In this document: piece after piece, positions 1 to 64,000 of the stretch
Layout of the letters: every line of letters begins with the position of its first letter
Numbering within the stretch: the first letter of the stretch is position 1
NCBI GenBank assembly: GCA_021824145.1
Contig: JAKALM010000001.1
Coordinates: forward strand, 1-64,000
DNA length: 64,000 bases
Reading direction: 5' to 3'
Source: Bacteroidota bacterium
GTDB taxonomy: Bacteria; Bacteroidota; Ignavibacteria; Ignavibacteriales; Ignavibacteriaceae
Program-made: the position numbers and the translations under genes
Notes under the pieces: model-generated
What the model saw: only the letters and a program-made list of their open reading frames with translations
What the model was told of the DNA's origin: nothing
Database searches by the model: none

Positions 1-73
1 TATTAAAACATATTCAAATTGAAAAACAATTGCAATAATCTTATCGATTCAATTTATAATGCATTTTAAAATA

Positions 74-102
74 AAAAATCCCAATCTTAAATTGGGATTT
101 TT
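74..102 (-). terminator. Terminator hairpin, probably the original tRNA-fMet terminator
   Basis: A perfect 12-bp stem (AAAAATCCCAAT paired with ATTGGGATTTTT) with a 5-nt loop and T-rich tails on both strands. It ends exactly where the attachment repeat starts. Before insertion it would have lain directly downstream of the leftward tRNA-fMet gene, so I infer it was that gene's terminator, now displaced 4.8 kb by the element. It could also serve a rightward gene outside the window. Confidence 0.7.
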
Positions 103-127
103 CTTAGTAGCGGGGGCAGGACTTGAA
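103..127 (+). repeat. Left attachment-site repeat (tRNA 3'-end copy)
   Basis: This 25-bp sequence is identical to 4898-4922. It holds 20 nt of the initiator tRNA 3' end (T-loop to discriminator) but is not followed by the rest of a tRNA, so it is a recombination scar and not a tRNA gene. It directly abuts the terminator hairpin at 74-102. Confidence 0.92.
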
Positions 128-247
128 AAGCATTTTTTTACATTTTTCTAACTTTATTATTTTTACTTGTAATCCTTTATATTATAAGATATTATAAGGG
201 ATATTCTATAAATTTGAGTTAAGACAGATTAAAAAAAATTAAATAAA

Positions 248-269
248 AGTGTCCTCATTAGTGTCCTCA
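248..269 (+). repeat. Arm-type repeat, left copy (gtgtcctca twice)
   Basis: Two gtgtcctca units separated by tta give a 12-bp period. The whole 22 bp recurs exactly at 4824-4845, near the other end of the element. Paired direct repeats inside both ends of a tRNA-targeted element resemble the arm-type binding sites of lambda-family integrases. This copy ends 15 bp before a TATATTTG promoter box, so binding here could also control integrase expression. Confidence 0.7.
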
Positions 270-283
270 TGAAGAAATAATTT

Positions 284-291
284 TATATTTG
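284..291 (+). promoter_or_regulatory. Likely integrase promoter (-7 box)
   Basis: TATATTTG matches the Bacteroidota -7 consensus TAnnTTTG and lies 25 bp before the GTG start at 316. No TTG is seen at the usual -33 distance; the gtgtcctca repeat occupies that area, which suggests a repressor- or integrase-controlled promoter. Confidence 0.45.
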
Positions 292-315
292 CTGTAGATA
301 GTTTTTATAATTTTC

Positions 316-1575
316 GTGGCAACCGAAATGACAATTAACTTTTATCTTGATAGCAGATCAAACCAGACTGAAAAAAATATAATCCTTTATCTAAGAGGAT
401 TAGGCAAGACACTCAAATTTAATACAGGGGAAAAGATCGATCCTAAACATTGGGACAACATAAAGCAAACTGTTAAACGTACATATACCGGACACCCAGA
501 ATTAAATTCTTTTCTCAATACACTCAAAGAAAGAATAATAAAGAAAATCAGATTATTGAATGTTGAAAATGATCTTATCACTTATGATATGATAAAGGAT
601 CAAGTTGAAAGTTTATTTAAGATCAAAAAACCTATTGATAGTAAGAAATTATTTTATGAGGCCTATAATCAATTCTTAGATGTAAAGAAAAACGAAAAGA
701 GACACCGGACAATTCAAAAATATAACACACTACTGGATCACCTTAAAGCATTTGAAAAAACTAAACACTATAAACTTTCATTTGATAAAATCAATTTGAG
801 TTTTTATGAAAAGTTTACAGCATATCTTATGCAAGATTTAGAACATTCAAATAATACCATAGGTAAATATATAAGCTGTCTTAAAACTTTTTTACATTGG
901 ACTGTAGAACGTAATATTAATACTGTTATCGATTTTACAAAATTCAAAGTTTATAATGAAAAAACTGATATTGTGGTTTTAACCGAAAAAGAATTAATGA
1001 CTATCTATAGCTTGGATTTATCGAATGAAAAAACATTAGCCAAAGTAAGAGACGTCTTCTGTTTTCAATGTTTTACCGGACAAAGATTTTCTGATATTGA
1101 AAATCTAAAAAGAGATGACATTAAAGGGGATTCATGGAACTTACACACATACAAAACAAAGGATATTATTGAGATACCATTAACATCTTTAGCAAAGGAA
1201 ATATTAGAACGGTATAAAGAAAATATAAATCCTTTACCAGTTTTATCTCACCAAAAAACTAATAACCTTATAAAAATAATTTGCAGAAAAGCAGAAATAA
1301 ATGATCCGATTACTTTAGTTAGATATAGAGGACATGAGCGAATAGAAATTGTAAAACCTAAATATGAATTTATAACTACTCACACCGCAAGACGGACTTT
1401 TGTTACTATCTCACTTGAGAAAGGAATGAAAGCAGATACTATAATGGAAATAACCGGACATACAAGCTATAAAACTTTTAGAAAGTATGTTAAAATAACA
1501 AGTAAAGTTAAGCACCAGGAAATGAATAAATACTGGAAAAAACCATCTCACTTAAAAGTGATAAATTTTAAATAA
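316..1575 (+). CDS. int: Tyrosine recombinase / phage-type integrase
   Basis: This protein catalyses site-specific recombination between the tRNA-fMet attachment site and the element. The 419-aa protein has an N-terminal arm-binding-like domain (about 5-90), a SAM-like core-binding domain (about 110-210) and a C-terminal catalytic domain. The catalytic residues are visible: Arg257 (TGQRFSD), His356 and Arg359 (HTARR), His382 (TGHTS) and nucleophile Tyr391 (FRKYV). This is the architecture of Bacteroidota conjugative-transposon and island integrases. The start is GTG at 316 or ATG at 328; neither has a clear Shine-Dalgarno site. The region 317-334 around the start is repeated at the start of the next gene. 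It is the first gene of the element, at the end away from the tRNA. Confidence 0.95.
   Translation: MATEMTINFYLDSRSNQTEKNIILYLRGLGKTLKFNTGEKIDPKHWDNIKQTVKRTYTGHPELNSFLNTLKERIIKKIRLLNVENDLITYDMIKDQVESLFKIKKPIDSKKLFYEAYNQFLDVKKNEKRHRTIQKYNTLLDHLKAFEKTKHYKLSFDKINLSFYEKFTAYLMQDLEHSNNTIGKYISCLKTFLHWTVERNINTVIDFTKFKVYNEKTDIVVLTEKELMTIYSLDLSNEKTLAKVRDVFCFQCFTGQRFSDIENLKRDDIKGDSWNLHTYKTKDIIEIPLTSLAKEILERYKENINPLPVLSHQKTNNLIKIICRKAEINDPITLVRYRGHERIEIVKPKYEFITTHTARRTFVTISLEKGMKADTIMEITGHTSYKTFRKYVKITSKVKHQEMNKYWKKPSHLKVINFK
317..334 (+). repeat. Start-region repeat, copy 1 (tggcaaccgaaatgacaa)
   Basis: This 18-bp sequence spans the start of the integrase gene and recurs exactly at 1585-1602 over the start of the next gene, so both predicted proteins begin MATEMT. 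An 11-bp partial copy (cgtggcaaccg) at 4516-4526 matches 315-325. Confidence 0.75.
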
Positions 1576-1583
1576 TAAATTTA

Positions 1584-2282
1584 ATGGCAACCGAAATGAC
1601 AAATGAAAATATAAATTTTGAAAAACCAATTTTAGACCGTTACAAAAACACACCATATGAAAGTTTAATTTCAAAATCTTTTGTTTGTTACGGAAAAGTG
1701 TTTAATCTTGTTTATGAAAAATATAATATGAGGTTTAAAAAAATTTATGATATAGAGTTATGGATGTTAGGTTATTATTTTAATTTTTTAGACTATTTTA
1801 GAAATGAAGCAGTTGAGATTATAAAAGAAATCTCACCAGTTGTCTCTGTAAATGAATTAGAAAAAGCTAATGTTAATGTGTATTTAATCGAAAATGAAAA
1901 TGAGTTTGAAAACAAAGCAATTAAAAAAGGATTAAATATTGGGCTTAATAAAAACGAAATCTTTGAAATAATCGATATTCTAATTTTTAAGGATGCCGCG
2001 TATTTTATTAGTATAGCAGAGGATAAAAAGTATGTTTATAAAAACTCTATCAAATATGTTGAGGAAGGTAGGAATACAATTATGTTTTTGAAAGATAGCA
2101 AAGGGGATATTACAAAAACGAAAGCTATTTCCAAAGCCTTAAACGATCCTAACTATAAAAGCAATCCTTCTTTATCGTTGGATAAAACAATAAATAGGTT
2201 TATAAAACTTAATGAAACTAAAGAGAAAGATATATTGAAAATTGAAAATGAAATTAGATCACAATTAAGGAATTTAATTTAG
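1584..2282 (+). CDS. Unknown 232-aa protein of the integrative element
   Basis: I do not recognise a family. The product is soluble, lysine- and asparagine-rich and probably mostly helical, with no signal peptide, membrane segment or obvious catalytic motif. Residues about 30-80 are aromatic-rich, and the C-terminal third is charged and probably coiled. It begins 8 bp after the integrase stop, so it is likely cotranscribed, and its first codons (MATEMT) duplicate those of the integrase. Position directly behind the integrase would suit a cargo or accessory function such as superinfection exclusion, but nothing in the sequence shows this. Confidence 0.75.
   Translation: MATEMTNENINFEKPILDRYKNTPYESLISKSFVCYGKVFNLVYEKYNMRFKKIYDIELWMLGYYFNFLDYFRNEAVEIIKEISPVVSVNELEKANVNVYLIENENEFENKAIKKGLNIGLNKNEIFEIIDILIFKDAAYFISIAEDKKYVYKNSIKYVEEGRNTIMFLKDSKGDITKTKAISKALNDPNYKSNPSLSLDKTINRFIKLNETKEKDILKIENEIRSQLRNLI
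1585..1602 (+). repeat. Start-region repeat, copy 2
   Basis: Exact 18-bp copy of 317-334, covering the ATG at 1584 and the first internal ATG. The duplication stops immediately after, so only the initiation region is shared between the two genes. Confidence 0.75.
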
Positions 2283-2327
2283 TAAACTAAATAGAATTAT
2301 TAACTTATTTATGAAAGGAATTCTAAA

Positions 2328-2510
2328 ATGAGGGATAGTGAAAATGAAATTAATATTCCAATGACCAAGATTGAAAACTTAATAAGTCATTTAGAATTAT
2401 TAGAATTAGGAGCTATTCATATTGAATCTGAATACGGTATAGGGGATGGCATTTTAACTAATAATATAGAGTTATTATTAAAACAGATCAAAGAATTAAT
2501 TTCTAAATAA
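2328..2510 (+). CDS. Unknown 60-aa small protein
   Basis: A short acidic protein preceded by a reasonable ribosome-binding site (aaagga, about 10 nt before the ATG). It contains a helix-forming run of Leu/Ile/Glu (residues about 12-35) and a Lys-Ile-rich C-terminal helix. There is no recognisable domain. It lies between the 232-aa unknown and the HTH regulator, all on the same strand. Its small size and position suggest a regulatory or accessory peptide of the element, but function is unknown. Confidence 0.5.
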   Translation: MRDSENEINIPMTKIENLISHLELLELGAIHIESEYGIGDGILTNNIELLLKQIKELISK

Positions 2511-2540
2511 TCTATCAGAATTAGAGAATAATTTAAAATA

Positions 2541-2578
2541 TAGAATTATATAATTCTAAAAATAGAATTATACAATTA
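2541..2578. promoter_or_regulatory. Palindromic operator-like site (tagaattat repeats)
   Basis: Positions 2541-2558 form a perfect 18-bp palindrome made of two TAGAATTAT half-sites. A second near-copy starts at 2563, exactly 22 bp later (about two helical turns), and another half-site is at 2292-2300. The cluster lies 60-97 bp before the HTH gene at 2638, so an autoregulatory operator is plausible. The region is very AT-rich, so some symmetry may be fortuitous. Confidence 0.5.
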
Positions 2579-2597
2579 CTGTATATACCTATCTGAA

Positions 2598-2636
2598 AGA
2601 TTTACTTTTCAAATAAAAAAAATGAAAGGTAAATCT
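2598..2636 (+). promoter_or_regulatory. Hairpin that encloses the ribosome-binding site of the HTH gene
   Basis: AGATTTACTTTTC (2598-2610) pairs with GAAAGGTAAATCT (2624-2636) through 13 positions with one G-U pair. The right arm contains the GAAAGG Shine-Dalgarno sequence and ends one base before the ATG at 2638. If formed in mRNA it would hide the ribosome-binding site, implying translational control of the downstream gene. Confidence 0.5.
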
Positions 2637-2637
2637 G

Positions 2638-2931
2638 ATGACAAATTTAATCCTTCATAGTTTACAACCTGATGACCTTAAGGCATTAATAAAAGATTCT
2701 ATTTCAGAGGCGCTTGAGGAAAAGATAAAACCACAGCAAACAGAAAAAGAAGATCAACTAATTAAACTTAATGAGGCGTGCCGTCTTTTAGGCGTTTCAA
2801 GTGTAACTATACATAACTGGAAACGTTCAGGTTTAATTCCATTCTACCGAATAAGCAATAAAATTTATTTTAAAAAGAATGAGTTAATTCAATCACTAAA
2901 AAAAGCTAAAAGGAATTATAATGAACAATGA
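2638..2931 (+). CDS. Excisionase-like / MerR-type helix-turn-helix protein
   Basis: The 97-aa protein carries a helix-turn-helix domain of the excisionase / DNA-binding (HTH_17) type at about residues 40-90: NEACRLLGVS followed by TIHNWKRSGLIPFYRI and a wing, KIYFKKNEL. Such proteins in mobile elements act as recombination directionality factors or as regulators of the element. The N-terminal 35 residues are acidic and helical. The start at 2638 follows a GAAAGG ribosome-binding site that lies inside a hairpin. An operator-like palindrome is immediately upstream. It overlaps the next gene by 11 bp. Family assignment is firm; the excisionase role is inferred from context. Confidence 0.85.
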   Translation: MTNLILHSLQPDDLKALIKDSISEALEEKIKPQQTEKEDQLIKLNEACRLLGVSSVTIHNWKRSGLIPFYRISNKIYFKKNELIQSLKKAKRNYNEQ

Positions 2932-3199
2932 TTATATAATATTACAAAAAAGAATTGAGGAAATAATTTTATCAATTGAGAATATAATTAATTATTCGCA
3001 AGACATTTTAGAAAATCCAGATAAACCATTTATTGACAGAAATTATTTTTCTCACATCTTTAATATTTTCCATTTTCAATGGAATATGTTATTTGATACA
3101 ATTGAAACAATAGAGTCATTAAAGGATAGAAATGAACTTGAAAGAATAAAATATTTACTTACAAATTTACCAGGTGAGGCGACTAATGACCACACATGA
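2921..3199 (+). CDS. Unknown 92-aa protein between the HTH and ATPase genes
   Basis: The reading frame overlaps the HTH gene by 11 bp and the ATPase gene by about 14 bp, the arrangement of a translationally coupled operon, which supports it being real. The product is helical, with aromatic-rich centre (HIFNIFHFQWNM) and no known motif. It may be a small partner of either neighbour. Function unknown. Confidence 0.6.
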   Translation: MNNDYIILQKRIEEIILSIENIINYSQDILENPDKPFIDRNYFSHIFNIFHFQWNMLFDTIETIESLKDRNELERIKYLLTNLPGEATNDHT

Positions 3200-4358
3200 A
3201 AAATTACGAGAAAGATTTGATGCTTTACCATCTACAATAGAACAACCCAAAAACAAAAAGTTATCTAATCTTGAAAAAATTATTCGTGGCAGAAATATTT
3301 TAAAGGAAAATGTAAAAAATAAAATTTCTTTTTCTAAGCCTATATTAACCATTAATAAATTACCTTTGTTTTATCCGAGAACAATTAATGTAATACAAGG
3401 GAAAAGCGGTACACATAAAAGCAGATTAGCAGAACATCTTTGTTCAATGTTGCTTAAAAAACCAGGAACTAATATTGACTTGTTAAGTTTAGAATTAGAA
3501 GACCAAAATAAAACATCAGTTGTTTATGTTGATAGTGAGCGTAATTTATCAGAACAATACCCGTATAGTTTACAGCAAATCTTAAAAAATGCTGGATATA
3601 ATATTACTGATGAACTAACTACCTTTGATTTTATTTCTTTGATAGACATTGAAAGAATAGAACGTTTTAATTCTTTTCGTGAATATTTAGATAAAATAAG
3701 AGAGGATCATAAAGGACATATATTTGTAATTTTAGATGTATTGACAGACTTAGTTGATAATTTTAATGATCCTAAACCAAGTTTACAGCTTATCGATTTA
3801 TTAAACAGCACTATTAATACTTATGATATTACTTTCCTTTGTATAATACACGAGAATCCTTTTCAGGAAAAGGCAAGGGGACACTTAGGAACTGAATTAT
3901 TAAATAAATCCTCTACAGCATTAAGCATTAACTATGAAAAGGACAACAAAGGAAATGATCAAGATATTATTAAGATTACTTTTCTTAAATGTAGATCGTC
4001 AAAAAGAATAGAACCTTTATATGTTAAATTCTCTCAAGAAAATAATAGGCTTGTTTTTGCCGATGCCGTAGATGTAGAAAAAGCAATTTATAGTAAAGAT
4101 TCAAAAGCAAATATTTTTGAAGTGAGTAAATTTTTAGTTGATAATCTTAAGGCTATGACACCAAAGAAAGATTTAACTACACTCTTAAAGCAGGAATTTA
4201 AATGTACTGTTAGAACTATCGAAGATCGTTATAAAGATATTTTGGCGGGAGCTGGTTTAAGTACATTAGGTTATAAATTAAAAACCACTAAAAAAGGGAA
4301 ACAAGTCTATTATTCGTTAATAAAGATTTTACCAGATAACCAGGAACAAATCTTTTAA
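3186..4358 (+). CDS. RepA-like AAA ATPase (AAA_25 / RecA-fold)
   Basis: The protein (390 aa from ATG 3186) has a P-loop written GKSGTHKS at about residues 72-79, in which His replaces the usual last Gly, as seen in some RepA/RadA-like replication ATPases. It is followed by a Walker B strand ending IFVILDV and by a sensor-like segment (FLCIIHENP). The C-terminal 60 residues look like a winged-helix DNA-binding region. Relatives are hexameric RepA-type helicases or replication initiators carried by plasmids and integrative elements. The upstream alternative GTG at 3174 is less likely, because AGGTGAGG sits at proper spacing before ATG 3186. No primase is nearby. It is the last convincing gene of the element. 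Confidence 0.85.
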   Translation: MTTHEKLRERFDALPSTIEQPKNKKLSNLEKIIRGRNILKENVKNKISFSKPILTINKLPLFYPRTINVIQGKSGTHKSRLAEHLCSMLLKKPGTNIDLLSLELEDQNKTSVVYVDSERNLSEQYPYSLQQILKNAGYNITDELTTFDFISLIDIERIERFNSFREYLDKIREDHKGHIFVILDVLTDLVDNFNDPKPSLQLIDLLNSTINTYDITFLCIIHENPFQEKARGHLGTELLNKSSTALSINYEKDNKGNDQDIIKITFLKCRSSKRIEPLYVKFSQENNRLVFADAVDVEKAIYSKDSKANIFEVSKFLVDNLKAMTPKKDLTTLLKQEFKCTVRTIEDRYKDILAGAGLSTLGYKLKTTKKGKQVYYSLIKILPDNQEQIF

Positions 4359-4383
4359 TTTTCAATCGAATATCTTTCTTAGA

Positions 4384-4441
4384 ACGTTTGAAATATGAAA
4401 ACCCTATATATACCCGTTTCATATTTCAATCGTTTTTTTTT
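4384..4441 (+). terminator. Strong terminator-like hairpin after the RepA-like gene
   Basis: Arms 4384-4400 and 4417-4433 form a 17-bp inverted repeat with one mismatch, around a 16-nt loop, followed by a run of nine T. It lies 26 bp after the ATPase stop and would end the element's transcript. The unusually long perfect stem could also serve as a replication or packaging structure. Confidence 0.75.
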
Positions 4442-4471
4442 ATTCAAATCTAATCCGTATTAATACCGAAA

Positions 4472-4501
4472 AAGACTGATGCAATACTTTACATCAGTCT
4501 T
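4472..4501. repeat. Second hairpin in the element's non-coding end
   Basis: AAGACTGATG (4472-4481) pairs perfectly with CATCAGTCTT (4492-4501) around a 10-nt loop, without a T-tract, so it is not a typical terminator. It lies between the long terminator hairpin and the third ggcaacc copy. Candidate structured origin or small RNA; unproven. Confidence 0.5.
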
Positions 4502-4515
4502 AATCGATTACTAAA

Positions 4516-4526
4516 CGTGGCAACCG
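4516..4526 (+). repeat. Partial third copy of the start-region repeat
   Basis: CGTGGCAACCG is identical to 315-325 before the integrase start. Here it is not linked to a convincing gene, which suggests the sequence itself may be a protein- or RNA-binding site. Confidence 0.4.
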
Positions 4527-4823
4527 TTTATTATTCCAAATATATAAAAATTAAAAGGTACTTCTAAGGCTTGTGTCATGAGGGCTATTCGAACCTCAAT
4601 TTTTTTGCAGTTAGAATATAGAATATCTTTACCTGTTCCTGTCAATAAACTAATCAAAATAGATATAAAAAACATTTGTAAATTGATTCATGCTTATAAA
4701 ATTAATTTATACTTTCATAGATCGATTATAAGCCACTTTTATTTATTATCTGATAAAATATATGGTAAGAAAAAATTTTAAATAAAAATTTATATAATGA
4801 AATAAATCAAAAAGGCGGGGGAA

Positions 4824-4845
4824 AGTGTCCTCATTAGTGTCCTCA
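4824..4845 (+). repeat. Arm-type repeat, right copy (gtgtcctca twice)
   Basis: Exact 22-bp match to 248-269 in the same orientation, 53 bp from the right attachment repeat (the left copy is about 120 bp from the left one). Interpreted as integrase or excisionase arm sites from position and symmetry. Confidence 0.7.
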
Positions 4846-4855
4846 AATAAAAAGA

Positions 4856-4888
4856 AAGCCTTTGTAAATTGTTAAAATACAAAGGCTT
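4856..4888 (-). terminator. Element-borne terminator for tRNA-fMet
   Basis: AAGCCTTTGTA (4856-4866) pairs perfectly with TACAAAGGCTT (4878-4888). On the minus strand it follows the tRNA 3' end by about 15 nt and is trailed by a T-rich tract, so it can terminate the tRNA transcript. It lies inside the element, so the element replaces the terminator it displaced. Confidence 0.75.
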
Positions 4889-4902
4889 ATCTCTTAGCTT
4901 AG

Positions 4903-4975
<73 letters not shown>

Positions 4976-5070
4976 GTTTGAAATTTTATTTTTTTATAAG
5001 GATATGCTTATTTTCAAAGCATTTAACAAATTCAAATTCAGAATTAAATTTTCATTTAAATTAAGGCGTA

Positions 5071-5101
5071 CAAATATAAGTAATAGAGTCTCGTTAGTCA
5101 A
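5071..5101 (-). promoter_or_regulatory. Promoter of tRNA-fMet
   Basis: On the minus strand TTG (5101-5099), 20 nt, then TATATTTG (5078-5071), a full match to the Bacteroidota promoter consensus. Transcription would begin about 90 nt before the mature tRNA, leaving a 5' leader to be removed by RNase P. Confidence 0.6.
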
Positions 5102-5162
5102 ATTTGAAAACAGGTATGCGCTAATCAGAAATTAATATGAAGGTCAATATAATTCTGAAATC

Positions 5163-5432
5163 TTATCCATCAATATTATTAAAGCTTGAAATCATCCCAT
5201 CAATTACTTGAGAACGAGCGTGGATTTCATTCAACTTTTGAATGATTCGAAGTATCCCTTTTCTTTTTTCTTCTATTGAATCGGTTATAAATTCTCTTAC
5301 ATCAGGAAGATTGCATTCATCCAGCATACTTTCATAGAATCGTACTATGGCGGCTTCTTTTCTTAATGCTTCATTTAGCATTGAACATGTATTTTTACAT
5401 GTATGCATACACTTTACTTCTTGTTCTTTCAC
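5163..5432 (-). CDS. Unknown 89-aa cysteine-containing helical protein
   Basis: It lies 30 bp downstream of the gamma subunit gene and is probably the last gene of the oxidoreductase operon. The N-terminus has a cluster of four Cys and one His (CMHTCKNTC from residue 8), followed by two long amphipathic helices with Glu, His and Arg residues. The pattern recalls small four-helix or ferritin-like carriers and could bind a metal or an iron-sulfur cluster, but the spacing fits no motif I can name. No signal peptide. Function unknown; association with the oxidoreductase is by position only. Confidence 0.65.
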   Translation of the reverse strand: MKEQEVKCMHTCKNTCSMLNEALRKEAAIVRFYESMLDECNLPDVREFITDSIEEKRKGILRIIQKLNEIHARSQVIDGMISSFNNIDG

Positions 5433-5462
5433 ATTTCACCTCATTGATAATGAGAGAATATT

Positions 5463-6047
5463 TTAACTAACTGTTTCTTCTAATTTATTTCCGGAAGCAA
5501 CATAATTATTTGCAAGCTTTTTCCCGATTAAAAGGGCTTGTTCATTTAAAGGAATTAAATGATGATGTCTTTCCGGTAGAACTTTCTTTAATGCTCTCAA
5601 AATGTTTTCGATATTAACTATAGGCTTTCTTTGAAGAAAAGCACCTAGCAAAACCATATTTGCAACCTGCTTTTTACCTAATTTTTGTGCTTCTTCATTT
5701 GCTGGAATGCTCAATATTTCAATATCCGACCTAGTTGGAAGATTGATTATTGAAGACTGTTCAAATAATAATAATCCGCCCGGTTTCAGTTCATGTTCAA
5801 ATTTATCCAATGATGGCTGATTGAGAACAATAGCAGAATCAAATCTTGAAATTATCGGAGAACTGATTCTATCTGGGGAGACAATAACTATACAATTTGC
5901 AGTTCCACCTCGCATTTCAGGTCCGTATGAAGGCATCCAGCTAACTTCCTTTTCTTCAATCATTGCGGCATAAGCAATGATTTGTCCCATAGAAAGGATT
6001 CCTTGTCCTCCAAATCCTGCAAATATTATTTCATGAGCTTTCTGCAT
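5463..6047 (-). CDS. vorC: 2-oxoacid:ferredoxin oxidoreductase, gamma subunit
   Basis: The 194-aa protein matches the gamma subunit family (POR/KOR gamma): the Gly-rich start IIFAGFGGQGIL, then SWMPSYGPEMRGGTANC and the conserved PSLDKFE segment. In these enzymes the gamma chain packs against the alpha and beta chains during oxidative decarboxylation of a 2-oxoacid to acyl-CoA with reduction of ferredoxin in the cytoplasm. Gene order delta-alpha-beta-gamma is that of branched-chain (VOR) or 2-oxoglutarate (KOR) enzymes. Start and stop are separated from beta by 24 bp. The subunit type is firm; substrate is not resolved. Confidence 0.88.
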   Translation of the reverse strand: MQKAHEIIFAGFGGQGILSMGQIIAYAAMIEEKEVSWMPSYGPEMRGGTANCIVIVSPDRISSPIISRFDSAIVLNQPSLDKFEHELKPGGLLLFEQSSIINLPTRSDIEILSIPANEEAQKLGKKQVANMVLLGAFLQRKPIVNIENILRALKKVLPERHHHLIPLNEQALLIGKKLANNYVASGNKLEETVS

Positions 6048-6071
6048 TTTAAATTCCTTTAGAATTTCTTT

Positions 6072-6842
6072 TTATTTTTCCTTCGGCAATTTTATGTCGC
6101 CAAGCGGATACATCGGAAACATATTTTCTTCAAGCCATTTATTGCTTTCAACTGGTGTCATCTTCCACCCTGAGGGACAGTTTGAAACAACTTCTATAAA
6201 AGAAGTACCTCTATTAAGCTTTTGATATTCAAAAGACTTTTCGATTGCTTTCTTTAACTTTCTTACTGCATTTACAGAATGAACCGCTTGGCGCGTAACA
6301 AAATATGCCCCAGGCAAATTGGCTAAAAGATCTGTGATCTTTAATGGATATCCCATTGCTTCGTGTTTACGGCCGTAAGGCGTAGTAGATGTAACCTGTT
6401 CCAGAAGAGTGGTTGGTGCCATTTGTCCGCCTGTCATTCCATAGATTGCATTATTAATAAATATCATTAAAATATTTTCACCGCGATTTACTGCGTGAAT
6501 TGTTTCTGCAGTACCGATTGCAGCAAGGTCGCCGTCGCCTTGATAGGAAAAAACAAATTTATCTGGATGAATTCTCTTAATGCCTGTTGCCACAGCAGTT
6601 GCTCTTCCATGAGCCGCTTCCTGCATGTCAATATCCATATAATCATAAGCGAAAACGGAACATCCAACAGGTGCAACTCCAATTGTTCTTTCCTGAATTC
6701 CCATTTCCTCAATTACTTCCATAAGTACACGATGTACAACGCTATGCCCACAGCCTGGGCAATAGTGAAAAGGTTTTTCTGTAAGAGTTGAGGGTTTTTT
6801 ATATACTAGTTCGTAACCATTTATCTGAATTGTTTCTTGCAT
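6072..6842 (-). CDS. vorA: 2-oxoacid:ferredoxin oxidoreductase, TPP-binding beta subunit
   Basis: Thiamine-pyrophosphate subunit of the complex. The N-terminal HYCPGCGHS motif, the TPP/magnesium motif GDGDLAAIG followed by about 30 residues and NNAIYGMTGGQMAPTT, and the length (256 aa) are typical. The protein carries the active-site TPP where the 2-oxoacid is decarboxylated. It is 12 bp downstream of the alpha gene, so cotranscribed. The closest naming in databases is the beta chain of 2-oxoglutarate or 3-methyl-2-oxobutanoate ferredoxin oxidoreductase; the symbol is tentative because names differ between organisms. Confidence 0.9.
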   Translation of the reverse strand: MQETIQINGYELVYKKPSTLTEKPFHYCPGCGHSVVHRVLMEVIEEMGIQERTIGVAPVGCSVFAYDYMDIDMQEAAHGRATAVATGIKRIHPDKFVFSYQGDGDLAAIGTAETIHAVNRGENILMIFINNAIYGMTGGQMAPTTLLEQVTSTTPYGRKHEAMGYPLKITDLLANLPGAYFVTRQAVHSVNAVRKLKKAIEKSFEYQKLNRGTSFIEVVSNCPSGWKMTPVESNKWLEENMFPMYPLGDIKLPKEK

Positions 6843-6854
6843 GATTACACCTTC

Positions 6855-7949
6855 CTAAACTTCACTTATGCTTAATTTTTCAATTAATGATTCCAATCGA
6901 TCAACAACTTCTTCAGGAGTTGGAATCATTCCGCCCATTCTGCCTTTAAAGTAAACAGGTTTTTTACCATTAACAGCAAGCTCAACATCTTCAACCATTT
7001 GGCCCGCATTCATTTCAACCACAAGCAGAAAATTTACTTTATCAGCTAGACTGGAGATTGCTTTTTTCGGGAATGGATATAGAGTAATCGGCCTGAGTAA
7101 TCCAACCCGAATCCCTTTTTCTCTGGCAATATCAACGGCTTTTTGACAAACACGTGCAGATAAACCAAAGGCAACAAGAGCAATTTCAGCGTCGTCTAAA
7201 GCAATCTCCTCATATCTAACCTCTTCCTGCATCGCAGTATATTTATCCTGAAGTTGGAAGTTAATCCCCTCCATTTTTTCCGGTTCAATAAAGAGGGAAG
7301 TAATAATATTCCTCTTTCGGTAAGCCGGTTTTCCTACGGTCGCCCATGGTTTTTCCGGTTTGGGTAGTGAACCTTCCTCCGGAAGAACAACTTTTTCCAT
7401 CATTTGACCTAGTGCACCATCCGCAAGAATCATTGCTGGAGTTCTATATTTCTCTGCTAAGCGAATTGCATCGAAAACAAAGTCAGCCATCTCCTGGACA
7501 GAAGCCGGTGCTAAAACAATTAAATGATAGTCCCCGTGTCCTCCGCCTTTAGTTGCTTGAAAATAATCTCCTTGTGATGGCTGGATAGTTCCCAATCCCG
7601 GCCCTCCTCTGTTTACGTTAACAATAAGACATGGAAGCTGAGCAGAAGCTATATATGAAATTCCTTCTTGCATAAGACTAATGCCAGGACTGGAAGATGA
7701 TGTCATTACCCTTCCACCAGCGCCAGCAGCCCCATATACCATATTTATAGCAGCTACTTCACTTTCTGCTTGAAGAACTATTCCATGCCTTTTTGGCATT
7801 TCGGCTGTAAAATATTCCAATATTTCAGATTGAGGTGTAATAGGATAGCCAAAGTAAGCATCAATATCTGCTCTGATTGCTGCTTCAGCTAAGGCTTCGT
7901 TGCCCTTCATTAGACGAGCTTCTCTTTTGCCGTTTGTTTTTTGTTCCAT
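6855..7949 (-). CDS. vorB: 2-oxoacid:ferredoxin oxidoreductase, alpha subunit (VorB-like)
   Basis: The 364-aa product has the pyrimidine-binding domain of pyruvate:ferredoxin-oxidoreductase-like enzymes: LMKGNEALAEAAIRA, then FGYPITPQSEI, ESEVAAINMVYGAAGAGGRVMTSSS, and a C-terminal transketolase-C-like domain (about 255-350). The start segment KGNEALAEAAIRA is characteristic of the VorB family acting on 3-methyl-2-oxobutanoate, although some members act on 2-oxoglutarate. It follows the ferredoxin gene by 46 bp. The reaction supplies acyl-CoA and low-potential electrons under anaerobic conditions, or runs in reverse for carboxylation. Confidence 0.92.
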   Translation of the reverse strand: MEQKTNGKREARLMKGNEALAEAAIRADIDAYFGYPITPQSEILEYFTAEMPKRHGIVLQAESEVAAINMVYGAAGAGGRVMTSSSSPGISLMQEGISYIASAQLPCLIVNVNRGGPGLGTIQPSQGDYFQATKGGGHGDYHLIVLAPASVQEMADFVFDAIRLAEKYRTPAMILADGALGQMMEKVVLPEEGSLPKPEKPWATVGKPAYRKRNIITSLFIEPEKMEGINFQLQDKYTAMQEEVRYEEIALDDAEIALVAFGLSARVCQKAVDIAREKGIRVGLLRPITLYPFPKKAISSLADKVNFLLVVEMNAGQMVEDVELAVNGKKPVYFKGRMGGMIPTPEEVVDRLESLIEKLSISEV

Positions 7950-7995
7950 TAATAAAACCCATTATTTATGTATAACAGTTTAGATCAATAAAAAA

Positions 7996-8232
7996 TTATA
8001 TTGCTTTCTTTAAAGCTGCTTTTGGCTGACGGTAAACAGTAATTGCAACATCTGGGCACACTATTGCGCAATTAACGCATCCAGTACAATTATCTTTTAT
8101 TAATTCTGCATATCTGTAACCGTGTAGGTTAATATTGTTTGACAACCCGAGGCTTTCCTGCGGACAAGCAACAATGCATAATTCACATCCTTTGCAAATG
8201 TCTCGCTCGATTATTACTGTTCCTTTGATCAT
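7996..8232 (-). CDS. vorD: Ferredoxin-type delta subunit, two 4Fe-4S clusters
   Basis: A 78-aa protein with two complete cluster-binding motifs, CKGCELCIVACP (from residue about 13) and CTGCVNCAIVCP (from about 50), separated by a hydrophobic strand. This is the delta subunit that carries electrons from the TPP site of the oxidoreductase to ferredoxin. First gene of the five-gene minus-strand operon. A TAAATTTG box at 8327-8334 lies upstream, but without a matching -33 TTG, so I do not call a promoter. Confidence 0.93.
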   Translation of the reverse strand: MIKGTVIIERDICKGCELCIVACPQESLGLSNNINLHGYRYAELIKDNCTGCVNCAIVCPDVAITVYRQPKAALKKAI

Positions 8233-8561
8233 AACTATTTACTTGATATTTTTAATGATTATAGAAAGGCAAGATATATGCCAAGCAAGAAATTAACGCT
8301 TAAATAAAGAATTACTGATTTGACTTTTCAAATTTAAGAAGCAGCTTGATTGGTTTCTTCTTATTTGAGAGAAGCCTTTGTGATTTTGCGTAACAAAATT
8401 ATTTCTACATTCGCTTATAAATTCAACACTTATGAGTGCAGAGATTAAAAATTGATAGGGTAAATAAAGACGTATTCTGTAAAAAAATTTTGATATTTCT
8501 ATTGAAGTTATAATTTCAAAATTAATTTATAGAATATAATTAACAATAAAAGTTTGAATAA
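8233..8561. other. Intergenic region before the oxidoreductase operon
   Basis: No gene recognised in 329 bp. It contains an imperfect AAGAAG/CTTCTT hairpin (about 8336-8365) and, at 8376-8404, a phrase ending TTTGCGTAAC. That phrase resembles dispersed intergenic repeats seen in this bacterial group and shares TTGCGTAAC with the inverted repeat at 13708-13823 on the other side of the macroglobulin gene. Repeat membership is a weak inference. Confidence 0.3.
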
Positions 8562-11500
8562 TTATTCTTTTACTTCAATCTTTTCAGCGGTTGAATTTCC
8601 ACTTACTTCTGGATAATACATTAGATAACATTTTGCTGGTGTAATATTATATTCGCCCGGAATTTGAGCTTGAAGAATATATGAAAAATCCATTTGACTC
8701 TGTACGTTTGTTACAAAGAAAGAAACTTTGTCATCACGAAATTCTTTATCTGCATAGAACCAATGCCACGGCCTTATTCCCAAATAGTTGTTTGGATGAT
8801 AGTCATTCTCACCATCAATCTCAAAATTTTTTTCATCTTTTATTACTTCAAATCCCGAAGGTAGATTATCTTCAAGAATAAAATATTGAAGATTTTTTTC
8901 TTTACATTCAACATGGGTTTTAACAAAAAGTATTTGTCCAGAAGTTACCTTCCCATCTAATTTTTGTTTTACATAAACAATCTTATCGCCTCTGTTCTCC
9001 GGCTTCAGAATGTAATAATCTCTTGTCACAATAAATTTATCATTCAAATTTGGTTTAACATCTGTTGAATAATATTCATTAATTCCAGAAAAATATAATT
9101 TACCTTCGCCCGATTTTTCTATTTTAATTTTATTTTCTCCTCGTCTTAAGATTTTATTATTCATGCCTTCAACAGTAATTGTAGGATTGTTTTTAAATAC
9201 ATCATTATTTGAAAATTTCTTTTCGAGTTCGAGTTTGTCATTTACAAAAACTTTTAAATTAAAATTGGGATTTAGTTCGTGAGTAAATTTTAGATAATCT
9301 GTAAGCGAATAAATTACATTTGCTGTTTCCTGAGTTGATTGCCACGAATATCCTTGTTTCTGCTGAAGCAGCCATCGGACGGCTTTTGTAATCAATTGTA
9401 AATTTGTTTTATCAAGTAAAAGAGCTTTAATTGCAATCGCAGTGCTTTGAACTTTATCTTCATGCCATGAGTAATGCCATTCTTTTCCGCTCCAATAAGC
9501 AAAGTTTTTGTCTTCATTAACAGTTTTCTGCAGTTGCAATAAAACATCCGGAAGCAATCTGTCTTCATTAAAATTGTGAAGAGAAATTGCAAGCAGAGAT
9601 AACGAATATGGATTTAATTTTTCTTTTAATAGATCGCTAATCATATGTTGATAAATTTTTCCATCAAAAGTTTTTAATTGAGATGCGGTTGATAATGAAT
9701 AAAGCATAAAAGCTTTTGTGGTAAAATCGAGATCACTTGAATTTTTTAATTGATCTTCAAGGCTGGAAAGTCCTTCGTAGTAAGAAAGCGAATCAACTTT
9801 ATAACCAGCTTTTTTTGCAAGACTCATTCCATAAATTACATAAGCAGTCATGTATTGATTTGTTTGGTCATTTGTCCACCAGCCCCACCCACCGTCAGAA
9901 TGCTGAAAATTATACAGCCGTTTTAATCCAGCGCTAACCATCTGCGGAAGTTCTTGAATTATTTTGTCGTTTAACGGAGCGTTGATTTCTTTGAAAGTGT
10001 TAGCCACAACTATCGTTGGAAGAAATCTACTCATAGTTTGTTCAACGCAGCCATAAGGATAGCCGGCAAGGTCGCCAAGAGCTTTTAAAATTGTACCGGC
10101 AAGCGAAGGCGCAGCTGAGAAAGAAAATTTTGCAGTTCGAAGATCAACCTTTGGCGGAATATTAAAAGTTAAATATTTTGTACCATCGCTAGAGAAATCG
10201 TCTGTTAAAGCTTCAACTTTTTTAATTCCATTTGGATGAATCGGAACTTTCAATTCAACAGCATCAGATTCTTCATTGGTCAATGCCTCAGCTTTTAATA
10301 TCGCCTCTCCAACGGGTTCGGTTACCTTTACATTCCAATCAATTCTTACTTCCGAATCTTTATCTATATTAATTTCATAACTTTCTTTATGAAAGTTATT
10401 TAATGAATTATCAAATCCTTGCTGGTTTATTTTTGAGTTTACAATTTTCAGATTTAGGGGATCGAAATTTACTTTCACTTTTTTTGATTCGCTCAAGTAA
10501 TTGTGAACAATTGTTGAAACAGTAAGTTCATCGCCCTCTTTAAAAAATCGAGGAGGTTCAATTCGAATTAAAAGATTTTTTCTAGTAATAACTTTTTGTG
10601 TAGTTTGGCCAACTAAAGAATTTTTAGTAATCCCTCTAACTGTAGCTCGCCAAGTTGTTAGGTTGTCTGGCATTTTAAAGCCTATTTCCGCTTCGCCTTT
10701 ATCGTCTGTAACAATATGCGATTTCCAGATTGCAGCATCAACAAAATTTGAACGCAATGCAGGCTGCATAAAAGTATTAGATATTTCCTGCTGAGTGCTA
10801 ATAGTTTCTGATTTTTCTCTGGCATCTTGAATTGACATTGCATTTACTCGCGGAATTCCTCTTCCTCCCCAAACTCTTATTGGTTGAGGGAATGGCGATG
10901 TATTCATATAGTCACCAAGATCAATGTTTTTTATCGAGTTTGATTTAACATTTATTTCTCCACCGGCTATAACATCTCCATTATCAAGCAATGCAAGCAT
11001 ATTGTAGTTATCTTTCCGAATATTTTTAAAAACAAAGTTGCCTAAAGAATCAACTTTGATTTTGTAAAAGAAAGAGTCATTAGTCAGCAAGGCATAAATA
11101 TTTTTGAAATCAACTTTCCCTTTAATTGCTATCATCTTTCCTGAAAGCATTCCATCGCCTTTTGGACTTACATCATTTAAATTAATTTTTTTATCTGCTA
11201 AGGTTGCAATCCGGCTGGAACCATTATAATTAGAATTTTGCCTTGAATTATAAATTGGGATGTATGAATATCTTGGCGAGTAAAAGAATGATTTTATATC
11301 TTGGGTCTGATCTTCTTTAATAGCATAAATGCTTTCATCAACTACTCCAAATGATAATTCTGTATTCTTAACTGGAACGCCATAGTTGTTTGTTACCAAG
11401 ATTTTATATTTTGCTTCATCTCCGGGTTTGTATATTTCTTTAGATGATTTTATTGCAATGTTCAAAAATTTTTCTTTGTCTAATACTCCAACAAGCTTTG

Positions 11501-13565
11501 AGGTATTGAACAGCATTCCGTCTTTCATATAAGCTGCGGCAATATTGAAACTTGGTGAATACTTTTCAGATAATTTTAATTTTATGGTTATGCTATTTCC
11601 ATCGGCATGTTTTAATTCATATCCAAGAAAAGAATCAGATTCATAAGTTACCAAAACATCTGTATTATTTTGTGGAAGAATAATGAATGCGGTTATGCTG
11701 TCGCCTTTTTCATAAGAATCTTTGTCGGTTATTATCTCAAAATCTGAATGATTATAATAAAAATAATATTCCTTTCCGCTTCCAACAAAGAATGAACTTT
11801 GAGCGGAAATCTCTTTTCCTTTTTCATCTTGAGCTATAACTTTGTAATTATAGTTTCCAGAAAAAAAACCACGAGGCAAAAAAGTTAAAATTGCTTTCCC
11901 TAATGTATCGGTTGTTCCATTTAATGTATCGCTGATTGGTGTGAAATAATTTTTCTCTTGGCCCTTTTGCTGAGGATAATTTATAATAATTAAAAATTTT
12001 GTTTGGACTGGTTTATCTGAAAAATCTGATGCATTAACACGAATATTTAATGGTTCGCCTTTAGAAACAAAATATTTGTCTGGCGAAGTTGATAACGAAA
12101 AACTTCCTCTGGTAACAAAAATATTGCTTGATCCATAAACAGTGCTGCGTGAATTATCATTTACTTCCGCAGTTATTAAATAAGAGTAATCTTCTTTTGT
12201 ATCTTTTCCTATTTTATAAATGAAATTTAATTTTCCATCTTTGTTTAATTCGCCAATTTGTTCCGAAATCAATTCACGCTTTCCATATTCATTAGTTAGA
12301 TGAGAATTGAAACCGCCATAAAACCAAGAATACGGCGACCAATACCACCATGGTCTCCAGAAATTCTGGCGATAAATTTTTATACTTACTTTGCCATTGA
12401 TAACCGGCGAGCCAAAATAGTAATCTGCAGAAACCGTGGCTTTGATTGTATCATTGGCGGCATAATGTTTTTTTTCAGTTTCAACTTTAACAAAGTATTC
12501 AGGCTTTTTATATTCTTGAACCTCAAATGAACCATAATAAGTTTGTTCACCTTTAATAACTTGAATCCAATAATTTCCAAGTTCTGCATCAGTGTCTAAC
12601 TTAAATTCGCCTGACAGCGAACCAAATTCATTCGTTTTCAAAGTTTGTGAAAATATTTCCTTGTTCTTAGGAGTTTTAATTTTTATTTCGAAACTTTCAC
12701 CTGGAATATTAGAAAGTTCATCGCCGTTCTTTTCTCTTAAAATTGCTTTGAAAAAAACCTGTTGGCCTGGTCGGTAAATCGGTTGATTAGTATAGATATA
12801 AGCTGTATAATTTTTCAATCCAGACCTGAAATAAAAGTAAGGATCGCTAAGGATGGTTTCATCTTTTGTTTTCGCCATCAGCAAGGTATTTTGGGTTTCA
12901 AAATTAGTTGAATCGTTTGCTGAAAATAAAACTAATCCGTTTTTGTCCGATTGTTGGGAAGCCAGCAAACTATCCTTGAACAAACCGAATTTCACTTCTG
13001 GAATTACTTTGCCAGATTTAGCGTCAACAACCATTGCCAAAATTTGCTTGCCGCTGTTTTTATAAATCATTGCAAGGTTAGAAACAGAAATTCCGCAATA
13101 AGCTACTTGTTCATCTTTAATAGCTTGAAGAATATACATCCCTGGTTTATCTATTTTGCCAATTTTAACATTCTGATCTCTCTCGTAAAATCCTGGGTTC
13201 TTGATTTCTGCATTCCAGTCTTTAATTAATTTTGTGTACTGAAGCAGAGATTGACGGTCGGTTCCCCAAATATCAAAATTACGTTGAAGCTGATTCTTAT
13301 CAGCTGAAATGAAAAATTTTTGCTGATCTTCTATTTTATACAGCTTGAAATGAAACAGATTGCCTGATTTAAAGTTTGAAAAAAGATTTACTGCAACCTC
13401 GCTGCCGGGGGTAAATACAGTGTAGTTTGTTAGATTAAATCTTTCTTTTACATTGTCATCAAAAACCTTTAGCAATTTTTCAGTGAAAACAGTGTAAGTA
13501 CCTGCGAACAAAAAGGGAACAACAAGTATGAATATTAAACTTTTTAGTTTTGTTTTAAATAACAT
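8562..13565 (-). CDS. Alpha-2-macroglobulin family protein with thioester
   Basis: A 1667-aa exported protein. Residues 1-22 are a hydrophobic signal or anchor without a lipobox cysteine. Then come several immunoglobulin-like macroglobulin domains including the MG2 segment with YIYTNQPIYRPGQQVFFKA near residue 260, an alpha-2-macroglobulin (MG7-like) segment near 960 (DAAIWKSHIVTDDKGEA), the thioester motif CVEQ with Cys1173, and a thioester domain of alpha-helical repeats to about 1400. Bacterial homologues trap or block proteases in the periplasm. Many are encoded beside penicillin-binding protein 1C; here the divergent neighbour is a secreted-type S9 peptidase instead. The 3' region has no clear terminator. 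Confidence 0.93.
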   Translation of the reverse strand: MLFKTKLKSLIFILVVPFLFAGTYTVFTEKLLKVFDDNVKERFNLTNYTVFTPGSEVAVNLFSNFKSGNLFHFKLYKIEDQQKFFISADKNQLQRNFDIWGTDRQSLLQYTKLIKDWNAEIKNPGFYERDQNVKIGKIDKPGMYILQAIKDEQVAYCGISVSNLAMIYKNSGKQILAMVVDAKSGKVIPEVKFGLFKDSLLASQQSDKNGLVLFSANDSTNFETQNTLLMAKTKDETILSDPYFYFRSGLKNYTAYIYTNQPIYRPGQQVFFKAILREKNGDELSNIPGESFEIKIKTPKNKEIFSQTLKTNEFGSLSGEFKLDTDAELGNYWIQVIKGEQTYYGSFEVQEYKKPEYFVKVETEKKHYAANDTIKATVSADYYFGSPVINGKVSIKIYRQNFWRPWWYWSPYSWFYGGFNSHLTNEYGKRELISEQIGELNKDGKLNFIYKIGKDTKEDYSYLITAEVNDNSRSTVYGSSNIFVTRGSFSLSTSPDKYFVSKGEPLNIRVNASDFSDKPVQTKFLIIINYPQQKGQEKNYFTPISDTLNGTTDTLGKAILTFLPRGFFSGNYNYKVIAQDEKGKEISAQSSFFVGSGKEYYFYYNHSDFEIITDKDSYEKGDSITAFIILPQNNTDVLVTYESDSFLGYELKHADGNSITIKLKLSEKYSPSFNIAAAYMKDGMLFNTSKLVGVLDKEKFLNIAIKSSKEIYKPGDEAKYKILVTNNYGVPVKNTELSFGVVDESIYAIKEDQTQDIKSFFYSPRYSYIPIYNSRQNSNYNGSSRIATLADKKINLNDVSPKGDGMLSGKMIAIKGKVDFKNIYALLTNDSFFYKIKVDSLGNFVFKNIRKDNYNMLALLDNGDVIAGGEINVKSNSIKNIDLGDYMNTSPFPQPIRVWGGRGIPRVNAMSIQDAREKSETISTQQEISNTFMQPALRSNFVDAAIWKSHIVTDDKGEAEIGFKMPDNLTTWRATVRGITKNSLVGQTTQKVITRKNLLIRIEPPRFFKEGDELTVSTIVHNYLSESKKVKVNFDPLNLKIVNSKINQQGFDNSLNNFHKESYEINIDKDSEVRIDWNVKVTEPVGEAILKAEALTNEESDAVELKVPIHPNGIKKVEALTDDFSSDGTKYLTFNIPPKVDLRTAKFSFSAAPSLAGTILKALGDLAGYPYGCVEQTMSRFLPTIVVANTFKEINAPLNDKIIQELPQMVSAGLKRLYNFQHSDGGWGWWTNDQTNQYMTAYVIYGMSLAKKAGYKVDSLSYYEGLSSLEDQLKNSSDLDFTTKAFMLYSLSTASQLKTFDGKIYQHMISDLLKEKLNPYSLSLLAISLHNFNEDRLLPDVLLQLQKTVNEDKNFAYWSGKEWHYSWHEDKVQSTAIAIKALLLDKTNLQLITKAVRWLLQQKQGYSWQSTQETANVIYSLTDYLKFTHELNPNFNLKVFVNDKLELEKKFSNNDVFKNNPTITVEGMNNKILRRGENKIKIEKSGEGKLYFSGINEYYSTDVKPNLNDKFIVTRDYYILKPENRGDKIVYVKQKLDGKVTSGQILFVKTHVECKEKNLQYFILEDNLPSGFEVIKDEKNFEIDGENDYHPNNYLGIRPWHWFYADKEFRDDKVSFFVTNVQSQMDFSYILQAQIPGEYNITPAKCYLMYYPEVSGNSTAEKIEVKE

Positions 13566-13896
13566 AACATTCTCACATTATTACCGGATCATTGTTTGAT
13601 TTGAAAAAAATTGATGCCAATAATCTTTCTTCAAAATTAATAAAAGATAAGATAGGAAACTTTAGGAGAAAGAGAGAATTATTTTTCTCCAACAATCTTA
13701 TTTACTAAAGTTACGCAAAGAAATGAATTTGTTATTCCGAACTTGATTCGGAATCTCTTTCTTGCGCAGTTTTTAAATGCTTAAACAAATTCAGCATTAC
13801 ATTTATAAGCTCTTGCGTAACTTCATTTATTTATTAAGCTTTATTGCTTCTGAAATGCTTATGAATTAGTTTGCAGCAAAAATTTTTAAAGCTAAA
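13566..13896. other. Divergent intergenic region with inverted-repeat element
   Basis: This 331-bp gap separates two divergent genes and must hold both promoters, but I find no clear consensus boxes. Its main content is the inverted-repeat element at 13708-13823. Confidence 0.5.
13708..13823. repeat. 116-bp element with 11-bp terminal inverted repeats
   Basis: AAGTTACGCAA (13708-13718) is the perfect inverse of TTGCGTAACTT (13813-13823). Inside lies a tight hairpin, ATTCCGAA (13734-13741) paired with TTCGGAAT (13747-13754), a common palindromic intergenic repeat theme. The layout is that of a miniature inverted-repeat or palindromic repeat unit. No target-site duplication was identified. Confidence 0.5.
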
Positions 13897-15885
13897 ATGA
13901 AAAATAGATTTCTTCATACAATAATAAATTTAATACTATCATTTGTAATTGCTCAAGCACAGACCGTTAAAAAACCATTTACAATGAAAGACCAAATTGA
14001 GCTTAATGTACCTTCCAATGCTGTAATTTCCCCCAAAGGTGATAAAGTGGTTTTTACAATTCGAAAAGGCGATACCACTACAAGTCAATGGATTACACAA
14101 GTTTATATTCTAAACTTAAAGACAAAACAGTATTATCAGTTTACCCAGAATGGAAAAAGCTGCACTGATCCAAAATTTTCACCTGATGAAAAATGGATTA
14201 CCTTTATTTCTAGTCGTGAGTATTTAAATGAAAAAACTGGAGAGATGGAGTCTAAAGCCAGCCAACTTTGGGCTGCACCAGTAAATGGAGGAGAAGCATT
14301 AAACTGGACTTCATTACCGGGTGGAGTCGATGAATATGTTTGGTCGAGTGATTCTAAAAAAATTGCAATTCTGTCTGATAGATATGACGAAAAGGAAGAA
14401 GAGCAAAAAGCTGAGTTAATGAAAAAGAAACTTGATGTTGAAGTATATCCGAAAAAAAATCCAGACAAAGTACTTTATATTTTTGATGTCGAAAGGAAGG
14501 AAATAGTTTCGTCTTTCACTTTGGATCCAGGTGTTGAACAAATTAAGTTTGATAATCAAGGTGATAAAATAATTTATCAAACCGATTATTCTGGCTCAGA
14601 CAATGATGTTCAAAAGTTTGATATTTATGCAATCAGCTTGATGGGAAAGAAGATTCAGCTTACAAATACGCCGGGCCCAGAAACCCAACCTTCATTTTCT
14701 GCCGATGACAAACATATTGCCTTTATTACCCAAACTTTTCCTGATGAAGAAAATGCACAGAATGATTTGAATGTTATGGAACCAGATGGAAAGAATGTCA
14801 TCAATTTAACCAAAGATTTTGACCAAGGAGTCGAAAGTTATATCTGGAAGGACAACATTACAATTTTATTTACAGCTGGTGATCGGACAAATACACAACT
14901 TTATCAAATAAATATTAAATCTCGAAAGATTGAAAAATTAACTAATGGCAATACAACTATTTCAAATCTTTCGCTATCCAATAACAGTAAAGATCTTTGT
15001 TATGAATTTCAGAACAGCACAACTCTTCCAGAAATTTATGTGGATGGTAAGAAGATAACTGATTTTACAAACCAATTAAATCAATTTGATTTTGGAACGC
15101 AAGAAGTTGTATCTTATAAGAGTTCTGATGGCAAGTTTAATATTGATGGCATCCTGTTTAAACCAAAAAGCTTTGATCCAAGTAAAAAATACCCTTTAAT
15201 CTTAACTTTACACGGCGGTCCTTATGGAAGGTTTGAGAATATATTCCTTCAAGCTTATGGTATTAGAGATTTTAATGATGCCGGATACCTTGTCTTTGCA
15301 CCAAACCCAAGAGGAAGCAGCGGTTATTCAGATGAATTTTCCCAAGCTGCGTTACATGATCTTGGCGGAGGAGATTATAAGGATATAATGGCTGGAGTTA
15401 AATATATTATTTCAAAGGGTTTTGTGGATACAAGCAAAATGGGAGTAACTGGTGGAAGTTACGGAGGTTATCTAACTAACTGGATAATTTCTCAAACTCA
15501 TTTATTCAAAGCAGCAGTTTCTATGTATGGTATTTTTAGCTTCTTTACGGATTGGAGTAATTCGGTTCAGCCGCACTTTGAGAAAATGTGGTTTGGATAT
15601 AACTATTGGGAAAAACCGATAAACAGTGAAAATCTATTTGTAAGCAGATCTCCAGCTTTTTATATTCAGAATATACAAACGCCTACTTTAATCCTTCATG
15701 GGACAAATGATGTTTCTACTGGACTGGCAAATTCTAAGGAAATGTATCAAGCATTACATGAACGAGGAATTCCGGTTGAGTTTGTAGTATATCCTCGCGC
15801 TGGTCATGGTCTTCGGAACGAACCTAATCAATATTTAAATACCATATATCGGTCGTTAACGTGGTTTGATAAGTATTTAAAATAA
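13897..15885 (+). CDS. S9 family peptidase (acylaminoacyl-/dipeptidyl-peptidase type)
   Basis: A 662-aa exported serine peptidase. Residues 1-21 are a signal peptide ending in AQA/Q. Residues about 35-400 contain WD40-like beta-propeller repeats (ISPKGDKVVF, FSPDEKWITF, FSADDKHIAF), and about 420-662 are the alpha/beta-hydrolase domain. Catalytic triad: Ser521 in GGSYGG, Asp605 in HGTNDVS and His637 in GHGL. The oxyanion region HGGPYG is at about 438. Such enzymes release amino acids or dipeptides from oligopeptides, probably in the periplasm here. Transcribed divergently from the alpha-2-macroglobulin. Confidence 0.94.
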   Translation: MKNRFLHTIINLILSFVIAQAQTVKKPFTMKDQIELNVPSNAVISPKGDKVVFTIRKGDTTTSQWITQVYILNLKTKQYYQFTQNGKSCTDPKFSPDEKWITFISSREYLNEKTGEMESKASQLWAAPVNGGEALNWTSLPGGVDEYVWSSDSKKIAILSDRYDEKEEEQKAELMKKKLDVEVYPKKNPDKVLYIFDVERKEIVSSFTLDPGVEQIKFDNQGDKIIYQTDYSGSDNDVQKFDIYAISLMGKKIQLTNTPGPETQPSFSADDKHIAFITQTFPDEENAQNDLNVMEPDGKNVINLTKDFDQGVESYIWKDNITILFTAGDRTNTQLYQINIKSRKIEKLTNGNTTISNLSLSNNSKDLCYEFQNSTTLPEIYVDGKKITDFTNQLNQFDFGTQEVVSYKSSDGKFNIDGILFKPKSFDPSKKYPLILTLHGGPYGRFENIFLQAYGIRDFNDAGYLVFAPNPRGSSGYSDEFSQAALHDLGGGDYKDIMAGVKYIISKGFVDTSKMGVTGGSYGGYLTNWIISQTHLFKAAVSMYGIFSFFTDWSNSVQPHFEKMWFGYNYWEKPINSENLFVSRSPAFYIQNIQTPTLILHGTNDVSTGLANSKEMYQALHERGIPVEFVVYPRAGHGLRNEPNQYLNTIYRSLTWFDKYLK

Positions 15886-15981
15886 AATCAGCACATCTGG
15901 CGGGAAAATATACTTTAAAGATTAATAGCAGAGAAGTTCATTGAGCAAATCAACAAAACCCGACCATATAACCCTAAAAGT

Positions 15982-16043
15982 CGGATGTTTGAAAATTATC
16001 CCCAAAGGATGAAAAGTTCATAGATCAATTGTTTGAACATCCG
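15982..16043. repeat. Inverted repeat upstream of the RlpA-like gene
   Basis: CGGATGTT (15982-15989) is the perfect inverse of AACATCCG (16036-16043) with 46 bp between. Inside are smaller ATCC/GGAT and GTTCA/TGAAC stems. The right arm overlaps the spacer of the predicted promoter at 16029-16059, so it may be an operator or cruciform. Alternatively it is the transcript end of the S9 peptidase gene. No T-tract. Confidence 0.4.
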
Positions 16044-16059
16044 GTGAAGGCTAATTTTG
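16029..16059 (+). promoter_or_regulatory. Likely promoter of the RlpA-like gene
   Basis: TTG (16029-16031), 20 nt, TAATTTTG (16052-16059) fits TTG-N20-TAnnTTTG and precedes the TTG start codon at 16100 by 40 bp. Confidence 0.45.
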
Positions 16060-16099
16060 TAGTGTAAATGTTATGTTTAAAACAAAAAGAGAGGTGTAG

Positions 16100-16594
16100 T
16101 TGAAGTCATTAACAAAAGCTCTTATAATTTCTGTCATGATTTTGCTGGTTGGATTTACAATTGTCTCGAATGAAACTAGTCCAATGTCTGTACCGGTAAA
16201 TAATATAGAAACAACTTCTGTTAATAATGACGAAAATACAGTAAGAACATCAATCGTTAATTATATAGACAAAGGGAATATGACCGCTTCCTGGTATGGA
16301 CCACAGTTTCATGGCAAAACTACCGCAAACGGTGAGGTTTTCAATCAATTAGCCTACACTGCTGCCAGTAAGAGTCTTAGGTTCGGTACTCTTTTAAAGG
16401 TGACAAACCTAAGAAACAATAAATCAGTAATTGTAAGAATAAATGATAGAGGACCTTACATTGATGGAAGACAATTAGATCTTTCCAAAGCGGCTGCCCA
16501 GGCTCTAGGAATGGTAAGAAGAGGAGTGATTAGAGTAAAAGTTCAGCAGCTCAGCTTAAAGGGTGTAAACTTCCCGGTCATAACACTGAATTAG
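16100..16594 (+). CDS. rlpA: RlpA-like septal-ring protein / lytic transglycosylase family
   Basis: A 164-aa exported protein with an N-terminal signal segment and a double-psi beta-barrel domain (about 60-155): TASWYGPQFHGKTTANGE, FGTLLKVTNL, VRINDRGPYIDGRQLDLSKAAA. These are the hallmark motifs of RlpA proteins, which cleave naked glycan strands of peptidoglycan in some bacteria. No SPOR domain is present, so it is a short family member whose septal targeting is uncertain. The start is TTG at 16100, supported by a GAGAGG ribosome-binding site 7-10 nt upstream; the next ATG (16136) would cut the signal peptide. Confidence 0.88.
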   Translation: MKSLTKALIISVMILLVGFTIVSNETSPMSVPVNNIETTSVNNDENTVRTSIVNYIDKGNMTASWYGPQFHGKTTANGEVFNQLAYTAASKSLRFGTLLKVTNLRNNKSVIVRINDRGPYIDGRQLDLSKAAAQALGMVRRGVIRVKVQQLSLKGVNFPVITLN

Positions 16595-16634
16595 ATTTTG
16601 CCAGCTAAGTTTGGTAATTTTAATTCTTCAAAAT

Positions 16635-16663
16635 AAAACCCGGCAATTATGTCGGGTTTTTTT
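16635..16663 (+). terminator. Terminator after the RlpA-like gene
   Basis: AAAACCCGGC (16635-16644) pairs with GTCGGGTTTT (16651-16660) with one G-U-type mismatch, followed by a T-run. It lies 40 bp after the stop codon. Confidence 0.85.
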
Positions 16664-16762
16664 ATTTCAATTTATTTGAGAAGAAATGATTAAATTTAGA
16701 TTAAAGTTTATAATTTTATAACCAATTTAAATCCCATTTAACCCTATTGTGGAAAAATAATT

Positions 16763-17314
16763 ATGAAGCTAAACCTAGGATGTGGCAAAGACTTAAAAGA
16801 AGGGTATGTAAACCTCGACCTTGTAGATTATGGCGGAAATATGATTCACGATATAAACTCATTTCCGTATCCTTTTGAAGACAATACTTTTGACGAAGTT
16901 TTTGCTTCCCACGTGCTTGAGCATCTGGATAGTTTCCATAAAACAGTAACTGAACTTTATAGAATTATAAAGCCCAATGGATTATTGATTGTATATGTTC
17001 CATTTTTTCTTAACACCAAATATTTTGGCGAGCCGGACCATAAAATTCCGTTTTCTATAAGATCATTTGATAATTATGAGTATATCGGCAACCGGAAATT
17101 GAAGTTTTACGAAAAATGGAAATTAAATCATCGAACCAACTACGAAGGTAAAGCCCAATTTGAAGTTCTAGAAAAGAAGTTCATAACATCCCATTTTATT
17201 CCTCTTAAATGGATGGATTATATTTTGAATATTGAGCCCGTAATCTATGAGAGATTTTTTGCAGGTATATTTTCACCCGAAGAGGTTTATTTCAAGCTGC
17301 GGATTGTAAAATAA
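16763..17314 (+). CDS. Class I SAM-dependent methyltransferase
   Basis: A 183-aa soluble protein with Rossmann-fold motif I, LNLGCGKDLKEGYVNLDL (residues 3-20), an acidic motif after VNLD, and motif LEHLDSFHKTVTELYRIIKPNGLLIVYVP typical of methyltransferase family 11. Substrate not deducible; such short enzymes near envelope genes often methylate sugars or lipids. Monocistronic between the rlpA terminator and a convergent DUF423 gene. Confidence 0.85.
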   Translation: MKLNLGCGKDLKEGYVNLDLVDYGGNMIHDINSFPYPFEDNTFDEVFASHVLEHLDSFHKTVTELYRIIKPNGLLIVYVPFFLNTKYFGEPDHKIPFSIRSFDNYEYIGNRKLKFYEKWKLNHRTNYEGKAQFEVLEKKFITSHFIPLKWMDYILNIEPVIYERFFAGIFSPEEVYFKLRIVK

Positions 17315-17323
17315 ATGATTGGA

Positions 17324-17695
17324 CTAACTATTTTTTTCTTTAAATGCTTGGATAATTAAAAGAAGCCAACCTATTAAAAAGCTTATTCCTCCAAAAGGAG
17401 TTATTATTGCAAATACAATTGCACTGGTAACCGCATAAAGGTAAAGTGAAAATGAAAACAGAATAATTCCAATCAAAAAAAACAAAGCACTTATTAAATA
17501 CTTAGTTTGTCCTGACAAAGCAATTGCTAAAATCGTAATTGAATGGAGAAGATGATAGATTACACCGGTTTTATAAATTTCCAACCTGTCTGGCGAAAGT
17601 ACGTTTCTTAAACCATGTGCGCCAAAAGCTCCAATTGCAACACTGGTAAATCCGCAAATGCCGGAGATAATAATCCAAAGTTTTACATTCTTCAT
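17324..17695 (-). CDS. DUF423 (YgdD-like) membrane protein
   Basis: A 123-aa protein with four predicted transmembrane helices and the family motif GAFGAHGLRNVLSPDR (from residue about 22), plus the conserved YHLLHSITIL and TPFGGISFLIGW segments. Family members (YgdD) are small inner-membrane proteins of unknown function. Transcribed divergently from uvrB and convergent with the methyltransferase gene. Confidence 0.9.
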   Translation of the reverse strand: MKNVKLWIIISGICGFTSVAIGAFGAHGLRNVLSPDRLEIYKTGVIYHLLHSITILAIALSGQTKYLISALFFLIGIILFSFSLYLYAVTSAIVFAIITPFGGISFLIGWLLLIIQAFKEKNS

Positions 17696-17787
17696 AAATT
17701 ACCTTAGGAAATTAAAAGCGAAATAAATACATTTAATCACCAACTTGAAATTAGTAAATTAAAATCGAAAAAATTAATCCACGTACA

Positions 17788-19800
17788 ATGAACAAATTTG
17801 AGCTAAAGTCCAATTATGAACCTTCGGGTGATCAACCGAAAGCAATAAAAGAATTAACTGAAGGAATAATTCGTGGCGACAAATTCCAAACCCTGCTTGG
17901 TGTTACAGGAAGCGGAAAAACTTTTTCTATTTCAAATGTAATTAAAGAGATTAACAAACCAACTCTCATTATTTCTCATAATAAAACTTTAGCCGCTCAG
18001 CTTTATTCGGAATTCAAATCATTTTTCCCCAATAATGCAGTTGAATTTTTTATAAGCTATTATGATTATTACCAGCCGGAAGCTTACGTCGTTTCAAGTG
18101 ATTTGTATATTGAAAAAGATTTTACGATAAATGAGGAAATTGATCGTTTAAGATTAAAAGCAACAACTGCTTTGATTGAAGGAAGAAATGATGTAATTGT
18201 TGTGGCAAGTGTAAGCTGCATTTATGGAATTGGTGCACCTCAAGAATATGCAAAGCAAATTATATTTTTAAAAAAAGGATTGAATGTTCAGCGGAAAAAA
18301 CTTTTACGAGATTTAATAGACATTCATTATGTAAGAAATGACGTAGATTTTACTCGCGGAACCTTTAGAGCGCGTGGCGATGTTGTAGAAATAATTCCAG
18401 CATATCAATATGACGAAGCAGTTAGAATTGAATTTTGGGATGATGATATTGAAAAACTTTCGATAATTGATTCGATAACCGGCGATGTTATTCGTGAAGT
18501 TGATTCAGTGCCGATTTATCCGGCTAAATATTTTGTCTCGGATCGAGATCAAATGCAAAAAGCAATTTATGGAATTGAAAAGGAACTGGAAGAGCAATTA
18601 AAATATTTTAGGAAAGAAGAAAAATATTTGGAGGCTCAAAGGCTTGAGCAACGTACAAAATTTGATATTGAAATGATGAAGGAAATAGGCTACTGTTCGG
18701 GAATTGAAAACTATTCCCGCCATATGGATGGTCGTAAGCCAGGAACTCGTCCTTATAACTTGATTGATTATTTTCCTAAAGACTTTCTAATGATAATCGA
18801 TGAATCGCACGTTACAATTCCGCAGCTAAGAGCAATGTATAATGGTGATCGTAAACGAAAAGAAACTTTAGTTGAATACGGCTTTCGGCTTCCATCGGCA
18901 CTTGATAACCGCCCTATGAAGTTTGAAGAATTTGAAGGTATGCTTAACCAAGTTATTTTTGTTAGCGCAACGCCAGCAGATTTTGAACTTGAAAAAAGCG
19001 GCGGCGTAGTGGTTGAACAAATTATCCGTCCAACCGGATTACTCGATCCGGAAATAGAAGTTCGCCCGATTAAAGGACAAATTGATGACTTGATTGGAGA
19101 AATTAGGCAACGCGCATTGCGAGAAGAAAGAATTTTGGTAACAACACTAACAAAAAAAATGGCTGAAGATTTATCTGATTATCTTGATAAAATTGGAATT
19201 AAAGTTAGATATATTCACAGCGATATCGATGCACTTGAGCGGGTTGAAATTCTTCGTGATTTAAGAATCGGTGATTTTGATGTACTTATTGGTGTCAATC
19301 TTTTAAGAGAAGGATTAGACCTTCCTGAAGTTTCTTTAGTTGCCATTATTGATGCGGATAAAGAAGGATTTTTAAGAAGTGAAAGATCGCTAATGCAAAC
19401 TGCCGGAAGAACAGCAAGAAATGTGAACGGAAAAGTTATAATGTATGCTGATAAAATTACCGACTCAATGAGAAAAACAATTGATGAAACAAATAGAAGA
19501 CGTGCTTTACAGACTGAATATAATAAACAAAATAATATCGAGCCGAAAACTATTTATAAAAGTATGGAAGAAATTCTTTCTTCAACATCAATTGCAGATG
19601 TAAGAAAGAGAGAAGAAAAGGAAAATTATTCTTTTACTAAAGTCGCTGAGCCAGTTCTTAAATATATGAATACTGAACAAAAGCAGGATTTAATTGATCA
19701 ACTAACAGAACAAATGCATCAAGCAGCAAAAGATTTGGAATTTGAAAAAGCAGCTTCTTTAAGAGATGAAATAAATAGATTAAAGAAGTTGGTCAAGTAG
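17788..19800 (+). CDS. uvrB: Excinuclease ABC subunit B
   Basis: The 670-aa protein is full length for UvrB. It has Walker A GVTGSGKT (38-45), the beta-hairpin [11 protein letters not shown] near residue 92 that inserts between DNA strands, helicase motifs including [14 protein letters not shown] and TAGRTARN, and a C-terminal UVR motif (about 630-665) that binds UvrC. In nucleotide-excision repair UvrB verifies damage delivered by UvrA and positions UvrC. Starts at the ATG after a weak ribosome-binding context. It stands alone, ending at a hairpin shared with the convergent M1 gene. Confidence 0.98.
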
Positions 19801-19806
19801 ATATAA

Positions 19807-19832
19807 AAAAGCGGCTCATTAAAGCCGCTTTT
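19807..19832. terminator. Bidirectional terminator between uvrB and the M1 peptidase gene
   Basis: AAAAGCGGCT (19807-19816) pairs perfectly with AGCCGCTTTT (19823-19832) with a 6-nt loop. A and T tails on either side let it act on both convergent transcripts. Confidence 0.85.
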
Positions 19833-19864
19833 AACATTAATATGAAAAGTTAGAATTTCAATTT

Positions 19865-22303
19865 TCAACTTTCTCTATTCTTAATCTGAGCGATAGATCT
19901 TTTAATACTTTCTACAATTCTAAAATTAACTTCTTCTTTTTCTCTTTTTTCTAAAATTGGCAAAGCAGATTTATCTCCAATTCTTCCCAATTCATTTACG
20001 GAAATCAAACGAACAATCCAATATGGGTCATCACTAAATTTTTCGAGAAGCTTTATAGTATTATTTTTATTAGCATCATGTTGAACAAGAGTCATCACGC
20101 TTCTAATTCTTATTGGTTCCGGCTGACCGTATTCAGCAAACTTTTCAGCTTCACTGTAAGCTTTTAACGAATCAATTTTTGTTAAAGCATCAAGAGCAGC
20201 CGTTCTTATTACTTCCTGCTGGGAATTAATTTTTAGCGCTTGGTCAATTGCTGGTAAAGCTTTTGAAGAATCCAACTTAGAATATGCGGTTAATGCAGCG
20301 GCTCTTACAAAATAGTTTTTATCTTTTTCAAATTTATTCTTAAATAAATCACCCGTTTTTGAATCATTAAAGTTAGCAAGTGAATTAATTGCATTAACTT
20401 GTACTCTTGCATCTTTATCATTAAGTGCAGCAATTAAAGCCTGCTCAACACTTTCTTGTTTGCTGCTGCCTAAAATTTTTGCACATTCGGCTCTAACTGC
20501 CCAGAACGAATCTTTCTTCAAAACATTTTCAAGAGCGTTAACAGATGCTTCGCTATTTGTTTTTTCTAATTGATCTGCTGCCCAAATTCTGCCGTCAACA
20601 TCTTTATCATTCTGCAGCTGATAAACAAGTTCTTCAGCAGATTTCTTGAAATCCATTTCCTTTAATAATTCATGGCCTTCATCAAAATTAACCATTAAGG
20701 GCAGGTCTTTAACATCAAACGAAAAAGTATTTTCTAGCGAATCTACCCAAACTCTTTTTATAATTTTTTCGGATGGCGTTTCAATGTAAACTTCAACTGG
20801 CATTTTATAAACTGGAGTTAAACTGTCAACTTTCTGTGTTTGATCTACTGTCATTATTAATTTGTGAATATCGGGATTGTAATTATATTTTACTTTGAAT
20901 ACAGGATGGCCAGCTTTATAAACCCATTCATCAAAAAACCAATAAAGATTTTGGCCGGTTGCTTCTTGTACAGCTTTTTCAAAATCATGAGTATCAACAT
21001 TGTGGAATTGATATTCTTTAACATAATGTTTTATCGCTTTAAAGAATAATTGATCGCCAAGAACAAAACGAAGCATGTTAAGAACATCTGCACCTCGTGG
21101 ATAAATATAAACTCCGAAAACATCATCGGGGGAATTGTATCTGTTGTACACAATAGGGCGGCGTTCACGTTTATCAGCATTAACAACCTGTTCTTGATCC
21201 TTTGACATTTCATAAACATAATGATCGTTGCCAAAAGCATGTTGTCCGTAAAGTGCTTCAAAGAAAGTTGCAAAACCTTCGTTTAGCCAGGCATTTGCCC
21301 AATTGCGGCAAGTTAACAAATCGCCAAACCATTGATGCGCAGTTTCATGAGAAACTAAATCAGTTGAGTTAGTTTGCGGCTCTGCATTCTTATCATGAAA
21401 TGTTGTGTTGGTTAAAGTAATTGCAGAAACATTTTCCATTCCGCCTTCAGTAAAATCCTGAACTGTTGAAAGCGAAAGTTTATCCCATTCATAATGATGG
21501 CCGGTTACTTCAGAAAAGAATTTTAAAATATCTGGAGTATGAGAAAAATTTTCCATCGCTTCATTTGCAAATTGCGGTTCAACATAATAATAGATTGGAA
21601 CATTATCCCATTTTGTTTTTAGGATTTTATATTTCCCGGCAACGATTGAATTCAAATAAACCACATGAGGTTTTTCTTCATCCCAATAAAAAGTTTTTGT
21701 GCGATCTTTTTTGTCTGTGGTAGTTTTCTTCAAAAGTCCATTTGAAACGACGACCCAATCTTCAGGCACAGTTGCAGTTAAGGAACTTGTGCTGAAATCA
21801 TCTGGATAGTCGTGGCAAGGATACCAATATTGTGCATCTTCAGATTCACTTTGGCTCCATATTTCCGGAATTCTTTTGGGGTAAGCTTTATCCGGTAATA
21901 TAAAGAAAATTCCTTTTTTCGGAATAGTTGAATAAGTAATTGAATAAGTTAAAGTATCATCCAAGCCATAATTCTTGTCAAGATTTATTGAAAGAATTTT
22001 ACCATCATAATTAAAAGAAAGGTTTTTCCCATTTAAAATTACCTTATCAATTTTCATGTCAACGGCATTAAGGTGAATAGTTTTATAATCATTTAAAAAT
22101 GGAACTATTTTTTCAGTAGCAACACCAAGTACTTCTTTCTTTTCAATATTAAAATGAAAATTTAGACCGAGGTGAATCATGTGAAATTCCTTATTTGGCG
22201 CATGATGAATTGGAAGCGGTTGAGAATGATCTCTCATTTGACCAATAGCGAATGAAGTAAGAATTAATAGGACAAATCCAATTCTACCTAAGAATTTTTG
22301 CAT
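19865..22303 (-). CDS. M1 family aminopeptidase with C-terminal HEAT repeats
   Basis: A secreted zinc metallopeptidase of 812 aa. A signal peptide (1-22) precedes the N-terminal beta domain, the exopeptidase motif GGMEN (about 289) and the zinc site HETAH (His319, Glu320, His323) with the third ligand Glu342 in WLNEGFATFFE. The segment 560-805 holds HEAT-like helical repeats (for example AEELVYQLQNDKDVDGRIWAADQL and DARVQVNAINSLANF) instead of the usual ERAP1-type C-terminal domain. The family removes N-terminal amino acids from peptides. AGGAG ribosome-binding site 6 nt before the ATG. Gene stands alone. Confidence 0.94.
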   Translation of the reverse strand: MQKFLGRIGFVLLILTSFAIGQMRDHSQPLPIHHAPNKEFHMIHLGLNFHFNIEKKEVLGVATEKIVPFLNDYKTIHLNAVDMKIDKVILNGKNLSFNYDGKILSINLDKNYGLDDTLTYSITYSTIPKKGIFFILPDKAYPKRIPEIWSQSESEDAQYWYPCHDYPDDFSTSSLTATVPEDWVVVSNGLLKKTTTDKKDRTKTFYWDEEKPHVVYLNSIVAGKYKILKTKWDNVPIYYYVEPQFANEAMENFSHTPDILKFFSEVTGHHYEWDKLSLSTVQDFTEGGMENVSAITLTNTTFHDKNAEPQTNSTDLVSHETAHQWFGDLLTCRNWANAWLNEGFATFFEALYGQHAFGNDHYVYEMSKDQEQVVNADKRERRPIVYNRYNSPDDVFGVYIYPRGADVLNMLRFVLGDQLFFKAIKHYVKEYQFHNVDTHDFEKAVQEATGQNLYWFFDEWVYKAGHPVFKVKYNYNPDIHKLIMTVDQTQKVDSLTPVYKMPVEVYIETPSEKIIKRVWVDSLENTFSFDVKDLPLMVNFDEGHELLKEMDFKKSAEELVYQLQNDKDVDGRIWAADQLEKTNSEASVNALENVLKKDSFWAVRAECAKILGSSKQESVEQALIAALNDKDARVQVNAINSLANFNDSKTGDLFKNKFEKDKNYFVRAAALTAYSKLDSSKALPAIDQALKINSQQEVIRTAALDALTKIDSLKAYSEAEKFAEYGQPEPIRIRSVMTLVQHDANKNNTIKLLEKFSDDPYWIVRLISVNELGRIGDKSALPILEKREKEEVNFRIVESIKRSIAQIKNRES

Positions 22304-22453
22304 TTTGATCTCCTAAAAAAATGAAAAATGAATTTTAATTTTCTGAAATCTTTATAAATGTTGTTAAACTTAAAATGTAATTTATTGGAAGAATTTGTTA
22401 TTTATCACTTTTGGGGAAAAATTTTGATGAACGGTAAATAGTTGATGCAAATT

Positions 22454-23245
22454 TTAGTTTTTAAAATTATTTATAAAAAAAATAGGCGAGATTTCATTTT
22501 TTAATTGCTCGTGTTTATAATTTATTTTTTCTAAAAATAATCCCGAGGGAGGTGCTGTATATTTTGCCGGAATATTTGATTTGTTAGTTAGAAAAAATTT
22601 TAAATCTTCAGATTTCATTTTACCACGGCCAATTTCCACTAGCGTACCAACCATTCGCCTAACCATTTTCCATAGAAAATGAGAGCCGGAAATTCTAATC
22701 AGAATTAAATCACCGATTTCTTTTAATTCAACATTTTCAATTAATACTTTGGTAGATTTTTCTTCTTTGTCTTCATCAGCAAAAGAGGAAAAATCGTTCA
22801 TTCCTAAAAATTCTTTTGAAGCTGATTCCATTGCTTTAAAATTTAATTTATCTTTAATCCACCAGACGTAATTTTTGCCGAAAGCCGTCCGACGTTTAGA
22901 AATCTGATAAATATAGCTGCGCGAAACAGCATCGTGGCGGGAGTGGAATTGAGGATGTGTTTTTTCAATTTCCAAAATATTAATATCGTGGGGAATAAGA
23001 TCATTAAATTTCATCTTTATGATTTCTGGTGCTAGCATTGTTTTAACCTCAAGATGTGCAATTTGGCAAAGAGCATGAACTCCGCTGTCGGTTCTTCCCG
23101 AACCTTGAATATCCAATTTTAATTTAGGAAAAATTTCTTCAGCGGCTTTAATTAACGTACCCTGAATAGTTTTTGCATTATTCTGCTTTTGCCAGCCGCT
23201 GTATCGTGTTCCGTCGTATTCTAAATAAATTTTGAAGCGAGACAT
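22454..23245 (-). CDS. truA: tRNA pseudouridine synthase A
   Basis: The enzyme converts uridines 38-40 of the tRNA anticodon stem-loop to pseudouridine. The 263-aa protein has the TruA catalytic segment GSGRTDSGVHA with the essential Asp53, the N-terminal LEYDGTRYSGWQKQ and the C-terminal FLWKMVRRMVGTLVEIGRGK. It lies downstream of queD, another tRNA-modification gene, with a 115-bp gap, so they may or may not be cotranscribed. Confidence 0.96.
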   Translation of the reverse strand: MSRFKIYLEYDGTRYSGWQKQNNAKTIQGTLIKAAEEIFPKLKLDIQGSGRTDSGVHALCQIAHLEVKTMLAPEIIKMKFNDLIPHDINILEIEKTHPQFHSRHDAVSRSYIYQISKRRTAFGKNYVWWIKDKLNFKAMESASKEFLGMNDFSSFADEDKEEKSTKVLIENVELKEIGDLILIRISGSHFLWKMVRRMVGTLVEIGRGKMKSEDLKFFLTNKSNIPAKYTAPPSGLFLEKINYKHEQLKNEISPIFFINNFKN

Positions 23246-23359
23246 CTAAAGTATTAAAAATTCAAAATGAAAAATTAAATTGATCTGATTAAAAAAAAAT
23301 TAATGAAGATTTATTCTTTAAGAAATTTTGCAATTATAAAAATTATTAAGCAATTGTTT

Positions 23360-23776
23360 TTAGCTTAATTCAATTTCTTCTTCTGCATAATCATCTGGAG
23401 TTTCACAAACTCTTACTTTTACTTTATGAATATTAGCAGGAAGGTTTGAATTTTTAATTTCATTAAGGAAAAATCTTGTCATATTTTCAACTGTGGATTG
23501 GAAGTCAACTACAATTTTTTTAGAATTCATTTTTTCAAGGAATTCCAAAACAATTTTATCATCTTTATGCACTAAAAATGCATGATCCATTTTTTCAACA
23601 AGCGGCTCAATGGCATCTTTCAAATGATAATAATCCATTACCATTCCGCTTTCAAGAACGTCACCATCAATTTCAACAAGCATTTTATATGAATGGCCAT
23701 GAATGTTTTTGCATTTACCAAAGTGTTCCGGAAGCCGGTGGCCCATTTCCCAATTAAATTCTTTTGCAATTTTCAT
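23360..23776 (-). CDS. queD: 6-carboxytetrahydropterin synthase
   Basis: The second enzyme of queuosine/7-deazaguanine biosynthesis converts 7,8-dihydroneopterin triphosphate to 6-carboxy-5,6,7,8-tetrahydropterin. From the ATG at 23776 (138 aa) the zinc ligands are His13, His26 and His28 and the active-site Cys is Cys22 (HFGKCKNIHGHSY). The last Glu of the C-terminal CETPDDYAEEEIEL segment is family-typical. A longer frame from 23803 exists, but the 23776 start overlaps the queE stop by one base (TAATG), which indicates translational coupling. Confidence 0.94.
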   Translation of the reverse strand: MKIAKEFNWEMGHRLPEHFGKCKNIHGHSYKMLVEIDGDVLESGMVMDYYHLKDAIEPLVEKMDHAFLVHKDDKIVLEFLEKMNSKKIVVDFQSTVENMTRFFLNEIKNSNLPANIHKVKVRVCETPDDYAEEEIELS

Positions 23777-24414
23777 TAAACGCCTTTTGTGTTTGGTTCC
23801 CAAATAAATTTGTGCATTTGAAGCTGGAATCTTACATCCAGTTTATCTGTCAGTATCCATTCGACTAAAGTTACAGGTTCAAGTTTCCCGAAGACAACAG
23901 AAAAAAGAACATTACATTTAGCGGAAAGATTATAATTTTTAAGCGTTTCTTTTGTCCAGTCATAATCTTCTCTTGTTCCTATTACAAACTTAACTTCGTC
24001 TTCTGGTTTTAAAAAGTTGATATTTTCATATAGATTTTTTTTCACCATTCCGCTGGATGGACATTTTAAATCCATTATGATTTTTACTTTTTCATCAATT
24101 TTATTAATTGGTAGACTGCCGCCAGTCTCCAGCAAAACTTCAAATCCATCATTGCACAATCTTTTCATTAAATCAATACTTTCATTTTGGAAAAGAGGTT
24201 CACCGCCGGTAATTTCTACCAGATTACATTGAAATTTTTTAATTTCATCAATTATTTGGTCTATTGTATAATCTTTACCTTCAAAAAAAGCATATTCTGT
24301 ATCACAATAAGAACAGCGAAGATTGCAATAAGTCAGCCTAACAAAAACGCATGGAAGCCCGGCTTTTGTGCTTTCGCCTTGAATAGAAAAGTATATTTCG
24401 TTAACCTTAAGCAT
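23776..24414 (-). CDS. queE: 7-carboxy-7-deazaguanine synthase (radical SAM)
   Basis: This enzyme rearranges carboxytetrahydropterin to 7-carboxy-7-deazaguanine in queuosine synthesis. The 212-aa protein has a short radical-SAM cluster motif, Cys30, Cys34 and Cys37 (TYCNLRCSYCDTEYAF), the start FSIQGES and ITGGEPLFQ near residue 85. It is coupled to queD by a TAATG junction. No queC or queF is within the window, so the pathway is completed elsewhere or is used for tRNA or DNA deazaguanine modification. Divergent from rpsT. Confidence 0.95.
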   Translation of the reverse strand: MLKVNEIYFSIQGESTKAGLPCVFVRLTYCNLRCSYCDTEYAFFEGKDYTIDQIIDEIKKFQCNLVEITGGEPLFQNESIDLMKRLCNDGFEVLLETGGSLPINKIDEKVKIIMDLKCPSSGMVKKNLYENINFLKPEDEVKFVIGTREDYDWTKETLKNYNLSAKCNVLFSVVFGKLEPVTLVEWILTDKLDVRFQLQMHKFIWEPNTKGV

Positions 24415-24477
24415 GTTTTTGGTTAAAATAATCAGTAATTTTCATTAAATAAGATTTCAAAATTACAAAAGATAAAT

Positions 24478-24508
24478 TTGACATCAAACTTAGGTTTCCC
24501 TATATTTG
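24478..24508 (+). promoter_or_regulatory. Promoter of rpsT
   Basis: TTGACA (24478-24483), 17 nt, TATATTTG (24501-24508): a near-ideal Bacteroidota promoter (-33 and -7 boxes) 39 bp before the rpsT ATG. A ribosomal protein gene fits a strong promoter. Confidence 0.75.
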
Positions 24509-24546
24509 GGCTCAAAATTTGTTAATATATTAAGGATTTTTTCGAA

Positions 24547-24810
24547 ATGGCAAGTCATAAATCGGCTAAGAAAAGAATTCGTACTAATGCTAGAAAACGT
24601 ATGGTAAATAAAATTGCCGAATCTAAAATTAAAACAGTTGTAAAAAAGGCGCTTTCAACAACCGAAAAAGAACAAGCTGAGAAATTATATAAAGAAGCAG
24701 TAGCTATTTTAGATAGAAGTACTACAAAAGGAAAAATCCACATTAATACTGCTTCCAGAAAAAAAGCTGCATTGACGAAACATTTAAACAGCTTAACAGC
24801 GGCTAAATAG
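24547..24810 (+). CDS. rpsT: 30S ribosomal protein S20
   Basis: The 87-aa, very basic protein matches S20 in length and sequence pattern: SHKSAKKRIRTNARKR at the N-terminus and NTASRKKAALTKHLN near the C-terminus. S20 binds 16S rRNA early in small-subunit assembly. Preceded by AAGGA and a strong promoter; followed by a terminator. Monocistronic. Confidence 0.97.
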   Translation: MASHKSAKKRIRTNARKRMVNKIAESKIKTVVKKALSTTEKEQAEKLYKEAVAILDRSTTKGKIHINTASRKKAALTKHLNSLTAAK

Positions 24811-24838
24811 TTTCTTGCACTAACTTACCTTGTGTTAC

Positions 24839-24870
24839 AAAGGCTCTTCATTTATTTGAAGAGCCTTTTT
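24839..24870 (+). terminator. Terminator of rpsT
   Basis: AAAGGCTCTTC (24839-24849) pairs perfectly with GAAGAGCCTTT (24858-24868) and is followed by T-rich sequence. It may also act weakly on the convergent GlmU-like gene. Confidence 0.88.
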
Positions 24871-24892
24871 GTTTTTTAGTCCTATTAAAATA

Positions 24893-26401
24893 TTATTCTA
24901 AATCTTCTACAGCATCAATTCCTTCAGGCATTGGAAGGTAAAATCTAATTGGCTGTATTGTACCATCGCGCTTGATTAAACGATCAACTCGTTTTTTAAT
25001 TATTACACTGTGTTCAATGTGAACATCGTCTTCTATTGCTGATCCGAAAATATAGCTTGTCCCTTTTATTAAAACGTTCTTTCCAATTCGAAGTGGATAT
25101 TCATCGCTGCCCGTCATATTAACGCTTGATTCTATCCTTGCATGGTCTCCTATTACAATATTTCCTTTAATAATATCTCCAGAAAGAATTTCTACATTAT
25201 TACCAATCTTAAAATTTTGTCCTTCAAAGCAAGAAAGATGGACATTTTGATGAACATTTACATTCTTGCCAAAATTTACTTTCCCGCTTATAAAAACATT
25301 TTTTCCTAGAGCAAGATTATAATTTAGCTTTACACCTTTATCAATGTGAACTCCTTTACCAATGCTGATATCAAGCGGAATATTTTTTTTATCCATTTCA
25401 ATTATGTCATCAACAACAGATTCATCAATAAAAAAATCCTCCGGGTCATCAATTTCAATTATATCTTTTAATTTTTCATAAACTTTTTTTCTGGCTACTG
25501 CTTCCATTTCTTTAAGAACTGATTTATTATTAAAACCCATTACAACATATTGTTCTAATGGACTTATTGCTGTAACGGAATAACCTTTTTTATTGAATAA
25601 AGATATTAAATCAGTAATATAAATTTCATTTTGAACATTGTTGCTTGAAATTGAATATATCAATTCTACCAATTTTTTATATTTAAACGCATATACACCA
25701 GAATTAAATTCATTGTTATCAATTAATTCTTTTTTAGTATAAGAATAATTTCGATTATTATATTTAACTTGATATGGAACCTCATCAGGAAGAGATAGGA
25801 TATCTTTGTGTTCCATGATCTCAATAACTTTGCCGATATCTTTTCCTGAAGAATTACCGGTATCATCTTTTTCTTTTACACGGATAATTCTTCCATAAGA
25901 GTTATCTTCAGGCTTGCCTTCATAAATTCCTGTTAGAACCATCATATCACTGTTGGTTTTTGTGAATTCTGATCGGAAGCGTTTCATTGTTGCTGCATCA
26001 ATTAATCCCATATCACCTGGCAAAATATAGACGACACCATCGAATAATTTTTCATCGATTTTTTCCAGTGCAACTTGAACTGCATGGCCAGTTCCATTTT
26101 GAGTTGCTTGGTACGCAAATCCAGTAGCTTCACGCTTGCCAACAACTTCCATAACATCTTTAGCTTTAATTCCCACAACCAGAATAATATTAATGTCATG
26201 ACTGCCATTCCTACAAGCATTGAACACACGTTCAACAGTTGGAATTCCCCAAATTTTATGAAGCATTTTTGATTTCTGAGATTTAATTCTTTTCCCGTGT
26301 CCAGCCGCAAGAATTACTGCAATTTCATGAACATTATAGTTCAGTGGTGAAGATAGATTTTCAGCAATATTTAAAATTTCCTGCTGTTCTTTTACTTCCA
26401 T
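24893..26401 (-). CDS. GlmU-like nucleotidyltransferase with left-handed helix domain
   Basis: The N-terminal half is a sugar-1-phosphate nucleotidyltransferase: VILAAGHGKRIKSQKSKMLH (from about residue 30) is the GlmU-type loop that binds UTP, and the YQATQNGTGHA segment is also typical. The C-terminal half has hexapeptide repeats (about 345-475), but the acetyltransferase catalytic region of true GlmU is not recognisable and the sequence ends IEHSVIIKKRV followed by a linker. At 502 aa with an extra N-terminal 30 residues, it likely makes UDP-N-acetylglucosamine or a related nucleotide sugar. Last gene of the pgpH-to-glmU-like operon, 20 bp after the O-antigen-ligase-like gene. GlmU identity is uncertain. 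Confidence 0.8.
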   Translation of the reverse strand: MEVKEQQEILNIAENLSSPLNYNVHEIAVILAAGHGKRIKSQKSKMLHKIWGIPTVERVFNACRNGSHDINIILVVGIKAKDVMEVVGKREATGFAYQATQNGTGHAVQVALEKIDEKLFDGVVYILPGDMGLIDAATMKRFRSEFTKTNSDMMVLTGIYEGKPEDNSYGRIIRVKEKDDTGNSSGKDIGKVIEIMEHKDILSLPDEVPYQVKYNNRNYSYTKKELIDNNEFNSGVYAFKYKKLVELIYSISSNNVQNEIYITDLISLFNKKGYSVTAISPLEQYVVMGFNNKSVLKEMEAVARKKVYEKLKDIIEIDDPEDFFIDESVVDDIIEMDKKNIPLDISIGKGVHIDKGVKLNYNLALGKNVFISGKVNFGKNVNVHQNVHLSCFEGQNFKIGNNVEILSGDIIKGNIVIGDHARIESSVNMTGSDEYPLRIGKNVLIKGTSYIFGSAIEDDVHIEHSVIIKKRVDRLIKRDGTIQPIRFYLPMPEGIDAVEDLE

Positions 26402-26421
26402 TTGAAATCCTTTTTTAATAT

Positions 26422-28485
26422 TCAGCTATTAGTTTTTTCGATTTGATTTTTGCTAAAGTAATACAAAGCCAAATTGAAACCAAAAGTAAACCAAACTAAA
26501 GTAATTATTTCTTGATCGCCAAAATTAAATTCCGTTAAGCCGGAAACTAAGAAGGCAACAAAACCGCCGATTGTTCCAAGAGCATATGATGAAATAAACG
26601 GTATATTTTTAGTCTCTTTGAAAATTTTTAAATCAATTTTAATAATTTTAATTATTAAAAAGCAAAATGCAAGAAAACCGAAAAGCCCAAGCGTAACCAA
26701 CTCATGAATAAAATTATTATGCATATGCCCTTGAATTTCTTTGTCATAATTGTGTTTATATTGTGCATACAATTTACCCAAGTCAATGTCTCCAACTCCA
26801 AAGATTGGATGATCTCGAAACATTTTTAACCCAGCATTCCACAATTCAAATCTTACACGATTGGATGGATTATAAAAATCAAATATGCTTAATAATCTGC
26901 TTTCTTTGGCGAAAGTAAAAATTAGATTATCTCCGCTGTTTGAAATGCTTTCTGGTTGAGAACTAAGTTTATCTTTAAACAGTATTTTAATCCTATTCCC
27001 TAAAGGATATTGTAATTCGTAAAATTCACCAGTGGAACTTGCAGCAAATAATCTGTTATCAGAAAACCCCCAAGTATATATTTCTGAAATTGATTTATTC
27101 AGATCAATTAATTTTAAGCTGTCATTTTCAATTGAAAATAATTTTAATCCTTGTTTGTCCGATACCAATATTTTTTTATCAATATAAAAGAACCGGCTGA
27201 TATTAGATTTGTCTGAAAAATTTACTATCTCTTTTACTGGCAAGCCATTTTGTAATTTTAAAACCGTTAACGTATTTAGCCTTTGAAACATTACTAAATA
27301 ATTTGAATCAACATTAACTGATGTATAACCATGAAAGTTATTTAGTCTTACTGTATCAGATAAATTTAAAGGATTTTTGAAAATTGTAAGTCCGCTGTCT
27401 AAATCCATAGCATAAAAATAATTATTTGCAGAAGCGTAAGAAATTGTAAGTCCTGAAGTAAGGAACTCATTCTTTACGTTAAAATTGCTGCCGGATTTCT
27501 GAAGAAGAAAAAATCTTGTATCTATTGAAGTAGCTACAAAATAAATATTCCATTTAGTTAATGAATAAACAGGCGCAGGCAGTTTAATATTTTTAAATAA
27601 TGAAGTGTCTTTGTAGACCAAAATTCCATCTGTAAAATCGCTTATATAAGTAGTACCGCTGTCTGCAAGCACATTATAAGCCATGCCTTTGGTTTTAAAA
27701 TCTTTTTCTATTTTTAATTTAGAATTTTGAAAATTATAAATTTCAACACGACTAATATTTTTTGAATAAATGAATAAAAAGATTATTGCTAAACAAATTG
27801 GAATTATAATCTTCCATTGTTTTTTCATTAAAAGTATTACAAAAATTCCGGCGCCAACGCCAATCCAGCCGGTTCTTTTATATGTTGATAGAAGAGCAAC
27901 GAGAGAAACAAGAAAACCTAATGATAAAAGAATTTTGTTAATCAGTTTTGTTCTTTCGTTGATGGCAAAGGCAAATAAAAATAAAACTGTAAAGCTGGTG
28001 ATTTCACTTGCTGTAATTGGATATTGAAAAAGGGAAGGCCCAGATTCTTTAATGCTGTATAAATTGTTAATATAATATTTGAATGAAAAGAATAGATAAA
28101 TTAGGACTGTTATTAATGAAGCACCAATATAAATTTTAAAATAAGTTTTAACTCTTTGTTCATTAAAAGCCACGGCAATAGAAGTATAAACAAGCGGAAT
28201 TAGCAATGCACGTTTGCTGAGATATAAATAAGCTTGCGGATTATTCCCAGAAAAAATTGCAGATAAAAGTTCAGCTAAAAGAAACCAGATAAAAATTAAT
28301 TCTAATCCGGTTTTTTTAAATTGATTTTCCTTTGTTATGAAATATCTAATCAAAATAAGGACGAGAGCTCCAAAGTAACCAATTTGATTTACAAAAATCG
28401 AATTGGTCAAACTGATCAGAAACAACACTGTAAAGAAAATTATTAGGCGATCAATAATTTTAATTTGTTTTTGATTAGCTTCCAT
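26422..28485 (-). CDS. O-antigen ligase-like membrane protein with inserted beta-propeller region
   Basis: Residues 1-245 form about eight transmembrane helices. A long extracytoplasmic segment of about 300 residues follows (about 250-545). Then comes the Wzy_C-type region RVRFELWNAGLKMFRDHPIFGVGDIDLG with HMHNNFIHELVTLGLFG and more helices. O-antigen ligases (WaaL) and polymerases (Wzy) share this C-terminal motif but normally have a shorter loop there. The insertion contains repeated short beta-like segments (DGILVYKD, SGLTIFKNP, QGLKLFSIEN) resembling LVIVD/YWTD-type propeller blades. Start ATG 28485 (MEANQK) overlaps the ABC transporter stop by 11 bp; an upstream start at 28530 is less likely. 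Cotranscribed with a propeller-like lipoprotein and an MsbA-like exporter. Confidence 0.82.
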   Translation of the reverse strand: MEANQKQIKIIDRLIIFFTVLFLISLTNSIFVNQIGYFGALVLILIRYFITKENQFKKTGLELIFIWFLLAELLSAIFSGNNPQAYLYLSKRALLIPLVYTSIAVAFNEQRVKTYFKIYIGASLITVLIYLFFSFKYYINNLYSIKESGPSLFQYPITASEITSFTVLFLFAFAINERTKLINKILLSLGFLVSLVALLSTYKRTGWIGVGAGIFVILLMKKQWKIIIPICLAIIFLFIYSKNISRVEIYNFQNSKLKIEKDFKTKGMAYNVLADSGTTYISDFTDGILVYKDTSLFKNIKLPAPVYSLTKWNIYFVATSIDTRFFLLQKSGSNFNVKNEFLTSGLTISYASANNYFYAMDLDSGLTIFKNPLNLSDTVRLNNFHGYTSVNVDSNYLVMFQRLNTLTVLKLQNGLPVKEIVNFSDKSNISRFFYIDKKILVSDKQGLKLFSIENDSLKLIDLNKSISEIYTWGFSDNRLFAASSTGEFYELQYPLGNRIKILFKDKLSSQPESISNSGDNLIFTFAKESRLLSIFDFYNPSNRVRFELWNAGLKMFRDHPIFGVGDIDLGKLYAQYKHNYDKEIQGHMHNNFIHELVTLGLFGFLAFCFLIIKIIKIDLKIFKETKNIPFISSYALGTIGGFVAFLVSGLTEFNFGDQEIITLVWFTFGFNLALYYFSKNQIEKTNS

Positions 28486-30346
28486 TAATATCTCTAAATT
28501 GCATTTCGTAAAATTTTCTGTACAAACCATTTGAGTCTTGAATCAACTCGTCGTGAGTTCCAACTTGAATAATTTTCCCTTTATCTATAACAATAATTCT
28601 AGAAGCATTTCTAATTGTGCTTAATCTATGTGCTATTACAAAAGTTGTTCTGTTTACCATCATTCTTTCAATGGCTTCTTGGACTAATAACTCAGATTCA
28701 TTATCAAGTGCGGAAGTTGCTTCATCAAAAATCATAATTTCCGGATTTTTAAGTATTGCTCTTGCGATGGATATTCTTTGCCGCTGACCACCGGAAATTT
28801 TTAAACCGCGTTCACCGATTATAGTTTCGTAACCTTCAGGTAATTCTGAAATGAAATTGTGGGCGTTGGCAGTTTTAGCGGCTTCAATTATTTTTTCAAT
28901 GGGATAATTGCCAAGTCCATAAGCAATATTATTTTTAATCGATTCATTAAAAAGAATAGTTTCTTGAGTTACAATTCCCATCATTGAGCGAAGGCTTTGA
29001 ATCTTTATCTTTTTGATATCGTTTCCATCAATAAAAATTTTTCCGCTGGTAGGGTCATAAAATCTTGGTATTAAATCCACTAAAGTAGATTTACCTCCGC
29101 CGCTTGGGCCTACAAGCGCAATTATCTCGCCTTTGTTCACGGAAAAATTAATATCGTTAAGAACAAGTTCATCAGAGTCATCGTAATGGAAATAAATATG
29201 ATCAAATGAAATTGTGTTTTTGAAATTACTCAATTCTTTTGCATCAGGCTCATCAAAAATAGTAGGTTTGTTATCTAAGATTTCAAAAATTCTATCACCA
29301 GCAGCACTCGATTCTTGAATTCTATTATTAACTGTGCTTAATTCTTTTATTGGCGGCATTAACTGAAAAATTGCAAAGAGAAATCCCATAAACTCTGCGG
29401 CTTTTAGCGAATGGTTTTGTAGCACTAAAACTCCGCCATAATAAATTATTACCGCACCAACTATTACGCTTAAAAATTCTGTAATTGGCGAAGATGAATT
29501 TCTAATTCTTACAATTCGCAGCATCATTTTGAAAAAACCACGAGTTTCATTTGTAAATTTTTTATTCTCATAGTTTTCCATTCCAAATGCTTTAACAATT
29601 TTTACACCCGAAATTGTTTCCTGCAAAATACTGGTTATGTCAGCCATCTTTGCTTGAATTTTAGAACTATGCTTTCTCAATTTCAATCCAATCCATGCAA
29701 TTATAAGCATTGAGAATGGAAGAATTATAAATGCCAGTAACGTTAGTTTCCAGCTTATGCTTAAAGCAATTCCAATGAAAACAATTATTGTTAATGGCTC
29801 GCGAATCAAATTTAAGAAGGCTGCCGAGATACTGTTTTGTACAACATTAACGTCGTTGATAATTCTGGAAATTAAATTTCCAACTCTTTCCTGCTTAAAA
29901 TAACTCATTGGTAATTGATGAAGGTGTTTATAAGCAGCGTCGCGAAGATCTTTCATAGATCCTTGCTCAACATATGACAGAAAGTATGCTTGGAGATAAC
30001 CGAAAATATTTTTTAACAAAAATGCGAATACAACAAGCAGACAAATTTTGAACAGTGCATTAATTTTATCTCCAGAAAAAACAAAATTATTAAATGAATC
30101 AGTAATACCTTTCTCAATTTTTGTAACCCAATCTGGAAGAAGGCTGGTTGCATTTTGTACAGTTGTAGTTTGAGTAAATTGGGAAGGCTGCTTTTGGCTT
30201 TCCTGAAATAAAGTATCGAGCAAAGGAATTGTTAAATAAACTGAAGCACCATTTAAAAGGGCATATAAAATTGTGAAAATAATAGAGAGGCTCAAATGCT
30301 TCCAATAAGGGGTAACAAATTTTAATATTCTTAAATAAGTTTTCAC
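28475..30346 (-). CDS. MsbA-like ABC exporter (permease-ATPase fusion)
   Basis: An exporter half-transporter of 623 aa: six transmembrane helices (about 20-320), then the nucleotide-binding domain with Walker A VGPSGGGKSTL, Q-loop, signature ISGGQRQRISIARAIL, Walker B IMIFDEATSALD and switch His (VIAHRLST). Family members flip lipid A or other lipid-linked glycans across the inner membrane. Start is GTG at 30346, whose first base overlaps the TAG stop of the upstream lipoprotein gene (TAGTG), so the longer frame to 30391 is rejected. The neighbouring O-antigen-ligase-like gene supports glycolipid export. Confidence 0.92.
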   Translation of the reverse strand: MKTYLRILKFVTPYWKHLSLSIIFTILYALLNGASVYLTIPLLDTLFQESQKQPSQFTQTTTVQNATSLLPDWVTKIEKGITDSFNNFVFSGDKINALFKICLLVVFAFLLKNIFGYLQAYFLSYVEQGSMKDLRDAAYKHLHQLPMSYFKQERVGNLISRIINDVNVVQNSISAAFLNLIREPLTIIVFIGIALSISWKLTLLAFIILPFSMLIIAWIGLKLRKHSSKIQAKMADITSILQETISGVKIVKAFGMENYENKKFTNETRGFFKMMLRIVRIRNSSSPITEFLSVIVGAVIIYYGGVLVLQNHSLKAAEFMGFLFAIFQLMPPIKELSTVNNRIQESSAAGDRIFEILDNKPTIFDEPDAKELSNFKNTISFDHIYFHYDDSDELVLNDINFSVNKGEIIALVGPSGGGKSTLVDLIPRFYDPTSGKIFIDGNDIKKIKIQSLRSMMGIVTQETILFNESIKNNIAYGLGNYPIEKIIEAAKTANAHNFISELPEGYETIIGERGLKISGGQRQRISIARAILKNPEIMIFDEATSALDNESELLVQEAIERMMVNRTTFVIAHRLSTIRNASRIIVIDKGKIIQVGTHDELIQDSNGLYRKFYEMQFRDINGS

Positions 30347-31383
30347 TAAGCGCTGTAATCCGGAATTTGTGGAATATTTCTTAAGCCGCATCCGCCTTTA
30401 ATTTTTATAGATTGGATGGGATCAAGAGTTTTAAAGTTAAAAATTTGAATGGACGAATTTCTTCCGAAACCGTCATCGAATATCAAATAATCTTTCTGTA
30501 TGAAAAAGTTTTTCAAACCCCCGCCTATAAATGTTTTAATTAATTTTTTTTGTTTCAAATTGTAAATAAATATTTTTGAAGTGTTTGGCTGTTTATCGTA
30601 CAAAGTTTTGTTTTTGGGAGTAATATCTAATGTGGAAAAAATTAAATATTTCCCATTTGATGTCCATTCAGCCTGATTTAGTTTTTGTTCAACAGAAGCA
30701 ATTAGGGTTTGTTCAGTTTTTGTTCTTAAATAAATTTTAGTAACTGCAGAGTCGATAGAAATAATTCTGAAAATATTATTTGGTGAATAATCTTTTATTG
30801 ATTTTTGTGGAGGTTTGGGATAACCATCTTTTGTAATATCAAAAATTTTAGAACTGTTTACAAGCTCTCGTCCAAATTCGTTAAAAATAAATGTTTGTTG
30901 ATTAACATAAGTAACTACGGTTTTATCAAACGAATTTAAAATTACTTTAAAAGTATTATCAGTAGACCATTCTGTAAAAATTTGAAGTCCGCTTCCTAAT
31001 TTTTTAACAAACATTGCTTTTGATGAGTCAGGATTTATTTTATAAAGTTTAACGTTAGATATAAAAGGGAAAACGCCTTTCTTTCCAAAATCACTTGCAG
31101 TTATAAAAAAGATAATTTTTCGCCTAGCAGAATATGAAAGCTCAACAACTTTTTCATTTTTGTTTTGCCAAAATCGCGATGCTATTTTTTTATTTGCATT
31201 AAATTTATAAATACCAGGATTTTCTCCAATCATTCCAACGAAATAAAAATCATTTAGTTTTGAGGAAACACTTGAAGACTCAACCTTTCCTTTGTCATAA
31301 GATGAATTATTATTTGTGTTTTTGCCGCATCCACAAACGAACAGAAGTAACGACAATAAAAAAGTAAATTCTGCCTTAAACAT
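30346..31383 (-). CDS. Lipoprotein with beta-propeller-like repeats
   Basis: A 345-aa lipoprotein: signal with lipobox LFVCGC (Cys about 18), then a body with WD40/TolB-like segments (SAEWTSNGKYLIFSTLD-type pattern near 235, YDKQPNTSKIFIYNLKQKKL, and a repeat near 60). It overlaps the M50 gene by 8 bp and is coupled to the ABC exporter by TAGTG. Like the inserted region of the O-antigen-ligase-like protein further down the operon, it seems to form a propeller on the periplasmic side. Function unknown; likely envelope-associated. Confidence 0.72.
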   Translation of the reverse strand: MFKAEFTFLLSLLLFVCGCGKNTNNNSSYDKGKVESSSVSSKLNDFYFVGMIGENPGIYKFNANKKIASRFWQNKNEKVVELSYSARRKIIFFITASDFGKKGVFPFISNVKLYKINPDSSKAMFVKKLGSGLQIFTEWSTDNTFKVILNSFDKTVVTYVNQQTFIFNEFGRELVNSSKIFDITKDGYPKPPQKSIKDYSPNNIFRIISIDSAVTKIYLRTKTEQTLIASVEQKLNQAEWTSNGKYLIFSTLDITPKNKTLYDKQPNTSKIFIYNLKQKKLIKTFIGGGLKNFFIQKDYLIFDDGFGRNSSIQIFNFKTLDPIQSIKIKGGCGLRNIPQIPDYSA

Positions 31384-32035
31384 TAAAAAAGCCTGCAGTT
31401 TTTACAAACAAACTTAATATTAAGTTGATGAATTTCATAAAATATGACCACAACGGGCTATATATGAAAAACATCAAAATAATGGAACCGTAAATACCGA
31501 GATTTAAAAATTTTGCCGTGATTTTATTAGGGAACAAATCAAAAATAATATGCGAACCATCCAGCGGAGGAATTGGAATTAAATTGAATGCAAAAAGAAA
31601 AATATTTAGAAAAACTCCGTACCAGAAAAAATTTAAAATGTAATTTTTGAATTCGATATTTATTTGAGTAAAAATTACAAAGCAAGTAAAAAATAAAATT
31701 GATAAAATCAGATTTGAAATCGGGCCAGCGAAAGAAACAATGGCATCATCGCGGTAAAAGTTTTTAAAGTTTCTTCTATCAACCGGGACAGGTTTTGCCC
31801 AGCCTATCAATGCAATTCCAGTTGAGAAAGATGCCAGCGGCATAATGTAAGTGCCGATTAAGTCGGCATGTTTAAACGGATTAAGAGTTAACCTTCCTAA
31901 ATTTTTTGCGGTGTTGTCTCCAAGCTTTGATGCAGAAAATGCGTGAGCAAATTCGTGAATTGAAAGTGAAACAAAAAATACCGGAAGAAATGTTAAAAAT
32001 GAAATCAGTTTTTCGCTTATGTGAATATTAGACAA
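31376..32035 (-). CDS. Site-2 protease family (M50) membrane metalloprotease
   Basis: Intramembrane zinc protease with the HEFAH motif (His27, Glu28, His31 from the TTG at 32035) and the second site NLIPIPPLDGSHII near residue 155. Four to six transmembrane segments (219 aa) and the segment GWAKPVPVDRRNF are typical of the rhomboid-unrelated FtsH-independent M50 clan. The open frame extends upstream to 32257 but there it is antisense-free overlap of xerD by more than 200 bp; the TTG at 32035, five bases past the xerD stop, gives the usual family length. Overlaps the lipoprotein by 8 bp. Confidence 0.85.
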   Translation of the reverse strand: MSNIHISEKLISFLTFLPVFFVSLSIHEFAHAFSASKLGDNTAKNLGRLTLNPFKHADLIGTYIMPLASFSTGIALIGWAKPVPVDRRNFKNFYRDDAIVSFAGPISNLILSILFFTCFVIFTQINIEFKNYILNFFWYGVFLNIFLFAFNLIPIPPLDGSHIIFDLFPNKITAKFLNLGIYGSIILMFFIYSPLWSYFMKFINLILSLFVKTAGFFNV

Positions 32036-32039
32036 TTTA

Positions 32040-32930
32040 TTATCCTCTCGGGTGAAAATCTTTATGAATTTGTTTAATATACTCTCGGTCAATATGAGTA
32101 TAAATTTGTGTGGTTGAAATATCAGAATGGCCAAGCATTTCCTGAACAGCTCGCAGATCGGCGCCGCCTTCCAGTAAATGTGTTGCGAACGAATGTCTGA
32201 ATGTGTGCGGGTGAACTTCTTTTTGAATTCCTGCTTCACGAACATAGCGATCAACAATTTTCCACACGCCCATTCTTGAAAGTTTTGAGCCGTTATTATT
32301 CAGGAATAAAAAATTTGCACTCTTTAATTTTTTCTCAAGTAAAATTCTGCTCTTAATTAAATATTCTTTAATCCAATTGATTGCGCTGCTTCCGATTGGC
32401 ACCAATCTTTCTTTTGATCCTTTGCCAAATACTCTAATAATTTCTTCATCCAAATAAAGATCAGAAATTTTCATATTTATTAATTCAGAAACTCTAACAC
32501 CGCAAGCGTAAAATGTTTCAAGTAAGGCTTTATCTCTTAATCCTAATTTATTTTCTACATCGGGTATTGAAAGAATAGAATCGATTTCGTTTACGGATAA
32601 AACCGAAGGTAAATTTTTTGCAAGCTTTGGAAGAGAAACCTTTTCAATTGGATTTGAAGTTATATATTTATTTGCAATTAAGTAATTAAAAAATCCTTTT
32701 AATGAAGAATAATACCTTGCGGCTGATCTGCTATTTAAACCGGCGTCTTTTAATGCTTTAAAAAAATCGATTAGATTTTCATATTTTATTTCCGAGGGAT
32801 CGTTGATATTAAATTCCTCTAAAAATCTAATGAATGACGATAAATCGTTTTTATATGATGTTATTGTATTATCAGAAAGATTTTTTTCTAGCTTTAAAAC
32901 AGACAAGTATTCTTTAAGGAAGATGTTCAT
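32040..32930 (-). CDS. xerD: Tyrosine recombinase XerD
   Basis: This enzyme resolves chromosome dimers at dif, working with FtsK. The 296-aa protein has all catalytic residues: Arg146 (GVRVSEL), Lys171 or nearby (FGKGSKERLVPIG), His242 and Arg245 (HPHTFRHSFATHLL), His268 (LGHSDISTT) and nucleophile Tyr277 (YTHI). The N-terminal SAM-like domain (1-90) binds DNA. It overlaps the pgpH-like gene by 4 bp (ATGA), so it is translationally coupled. A partial ftsK lies at the right edge. It could be XerC or XerD by sequence alone; XerD is preferred from the length and motifs. Confidence 0.9.
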   Translation of the reverse strand: MNIFLKEYLSVLKLEKNLSDNTITSYKNDLSSFIRFLEEFNINDPSEIKYENLIDFFKALKDAGLNSRSAARYYSSLKGFFNYLIANKYITSNPIEKVSLPKLAKNLPSVLSVNEIDSILSIPDVENKLGLRDKALLETFYACGVRVSELINMKISDLYLDEEIIRVFGKGSKERLVPIGSSAINWIKEYLIKSRILLEKKLKSANFLFLNNNGSKLSRMGVWKIVDRYVREAGIQKEVHPHTFRHSFATHLLEGGADLRAVQEMLGHSDISTTQIYTHIDREYIKQIHKDFHPRG

Positions 32931-35137
32931 TGCTCATCTTGTTTTTCGTCGATTCCTTTTTCCATCTCATCCTGTTTTGGATATCTAATCCTTCGATGAT
33001 GCTGGCCGAGTAAAATACTAACGAAAGCCTCTTTAATTTTACTTAAGTCGCTGAAAGTAATTGGCGATTCATCAAGCTGCCCGTCATCAACGCGGTTCTG
33101 AAGAATGCTTTCAATTAAATTTTCAACCTTTACTGGGTCTGGTTCTTCGATAGATCTAACTGCCGATTCACAGCCATCGGCAAGCATTACTATCGCGGTT
33201 TCTTTAGAATTCGGCTTAGGGCCAGGATATTTATATTCTTCAATATCTACTTTTTCTTCGCCGTAAAGTTTTTTTGCTTTATCGTAAAAATAAGTCATTA
33301 CCATTGTTCCGTGATGCATCGGAATAAAATCAATTATTTCTTGAGGAATATTATTTTCTTCAGCAAGTGTAATTCCTTCTCGAACATGTTTGACAATTAA
33401 GCTAACACTTTCTTCAGGAGTTAAATTCTCATGTATGTTCTGGTTGTTCAATTGATTTTCAACAAAATTATGCGGTGTTATAGTTTTGCCTATATCGTGG
33501 TAATAAGCTCCTACACGAGCTAAAAGCGGATTTGCTTTTATACTTTCTGCTGCAGATTCGGCAAGTGTTCCCATTGTCATTGAATGGTTAAATGTTCCTG
33601 GGGCTCGCCTTGCTAATTCCTTTAACAATGGGCGATCGAAATTTGAAAGCTCGAGCAAAGTTAAGTCGGTGGTTATCTTAAATAATCTCTCAAAAAATAT
33701 TAACAATCCGTATGTAAGCACAGGGCTGATTAATGCGTTCGATGCAGCAAATGCAGATTCAATTAAAATATTTTCTGCAGAAGCAAATCTTTCTAATCCG
33801 AATGCAAGAATTGCAACTAAATATCCTATTAAAATATAAAGAAAAGAGCGGAAAATTTGCGAGCGGTTTTTTATATCGCGTACAGTATATACAGAAAGAG
33901 CGCCAGCAAATAAATTTGTTGCGGCAAATGTATAATCATTTCCTCTCAATGCGCCAGTGATAAGCACAATTACTACCGTGGAATAAAAACCAATCCTTGA
34001 ATCAAAAATAATTGTAAGAAGCATAGAAACAACAGGGATAAAAATCAAAAATTGGAGCGGGGCATCAATTGGAATTTGATCTATTAAAAAAGTTATAAAG
34101 GAAATAAAAACAAAATTGATTAGTATCAGTAATATCTTCTGGTTGTCATTAAAAATTTTTTTCCTAAAAAGAAAAAGATAAATAGTTAAAAGAGTAAATA
34201 AGAATGCAAGATGAAGAATTTTTCCTGAAAATTGAAGAAGATTTCCTTCACCGCCAACTTGTTCACCTTTTGCTAGTTTATAAGATTCTATTTTTAACTT
34301 AGCTTCTTTTGTAACCCTATCATGTTTTGCAATTATTCTTTCATTTTCGTTCACAATGCCGCTGTATTGCGAAACATTATTTTGAGCTTGAGTTATTTCT
34401 TCTTGGGTTAGCTTGGGACTGTAAATTAAATTTGGAAAAACAAAGTGAGTTGCATATTCAATTAACGCTTGTTTTATGTTGGTTTGAAAGTTCATGTCGC
34501 TAATTGAATTGCCAATATCACTTTTGGCTGATGAAAGATCAAGCATACTGTTAAGTTTAACTATTCGATCTACATTGCCTGTCCTTATTGCTATGCTGTC
34601 ACGATTTATTTGTGATGAATCTTGGTTAAGAATTCCAAATCCATATATAATATTTAATTCACTTTGAACAATCTCTAACACCCTAGAAATACTTATGTGC
34701 TTTGATAAAAGTGTATTTTTTTCTTCTTTCTTTAAATTCTTAAAAATGTTAAAAGATTCTGTACTTAGGAATGTTGGATTAAAATCTTTAAGCGTATCGT
34801 TGGATAAAACGCTGTCAATAATTTGAATAAGAAATTTATTATAATTTTTTAGGGAATCGCTGGCAATTTTTGATTCATCATCTTTTTTTATAAATACTGG
34901 ATAAATTCCAGCAGCAGCAGCTTTAAGTTCAGCTTTATAAACATCTGGATCTTTTAGAACAGGAAAACTAAACGGTGCAATTAAATCATCGTGAATCCAT
35001 ATTGAACCGACTGAAACTTCCGATTCAATCGATTCACCCTTCGGAAACATTAATGCAATTAAAATTATAGCAGAAAGTGCTATCAATAATTTTATACGCA
35101 AACTGGTCCTAAATTTTGATTGTTTCTTTTCGGGCAT
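32927..35137 (-). CDS. pgpH: 7TM-HD family phosphohydrolase (PgpH-type)
   Basis: The 736-aa protein has an N-terminal extracellular domain of about 250 residues, seven transmembrane segments (about 290-480) and a cytoplasmic HD domain with His518 in FNHSMTMG and His547-Asp548 in YYHDIGK, followed by SVSLIVKHVREG and MHHGTMVMTYFY. PgpH homologues are c-di-AMP phosphodiesterases in Gram-positive bacteria; the 7TM receptor HD architecture is the same here, but substrate is not proven. First gene of the seven-gene operon. No consensus promoter found in the 250 bp upstream (35138-35389). Confidence 0.9.
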   Translation of the reverse strand: MPEKKQSKFRTSLRIKLLIALSAIILIALMFPKGESIESEVSVGSIWIHDDLIAPFSFPVLKDPDVYKAELKAAAAGIYPVFIKKDDESKIASDSLKNYNKFLIQIIDSVLSNDTLKDFNPTFLSTESFNIFKNLKKEEKNTLLSKHISISRVLEIVQSELNIIYGFGILNQDSSQINRDSIAIRTGNVDRIVKLNSMLDLSSAKSDIGNSISDMNFQTNIKQALIEYATHFVFPNLIYSPKLTQEEITQAQNNVSQYSGIVNENERIIAKHDRVTKEAKLKIESYKLAKGEQVGGEGNLLQFSGKILHLAFLFTLLTIYLFLFRKKIFNDNQKILLILINFVFISFITFLIDQIPIDAPLQFLIFIPVVSMLLTIIFDSRIGFYSTVVIVLITGALRGNDYTFAATNLFAGALSVYTVRDIKNRSQIFRSFLYILIGYLVAILAFGLERFASAENILIESAFAASNALISPVLTYGLLIFFERLFKITTDLTLLELSNFDRPLLKELARRAPGTFNHSMTMGTLAESAAESIKANPLLARVGAYYHDIGKTITPHNFVENQLNNQNIHENLTPEESVSLIVKHVREGITLAEENNIPQEIIDFIPMHHGTMVMTYFYDKAKKLYGEEKVDIEEYKYPGPKPNSKETAIVMLADGCESAVRSIEEPDPVKVENLIESILQNRVDDGQLDESPITFSDLSKIKEAFVSILLGQHHRRIRYPKQDEMEKGIDEKQDEQ

Positions 35138-35389
35138 TTATAAATTCAAATATTATTATTTTAAAGCAAAAATTAGAAAACTTAGCTTTTTAATTACAAT
35201 TCAATACAATCCAAAAATAAAATTTCTCGAATGATTGTTTTACAAATTTATGCTTTTCTTTCTATAATTTATAGTTTGTTAAACTAAATTGAAATAAAAA
35301 TAATTATTAATATTTTGGACAAGATATTCACCCAATCGAAAAGAAAATAAAAGCACTTCAATAAATGCCAATATTAACTGTTTGGGTTG

Positions 35390-35791
35390 TTAATTTTTTA
35401 AGTTTCGTATTACAGTAAAATTATAAACACCTATATCAGAAATTGAAATAGCATTTTTAAAAGGAACCCAAAACAAACCTTGTGTGCTGCCTGTTTTTAT
35501 TTCATTTGGATTTAACACCCCATTTACATTTACAGTATGTTTTAAAGTATCAGCTAAAAAAATTAAATCGAAATTATAATTCACTTTAAAATTATTTTGA
35601 TTTACAAGCTTTACAACAACTCCGTCATTTTGATTGTCAGCCTTTTCATACCATATAAAATATGCGGCTACGCTGTCTTTTTGGTATAAAAATGTCCATG
35701 CGCCATGTTCTGGCATAAGTTCCTGGGCAAGACTTTTGAGATTTAATAACAGAGCCAGAATAAAAATAATTTTTATCCATTGGCCAAACAT
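35390..35791 (-). CDS. Secreted 133-aa protein of unknown function
   Basis: A cleavable signal peptide (about 1-23, ending SLAQ) precedes a beta-rich domain without a recognised family. Motifs such as YFIWYEKADNQNDGVVVKLVNQNN and FKVNYNFDLIFLADT suggest an immunoglobulin-like fold, as in small secreted proteins of this phylum. It lies 25 bp downstream of the GH2 gene on the same strand and is probably cotranscribed with it. Function unknown. Confidence 0.7.
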   Translation of the reverse strand: MFGQWIKIIFILALLLNLKSLAQELMPEHGAWTFLYQKDSVAAYFIWYEKADNQNDGVVVKLVNQNNFKVNYNFDLIFLADTLKHTVNVNGVLNPNEIKTGSTQGLFWVPFKNAISISDIGVYNFTVIRNLKN

Positions 35792-35816
35792 TTTTTATTT
35801 CATTTATAAAAAAACT

Positions 35817-38429
35817 TTATTCTACATTCCAGCCAGAAATTTTTATTGTAGGTTTTTTACCTTCTAAATCTTTCTTATAAACAAATCCGTGAATAATTCG
35901 GCTTTCTCCAGGAAGTAACGAGAAATAATTATCTTCCAGAAAAACCGGCAGAACTGGATTGCCTTCTTTTCCTTTGTCAATCATAATTTCTATTTGAAAA
36001 GCTAATTTGCTCGAGGGATTTTTCAAGTCAATATTGAAGAATTCTTTTTCATCTTTTGATTCAAATTTATTTTTTACATCTAATTTTACTTTGGCAAGAT
36101 TGTTCAGTTCAGTCAAATCTGCAAACTTTTTCTCCGGTGTTACAAAGCCATTTGTCTTTGCTGTATCAAGATCATCTTTCACTGTTGATAAACAATAAAA
36201 ATTATCGCTGACTAATTTATTTTCTTCATATAATTTCAAATCTACAAAATATGTTTTGCTTAAGTTGGAAATATTTGGAAGTTTCAAAATTTGTTTGGCA
36301 ATATTTGGCAATAAATCCAATGTAATGCTTTTTGAAAATTGTTTCGAAAGATCAAAATTTAAAATTTTAATTTTTGCTTTCAAGTTTTTATAATCTTTTA
36401 AAGTATTGTTGATTACATCAATTCCGTTTGTTTCATAATTATATTGAATGTGTAGGGGTTCGCCGGCTTTTCTAGCGCCATAGAATGCACCAGTAGGCAT
36501 TAAATAAAAATCATAAAGCTGCCACCAAAGCTTTGGCCAGGCAGAATTGTACATCCACTGAATAACTCCGGTAGATTTAAATTTGTTAGCATCAAAAGCT
36601 TCATACATTGCACGCATCGCTTCGTAATTTGTATATTGCGCTTTGCGTTCGTAGTCTATCAAACTAGTTGGTGCCCCAAGCCGCTTATCAATTGCTTCAT
36701 TGTATGTTGTAAGATTTTCAAATCTAAATCTGCTGCAATGATAAATCCATTCACTGTTGATCGGCCACAAAGAATCTTTCGGAATCATTTTCTCTAAACT
36801 TGAAATTGGTGGAACCTGCGGCCCAGGACCAGTTTCTGTATTGAATCCAAAAGCGCCGCCATATTTTTTATCAACGTACCAATAATCCGGTGGAACATAA
36901 TCATAAGGCCCGCGCATTTTAACCGCGGTTTTTCCTGTTAATTCACTTTTATGTTCTGCTGCAGATGCAACGTAAGGGCGAGTTGGATCATCCATCGATA
37001 AAATTTCTAAATATTTTTTCTCAAGTTCCGGTCTCGGTAATTTGTCGCTTCCGTAAAGCCACAAGAAAATACTCGGATGATTTCGCAGCCATTTAATCTG
37101 ATCTTCCCACGATTGAGCAATTAATTTCATATCCTCAGGAGATTTAATTCCGCCAAATTGATCTGCAGGTTTTCCAAGAACACCTTCCCATTCCCATTGC
37201 GCACTCCATCCTACCATTATTAAAATTCCTTTTTCGTCGCAAAGATTATAAATATCTTGGCCTTCACCCCAGAAGCCTTCCATGCGGATTGTATTAAGGT
37301 TCATCTGCTTTGCATAATCGATTTGAGCGACTAAATTATCGTAAGAATTATCAAGCATCATTTGGTCAGTCCAGCCGCCGCCCCGAATTAATATTTTTTT
37401 GCCATTCAATTTGAATCCACGAAATCCATCCTCTGTGAAGAAATCATTAACTTGACGTATTCCAAATTTTAAATTCTTTTCATCAGAAATTTCATTTTTT
37501 ATTTTGAAAGATAGCTTTAATTCATAAAGTTCTGGTTTGCCAAAATCATGAGTCCACCATAACCTTGGATTGTGGATTATTAATTGTGGAAATTCTTTGG
37601 GATTAAAACTAATTAACTTTGTTTCATTCGGCTTCAAGTTTATTTGTTCCGAAAAGCCAATTGATCCAATCTTACCTTCAATTATGCCGCTTACTTCTTT
37701 ATCGCTGTTGTTTTGAACTTCAGCAGAAATTGTAAGTTCGGCTTTTTTCAAAGTTACAGTGTCAACTTCGGTTTTTACAAATGGAAAGTTTAATGAAACA
37801 TCGCCTGTTAATTCCAAACTAACTGGTCGCCATATACCCATATTTCTATCTGCCGGCTCAGGATTCCAATCGACAAATCCCATTGTCGGCTCGCCTTTAA
37901 CCGGAGGAATTATTTCAACCGCTAAAACATTTTTAATTCCGAAGTTTATAAACTTGCTTACATTTATTGAAAATCTTCTGAAACAACCTTCAATGGAATC
38001 TGATTTAGCAATTTGAATTCCATTGAGCCAAATATTTGCGCGATAATTTATTCCATCAAAAATCAGTTTGGCTGTATTAATGTTTTTATTTTTGGGGACA
38101 AAAAATTCTGTTCTATACCACCATGGTTTTTTAAATTGATTGGCGGAAATCTTATCCAAATTCTTATCAAAATAAATGTTTGTGTAAACTTTATTTTTTA
38201 CCAAATTTGCCAAAACTGTTGTCGGCATTTCTGCCGGATACCAATTTTCAGCTTTAAAATCTAAAGAAGAAATTTGTTCTCCATTTTTCATAACTTTTTC
38301 AGATGACTGAATAAACCAATTTTTTTTCAGTTCAATTTTAAAATTTGTTTTATCTTTGGCGGAAGTAAGTGAAATTGTAAAAACAAAAATTATTAATAAA
38401 GAAAAAAGTTTGTTCAAGAAATTTATCAT
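35817..38429 (-). CDS. GH2 family exo-beta-D-glucosaminidase-like glycosidase
   Basis: An exported glycoside hydrolase (870 aa from the ATG at 38429, preceded by GGAG). The order is signal peptide, sugar-binding jelly roll (about 50-210), immunoglobulin-like GH2 domain (about 220-320), TIM barrel (about 330-640) and further beta domains. The predicted acid/base Asp462 lies in LYGSDKLP and nucleophile Glu532 in GFNTETGPGP, matching the spacing of Amycolatopsis CsxA exo-glucosaminidase (Asp469/Glu541); beta-mannosidases instead use two Glu at NE motifs. It probably removes glucosamine or a related sugar from chitosan-like oligosaccharides outside the inner membrane. Substrate is inferred. Confidence 0.87.
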   Translation of the reverse strand: MINFLNKLFSLLIIFVFTISLTSAKDKTNFKIELKKNWFIQSSEKVMKNGEQISSLDFKAENWYPAEMPTTVLANLVKNKVYTNIYFDKNLDKISANQFKKPWWYRTEFFVPKNKNINTAKLIFDGINYRANIWLNGIQIAKSDSIEGCFRRFSINVSKFINFGIKNVLAVEIIPPVKGEPTMGFVDWNPEPADRNMGIWRPVSLELTGDVSLNFPFVKTEVDTVTLKKAELTISAEVQNNSDKEVSGIIEGKIGSIGFSEQINLKPNETKLISFNPKEFPQLIIHNPRLWWTHDFGKPELYELKLSFKIKNEISDEKNLKFGIRQVNDFFTEDGFRGFKLNGKKILIRGGGWTDQMMLDNSYDNLVAQIDYAKQMNLNTIRMEGFWGEGQDIYNLCDEKGILIMVGWSAQWEWEGVLGKPADQFGGIKSPEDMKLIAQSWEDQIKWLRNHPSIFLWLYGSDKLPRPELEKKYLEILSMDDPTRPYVASAAEHKSELTGKTAVKMRGPYDYVPPDYWYVDKKYGGAFGFNTETGPGPQVPPISSLEKMIPKDSLWPINSEWIYHCSRFRFENLTTYNEAIDKRLGAPTSLIDYERKAQYTNYEAMRAMYEAFDANKFKSTGVIQWMYNSAWPKLWWQLYDFYLMPTGAFYGARKAGEPLHIQYNYETNGIDVINNTLKDYKNLKAKIKILNFDLSKQFSKSITLDLLPNIAKQILKLPNISNLSKTYFVDLKLYEENKLVSDNFYCLSTVKDDLDTAKTNGFVTPEKKFADLTELNNLAKVKLDVKNKFESKDEKEFFNIDLKNPSSKLAFQIEIMIDKGKEGNPVLPVFLEDNYFSLLPGESRIIHGFVYKKDLEGKKPTIKISGWNVE

Positions 38430-38442
38430 TTGAAACTCCAAT

Positions 38443-39309
38443 TTATTTTTTGATCCAGCAATTACTTATAACTGCTGCATTTTTGCTTTCGGCAATGTAA
38501 GGTAGTTTATAAAAATATTCGATTGTTTTAAGTAAATTGTAATGATTTATTTTTTCAGAATAATTACCGCCCTTAACCATTTCTCCTATAAAAAAAGTTG
38601 GTATATGATTATTGTTTAAATCATTATCTTCATCAAAAGTAAAAACAATTAGAGAATTATTTTTCAAACTCCAATTGATTAGTCTTCCAAGATTTTTTTT
38701 AATCCAGTTATCGCAGGTAATTATCCGTTCGGGATCACTGCCGTCGTGCATATCATTTTTAACATTTGGAATTACAAATGAAACTGTTGGCAGGTTTTTA
38801 TAATCTTTTGGAAAATTTTTAAATGAAAGATTTAGGTTTTTGGGAATACCGTTAATTTTTGAATCTTGCCAATTTACCCATGGATTATGCTTTCTAGCAT
38901 AGTTGCCTTGATAATTACCGTTAAAACCGCTCGATGGCAAATCTTCGGAATAACCTGTAAATGAATAATTGTGCGATAACAATTCAGCGCCAAGATTTTG
39001 TGCAGTGAAAGGTAGATTATCCGGACGGTCATCATTTTCAATTCCTAAAGTTGAACCAGCAAAGATTGCCAAATAGTTCGGCTGGCTTGGATGTGTAACT
39101 GCATAGCTTTTGGTGAACAAAGCGCAGTTTTTATTTTTAATAAGAGAATTAATATACGGCGCATCTTTCGATCCGATGATTTGATTAAATGCATGGTTTT
39201 CTAAAATTATAATTACTACATGTTCTGGTTTAATATTTTGAGCTATTATATTAACCCCTGGAAAAGAAAAAAGTATCACTAAAAAGAATCTCAAATATCG
39301 TGCTTTCAT
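38443..39309 (-). CDS. Secreted phosphoesterase (acid phosphatase / phospholipase C-like)
   Basis: A 288-aa exported protein of the phosphoesterase family PF04185: signal peptide (1-23), the metal-binding start HVVIIILENHAFNQIIG, the nucleophile-containing THPSQPNYLAIFAGS with conserved Thr/Ser, IPNVKNDMHDGSD and IVFTFDEDND. The family includes AcpA-type acid phosphatases and phospholipase C. Fourteen base pairs upstream of the GH2 start, so cotranscription with it is likely. Supports a phosphate- or sugar-scavenging role at the cell surface. Confidence 0.85.
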   Translation of the reverse strand: MKARYLRFFLVILFSFPGVNIIAQNIKPEHVVIIILENHAFNQIIGSKDAPYINSLIKNKNCALFTKSYAVTHPSQPNYLAIFAGSTLGIENDDRPDNLPFTAQNLGAELLSHNYSFTGYSEDLPSSGFNGNYQGNYARKHNPWVNWQDSKINGIPKNLNLSFKNFPKDYKNLPTVSFVIPNVKNDMHDGSDPERIITCDNWIKKNLGRLINWSLKNNSLIVFTFDEDNDLNNNHIPTFFIGEMVKGGNYSEKINHYNLLKTIEYFYKLPYIAESKNAAVISNCWIKK

Positions 39310-39420
39310 TTAAGCCTCATTAATTAAGTAGTTAATGAATTTGCAAATTTAAGTTTAAAGAACTTTTATTTCACAACACAATTGGGAAATTTTTTTATTG
39401 GAGATTTGCCAGGTTAAAGT

Positions 39421-40956
39421 TTATTTGAATTCAGATTCTTCAAATATTTCTGCTTGAAAGGTAAAAAGCTGGGCGTCTTTCCAATCGTCAGATCGAAGTC
39501 CCGCTTTTCTGCAAAGATTTTCTAAAAGTTGTTCTTTATTCCAATTCATTTCAGTCGCAACTTGAGGAAGAAAAACAGCCTGCCGATTATTTTTCTTAAC
39601 AACCACACCATCGCGTCCAAGAATAATATCATCAACGCTTCTAATCAGCTTGTAAGGAGTAAGTACAGAAATTTCTATTTCTGTTTCTGCAAGCTCTTCT
39701 AAAGTTAAAGGGTAAAATCTTGTATCATTAAATGCAGATTGAATTGCCATCGAACCGACGACATCGCATAAAGGTAAATCTTCATGCATGTAGCCAATGC
39801 ATCCGCGAAGTTCACCATGGATCCTCAATGTTACAAAAGCTCCAAGCTTGCTTTCTAAAATTGGATTAAATCCGCGCGCAAGCGGCACGGTTTCTGTCTC
39901 AAGATATTGTTGTATGGTTCTTCTTGCAAAGTTCAGCAGGGCTTTTTTGTCTGAATTTTTTAATTCAAAATTTTGCGGTTCTGATTTTTCTTTCGGAGGA
40001 TTTAAATTTTGTTGTTTCACATTGCAGTTTGAAAATACTACCGATCCGTATCCAACAACTTTATCCCGGTTGCCCACCAAACTATTTCCAGAATTTGCAT
40101 AACTTACTATTGATGAGTTATTTGCACCAAGTTCTTTTGCTGCTGTCATTGCCGCAATTATAGGACCTTCGCCGCAAGCGCATGTGGCAAGATTGGAAAT
40201 ATCTTTAGACATATTTGAACTAATTTCTTTTTCAAACAGATCTGGGTTCATAAAAGAAATAGCTTCTAAAATATTTTTGTCTACGCTTTCTGCATCCTCA
40301 AATGTTGGGTAATGTGAAAGATCTGAGCTTGCTACAATCAAAGCATTACGATCTTTTAAGACTTTAGCTAATGCACCACCAAACTTTGTGCAAAGTTTTA
40401 AATTCGGTTCACCAACAACAATCGGAAGAATTTTTGTATTGGGAAATAAGTGTTGGATAAATGGAAGCTGAACTTCAATAGAATGTTCTTTAGCATGAAT
40501 TTCATCATTGTAGATACAGTCATTATCTTCTTTAATCAAATCTTCTGCAGCCTGTTTATCAATATCTGAAACCCCAAGCGGCGTTTGAAAACCAGCGCCG
40601 GAGTATATCCCGATTTTATGAAAACTCGCAGTAGTATGATTCGTACCAAGAATGACAATCAAATCATAAATATGATTCTTCACTTGATTATATGAATCTG
40701 CCATTATCTGGCCTGAATAAATATATCCGGCGTGTGGAACGATTAAGGCAATGGGCTTTTCAAAATCATTCTTTACTGCACTCTCAAGAAAATAATCGAT
40801 TGCCTTGGATAGTTTTATAGAATCGGCTGGATAAAATTGTCCTGCATAGACAGGTTCTCTTACCTTTTTAGTAAAACTATCATTATTCAAATAAACATTT
40901 CCCATAAAATTAAACAACGCAATAATTATGATTATATAAAAGTTTTTCCAAATCAA
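39421..40956 (-). CDS. AmmeMemoRadiSam system B-A fusion (MEMO1 + AMMECR1)
   Basis: The 511-aa protein fuses two domains normally encoded separately in the AmmeMemoRadiSam system: AmrB/MEMO1 (about 35-300; REPVYAGQFYPAD, LIVPHAGYIYSGQIMADSY, HSIEVQLPFIQ) and AmrA/AMMECR1 (about 335-510; FVTLRIHGELRGCIGYMHEDLPL, AFNDTRFYPLTLEEL). The first 25 residues are hydrophobic and look like a signal peptide or anchor, so the protein may be exported. The radical-SAM partner is not within the window. Function of the system is not established. The fusion itself is seen in other bacteria, so it is not a frameshift. Confidence 0.92.
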   Translation of the reverse strand: MIWKNFYIIIIIALFNFMGNVYLNNDSFTKKVREPVYAGQFYPADSIKLSKAIDYFLESAVKNDFEKPIALIVPHAGYIYSGQIMADSYNQVKNHIYDLIVILGTNHTTASFHKIGIYSGAGFQTPLGVSDIDKQAAEDLIKEDNDCIYNDEIHAKEHSIEVQLPFIQHLFPNTKILPIVVGEPNLKLCTKFGGALAKVLKDRNALIVASSDLSHYPTFEDAESVDKNILEAISFMNPDLFEKEISSNMSKDISNLATCACGEGPIIAAMTAAKELGANNSSIVSYANSGNSLVGNRDKVVGYGSVVFSNCNVKQQNLNPPKEKSEPQNFELKNSDKKALLNFARRTIQQYLETETVPLARGFNPILESKLGAFVTLRIHGELRGCIGYMHEDLPLCDVVGSMAIQSAFNDTRFYPLTLEELAETEIEISVLTPYKLIRSVDDIILGRDGVVVKKNNRQAVFLPQVATEMNWNKEQLLENLCRKAGLRSDDWKDAQLFTFQAEIFEESEFK

Positions 40957-40965
40957 ATGTATGTA

Positions 40966-41613
40966 TTACCGAACTATTTTAAAATTAAAAGTTGGAGTTT
41001 TCAACGTTCCCATTAATCTTAACCAAAGCGGCAATATCATTTCCATTCCTCTTGCCGCGGTTATATCTCCTAAATCAATAACAGTTTTCCATCCAAACCA
41101 TTCTTTTAACATTAAAGCCACTTCTGATTTTGCGTCCTCATTATTACCGCACATAAAAACGTCATGATCTGACTTTAATAAGGATGGCTCTACCATAAGT
41201 TTGCAATTCATAGTATTTAATGCCTTTACAACCTTTAGTTCCGTGAATAATTTTTGAATTTGTTCTCCTAAAGAATCTGTGTTGCAAATAGACAATGTTG
41301 GCGGCATCCCTTTAGAAAAATCCAACGGATTTGCCACATCAATTAATATTTTCCCATTTAGATTTTCTTTACCGGCAAGATTTAAAGCAGCCAGCGATGC
41401 AGTTCCCGAAGTGCAGTTGAATAAAATATTTCCAAAAGCCGCAGATTGAGCAAAAGTCCCATGAGAAGCTTTAGCTCCATTCTGCTTAGTCCATTCAATC
41501 GCTTTTTCATTATTATCAGTTCGTGCGCCAAGCATAACTTCATTACCAAGATGAATTAGCTTTGAACCAATTGTTTGTCCGACTATTCCGGTTCCTAAAA
41601 TTCCGATCTTCAT
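40966..41613 (-). CDS. NADPH-dependent F420 reductase-like / NAD(P)-binding protein
   Basis: The 215-aa protein starts with a Rossmann motif, MKIGILGTGIVGQTIGSKL, then MLGARTDN, and matches the NADP oxidoreductase, coenzyme F420-dependent family. The ATG at 41613 follows GGAGGG at good spacing, so the longer frame to 41688 is rejected. True F420 use is unlikely to be decided from sequence; relatives of this group in non-F420 bacteria act on other substrates. Gap of 9 bp to the AmrB-AmrA gene, so they probably form an operon. Confidence 0.85.
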   Translation of the reverse strand: MKIGILGTGIVGQTIGSKLIHLGNEVMLGARTDNNEKAIEWTKQNGAKASHGTFAQSAAFGNILFNCTSGTASLAALNLAGKENLNGKILIDVANPLDFSKGMPPTLSICNTDSLGEQIQKLFTELKVVKALNTMNCKLMVEPSLLKSDHDVFMCGNNEDAKSEVALMLKEWFGWKTVIDLGDITAARGMEMILPLWLRLMGTLKTPTFNFKIVR

Positions 41614-41864
41614 TTTCCCTCCGCTAAAATTGTAGTAACTGATAAACTTTATAAGGTGTGAATTTTTATTCAATAGAAAAATCGTCAAATTAAATTATAG
41701 TAGCAAGATTAGAAATTATCATTTGATTTCTATGATGATAATTAACGAATTATTTAATTTCTCAATCAAACCATAGAAAAAATCGATTTGAATGAATGAA
41801 CTTATTCGTATATGTTTATCAAAAATAATTACGATAAATATTTATATAAATCGAAAGGATAAAT

Positions 41865-42335
41865 ATGAAAACGAATATTGGAATAACCGAAAGTAATCTT
41901 CAAAACACGGCAGCATTACTGAATAATATTCTTGCGGACGAATACGTACTTTATACCAAAACTCGAAACTACCATTGGAATGTGATAGGTGCAAATTTTC
42001 AAGAGCTTCATAAATTTTTTGAAAGTCAGTACGATAAACTTGATGAAATAATCGATGACGTTGCTGAAAGAGTAAGATCATTGGGACATTGGTCGTTAGG
42101 CACTTTGAAGGATATGCTAAAGTTCGCACGGCTTAATGAAGATATTCAAGCTTCGTCTGCAAATGAAATGCTGAAAAATTTACTTGATGATCACGAAACT
42201 TTAATTAGAATTTTAAGAGAAGATGTCAACGTCGTTACAGATAAATATTCAGATTTAGGCACAGCAGATTTCTTAACCGGCTTAATGGAAGACCACGAAA
42301 AGATGGCGTGGATGTTAAGATCGTATATATCATAA
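41865..42335 (+). CDS. dps: Dps / ferritin-like DNA-protection protein
   Basis: Members form dodecamers that store iron and use hydrogen peroxide as oxidant. The 156-aa protein has the ferroxidase residues of Dps: His37 in NYHWNVIG, His49 in LHKFFE, Asp64 and Glu68 in DDVAERVRSLG. Length fits. Start preceded by AAAGGA. The upstream 176 bp holds a TATGTTTA box similar to -7 but no clear full promoter. Flanked by a convergent GH3 gene and a divergent NADP-binding gene. Confidence 0.95.
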   Translation: MKTNIGITESNLQNTAALLNNILADEYVLYTKTRNYHWNVIGANFQELHKFFESQYDKLDEIIDDVAERVRSLGHWSLGTLKDMLKFARLNEDIQASSANEMLKNLLDDHETLIRILREDVNVVTDKYSDLGTADFLTGLMEDHEKMAWMLRSYIS

Positions 42336-42407
42336 AAGCAGGAATAATAATTTCTAAATTATCAACAAATTGGGATCCAACTTCATTATGAAATTGGATT
42401 CCTAATT

Positions 42408-45400
42408 TTATTTCAGCAATATCATCTTCTTGATAAGATTTATTCCTTGAGAATTTAACCTGTAAAAATAAATTCCGCTTGGAAGAACATTTCCTGAAGC
42501 ATCTTTTCCGTTCCAAATAAAATTATATCTTCCCGGTGTTAAGTATGAATTTACCGGAGTAGAAATTAATTCTCCCAAACAATTGAAGATTTCAACTTTC
42601 ACAAATCCGGATTTGGCAACGTCATATTCAATTGTGGTGGTTGGATTGAAAGGGTTCGGATAGTTATTGTATAAAGCAAATTTGGTTGGAATGTTATTGT
42701 CAATTTTATTTGGTTTAATCGAAGTTATGTTTGGATCATTATAAATTTCAACTTCATATAATGAATATCCCCATTGAGTTGCTCTTTTAATTCCGTAAAT
42801 TCTAACGTAGCGCGCATTTCCCTGCAAAACAATTTTTTCAGTTCCGCCTGAACCATTTGTAATGTGCGAAAGAGTTATCCAGGTAATGTCATCATTTGAA
42901 GTCTGCACTAAATATTCTTTGGCGTAAGCAGTTTCCCAAACCAATATCACTTCGTTGAACTGCTGCACTGATCCAAGGTCAACAATAATGTATTGCGGGT
43001 CGCTGAACTGCGAAGACCATCGTGTTGTTAAGTCGCCGTCAACTGCATTGCTTCCGCTGTAAGATGAATTTTCAATTGATGAAACCGTAACTAATTTTTT
43101 CAAAGCAAGATTAACCGGTGGAGTGTTGTAAACTTTTAAAACTTTTGATGCGGTATTGTTTGTGTCTGTGGTTTCAGAAATTATTCCGCCAATGTTTACA
43201 ACCGCTTGAACATTATAACTTCCTGTGTTAGCCGCAATCCAACTGTTGCTTCCATTGACAGCAGAATTGCCATATACAAGCGCCATTCCGCCTGCTGGAA
43301 TAGAATGAGTAAATTCTGTTGAAGTGCAAATTTCTTGTCCGTTTACACTAAAAGTTACGTTGTGAATTATTCCTTCCGGACTTGCGCCGGTTCCGCGGTT
43401 TATAATCGTTGCAAGAAATTGTACTGTATCGCCTTTAATAGGATAGGGAGGAACAGTATAAATGTTTGCAATTTTCAAATCCGGTTTCAAATCAGCTTGA
43501 GTAAGAGAGAAGTTTCCTGTTAAAGGAAGATTATCTGATGAACCTCCAACCATTACCGAAAAAGTTCCTGGATGAACTTTATATGCATTTGCAGTCTCAT
43601 CAAAATAATAAAGTTCGTTCGGACTTATTTGGAATGTTACTGTTTTAGTTTCTCCAGGTGCAAGATTAATTCTTTGAAATCCTTTTAATTGTTTTACCGG
43701 CATTGTAATGCTGGTGGTTGTATCGCTTAAATATAATTGAGCAACTTCATCGCCGCTTAATGAGCCGGTGTTAGTTACATCGGCGCTTACAGAAATGATT
43801 TGTCCCATTGGTGCAGATGCCGGAGTGATTTGCAAATTGCTGTAAGAAAAATTTGTGTAGCTCAATCCAAATCCGAAAGCGAATTGCGGAGTGAGATTCA
43901 TTTTATCAAACCAGCGGTAGCCGCAGCCGTAATCATCATCGTAGTTAAGATTGTAATCGGGAAGCTGCAAATCAGAGAGAGGCATTGTTACAGGCAATTT
44001 CCCGCCAGGATTATAATCGCCGAAAATTACATCAGCAATTGCGTTGCCGCCTTCTTGCCCAGGATAAAAGCCGTAAATCAATCCTTTAATATTTTGAATG
44101 CAGTCATTCAATCCGCAGATACCGCCGCTTTCAATAACACAAATTAAATTTTTATTTACCGAGCTTAATCTGTTGATTAAATTTTCCTGCTGGCCCGGCA
44201 AGTTTATTGATCCCCCCACTCGATCAAATCCTTCACCTTCTTGAGTTCCATCTAGTCCGCCGACGTAAATTACATAATCCGCCGTAGCAGCTTTGGAAAG
44301 TGCATCGGCAAATCCGGAAGTATCGCTGCTGTTTATATCGCATCCTTTAGAATATAAAACTTTTGCAGAACCAATTTTATTGATTAAGCCGTCAACTGGC
44401 GCGACAGAATAAAATGGAGTAACAAAGCTGCTTCCGCTTGCATCAGTTTGGCAGACTGCCGCGCTTGGACCAACAACTAATATTTTTTGAACTGTGTTTT
44501 TATTTAAAGGCAAAATGTTATTCTGATTTTTTAGTAAGACTAAACTTTCTCTTCCGGCTTGCAAGCATAGCTGCTGATGAGCAGTGCTGTTTACGTCAGC
44601 GGGATCGCCGGGTAAATATCCATCCATCATGCCTGCAAGTATTTTTGTGCGAAGAACTTTTCTAACAGCATCGTCGATTGTTGCTGTTGTAACTGAACCT
44701 CCGATAACAAGATTGTATAAATCAGTTTGATATTTCGAATCGCCCATATCAATATTGCATCCGGCATTGATTGCGTTCTGGCTGTTCCAGATCGATCCCC
44801 AATCAGAAACAACATAAAATGGAAATCCCCAATTGTTTCTTAATATTGTTGTGAGGAGATTATAATTCTCTGCGCACTTTTGTCCGTTAATTAAATTGTA
44901 AGCGTTCATTACGGAAAAAGCTCCGCCGTCCTGCACTGCCGATCTGAAATTCAAACCAAACTCTTCCATCAAATTTCTTTGACTGATAATAACATTGTTA
45001 TTTGTGCGGTTATCTTCTTTTCCATTTGCGTTGTAATGTTTAGCTGTCGCCATACATCCAACACTTTGTGCGCCTTTAATTAGTGACGATGTAATTTGAG
45101 CCGTGAGATAAGAATCCTCGCCGCCACTTTCAGGGCTTCTCCCGTATCTTGGATCGCGGCAAATATCCATCGAAGGCCCGAGCATCTGATTTATTCCTTT
45201 GCCGCGAAATTCTTGTCCCATTGCCGCCCCAACTTGATTAATCAAATTCACATCCCACGTTGCCGCCATTCCGATGCTGACAGGAAAACTTGTGGCGTAA
45301 CCATTTCTTACTCCGTGCGGACCATCGGACATTATGATGCCGGGGATAGTTAAACGAGTATTATCTGTAGTATTAAATCCTCCTTCCTGGTGAAGCTGAA

Positions 45401-45551
45401 GAATTTTTTCCTGCAAAGTCATTTGTGAAATGATTTGAGTAATGCGGTCTTCAACTGACTGCGCATACAGAACAGAAGTAAAAAGGATTATTATGGAGAA
45501 AAAATTAATGATGAATTTACAAAAGCCTGATATACTCCCTGAGTATTTCAT
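42408..45551 (-). CDS. GH3 beta-glycosidase with T9SS sorting domain
   Basis: The 1047-aa protein has a signal peptide (1-30), GH3 N-domain (about 35-330) with predicted nucleophile Asp250 in VVSDWGSI, GH3 C-domain (about 350-560), fibronectin-III-like domain (about 590-670; QLKGFQRINLAPGETKTV), CARDB adhesion-like domain (about 690-800), F5/8 type-C carbohydrate-binding domain (about 815-950) and a type IX sorting tail (about 965-1047; YNNYPNPFNPTTTIEYDV). It is therefore exported through the type IX system and probably degrades beta-glucosides at the cell surface. Start ATG 45551; 289 bp upstream gap holds an AACCTTT/AAAGGTT inverted repeat at about 45688-45718. Confidence 0.95.
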   Translation of the reverse strand: MKYSGSISGFCKFIINFFSIIILFTSVLYAQSVEDRITQIISQMTLQEKILQLHQEGGFNTTDNTRLTIPGIIMSDGPHGVRNGYATSFPVSIGMAATWDVNLINQVGAAMGQEFRGKGINQMLGPSMDICRDPRYGRSPESGGEDSYLTAQITSSLIKGAQSVGCMATAKHYNANGKEDNRTNNNVIISQRNLMEEFGLNFRSAVQDGGAFSVMNAYNLINGQKCAENYNLLTTILRNNWGFPFYVVSDWGSIWNSQNAINAGCNIDMGDSKYQTDLYNLVIGGSVTTATIDDAVRKVLRTKILAGMMDGYLPGDPADVNSTAHQQLCLQAGRESLVLLKNQNNILPLNKNTVQKILVVGPSAAVCQTDASGSSFVTPFYSVAPVDGLINKIGSAKVLYSKGCDINSSDTSGFADALSKAATADYVIYVGGLDGTQEGEGFDRVGGSINLPGQQENLINRLSSVNKNLICVIESGGICGLNDCIQNIKGLIYGFYPGQEGGNAIADVIFGDYNPGGKLPVTMPLSDLQLPDYNLNYDDDYGCGYRWFDKMNLTPQFAFGFGLSYTNFSYSNLQITPASAPMGQIISVSADVTNTGSLSGDEVAQLYLSDTTTSITMPVKQLKGFQRINLAPGETKTVTFQISPNELYYFDETANAYKVHPGTFSVMVGGSSDNLPLTGNFSLTQADLKPDLKIANIYTVPPYPIKGDTVQFLATIINRGTGASPEGIIHNVTFSVNGQEICTSTEFTHSIPAGGMALVYGNSAVNGSNSWIAANTGSYNVQAVVNIGGIISETTDTNNTASKVLKVYNTPPVNLALKKLVTVSSIENSSYSGSNAVDGDLTTRWSSQFSDPQYIIVDLGSVQQFNEVILVWETAYAKEYLVQTSNDDITWITLSHITNGSGGTEKIVLQGNARYVRIYGIKRATQWGYSLYEVEIYNDPNITSIKPNKIDNNIPTKFALYNNYPNPFNPTTTIEYDVAKSGFVKVEIFNCLGELISTPVNSYLTPGRYNFIWNGKDASGNVLPSGIYFYRLNSQGINLIKKMILLK

Positions 45552-45840
45552 TTTTTACCCTGCAAGATTGACTTACGAATAATCTAGATTAAATTAGAGA
45601 TTCATAGGAAACTCTATAAATAAATCTTTCAATAATCAGACCACCAAGTCAGGATGGTTTTGTTCAAATTATAAAGTAAAAACCTTTATTGTCATTCAAA
45701 TTGAAAACGAAAGGTTGTAAGAAAATTTAACTGAGAAAAGAAAACGAAAATTTTATTAAAATGATAAGTGGAGTTTTATCAAAATTATAAAGATGAAAAG
45801 TTCAGATGTATTCTAAAAGTAAAATCAACTGAAGAAAATT

Positions 45841-46431
45841 TTATTTATCAACGATATGGTTACTAATAAATTTATTTTTTAGTAATTCCCACAAGTCAAA
45901 TCCCAAACCTAATCCAAGGCCCATTAGAGCGCCGATTTGTGCGTAACTAAAAATTACTATCCAAGTATTTTCATAAATAAAACCGCTGAATATATTGTGT
46001 AGAGTCATGAGAAGAGATCCAACCAATAAATTAATTATGGCATAAATGAACGAAAAACCAAATGCACGCAAGAATAAAATTAATGTTTTATATTTTTCAA
46101 TAAAGATTAGATATAGCTTTACTGATAAGAATAAACTAAAAAAGAAAAATACATCTCTCGTTATAAACCAAAGCAAAAAATGTTTTGCTTCAAAAGTTAT
46201 TATATATAAGAAAACAATAATCAAAAAGAATAACAACTGTTTGCTTAATTGTTTTTTTATATAAACAAGAAATATAGCTCCTATCAATCCATTAAGAACA
46301 AATTGAAAAGTCCACCGATATGGCGAGAAAATTTTTCCCTGAAAAAATAAATAACCGATGATAACACTTCCAAGAAAGCAGAAGAGGACAGAAGCAGCAA
46401 AATCAATAACGAAAGTTTTCTTAGTTTCCAT
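45841..46431 (-). CDS. Multi-pass membrane protein, unknown function
   Basis: A 196-aa protein with about five or six predicted transmembrane helices, rich in Phe and Leu, ending in a Gly-rich helix (MGLGLGLGFDLWEL) and basic tail. No recognised family or active-site residues. It lies 47 bp downstream of the SSS symporter, same strand, so it may be the last gene of that operon. Function unknown. Confidence 0.7.
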   Translation of the reverse strand: METKKTFVIDFAASVLFCFLGSVIIGYLFFQGKIFSPYRWTFQFVLNGLIGAIFLVYIKKQLSKQLLFFLIIVFLYIITFEAKHFLLWFITRDVFFFFSLFLSVKLYLIFIEKYKTLILFLRAFGFSFIYAIINLLVGSLLMTLHNIFSGFIYENTWIVIFSYAQIGALMGLGLGLGFDLWELLKNKFISNHIVDK

Positions 46432-46478
46432 TTTACCCCCGAAATTGCTGAAAAATATTTTTAACTTAACCCAATTAT

Positions 46479-47933
46479 TTATGATATTGTTTTAGTCTCT
46501 CTATCTGATAAAGCATTAAGAAGTCCGCCAACTAATAAAGTTGCGGCAACACCGATCATTGTGTACCAGGTCCACGCAACCAGTTTGAGAGAAATGACAG
46601 TAATCATTATAAAAATTCCGGCAACGAAACCCGCGAGCGCATCTTCTTGCCGCGCTTTCTTAACGAATATTCCCAAAAGAAATGTTCCAAGCAGTCCGCC
46701 GTAAGTAAATGAAGCGATGCTAAGCGCAACCTCAACAACTGCACGTGGAATTGCGATAAAGAAATTTGCAGCGAGCACCAAAAGTCCGCCCCACATTAAA
46801 GTGAAAAGACGTGACATGCGTAATTGCTTTTTCTCATCATCATTTTTACCGAAGAACGGCATGTATAAATCGTGCATCGTAGAGGACGCAAGAGAACTCA
46901 TTGAACCGGAAAGTGTTCCAAGTGCGGCAGAGAAAAGCCCGGCAATTATTACTCCTCTTAATCCTGTCGGCAAAACATTAATGATGAACATCGGAAAAAC
47001 TTCATCTGATTTAACATTCATCGGTCCATAATACGCATAAAGCATAACGCCGACCATCATGAAAATTGCCATTTGAATTATGACAATTATTCCGCTTCCG
47101 ACAATTGCTTTTTGGCTGTCCTTCAAAGTTTTAGTTGTTAATAATCTTTGAACAATTAGTTGATCAGTCCCATGCGAAGCCATAGAAAGAAAAGCACCGC
47201 CAAGTAATCCTCCAAGCAAAGTATAAGGTTGATTGAAGAATCCTGCAATTCCTTTGTCAAATCCTAAATTTAAAACATTAAACTTACCGGTTGCGCTTGC
47301 TGCAGAAATAACGCTTGTCCAGCCATTTGGCAAAAGATGAAGAATGAAAATGCTTGATAAAATTGCACCGCCGAGATAAATAAACATCTGAATTACGTCT
47401 GTCCAGATTACACCCTTTACCCCACCGATGTAAGTATAAAGTAAAGCAATGCATGCAATAATGATAATAGCAGTTGGGTAACTTATATTTAACATCAGCT
47501 TTAGTGGAATTGATGTTGCAAAAAGTCTAACTCCATCAGCAGCCATTCTGGTAAATAAAAATACAATTGATGCGAACGATCTTGTTTTTCCACCAAATCT
47601 ATTTTCTAAAAATGTATAAGCTGTTTTTAAATCGCCTTTACTGTATGCAGGAAGAAATACTAATGCTATTATCGTTCGTCCGATTAAATATCCTAAGGTA
47701 ATTTGCAGAAAATTTAAATTGGTTAAGTAAGCGAGTCCGGGAATAGAGATGAAAGTTAACGTGCTAGTTTCAGTTGCTACAATTGAAAAGCAAACAGCCC
47801 ACCACGGGACAATTTTAGAGCCTAAGAAATAGTCTTTAACCGATTTTTGTTTTCCGCCAGAAACAATACCTATAGTAGCAATACCAATTAGGTATGCAAT
47901 TATTATTATATAATCTACAATGCTAATACCCAA
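46479..47933 (-). CDS. Sodium:solute symporter (SSS family)
   Basis: A 484-aa protein with about 13 transmembrane helices and the SSS pattern: VSGGKQKSVKDYFLGSKIVPWWAVCFSIVATETSTLTFI, then GGVKGVIWTDVIQM and the sodium-site segment GLFSAALGTLSGSMSSLASSTMHDLY. The family couples sodium uptake to sugar, carboxylate or amino-acid import. The substrate cannot be told from sequence; the sequence resembles the SglT/YidK-like branch. Nine base pairs after the STAS gene. Confidence 0.92.
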   Translation of the reverse strand: MGISIVDYIIIIAYLIGIATIGIVSGGKQKSVKDYFLGSKIVPWWAVCFSIVATETSTLTFISIPGLAYLTNLNFLQITLGYLIGRTIIALVFLPAYSKGDLKTAYTFLENRFGGKTRSFASIVFLFTRMAADGVRLFATSIPLKLMLNISYPTAIIIIACIALLYTYIGGVKGVIWTDVIQMFIYLGGAILSSIFILHLLPNGWTSVISAASATGKFNVLNLGFDKGIAGFFNQPYTLLGGLLGGAFLSMASHGTDQLIVQRLLTTKTLKDSQKAIVGSGIIVIIQMAIFMMVGVMLYAYYGPMNVKSDEVFPMFIINVLPTGLRGVIIAGLFSAALGTLSGSMSSLASSTMHDLYMPFFGKNDDEKKQLRMSRLFTLMWGGLLVLAANFFIAIPRAVVEVALSIASFTYGGLLGTFLLGIFVKKARQEDALAGFVAGIFIMITVISLKLVAWTWYTMIGVAATLLVGGLLNALSDRETKTIS

Positions 47934-47942
47934 AATATTGCC

Positions 47943-48290
47943 TTATTCTTTTTCCAGATCAGCAAAAGCTTCTTCCACGGTGCTGCACACCGGAAGTACG
48001 CGATCAAGTTGTGTTATTTTAATGAGCGAATGAACTTTTTCTGAGGGAGCTGCAAGGCGCATGCTTCCTTCAGAAGATTGGATAATTCGATTAGCAACAA
48101 GTAAGGCACTTAATCCCGAACTGTCGCAGGTTTCAACATCACTAAGATCAACAATTAATTTATTTATGCCTTCAACCTTTAAAAGAATTGTAAACTCACC
48201 TTTGACCAAACCTGAAATATTTGTATCGAGCCGTTTTTCATTCAACTTAAATATTGTTATGTCCCCAATACGCTTGGTCTCAAAATTCAT
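47943..48290 (-). CDS. STAS-domain anti-sigma factor antagonist-like protein
   Basis: A 115-aa STAS domain. The motif LIVDLSDVETCDSSGLSALLVANRI has the Ser (DSSG) phosphorylated in SpoIIAA-type partners. Such proteins are switched by serine kinases and phosphatases and bind anti-sigma factors; no kinase is in the window. The combination with the symporter gene is by position only. Confidence 0.9.
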   Translation of the reverse strand: MNFETKRIGDITIFKLNEKRLDTNISGLVKGEFTILLKVEGINKLIVDLSDVETCDSSGLSALLVANRIIQSSEGSMRLAAPSEKVHSLIKITQLDRVLPVCSTVEEAFADLEKE

Positions 48291-48299
48291 AAAATACCT

Positions 48300-48827
48300 T
48301 TAAAACATTTGTAAGCAATTTAACAAATTTTTATAAAAAATTTCAGGGTTATCTTCTGAATTTTCAATCTGCAAATTGTAATATTTATCAGAATTATTTT
48401 TCTTAAAACCAATTCTAACCTGTGCCCTAACCAAATTTGCTATCAAACTATAAAATAAATTTTCTTCTTTGTTCAGATCTAAGACCAAGTCAAATTCGTA
48501 TTCCTTTAATTTATTTCCGAATTCATTTGTAGGAAGATTTAATTTAGTAATGTCTTCCAACGTAAAATTGATAGAATGATTACGATATTTAATGGGAAGA
48601 AGATTAACTTGAAAATCTTTAGTGAACACAGTAATATCTTTGCTCAGTGTTTCAAAAAAATTAATAATGGAAAGAGCATGGTGAAAATAAATTTCATTAT
48701 CCGGCATAAGAATAAAAAACGAAACAGAATTTTTTAAGAAATTCGTATAAGATTGTTTTTTATAATCGTTTTTAATTTTTTTATTAACTATGATACGCGC
48801 GATCTTTAGTTTAATTGATTTCAGCAT
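48300..48827 (-). CDS. Unknown 175-aa protein, similar to a truncated glycosyltransferase-9-like fold
   Basis: A basic protein with segments (SFFILMPDNEIYFHHALSIINFF, FDLVLDLNKEENLFYSLIANLVRAQVRIGFKK) that resemble parts of heptosyltransferase-like (GT9) proteins and of DUF6913-type proteins found in Bacteroidota. The GT9 C-terminal catalytic half is absent. It overlaps nothing but is 9 bp from the STAS gene and 3 bp after ligA, so it is part of the same operon. Function unknown. Confidence 0.65.
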   Translation of the reverse strand: MLKSIKLKIARIIVNKKIKNDYKKQSYTNFLKNSVSFFILMPDNEIYFHHALSIINFFETLSKDITVFTKDFQVNLLPIKYRNHSINFTLEDITKLNLPTNEFGNKLKEYEFDLVLDLNKEENLFYSLIANLVRAQVRIGFKKNNSDKYYNLQIENSEDNPEIFYKNLLNCLQMF

Positions 48828-48830
48828 CTA

Positions 48831-50858
<2,028 letters not shown>

Positions 50859-51725
50859 TTAAAAATTTGGAGGAGTTGAAAGATATTTTAAACCGGTACT
50901 ATCAACAGAAATAAATTTAACTTCGTGTTTGCCACCAGTGAAGTTTAAATTTTTATTATCAAGCTTTAGTTGAACAGCAGCCGCATTGCCAATAATTATT
51001 TGAAAGTTTTTAAGAGCTTTAATTGCTTTTACCGCATGAGGTAAAAGTTTGTATTCTTCTGTTTTTGAGCCATCTAATAATATTTTAACCCATGAAGTGT
51101 CGTTTGTTTCAAGGATAAGTGAGAGGCTGTCGGAAGAAACAACAAAAATTGAATCTTTTTTTTGCGGTTCTGAAGTTTCCTGTGAATATCTTTCTAAGCT
51201 TTCACTTTGTACTTCTGAATAGGGTTTTTCTGTTACAACAATATCAGAACTTCCTTTAATAAAGGCAAAATATATTATAAGAAATACAATAACAATCCCC
51301 CCTCCAATTGCAGCCATCATCATATTTTTTTTGTCTATTTTAGAAGATCTTTCTGGCTGCTGACTACTTGCATCTTGAGTTTCAAATGAAGGAATATTTT
51401 GTGAGGAAGGCTGTTTTATTTTTAGTTCTTCTTTTTCGGGCTTTGGTTTTTTCTGTTCATCTTCGGTATTTCCAAATTCATCATATTGTTTACCCTTCTT
51501 AGCGGCTTCATATTTTTTGAATGAAATTTGTTCGTCTAATCCAACAAGTTTAAAATATTCTCTAAGAAAAGCTTTAACATAAAGTTCGGGCAAAAAATGG
51601 AAATTACCGTTTTCAATTGCTTCAAGAAATTTCAAATCAATTCTAGTTTTTGAGGCAATTTGTTCAAGTGTTAATTCACTTTTTATGCGGGCTTCCTTAA
51701 GTTCTTCAGAAAATTTATTTAACAT
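50859..51725 (-). CDS. RodZ-like helix-turn-helix membrane protein
   Basis: A 288-aa protein with a cytoplasmic HTH_25 domain (about 5-70; LEQIASKTRIDLKFLEAIENGNF), a charged linker, one transmembrane helix (about 135-157) and a periplasmic domain of the DUF4115 type (about 200-285; VSSDSLSLILETNDTSWVKILLDG). This is the architecture of RodZ, which links MreB to the elongation machinery. It is in the ligA operon, between rsmB and ligA. RodZ identity is likely; function in this organism inferred. Confidence 0.85.
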   Translation of the reverse strand: MLNKFSEELKEARIKSELTLEQIASKTRIDLKFLEAIENGNFHFLPELYVKAFLREYFKLVGLDEQISFKKYEAAKKGKQYDEFGNTEDEQKKPKPEKEELKIKQPSSQNIPSFETQDASSQQPERSSKIDKKNMMMAAIGGGIVIVFLIIYFAFIKGSSDIVVTEKPYSEVQSESLERYSQETSEPQKKDSIFVVSSDSLSLILETNDTSWVKILLDGSKTEEYKLLPHAVKAIKALKNFQIIIGNAAAVQLKLDNKNLNFTGGKHEVKFISVDSTGLKYLSTPPNF

Positions 51726-51766
51726 AGAATAAAACTATTGATAATTTCACAATTGTTATTTTACTA

Positions 51767-53131
51767 TTATTCTTCTTTCACAAGTTTTGCAGCAAAAGCT
51801 CCATCCATGTGATGCACATGAGGCAATGTTTGAATGCAACCGTTTTCATCAACAATTTCTTTTGTGAAATATTCAGATGCATTCTGAAGTTTAAATTCTG
51901 GATGATCATTTAGAAATTTTTTAACTAGTTCAAAGTTTTCTTCAGGTTCAATTGAACAAGTGCTGTAAACAACTACGCCGCCATTTTTAACTAACTTAGA
52001 TGCTTTGACAAGAAGTTCGTATTGAAGTTCATTAATTTTTCTAAGATCAAAAACATCTTTCTTCCATTTTATGTCAGGCTTTTTAGAAAGTGTTCCCGAG
52101 CCCAGGCAAGGTACATCGGCTAATACGCGGTCAAACTTAGAATCTTCAAATTCCAGTGCGTTTACTTCTATAGTCTTAACGCTTTTAATTCCAAGCCGTT
52201 CCATATTTTTACGCATAATATTTAATCGGCTTTCATATCGGTCTAAAGCTATAATTTCGCCCTCATCGTGAATAAGCCCAGCAATATAAGTCGATTTTCC
52301 TCCAGGGGCAGCACAAAGATCGAGGACTCTCATTCCAGGTTGTGCATCTAAAAGCCTGCAAGCAAGTCCTGCGCTTTCATCTTGCACATTGAAGAAACCT
52401 TGATTGTAATAATCCCAAGCAGTAATATTGGTAAGATTTTGAAGTTGGAAAAATTCCTGTAAATATTTTCCCTGAATAAATTTTAGATTAACAGAGTTGA
52501 GAAGTTGTTTAAATTCTTCGGGGTTAGTTTTAAGTGCATTAATTTTCAGAGTTAAATAAGGTTTTTCATTATTAGCTGTCAAAAGTTTTTCTGTCGCTTC
52601 TCGTCCAAATCGATCGAGATATCTTTTAACCATCCAAGAAGGGTGTGAATAATAAGCACATAAATAACCTATAAGATCTTCCTCTGGATCCGGATAGCGA
52701 ATAGCGTTTTTGCTTCTGATAATGTTCCGTAAAATTGCGTTTGTCAAATCGGCAGGTTTTTGTCCCTGTAACTTCTTAACAAATTCAACCGCTTCGTTTA
52801 CAATAGCGTGATCAGGAATCCGATCAAGAAACATAATTTGATATAAAGCTACCCTCAATCCGTTTTTAAGATTGGGAATTGCTTTAGAAAATTGTCCTTT
52901 ATAGAATCCATTTAAAACCCAATCAAGTCTTCCCATCCATCTAATAACGCCGTGAACAATTTCATACAGCAGTGCTTTGTCCTGACCACTTAATTCGCTG
53001 TTTCTCATTTCATTATCAAGGAGCTTTTCAAGATAAGCGTCGGTTCGTTCAACGCGATTTAAAATTTTGACTGCAAGTCCTCTTACGCCTTCGTATAAAT
53101 TTTCTACTTTATGTTCTTCAAGTAAAGTCAT
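51767..53131 (-). CDS. rsmB: 16S rRNA (cytosine(967)-C5)-methyltransferase RsmB
   Basis: The 454-aa protein has the N-terminal NusB-like domain (about 20-160) and a C-terminal methyltransferase with VLDLCAAPGGKSTYIAG and the two catalytic Cys of the m5C family, in DVPCLGSGTLSKKPD and VVYSTCSIEPEEN. It methylates C967 of 16S rRNA. It overlaps the upstream GlmU-family gene by one base (TAATG). Normal length. Confidence 0.95.
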   Translation of the reverse strand: MTLLEEHKVENLYEGVRGLAVKILNRVERTDAYLEKLLDNEMRNSELSGQDKALLYEIVHGVIRWMGRLDWVLNGFYKGQFSKAIPNLKNGLRVALYQIMFLDRIPDHAIVNEAVEFVKKLQGQKPADLTNAILRNIIRSKNAIRYPDPEEDLIGYLCAYYSHPSWMVKRYLDRFGREATEKLLTANNEKPYLTLKINALKTNPEEFKQLLNSVNLKFIQGKYLQEFFQLQNLTNITAWDYYNQGFFNVQDESAGLACRLLDAQPGMRVLDLCAAPGGKSTYIAGLIHDEGEIIALDRYESRLNIMRKNMERLGIKSVKTIEVNALEFEDSKFDRVLADVPCLGSGTLSKKPDIKWKKDVFDLRKINELQYELLVKASKLVKNGGVVVYSTCSIEPEENFELVKKFLNDHPEFKLQNASEYFTKEIVDENGCIQTLPHVHHMDGAFAAKLVKEE

Positions 53132-54390
53132 TAATAAGGATAACCTCTTTTTCTTCTTTCCTTTTTCGTTATATCGAAAACTTTTCTAAATAATTTTTCT
53201 TCCACATCGTGCATGGCTTTTTCTCTTCTTGCCATAACTCTTTTTGCTGTTTCAATACTTCTTTCCAAGTCGTATGTTGTAACAGCATCGCTGCCGCCCC
53301 AAGAAAATGAAGGGATATATTTATTTGGAAATCCAGCTCCAAAGACATTGCAAGAAAATCCAACAACTGTTCCAGTGTTGAACATTGTGTTTATTGCAGT
53401 CTTGGAATGATCGCCAATAATAAGTCCTAGAAATTGCGAACCGCTGTTTACAACTTCTCCATTTACATAAACTTTAACGCTTCCATAATTATTTTTTAAA
53501 TCGCTGCAATTAGTATCGGCACCAAGGTTAACCCAGCTGCCAAGATAGGCATGTCCAATAAATCCGGAGTGTTGTTTGTTTGTTAGCGGCAGGATAATCG
53601 AATCCTCGACTTCACCACCAACTTTAGAAATTTTTCCAATGCTGACATTTTCATAAATCCTTGCACAGCTTTTAATTTGGGCTGAATTTCCAAGATAAAC
53701 CGGGCCTTCTACCACGGCATTAGGAAATACAGTTGCGTTTTTGTCAATATATATTGGTCCTTCTGATGCATCTAAAATTGCGCCGGACTTTATTTGAGCG
53801 CCTTCTTCAATAAAAATATTTTCTTTTTCAATTAGGTGTGCACCTTCTAAAATTGTTCCGTTTAATCTATTTTTTTTCTTTGAAATTAAATACTCATAAT
53901 CAGAAATCAATTCATTGCCATTATTATTTATTAGGTCCCAAACGTATTCAATATTTTGTATCTCTATTTTTTCGATCGGCAGTCCGCTGAAATTTGCTTC
54001 GCTGAGAAGCTCATGCATATGACTTTTTACTTCATTTAATTTTTGGCCAGATACATGAGCTGCAACTATGGTTTCACCACTCATGTATAAAATATCTTTT
54101 TTGTTATTGAGTGGAATAATATCAGATAAGTTTTTAGGAGCTAAAATACTCCCATTTACAAATAAACATTCATCATCTTCAACATTATTTATTTCGATCC
54201 CGGGATTTTGAAATCTTAAAAGCGTTGTTAGATATGGCCTGCAGTGAAGAGAATATTTTATACCGGGATAAGCTCTTAGTATTTTTTCCCGCAGAGTATT
54301 TATACCGCATACCAAGTCATAAGTCGGCCTTGAGAAAATTAATGGCTCAAGCTTTTCGTAATTGATATCTTCGAATATGCAAACCTGCAT
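53131..54390 (-). CDS. GlmU-family nucleotidyltransferase-like protein, Bacteroidota type
   Basis: The 419-aa protein starts MQVCIFEDINYEKLEPLIFSRP, typical of the Bacteroidota GlmU-family proteins annotated as putative sugar nucleotidyltransferases. The C-terminal half has hexapeptide repeats (about 170-345), with SGFIGHAYLGSWVNLGADTNCSDLKNNYGSV and the SKTAINTMFNTGTVVG segment. It is distinct from the GlmU-like protein at 24893-26401. Upstream region includes no clear promoter. First gene of the rsmB-rodZ-ligA-STAS-symporter operon. Substrate unknown; an envelope precursor role is plausible. Confidence 0.8.
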   Translation of the reverse strand: MQVCIFEDINYEKLEPLIFSRPTYDLVCGINTLREKILRAYPGIKYSLHCRPYLTTLLRFQNPGIEINNVEDDECLFVNGSILAPKNLSDIIPLNNKKDILYMSGETIVAAHVSGQKLNEVKSHMHELLSEANFSGLPIEKIEIQNIEYVWDLINNNGNELISDYEYLISKKKNRLNGTILEGAHLIEKENIFIEEGAQIKSGAILDASEGPIYIDKNATVFPNAVVEGPVYLGNSAQIKSCARIYENVSIGKISKVGGEVEDSIILPLTNKQHSGFIGHAYLGSWVNLGADTNCSDLKNNYGSVKVYVNGEVVNSGSQFLGLIIGDHSKTAINTMFNTGTVVGFSCNVFGAGFPNKYIPSFSWGGSDAVTTYDLERSIETAKRVMARREKAMHDVEEKLFRKVFDITKKERRKRGYPY

Positions 54391-54492
54391 AATTTTATAT
54401 CTACTAATTTTTTATAAAATAATTTAATACTTTTTGCGGTAAGAAACTTGCGTGATTTGAACTTTAATAATTTTTTTAACTATGAAAAATCT

Positions 54493-54548
54493 CGCTGTTT
54501 AAAAATCAAAAAGCCAGTTAAGTCTGGCTCTTTAATTTCAAAACAGCG
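54493..54548 (-). terminator. Nested terminator of rpmE
   Basis: On the minus strand, AGCCAG (54512-54517) pairs with CTGGCT (54524-54529), followed by TTTTTG. An outer stem CGCTGTTT (54493-54500) with AAACAGCG (54541-54548) surrounds it. The inner hairpin with the T-tract is the terminator; the outer stem is unexplained. Confidence 0.7.
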
Positions 54549-54563
54549 GGAAAAACTGCAAAA

Positions 54564-54809
54564 TTATTTTTTTGAGTATTTTCTCTTGAACTTTTCAACA
54601 CGGCCTGCAGTATCTAGCAGCTTTTGTTTGCCGGTAAAGAAAGGATGGGAACCGCTGGAAATTTCTAATTTTACCAAAGGATATGTGTTTCCATCTTCCC
54701 ATTTGATTGTATCGCTTGTTTGAATTGTAGAGCGAGTCAAAATGGCAAAATCGCAAGATGCGTCCTGAAATACTACCGGTCTGTAATTTGGATGAATTCC
54801 TTGTTTCAT
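54564..54809 (-). CDS. rpmE2: 50S ribosomal protein L31, type B
   Basis: The 81-aa protein matches L31 ([44 protein letters not shown]). It lacks the CxxC zinc-binding motifs of type A L31, so it is the zinc-independent form often induced under zinc limitation. A promoter-like TTG-N20-TATATTTA lies at 54853-54883 on the minus strand. No Zur-like operator was recognised. Confidence 0.96.
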
Positions 54810-54852
54810 TTAACTAACCTAAAATTTTATATTACTTTTTAAAAATCAAGTA

Positions 54853-54883
54853 TAAATATAGGAAAGATAAGCGATAATTTCAA
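54853..54883 (-). promoter_or_regulatory. Possible promoter of rpmE
   Basis: On the minus strand TTG (54883-54881), 20 nt, TATATTTA (54860-54853), seven of eight matches to TAnnTTTG. It precedes the rpmE start by about 45 bp. Confidence 0.4.
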
Positions 54884-54994
54884 AAGAATTTAATGTGTAA
54901 AAATTTACAAAAAATGAGGTTTTCCTCTGTGTTAAAATTTAATTTTGCCCCTTATAATTACTTACAAAACAGAATATTTAATAATCAAATCCTT

Positions 54995-56011
54995 TCAGCA
55001 GAGTATTTCTGAAATGAGCATAATTAAAGTTGTCTTTTCGTCGAATGAAGATGTTTTAATGGAAGTATCTGCCTTTAAAAGTGCGTTGACAGCCTTATAA
55101 ATATCTTTATCAGAATATGTTGATCTTGCTTTAAGATAATCTTTATAATAGAAATGATGTGTTCCAACAATTTTTGCTGCAGTATCTAATGGAATTTTAT
55201 TTGCTTGAAGTTCGTGGATTCTTGAAATACTTGCAAAATATTTTGTCAGCATTGCTATTATTCCAATTAATTCATCGCCGTTTTCAAATAAGTTTAAGGC
55301 GATTTTTAAAGCTGTCTCTTTATCCTTTTTTCCAATTGCATTTTGCAAATCAAAGATTGTATATTTTTTAAATTTTGTAGATAGTGATTTGATAGAGTCG
55401 AAAGTAATTTCTTTTTCTTCATTTAAATAAATAAAAATTTTATCAAGCTGTGCTTCAATCATCTCTCGGTTTTCACCAACGATGTCTATCAAATAACGAG
55501 CATTTTCTGATGAAATATATTTTCCTTTATTCTTTGCAAATGCAACAAGCCATTCTACTAAATATTCACCTTTTAATTCTTTAGCTTCAAAAATAAAATT
55601 GTGTTTTACCAGCGAATGATATGGCTCAGTTTCAAAATTTGCAATCTTTCCTTCATGGATAATTACAAGCACCGTAAAATCCGGCGGTGAAGTAATATAA
55701 TTTACCAATGATTTTTTATCTTTTATTTTTTCAAAATCTTTAATTGTTATAAATTTTTTCCCAGTGCCGAAGGGAAACGCTGAAGCGACATTTAATATTT
55801 CACTTAAATTTTTATCCTCACCGTAAAATGTTTCTTTGTCAAAATCAGATGAGATAAAAGGTGAGACTGCTTTATCTATTAAAGTTAACCCAGTATCAAA
55901 AGAATATGTATCATCGCCAAAGAAAAAATAAACGGGAAGCAATTTCCCGTTCTTTAATTCTGCAGCAATTTGTCCTATTGCTGGTATGTTTACTTTTTGT
56001 TTTGCCATCAA
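54995..56011 (-). CDS. holA: DNA polymerase III subunit delta
   Basis: The 338-aa clamp-loader subunit opens the beta ring. It has the N-terminal LPVYFFFGDDTYSFDTGLTLI and the AAA-like lid with FTTLVIIHEG-type segments, and the C-terminal delta domain (about 215-335; LQNAIGKKDKETALKIALNLFENG). HolA lacks a functional Walker A, as expected. Start ATG 56011 or the next ATG. Last gene of the lolA-to-holA operon, 39 bp after the cyclophilin gene. Confidence 0.9.
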   Translation of the reverse strand: MMAKQKVNIPAIGQIAAELKNGKLLPVYFFFGDDTYSFDTGLTLIDKAVSPFISSDFDKETFYGEDKNLSEILNVASAFPFGTGKKFITIKDFEKIKDKKSLVNYITSPPDFTVLVIIHEGKIANFETEPYHSLVKHNFIFEAKELKGEYLVEWLVAFAKNKGKYISSENARYLIDIVGENREMIEAQLDKIFIYLNEEKEITFDSIKSLSTKFKKYTIFDLQNAIGKKDKETALKIALNLFENGDELIGIIAMLTKYFASISRIHELQANKIPLDTAAKIVGTHHFYYKDYLKARSTYSDKDIYKAVNALLKADTSIKTSSFDEKTTLIMLISEILC

Positions 56012-56050
56012 TCCCGCTTTAAAGCAGAAAGAAAATTGTATTTAATTCAA

Positions 56051-56629
56051 TTATTTCTTCGGTCTATGTTCTATTTTTATCGACTCTATTATTACCGGTT
56101 TAACAGGCATATCGTATGGTTTGGTTGTTGGTACTTTTCCAATTTTTTGTACAACATCCATTCCTTCAATTACTTTACCGAATATTGTAAAATGATAATT
56201 AAGCCATGGTGTTGGAGCGAGAGTTATAAAAAACTGGCTGCCGTTAGTATTCGGTCCGCGGTTAGCCATTGCCATTACACCGGCAGAATCAAAAGTATAA
56301 TTTTGATTAAACTCGTCGTCAAAAACTCCTCCCCAAATACTTTGCCCGCCGGTTCCGTTTCCGTTCGGGTCGCCGCCTTGAATCATAAATTTATCAATTA
56401 CTCTATGAAAAGTTAAACTATCATAATATCCTCTTTCGGATAGGCCCACAAAATTTTGCACTGCTTTTGGAGCTACGTCGGGAAGAAGTTCACATTGAAA
56501 AGTTCCCATGTTTGTATTTATGACTGCTACAATTGTTGAATCATTCATTGAATTATGTCCATTAGATTTTTGCTGCTTGCATCCTAATACAAGCGAAGTT
56601 AAAAAGAGAAATAAAAAAATTTTTTTCAT
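56051..56629 (-). CDS. Cyclophilin-type peptidyl-prolyl isomerase (lipoprotein)
   Basis: A 192-aa lipoprotein: lipobox LVLGC (Cys about 17) and a cyclophilin domain with FHRVIDKFMIQGGDPNGNGTGG, NGSQFFITLAPTPWLNYHFTIFG. It catalyses cis-trans isomerisation of proline bonds in the periplasm. Start ATG 56629 is preferred because TAGGAG lies six bases upstream; the GTG at 56635 is the alternative. It follows uppP by a few bp. Confidence 0.94.
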   Translation of the reverse strand: MKKIFLFLFLTSLVLGCKQQKSNGHNSMNDSTIVAVINTNMGTFQCELLPDVAPKAVQNFVGLSERGYYDSLTFHRVIDKFMIQGGDPNGNGTGGQSIWGGVFDDEFNQNYTFDSAGVMAMANRGPNTNGSQFFITLAPTPWLNYHFTIFGKVIEGMDVVQKIGKVPTTKPYDMPVKPVIIESIKIEHRPKK

Positions 56630-56637
56630 ATTCACTC

Positions 56638-57486
56638 CTAAGGAAGAATTACATGTGAAGAAAGCAAAGCTAAAATTATAATTCCTAAAGCAATTCGATA
56701 ATAAATGAAAACGAAAGTTGTATTTTTTCTTAAAAATTTAAGAAGAAGGTCAATTGAAAGATAACCAAAAATAAAAGCGAATATCGTTGAAAGTACCAAA
56801 TGCAAACCCATGCCTGGATTTAAAAATTTTCGCGCTTCGTAAAGCTCCAGCAAACCGCTTGCAAGCACTGCAGGAATACTTAACAAGAATGAAAATCTTG
56901 CTGCAGTTTCTCTGTTCATTCCAAGAAATAAACCGCCTGTAATTGTTGTGCCTGACCTGCTTGAGCCGGGAATAAGCGCAAAACACTGAGCCACACCAAC
57001 CCCAAATGCATCCCACTTTGTTATTTCTTTCATGTCTTTTTTCAGCTTTGCAGTTTTTTCTGCAATTGCAAGAATAATTGCAAGTCCGATTAAGCTGAAA
57101 GCAATTACATAAAGATCTTTTGTCAGTGCGCCTTCAATTATTTTTTTAAGTGATAAGCCAATTATTCCAACCGGAATTGAGCCTACAATAATTAGCCATC
57201 CTAATTTTGAGTTAAGCGATTGATCGGAATATTTTACTTTCTGTTTTACATTTTGATTTAAAAATTCAAATATAATTTCCCAAACATCTTTCCAAAAATA
57301 TATCAATACAGCGAGCATGGTACCCAATTGAATAACAGCCATAAATGCAGTCCATTCATTATCACTCATTGCTGGAATAACCTGCAAAAGCTTTGCGGCA
57401 ATTGTTAGATGCGCTGTACTGCTGATTGGCAAAAATTCTGTTAAGCCCTGGATTATTCCGAGAAGAATAGCTTCAAAAATATTCAA
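56638..57486 (-). CDS. uppP: Undecaprenyl-diphosphatase (BacA/UppP)
   Basis: An integral membrane enzyme of 282 aa with about eight helices. It recycles undecaprenyl diphosphate to the monophosphate carrier for peptidoglycan and O-antigen synthesis. The motifs QGLTEFLPISSTAHL and LIPGSSRSGTTITGG are the active-site signatures. Nine bp after the outer-membrane protein gene and directly before the cyclophilin gene. Confidence 0.97.
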   Translation of the reverse strand: MNIFEAILLGIIQGLTEFLPISSTAHLTIAAKLLQVIPAMSDNEWTAFMAVIQLGTMLAVLIYFWKDVWEIIFEFLNQNVKQKVKYSDQSLNSKLGWLIIVGSIPVGIIGLSLKKIIEGALTKDLYVIAFSLIGLAIILAIAEKTAKLKKDMKEITKWDAFGVGVAQCFALIPGSSRSGTTITGGLFLGMNRETAARFSFLLSIPAVLASGLLELYEARKFLNPGMGLHLVLSTIFAFIFGYLSIDLLLKFLRKNTTFVFIYYRIALGIIILALLSSHVILP

Positions 57487-57495
57487 ATTGTCCTC

Positions 57496-58164
57496 CTAAA
57501 AAATATAAGATACTCCAAGCCTTAATCCAGCCGAAAGAGCGTTAAAGTTTACGTTTTGATTATATGCGTTATTTACCAAATACTGATTTCCGCTTTTGGG
57601 TTCTCCATTAAAATCATATTTAAGATCAACCCCAATGTTTGCGTACAAATTGCCGCTTAGCAAAGTATTGCCATCTGCTTTTAAAATTAATCCGAAACCA
57701 GTTGATGTGTATGTTTGCGATGTTGGTGTTCCAGGAAGCTGTTGAACAGCGCTTACAAAACGCGGACCGATACCACCACCAAATTTAAAATCAAATCCTT
57801 TACCCCTTATTACATAGTAATTTAAAATTGAAGGCATTATTATTCCATAATTTAATCTGTACTCACCAAGACTATAACTATAATTATAAGAATTAATTAA
57901 ATATGCAATCTCAATTCCAATTTCATAATGTTCATTTAAGAAATATCCTGCCTCGCCAGAGAATGTTACCGCCGAACCAAATGTTGCAAGTCTTTGGCCT
58001 GGTGCAGTAAAATTCAAATTTAAATAATCAGTCAATGAAGGAACTGAGATAAAAGAAATTCCCATTCCTGCTCGTAAATCAAAATTGTCTTGCTGTATAT
58101 TATTCTGTGAGAATGAAATTACCGATGTAAAGAATATCAAAATAAAAGTAAAAATATATTTCAT
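57496..58164 (-). CDS. Outer-membrane beta-barrel protein
   Basis: The 222-aa protein has a signal peptide (1-19), then alternating hydrophobic strands ending in the aromatic LRLGVSYIF, the usual C-terminal barrel signature. Several strands contain YEIGIEIAYLIN and LSGNLYANIGVDL. It resembles porin-family or OmpW-like outer-membrane proteins of this phylum. It overlaps the flippase gene by 4 bp (ATGA) and so is translationally coupled. Confidence 0.85.
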   Translation of the reverse strand: MKYIFTFILIFFTSVISFSQNNIQQDNFDLRAGMGISFISVPSLTDYLNLNFTAPGQRLATFGSAVTFSGEAGYFLNEHYEIGIEIAYLINSYNYSYSLGEYRLNYGIIMPSILNYYVIRGKGFDFKFGGGIGPRFVSAVQQLPGTPTSQTYTSTGFGLILKADGNTLLSGNLYANIGVDLKYDFNGEPKSGNQYLVNNAYNQNVNFNALSAGLRLGVSYIF

Positions 58165-59216
58165 AATTCTTCTATGTCTGTTTTCATTACTTTAAATAGA
58201 TTTTCGTGCTGTTTGTTCAAAATGAAATAGAAAAAAAGTGCCGAAAAGATAAATAAAAAATATGAAATAACATGTGTTATAATAGCGTAAGCTAATGCTA
58301 CGGATTCGCCAAAACCGAATAATAAAACAAGTGCTGCTTTTGTTAATGCTTCATAAGAACCAATTGCACCAGGTGTTGGTATTACTACACCGATTGCGCT
58401 TATGCTCATAAGTATCCACGCCATTGAATATGAAACGTGATGAACATTTTGCATCCCCAATGTAAGAAATCCGATGTATGCGTTTAATGCATACACCATC
58501 ATAATTAAAACGCTGAGAGCGAATGTATAAAAATAATTTTTTGCGCCTTTAAGACTTGCAAATCCCTGAGTAAGCATATCAAAAATGTATGCGGCTTTAT
58601 GTGCAAACTTTGGTGAAAACCTTCCAATCACTTTTATGATTAATCCGTAAAATCTTTCTTTGAATTTTACAAGCATGTAAACAAATGCTACTACAAGCGC
58701 TATAATAAGTAATGTTATATACATTGTTGATTTTAGCCATGGAAAGCTTGCGTAAAGTTTTTCGCTCCAGATTAAAACAGAGATTAAAATTGCGAGTCCA
58801 AGAAAAATTACGTCAATTATTCTTTCAAGAATTACCGTACCAAACATTGATGAGCGTGATAATTTTTCCCATTTGCCAATAACAACAGCGCGAGAAATTT
58901 CTCCCATTCTCGGAACAACGCAGCTTACTCCGTAACCAACCATCAATGCGCCAAAAAGGTTTTTAATTGAAGTATCTTTTTTTACCGAGTTCAAAATTAT
59001 TTTCCAACGCACGGCGCGCAGATAATGAGAAAAAATCATTGAAATGATAAGTACAATAATCCAGATTATTGAGGCTTCGGAAATAGTTTGAATAACATGC
59101 TCAAAATCTACTCCACGGAAAGCTATATACAAAAATATTCCTGCAAGAATAAAAGAAAGCACATACTTTAGAGAATGTATTATTCGCTGTGCTGCCAGTT
59201 TTTTATCGGAGGTCAA
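58161..59216 (-). CDS. Lysylphosphatidylglycerol synthase TM-like (UPF0104) membrane protein
   Basis: A 351-aa protein with about eight transmembrane helices and the family's LRAVRWKIIL and CVVPRMGEISRAVVIGKWEKL segments, plus the Gly-Pro motif TPGAIGSYEAL. The family covers the flippase half of MprF and free-standing transporters. No synthase domain is attached. It overlaps lolA by 14 bp and the barrel gene by 4 bp. Likely involved in lipid movement; substrate unknown. Confidence 0.88.
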   Translation of the reverse strand: MTSDKKLAAQRIIHSLKYVLSFILAGIFLYIAFRGVDFEHVIQTISEASIIWIIVLIISMIFSHYLRAVRWKIILNSVKKDTSIKNLFGALMVGYGVSCVVPRMGEISRAVVIGKWEKLSRSSMFGTVILERIIDVIFLGLAILISVLIWSEKLYASFPWLKSTMYITLLIIALVVAFVYMLVKFKERFYGLIIKVIGRFSPKFAHKAAYIFDMLTQGFASLKGAKNYFYTFALSVLIMMVYALNAYIGFLTLGMQNVHHVSYSMAWILMSISAIGVVIPTPGAIGSYEALTKAALVLLFGFGESVALAYAIITHVISYFLFIFSALFFYFILNKQHENLFKVMKTDIEEL

Positions 59217-59808
59217 TAACTTTACTTCCTTTTGGCGGGATAAATGTAAATGTTGAGTTATTTAACTTTTGATTCAGCTTATAATTTGAAAATTCTATTT
59301 TTATAAGCGCATCATTCTGATCGGTTAGTACAATCTTTTGAACTAAATCTTCGGTGTTTATATAAAGCTTTGCAATTTTAAAATTCATTCCCGGTTTGCC
59401 TGGTTTTAATATAAGAATATTATTCCCATTTTCTTTTTCATTGGTAACAGTGCATTTAGCAGGATATTCATCAATGATCCTCTTAAGTGAAATCATTGAA
59501 GGATCGCTTGGATCATAATTACTGATAATTACTTTGTTCTCTTTTTTATTATAGTTCCAATTAGTTGTACCGTCAGAAACGATCAACAAATTTTTTAGTT
59601 CAAGCCTCAAATCATTTTCTTTTTTATAAAAAAATTTTCCGGCCAAATTAATTTTGCCATTTGTTGATTGTTTGAAGTCGGCGGATAAATCATTTATCGA
59701 GTTGAATTTACTTTGCAGTGATTTTAAAAGCTGATCGCCTCCGCTTTGTGAAAACGTAAGCACTGAGAAAACAAACAAACTGGTAAGTAAAAATATTATT
59801 CTTTTCAT
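59203..59808 (-). CDS. lolA: LolA-like outer-membrane lipoprotein carrier
   Basis: A 201-aa periplasmic protein with signal peptide (1-22), then the LolA fold: FNSINDLSADFKQSTNG, AGKFFYKKENDLRLELKN, VSDGTTNWNYNKKENKVIIS. It ferries lipoproteins from the inner to the outer membrane. In Bacteroidota it is commonly adjacent to ftsK. Here the partial ftsK lies 2.8 kb away with four opposite-strand genes between. First gene of this operon. Confidence 0.9.
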   Translation of the reverse strand: MKRIIFLLTSLFVFSVLTFSQSGGDQLLKSLQSKFNSINDLSADFKQSTNGKINLAGKFFYKKENDLRLELKNLLIVSDGTTNWNYNKKENKVIISNYDPSDPSMISLKRIIDEYPAKCTVTNEKENGNNILILKPGKPGMNFKIAKLYINTEDLVQKIVLTDQNDALIKIEFSNYKLNQKLNNSTFTFIPPKGSKVIDLR

Positions 59809-60036
59809 CTTTTTATAATTTAAATATTTAGCGATTGAAATTTATGAAATTTGAATGATAAAATAACATGTTAAAATTGAAACCCAAATCCAATATTTTG
59901 TATCAATAATAAAATCTAATTTAATACAAAACAATAAAATTTTTGTGGATAGTGTAAAATACTTTGCATAAGTTAAGCGTAGAAAAAAAGGAGTAATATT
60001 TAATTACTATTAAATTAAATAATATTGGGGTTTTTA

Positions 60037-60630
60037 ATGAAGCCTTCACATCTAATTAAAGCAATAGTATTTCTAATATTTACTTTTATTTTAATTGGCT
60101 GCAAGAATAATGCTGTAAGACCGACATTACTCGGCGGATATTTAGTTAATGACTTTTTCCCTTTAAAGGTTGGCAACAAATGGACATTCAATTATAATAT
60201 GAATGACCGTTATGACATTACAAATATGTTTAACGCTAAAGGAATATTAACATGGGAAGTAATTAAAAGTAAATCTCCTAATGATTTTGTAATTCAGTCA
60301 ACACTTGATGCAGTTAGGCATTATTTTCCTATCAGCCGCGATTCAGTTGTAGCTCCGGATACTGTTGATTTTGAAGTTACTGAAACATTCGGCGGTACAG
60401 TTTCTTTTCAAGATCCGCATCTTTTAGTTGATCCGATTTCTTTTAATAGATATATCCAAGATTTTAGCGGTGCCGGAACTATTCATATTGTTACCATGGC
60501 TAATGAAGATGTAATTGATTTATCTCTTCAAAAGAATGTCGGGATTGAACAATTCACCATGACTCAGTCTCATAACTCTGCGCCAGATGGAAAGGTTACA
60601 TTAAATAATTATTTCATACAAAAAAATTAA
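60037..60630 (+). CDS. Lipoprotein of unknown function
   Basis: A 197-aa lipoprotein with signal and lipobox ILIGC (Cys about 22). The body contains DFFPLKVGNKWTFNYNMNDRYD, a pattern seen in small outer-membrane or surface proteins of Bacteroidota-like bacteria (hypothetical LVxGNxWTY family). Start ATG 60037; a TTG at 60025 exists but has no advantage. First gene of the plus-strand cluster. An imperfect AATATTTAAT inverted repeat lies just upstream at about 59997-60025. Confidence 0.72.
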   Translation: MKPSHLIKAIVFLIFTFILIGCKNNAVRPTLLGGYLVNDFFPLKVGNKWTFNYNMNDRYDITNMFNAKGILTWEVIKSKSPNDFVIQSTLDAVRHYFPISRDSVVAPDTVDFEVTETFGGTVSFQDPHLLVDPISFNRYIQDFSGAGTIHIVTMANEDVIDLSLQKNVGIEQFTMTQSHNSAPDGKVTLNNYFIQKN

Positions 60631-60650
60631 AACTGCTTCATTATTGAAAG

Positions 60651-61334
60651 ATGAATATTAAAAATATTTTTTTAGTTTTTGCTTTTATCTTAACAGGCTG
60701 CTCATCATATTATACCGCAAGGCAATTTTCATCCAGTAAAGAATTTTATAAGGACTTCAATGATTTCGCAAAAAATAAAAACTTAAAAGTTACTCTAATT
60801 AATGATAGTACTTTTATTACTGATGAAGGGACTCAAATATCTCATGATAGTCTTGTACTAATTAGGAAATCTCAAGAAACTGAAATGAAGATTCTTCATC
60901 CAAAAGATTTTAAAAGCATAAATGATTATTACGATACTGACTCAAATCATGTGTATAAAATAATTTTAAATGATGGAAAAGAACTTGATGAAAAAGAAGT
61001 AAAATTCTTTCCTGATTCATCTATACAAATCTCACAAATAAATACTTTCACCAAACCTTATTTAATACCTATTAAACAAATAAAGAGAATTAATTATAAC
61101 AGGCATTGGCTGGGAATTCCTTTTGGGAGTTTGACAGGTGCGGTGCTTGGGACTCTTGCCGGTGCTGCTGGAATTATACCGGTTTATGAATCGCACCCTA
61201 ATTTTTATGGCGGGCAAACCAGAGATATTGAAACCGGAGGTGCTATGATTTTGGGATTTGGTGCCGGTTCTATTGTTGGTGGAATTATCGGGTGGCTGAT
61301 TGGTTATAATTATGTCTATGTTTTCAATAATTAA
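60651..61334 (+). CDS. Lipoprotein with glycine-zipper membrane segment
   Basis: A 227-aa protein with a signal and lipobox LTGC (Cys about 17). Beta-rich central region (about 40-145), then two glycine-rich hydrophobic segments (about 155-225; GSLTGAVLGTLAGAAGI and GFGAGSIVGGIIGWLIGYNYV) like glycine-zipper motifs that insert in membranes. Function unknown. Between a lipoprotein gene and two outer-membrane genes on the same strand, 20 bp from the former. Confidence 0.7.
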   Translation: MNIKNIFLVFAFILTGCSSYYTARQFSSSKEFYKDFNDFAKNKNLKVTLINDSTFITDEGTQISHDSLVLIRKSQETEMKILHPKDFKSINDYYDTDSNHVYKIILNDGKELDEKEVKFFPDSSIQISQINTFTKPYLIPIKQIKRINYNRHWLGIPFGSLTGAVLGTLAGAAGIIPVYESHPNFYGGQTRDIETGGAMILGFGAGSIVGGIIGWLIGYNYVYVFNN

Positions 61335-61356
61335 AAATGCGAAGAGAAATTATTTT

Positions 61357-61914
61357 ATGCTAAAGTATCTAGCTCTTCTTTTTATGATATTGCCGGTAGT
61401 ACTTTTAGAAGCACAGATAGCGCAGGGAATGATTGGCGGAGTTTCCTTGAATGTTAATTATATGATTGAAAATAAAAATTCATCTTTATCAAATGAAATT
61501 CTTCCTCCGCCGGATTTAAGCGTTTATTTGGGTTATGATTTTAATAATTTTTTCACAGCAAATTTTTATGCAGATTATAATTCATTTGCCGATAATTGGG
61601 ACGGACTGGAATTGGGAGCCGCATTTAAATATATGGTTATAAATAATCTATTTGCTTCCGGAGGTTTTAGTTATGCATTTATATCCGGAGGCAATGATTC
61701 TCCAGGAAACAATCCGCTGATATTAGTTAAAAGAAATTTTACTTATCTAAATATTGGTGCTGAATATTTTTTGTCTAAAATATCATTTGTAGAATTAATT
61801 TATTCTAAGCCGGTTGATAAGAATACTGTTTACGGTTACGATAGTTACGGGAATAATATACTTTCACTATCCGGTAAAATAAAATTGGGATTTGGATTTA
61901 ATTTCTCTTTATGA
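61357..61914 (+). CDS. Outer-membrane beta-barrel-like protein
   Basis: The 185-aa protein starts with a signal peptide (MLKYLALLFMILPVVLLEAQ) and shows alternating strand patterns to the C-terminal LGFGFNFSL, typical of an eight-strand barrel. ATG 61357 is chosen because it gives a clean signal peptide; a longer frame begins at 61300 inside the previous gene. It overlaps the next gene by ATGA. No specific family recognised. Confidence 0.65.
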   Translation: MLKYLALLFMILPVVLLEAQIAQGMIGGVSLNVNYMIENKNSSLSNEILPPPDLSVYLGYDFNNFFTANFYADYNSFADNWDGLELGAAFKYMVINNLFASGGFSYAFISGGNDSPGNNPLILVKRNFTYLNIGAEYFLSKISFVELIYSKPVDKNTVYGYDSYGNNILSLSGKIKLGFGFNFSL

Positions 61915-62543
61915 AATTTATGAAGATAAAATACTTTTTACCTGCAGTTTTTTCTTTCCTACTATTTGGCTGTCCATCAATTTTCGCTACTAATTTCTCT
62001 GCAGAAAATTGGTATTACAAGTACGCAAATATTAATTCTCCCAATAGAAAATTTGCTGTATGGTTTAATAGTGATAATTCCTTGTATATTACTTCTGATT
62101 CAGCAGCGAACAAAGATACTTTAACAACTCCGGTAGTTCGCCCTGTAAAAAGCGGTTACAATATTTTCTACGCCGAATTATTTGGCAACGGATTTTTCTC
62201 ATCTCTAAATTATGAGCGTGTTGTTTCTAAATATTTCAGCATACGATTGGCAATGGCAATAATATTTAGCAGTTCATCGTCTAATTCCGGTTCTCATACA
62301 GACTTTGGTGTATTTCCATTCATGATGGTAAATTTTTTACTTAACATTCATGGTAATAACTACTTTGAATTTGGGGCTGGTTCGTTCGTATTTTTCGAAG
62401 CATTTTTCCCAGATTTTGCGATTGGCTATAGATACAGCGTTAAAGAAGGCGGCTTTTTCTTCAGTCTTACATTCGATATAGTTTCTGTTACTGAAAACAA
62501 AATGATTCCCTGGGGAGGAATTGGAGTAGGATTTAGTTTTTAG
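61911..62543 (+). CDS. Exported outer-membrane-like protein, unknown function
   Basis: A 210-aa protein with an N-terminal signal (FLPAVFSFLLFGCPS; the Cys could be lipidated, though Phe at -2 is unusual). The body has barrel-like strands (YERVVSKYFSIRLAMAIIF, YFEFGAGSFVFFEAFFPDFAIGYRYS) and ends GGIGVGFSF. Coupled to the previous gene by an ATGA overlap. Function unknown. Confidence 0.62.
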   Translation: MKFMKIKYFLPAVFSFLLFGCPSIFATNFSAENWYYKYANINSPNRKFAVWFNSDNSLYITSDSAANKDTLTTPVVRPVKSGYNIFYAELFGNGFFSSLNYERVVSKYFSIRLAMAIIFSSSSSNSGSHTDFGVFPFMMVNFLLNIHGNNYFEFGAGSFVFFEAFFPDFAIGYRYSVKEGGFFFSLTFDIVSVTENKMIPWGGIGVGFSF

Positions 62544-62630
62544 TTAAATAGGTAGAAATTATTTATTTCTTTTTCCATTAATATTTTTCTTTGTCGGCTG
62601 CACAGAAATTTTTATATAAAAAGAAAAATT

Positions 62631-64000
62631 CTATAAATTTCTAAGAATTGTTTCAAGCTGTTCTTCGTTTTCAACAAGAACTGATCTTGCTTTGCTTCCA
62701 TCGTTTGGGCCAACAATTCCTGCTTCCTCAAGCTGGTCAACAATTCTTGCCGCGCGCGAATATCCGAGCTTCAGTCTTCTTTGAAGAAGTGAAACCGATC
62801 CTTGCTGATGGCGAACAATGACCCGTGCCGCATCTTCAAACATTGGATCAAGATCAGTTAAAAATCCTGCAGATGCCTCTTTCTTCTTGTCATATAATGA
62901 AGGAAGGAAATATGGTTTGGAATATCCGGGCTGTGAGAAAATATAATTTGTAATTTCTTCAACTTCTTCGGTTGAGATAAAAGCGTTTTGAATTCTTATC
63001 GGCTTTGGAGAGCCGGTTGGAAGGAAAAGCATATCGCCGCGTCCGAGCAATTGTTCTGCACCGTTCATATCTAGAATTGTTCGTGAATCAATTTTTGTTG
63101 CAACCTGATAAGCAACTCTCGCGCTAAAGTTTGCTTTGATAACTCCGGTTATAACATTAACTGAAGGACGCTGAGTTGCAAGCACAAGATGAATTCCAAC
63201 AGCTCTTGCAAGCTGAGCAAGACGTGCAATCGGTTCTTCTACTTCTTTGCCGGCAGTTATCATCAAGTCAGCCAGCTCATCAATTACAACAACCAAGTAC
63301 GGAATTGGATGATGTTTTATTTCGTCGGTATCTTTCGGCCGCCGCTTCGGATCTAAAACTTTTTGGTTGTAATCAACAATATTTCTTACGCCGGCTTTAG
63401 CAAGTTTGTCGTAGCGTTTTTCCATTTCATACTCCACAGATTTAAGAAGAATTACAGCGTTCTGCGGATTGGTAATTATTTCTTCTTCAAGATCGGGAGA
63501 AACAGCAAGATAATGCCTGCGAAGTTTGTTGTAGAAAGAAAGCTCGATTTTTTTAGGATCAATCATTATCAGCTTTACTTCGGAAGGTTGTTTTGAATAA
63601 AGCAAGCTTGTAATTATCATATTGATGCCAACGCTTTTGCCGGAACCGGTAGAACCTGCAATAAGCATGTGAGGCATTTTAGAAAGATCTGTTACATAAA
63701 CATCGCCGTTTATTGTTTTGCCAAGTGCAATTGGCAATTCTGCTTTTGATTCGGAAATTTTTCCAAGTACCGAACGAGCATTAACTAACGATGCTACAGC
63801 GTTCGGTATTTCAACTCCAATTGCGCTCTTACCTGGAATTGGTGCAATAATTCTTATTCCTCTTGCAGCAAGAGCAAGTGCGATATCATGTTCAAGTCCA
63901 ACTATTCGGCTTATCTTTACTCCAGGCGCCGGAACAATTTCGTAAAGAGTGACAACCGGTCCCGGAGTTACAGAAATATCCTGAATGTCAATGTCGAATA
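62631..64000 (-). CDS. ftsK: DNA translocase FtsK/SpoIIIE (partial, runs off the right edge)
   Basis: Only the C-terminal part of about 455 residues lies in the window; the frame continues past 64000. It contains the RecA-fold motor with Walker A AGSTGSGKSVGIN, Walker B VVVIDELADLM, the ATPQ-like LATQRPSVNVITG and the C-terminal winged-helix gamma domain (GSVSLLQRRLKLGYSRAARIVDQLEEAGIVG) that reads KOPS and activates XerD. The TTG at 63737 is internal, not a start. FtsK pumps DNA at the septum and works with the XerD encoded at 32040-32930. Confidence 0.96.
   Translation of the reverse strand, partial: FDIDIQDISVTPGPVVTLYEIVPAPGVKISRIVGLEHDIALALAARGIRIIAPIPGKSAIGVEIPNAVASLVNARSVLGKISESKAELPIALGKTINGDVYVTDLSKMPHMLIAGSTGSGKSVGINMIITSLLYSKQPSEVKLIMIDPKKIELSFYNKLRRHYLAVSPDLEEEIITNPQNAVILLKSVEYEMEKRYDKLAKAGVRNIVDYNQKVLDPKRRPKDTDEIKHHPIPYLVVVIDELADLMITAGKEVEEPIARLAQLARAVGIHLVLATQRPSVNVITGVIKANFSARVAYQVATKIDSRTILDMNGAEQLLGRGDMLFLPTGSPKPIRIQNAFISTEEVEEITNYIFSQPGYSKPYFLPSLYDKKKEASAGFLTDLDPMFEDAARVIVRHQQGSVSLLQRRLKLGYSRAARIVDQLEEAGIVGPNDGSKARSVLVENEEQLETILRNL

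Follow-up and report, generated by a model that had tools for sequence, protein, structure and literature searches.

Organization of the locus

Here we report a 4.8-kb element of six same-strand genes that lies between exact 25-bp direct repeats near the beginning of the window, by which we mean the 64,000-nucleotide stretch of an Ignavibacteriaceae contig (JAKALM010000001.1) that was analysed. The repeat sequence (CTTAGTAGCGGGGGCAGGACTTGAA) is identical at positions 103–127 (attL core, plus strand) and 4898–4922 (attR core, plus strand). The left copy is composed of 21 bp from the 3' end of an initiator tRNA and 4 bp of downstream sequence; the right copy lies inside the intact 3' end of a tRNA gene (4902–4975, minus strand), which ARAGORN called as tRNA-Met(CAT) and which a C1-U72 mismatch and the anticodon stem-loop GGGCTCATAACCC identify as the initiator, tRNA-fMet. 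The repeats and the restored tRNA 3' end described in the initial annotation were thus confirmed by the exact repeat, the ARAGORN call and the initiator features. No further copy of the repeat was found in the 64 kb with up to three mismatches and none in 100 shuffles, and a chance repeat was ruled out by the shuffles and by searches for copies of the repeat and of the arm motif described below. A tRNA pseudo-fragment was likewise ruled out, because the right copy restores a full initiator tRNA with its own terminator. A 121-nt search recovered no second full tRNA-fMet copy in the genome. The ATPase gene lies on the side of the intact tRNA, and the integrase gene at the opposite end of the element.

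Both ends carry an arm-type site on the plus strand (249–269 and 4825–4845) with the same tandem motif, GTGTCCTCA TTA GTGTCCTCA, which has a 12-bp period. Only these two copies, both perfect, are present in the 64 kb, and none appeared in shuffles. Tandem pairs of the same kind were found at both ends of 9 of 11 bounded elements (relatives with recognised ends, see below) versus 0 of 3320 control pairs. A motif match in a 5-kb phage contig (L278) was rejected as chance, since it is confined to a coding region that repeats Asn-Glu-Asp-Thr. The original chromosomal terminator hairpin of tRNA-fMet (60–102, minus strand; fold −15 kcal/mol, z −5.0) has been separated from the gene and now lies beyond the other end of the element, and relatives have a hairpin at the corresponding place directly after the tRNA. 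An element-borne hairpin (4850–4892, minus strand; −19 kcal/mol, z −4.3) now serves the tRNA.

All six genes are encoded on the plus strand, and their order and content agree with the initial annotation (integrase, helix-turn-helix protein, RepA-like ATPase and three genes of unknown function). The tyrosine integrase (316–1575, with a more likely start at ATG 328) contains arm-binding (PF17293), SAM-like (PF13102) and catalytic (PF00589) domains, a combination of the Bacteroidota type, as in NBU1. Its catalytic motifs R, HxxR, H and Y are intact, and its relatives reach up to 52% identity. The locus therefore has the hallmarks of a tyrosine-integrase element that targets tRNA genes, namely a core repeat derived from the tRNA 3' end, a restored tRNA and an intact integrase.

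The slot between the integrase and helix-turn-helix genes is variable among relatives and holds an orphan, ORF232 (1584–2282, likely start 1596), which matched no family at E < 0.1 and nothing in phages or plasmids, gave weak partial matches only, in genomes of the class, and showed no similarity to cluster f5, which occupies the same slot. Its structure model (pLDDT 42) was discarded as poor. The small ORF60 (2328–2510), taken from the list of open reading frames, received no family in the searches. It is followed by an A+T-rich dyad (2528–2571; inverted repeat, fold z −4.35), a possible operator, upstream of the gene for a 97-aa helix-turn-helix protein (2638–2931; PF12728, E 1.3e-10). In position and size this protein is excisionase/AlpA-like, it matches a PHROG excisionase/regulator family (E 8.8e-11), and homologues are present at 75 of 82 ATPase loci. 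A second variable slot holds ORF92 (2921–3199), also from the list of open reading frames, which overlaps both neighbours and whose similarity to the equivalent small genes of relatives was not significant (E 0.015) in a very small set.

The last gene (3186–4358) encodes a 390-aa ATPase with the Walker A motif GKSGTHKS. Its AlphaFold model (pLDDT 90.6) matches the hexameric helicase RepA of RSF1010, DnaB and the T7 gp4 domain at Z 19–20.5 over approximately residues 31–307. They share a RecA-type helicase fold, whereas identity is 10–17%, the ATPase has an additional C-terminal region and its activity is a prediction. The protein corresponds to the helicase half of PHROG primase/helicases, and the closest viral structure model comes from Olleya phage Harreka_1; a quick tree gives it a long branch and no firmly placed neighbours. 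Judged from the modelled RecA-like fold and the Walker A motif, it is a predicted replicative helicase of the RepA/DnaB type. Downstream lies a terminator-like hairpin (4383–4434, plus strand; fold z −6.25) with a run of T after it. Family searches detected no relaxase, primase, capsid or terminase among the six genes, which bears out the earlier statement that recognisable transfer and packaging genes are missing.

Occupancy of the site

The window begins at a contig end, so that the left flank inside it comprises 102 bp; contig C22 continues this flank. A fork in the assembly graph coincides exactly with the inner edge of the left repeat, where the overlap of contigs C22 and C27 (127 bp, the assembler's k) stops at the last base of attL. 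Overlaps of 127 bp are also present at other contig ends. At the level of the assembly, the fork suggests that an empty site coexists with the occupied site in the same sample; it could reflect a strain mixture instead of excision. The same-genus genomes show the order korB-korC-89aa-tRNA followed by a terminator hairpin, and the distal flank is not conserved; a conserved distal neighbour was dropped as a marker of the empty site, since the adjoining histidine kinase is on other contigs in relatives. Genes fixed at the locus in relatives, or a repeat arisen by chance, had been named at the outset as findings that would speak against an element, and neither was encountered: the ATPase is present in 0 of 12 same-genus genomes, and the repeat is not a chance match. 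An integrated tRNA-site element lacking transfer and packaging genes is supported. Two further features speak for genuine mobility, namely the identical arm-type motif at each end and the fork in the graph at the repeat.

Such an element might be the stripped or dying remnant of a satellite or island, formerly larger, that has lost its packaging or transfer genes and is now immobile or moved by chance transduction, comparable to the tmRNA islands moved by jumbo phage (PMC12595487). Its small size, three orphan genes, lack of a primase and G+C content (26%, against 33% across the remaining window) would fit this explanation. We nevertheless consider it improbable, as all six frames are open, the integrase and Walker motifs are intact, the arm-site copies are perfect, the fork suggests that the site is heterogeneous at present, and relatives of the same gene order without a recognised primase are common.

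Relatives in other genomes

The search for related ATPases in a shared gene order, which the initial annotation had proposed, revealed a broad family rather than a singleton. About 140 (142) ATPase relatives were found across Bacteroidota, and 80 were kept for the comparison of gene order, in which the usual arrangement was integrase, variable gene, helix-turn-helix gene, variable small gene and RepA/DnaB-type helicase. The family extends across Bacteroidota and the class to which the host belongs, and is apparently both widespread and undescribed; among the bounded members recovered, the element is the smallest. The 11 bounded relatives end in the 3' ends of tRNA, tmRNA or mnmE genes, one of them (Fibrivirga algicola) in the same initiator tRNA; Solitalea longa has four loci of the family. 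The assumption that elements in tRNA genes usually measure at least 8 kb does not mark a sharp line, as bounded relatives of 5.7, 6.5 and 7.0 kb were among those found and the Vibrio satellite PICMI115 measures 6.1 kb (PMC10803314).

All bounded relatives are integrated in chromosomes, and no full-length relative of the ATPase was detected in plasmid records. Both observations count against a tiny autonomous integrating replicon, or integrative plasmid, that would use natural transformation to spread and do without a helper. The element does have its own helicase and integrase and bears no helper signature of its own; however, no initiator, primase or partition gene was recognised, and the helicase is its sole replication protein. 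The new class of autonomous replicon that had been offered as one interpretation thus finds little support, and we regard it as highly improbable.

Capsid or terminase genes were recognised at only four loci. An HK97 capsid gene is present in 1 of 10 bounded elements tested (L159/L090, a 7.9-kb tmRNA element), and three unbounded relatives have terminase genes (TerS and TerL in L169, TerS in L165 and L178). Pontibacter virosus has a family member with TerS. Many other relatives carry restriction-modification cargo only. Single-protein scans of virus contigs with the ATPase and the integrase gave no match. Close relatives in virus contigs were two only (L177 and L178), neither of which shows the window's gene set packaged; the L159 capsid gene had no relatives in virus contigs, and no DNA-level match of the element to phages was obtained.

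Mobilization by conjugation, in cis or in trans, would require an oriT used by the relaxase of a helper ICE or plasmid, with the helicase only maintaining the excised circle. Helper ICEs move mobilisable elements in Bacteroidota, RepA is found on some mobilisable elements (PMC5704250), and the restriction-modification cargo of the relatives is typical of many islands. Yet a PF03432 relaxase is absent from the ten bounded elements tested and from the host genome, so that an external source would be needed for relaxase and helper alike, and four relatives have capsid or terminase genes instead. We therefore consider this route rather unlikely.

With an attachment core, arm-type sites, an intact integrase, a helix-turn-helix gene, a helicase gene and a replaced terminator, all present in the sequence, the element is best explained, at about even odds (probability roughly 0.5), as a site-specific integrative mobile element that is minimal, helper-dependent and probably phage-satellite-like. 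The integrase and the helix-turn-helix protein (as excisionase or its trigger, perhaps together with ORF232) would excise a circle and restore the tRNA, the RepA/DnaB-type helicase would amplify the circle with a host or helper primase, and the DNA would leave the cell by the helper's machinery. As the likeliest helper we envisage a phage, possibly virulent, whose own mechanism would package the multimers in the manner known for the Vibrio PICMI. The earlier proposal of a satellite that hijacks a helper remains plausible in the light of the PICMI-like layout, the capsid or terminase genes of four relatives and the lack of a relaxase; the helper itself found no counterpart in the host. A resident helper was dropped from consideration, as the host genome contains neither a PF05065 capsid gene nor a PF03432 relaxase, and its single terminase hit is a weak and ambiguous profile match seen in most control genomes too. 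We tentatively propose, with somewhat more doubt, that the relatives form an undescribed family of minimal helper-dependent satellites in Bacteroidota and related classes, with a core of integrase, helix-turn-helix protein and RepA-type helicase but no primase, of which those with capsid or terminase genes would be the larger forms.

Comparison with known systems

The usual size of satellites is 7–20 kb, and the window element is smaller. It shares an integrase, a small regulator and a replication module with PICIs and capsid-forming PICIs, and some of its relatives have TerS or an HK97 capsid gene; in the element itself, no gene for TerS, a capsid or the redirection of packaging is recognisable, whereas a packaging gene (TerS or capsid) defines those islands. 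Like the NBU1/Tn4555-type integrative mobilisable elements of Bacteroidota, it is integrase-borne, integrated and non-self-transmissible, but it has no recognised oriT and lacks the relaxase gene that a canonical element of this type carries, as do the ten bounded relatives searched for PF03432. The tmRNA islands of Pseudomonas moved by jumbo phage (PMC12595487) resemble it in their tyrosine integrase, direct repeats at the 3' end of an RNA gene, defence cargo (in family members) and absence of autonomous-transfer genes; they differ in being far larger (the shared region alone is ~18 kb), in having alpA at the far end and in their host.

The closest layout is that of the phage-inducible chromosomal minimalist islands (PICMI) of Vibrionaceae, represented by PICMI115 with int, an int-overlapping gene, alpA, up1, prim and up2 between 17-bp repeats (PMC10803314). 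Packaging of the satellite multimers by the helper phage's own mechanism has been demonstrated experimentally for PICMI. The same study narrows down the smallest set of functions with which a tailed phage can be hijacked, and it reports complete PICMIs from Vibrio only (PMC10803314). Both are ~5–6 kb in size and have six genes (three without known function), short direct repeats and no capsid or packaging genes, and in both the integrase is followed by a variable gene, a small helix-turn-helix regulator, a variable gene and a replication protein. The window element also has the reduced content of a PICMI (4.8 kb, six genes, 25-bp repeats, no capsid-remodelling genes). However, the PICMI search model makes int, alpA and prim together mandatory (PMC10803314), whereas the window element has a RepA/DnaB-type helicase and no primase domain, its regulator matches HTH_17/excisionase models and not the AlpA model, it is integrated in tRNA-fMet and not next to fis, and its host belongs to another phylum. 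By analogy, it would work like a PICMI without being one, as primase, fis site and host differ.

The PICMI slot order recurs here in another phylum, with a helicase replacing the primase and in an element smaller than PICMI115, and larger relatives keep capsid or terminase genes. Should the proposed family be real, the PICMI layout would have either emerged or been retained in two phyla far apart from each other, with a different replication enzyme in each. If phage-borne, the element would be a second example of the minimal satellite plan and a route by which restriction-modification cargo moves among Bacteroidota, a reading that the members in Fibrivirga algicola, Solitalea longa and Pontibacter virosus make testable.

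The 25-bp direct repeat claimed in the initial annotation (103-127 and 4898-4922) proved exact and unique within the 64-kb window. The tRNA-fMet gene whose 3' end lies in the right copy (4902-4975, minus strand) is an initiator, identified by a C1-U72 mismatch and by GGG/CCC pairing in the anticodon stem, and no second full copy of this tRNA was found in a search of the host genome assembly. All six genes annotated earlier are present on the plus strand, namely an integrase (int, 316-1575), an HTH gene (2638-2931), an ATPase gene (3186-4358) and three unknowns (ORF232, 1584-2282; ORF60, 2328-2510; ORF92, 2921-3199). Family-model searches identified arm-binding, SAM-like and catalytic domains in Int, and its active-site motifs are intact. 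The integrase gene and the intact tRNA are at opposite ends of the element, the tRNA on the ATPase side; the bounded tRNA-borne relatives share this polarity. The element has swapped the tRNA terminator, with the old hairpin outside the left repeat and the new one just within the right repeat. The HTH gene overlaps ORF92 by 11 bp and ORF92 overlaps the ATPase gene by 14 bp, so the three probably form a single operon. An identical leader (TGGCAACCGAAATGACA) opens int (316-332) and ORF232 (1584-1600), and a third TGGCAACCG is located near the right end (4518-4526); these three copies, all on one strand, are the only ones in 64 kb and may serve as a common regulatory or binding site.

The first base of the window is also that of its contig (C27), and a second contig of the assembly (C22) overlaps this end head-to-head over exactly 127 bp, up to and including the final base of the left repeat. 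The same overlap length is seen at further contig ends, which makes it almost certain that 127 is the k used in assembly. The fork at the repeat edge means that reads run into the element and also into something else, and its source could be a mixture of strains. The fork base is exactly that predicted by an empty site continuing into the tRNA body, which is strong but indirect support for the empty-site reading because the second branch is absent from the assembly. The ATPase was found in none of 12 same-genus genomes. In most relatives examined, the same korB, korC and 89-aa genes precede the tRNA, and a terminator hairpin follows it immediately. Relatives from two genera (L014, L016/L038, L022) also have, roughly 100 bp past the end of tRNA-fMet, a second, decayed tRNA 3' part whose T-loop holds an inserted 14-bp perfect palindrome (TTCGCCGCGGCGAA); the window genome lacks this feature. 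We consider the window element integrative with a probability of about 0.95; it is a real and minimal element, and probably an active one.

Two perfect copies of GTGTCCTCA-TTA-GTGTCCTCA are located 121 bp inward of the left core and 52 bp inward of the right core. Tandem pairs with a period of 11 or 12 bp occur at both ends of 9 of 11 bounded family elements (0 of 3320 random pairs of windows drawn from the same loci) and are putative integrase arm sites. The shortest bounded family element is the one in the window (4.8 kb); the others occupy tRNA-Pro (L093, 5.7 kb), mnmE (L131 and L136, 6.5 and 9.0 kb), tRNA-Leu (L140, 7.0 kb), tmRNA (L159, same record as L090, 7.9 kb), elongator tRNA-Met (L154, 8.8 kb), tRNA-Glu (L155, 11 kb), tRNA-Gly (L170 and L171, 12 and 14 kb), tRNA-Lys (L125, 12 kb) and, in Fibrivirga algicola (L161, 12.7 kb), the same initiator tRNA.

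The ATPase has no good match among Pfam and NCBIfam models and is similar to the helicase portion of phage primase/helicases. Its structural model, built with aligned relatives (pLDDT 90.6), has a RecA-type helicase fold and matches RSF1010 RepA, DnaB, Twinkle and T7 gp4 with Z scores of 19-20.5. A profile scan recovered 142 relatives, of which 80 were kept, almost all of them from Bacteroidota; Solitalea longa, a single named strain, has four family loci (L106, L108, L116, L127). Among 82 loci whose neighbours were clustered, 75 have an HTH gene and 62 a related integrase, most commonly in the order integrase, family-changing gene, HTH, family-changing small gene, ATPase. By gene clusters, 81 loci comprise 19 with DUF6371, 12 with a fused N-terminal part, 7 with a BT4734-like gene and 43 without a primase, the last an upper figure because clustering misses PriCT-type genes (e.g. 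L091/L164). Cargo genes found behind the ATPase include restriction-modification systems of types I and IIG as well as GmrSD. The closest HTH relative (54%; L065:6124-8989, genome G147) adjoins a related integrase, one unknown 306-aa gene and CRISPR type III-like protein genes (sequences judged by eye), with no helicase seen up to the contig end. No earlier account of this Bacteroidota family was found, and its novelty is provisional because most subscription journals lay outside the literature search.

The tmRNA element of Ignavibacteria bacterium Clear-D13 (L159:334-8276) encodes an integrase, an HTH protein, a helicase of the same family, an S24 repressor and an HK97-type capsid protein (Pfam E 7.7e-15; also matching HK97 capsid structures and phage capsids). 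It has no recognisable terminase or portal gene, and its gene content makes it a candidate capsid-bearing satellite. Two further loci, from Pontibacter virosus (L165:5372-17110) and an IMG/VR contig (L178:1-10622), share integrase, HTH, ATPase, DUF6371, TerS and a 1.1-kaa protein and are possible TerS-bearing satellites; another (L169) has TerS and TerL beside its primase, where the contig ends. A conjugative helper is unlikely for the window element: the PF03432 relaxase is absent from the host genome and from all 10 bounded elements searched, the matches in three of those genomes lying elsewhere. Set against the capsid, TerS and TerL genes of relatives, this tilts the balance towards phage, and dependence on a helper phage has about an even chance.

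A close parallel in organisation is offered by the phage-inducible chromosomal minimalist islands (PICMI) of Vibrio. PICMI115 (6110 bp, 17-bp repeats) has six genes, int, an int-overlapping gene, alpA, up1, prim and up2; its excision requires Int, AlpA and the int-overlapping gene product, its replication requires the primase, and a virulent phage packages it in concatemeric form (PMC10803314). The gene beside int belongs to 13 families across PICMI and that between alpA and prim to 8 others (PMC10803314). ORF232 beside int, HTH, ORF92 and the helicase occupy slots equivalent to the int-overlapping gene, alpA, up1 and prim, whereas primase, site and host differ; we therefore file the window element as one that may work like a PICMI, not as a PICMI.
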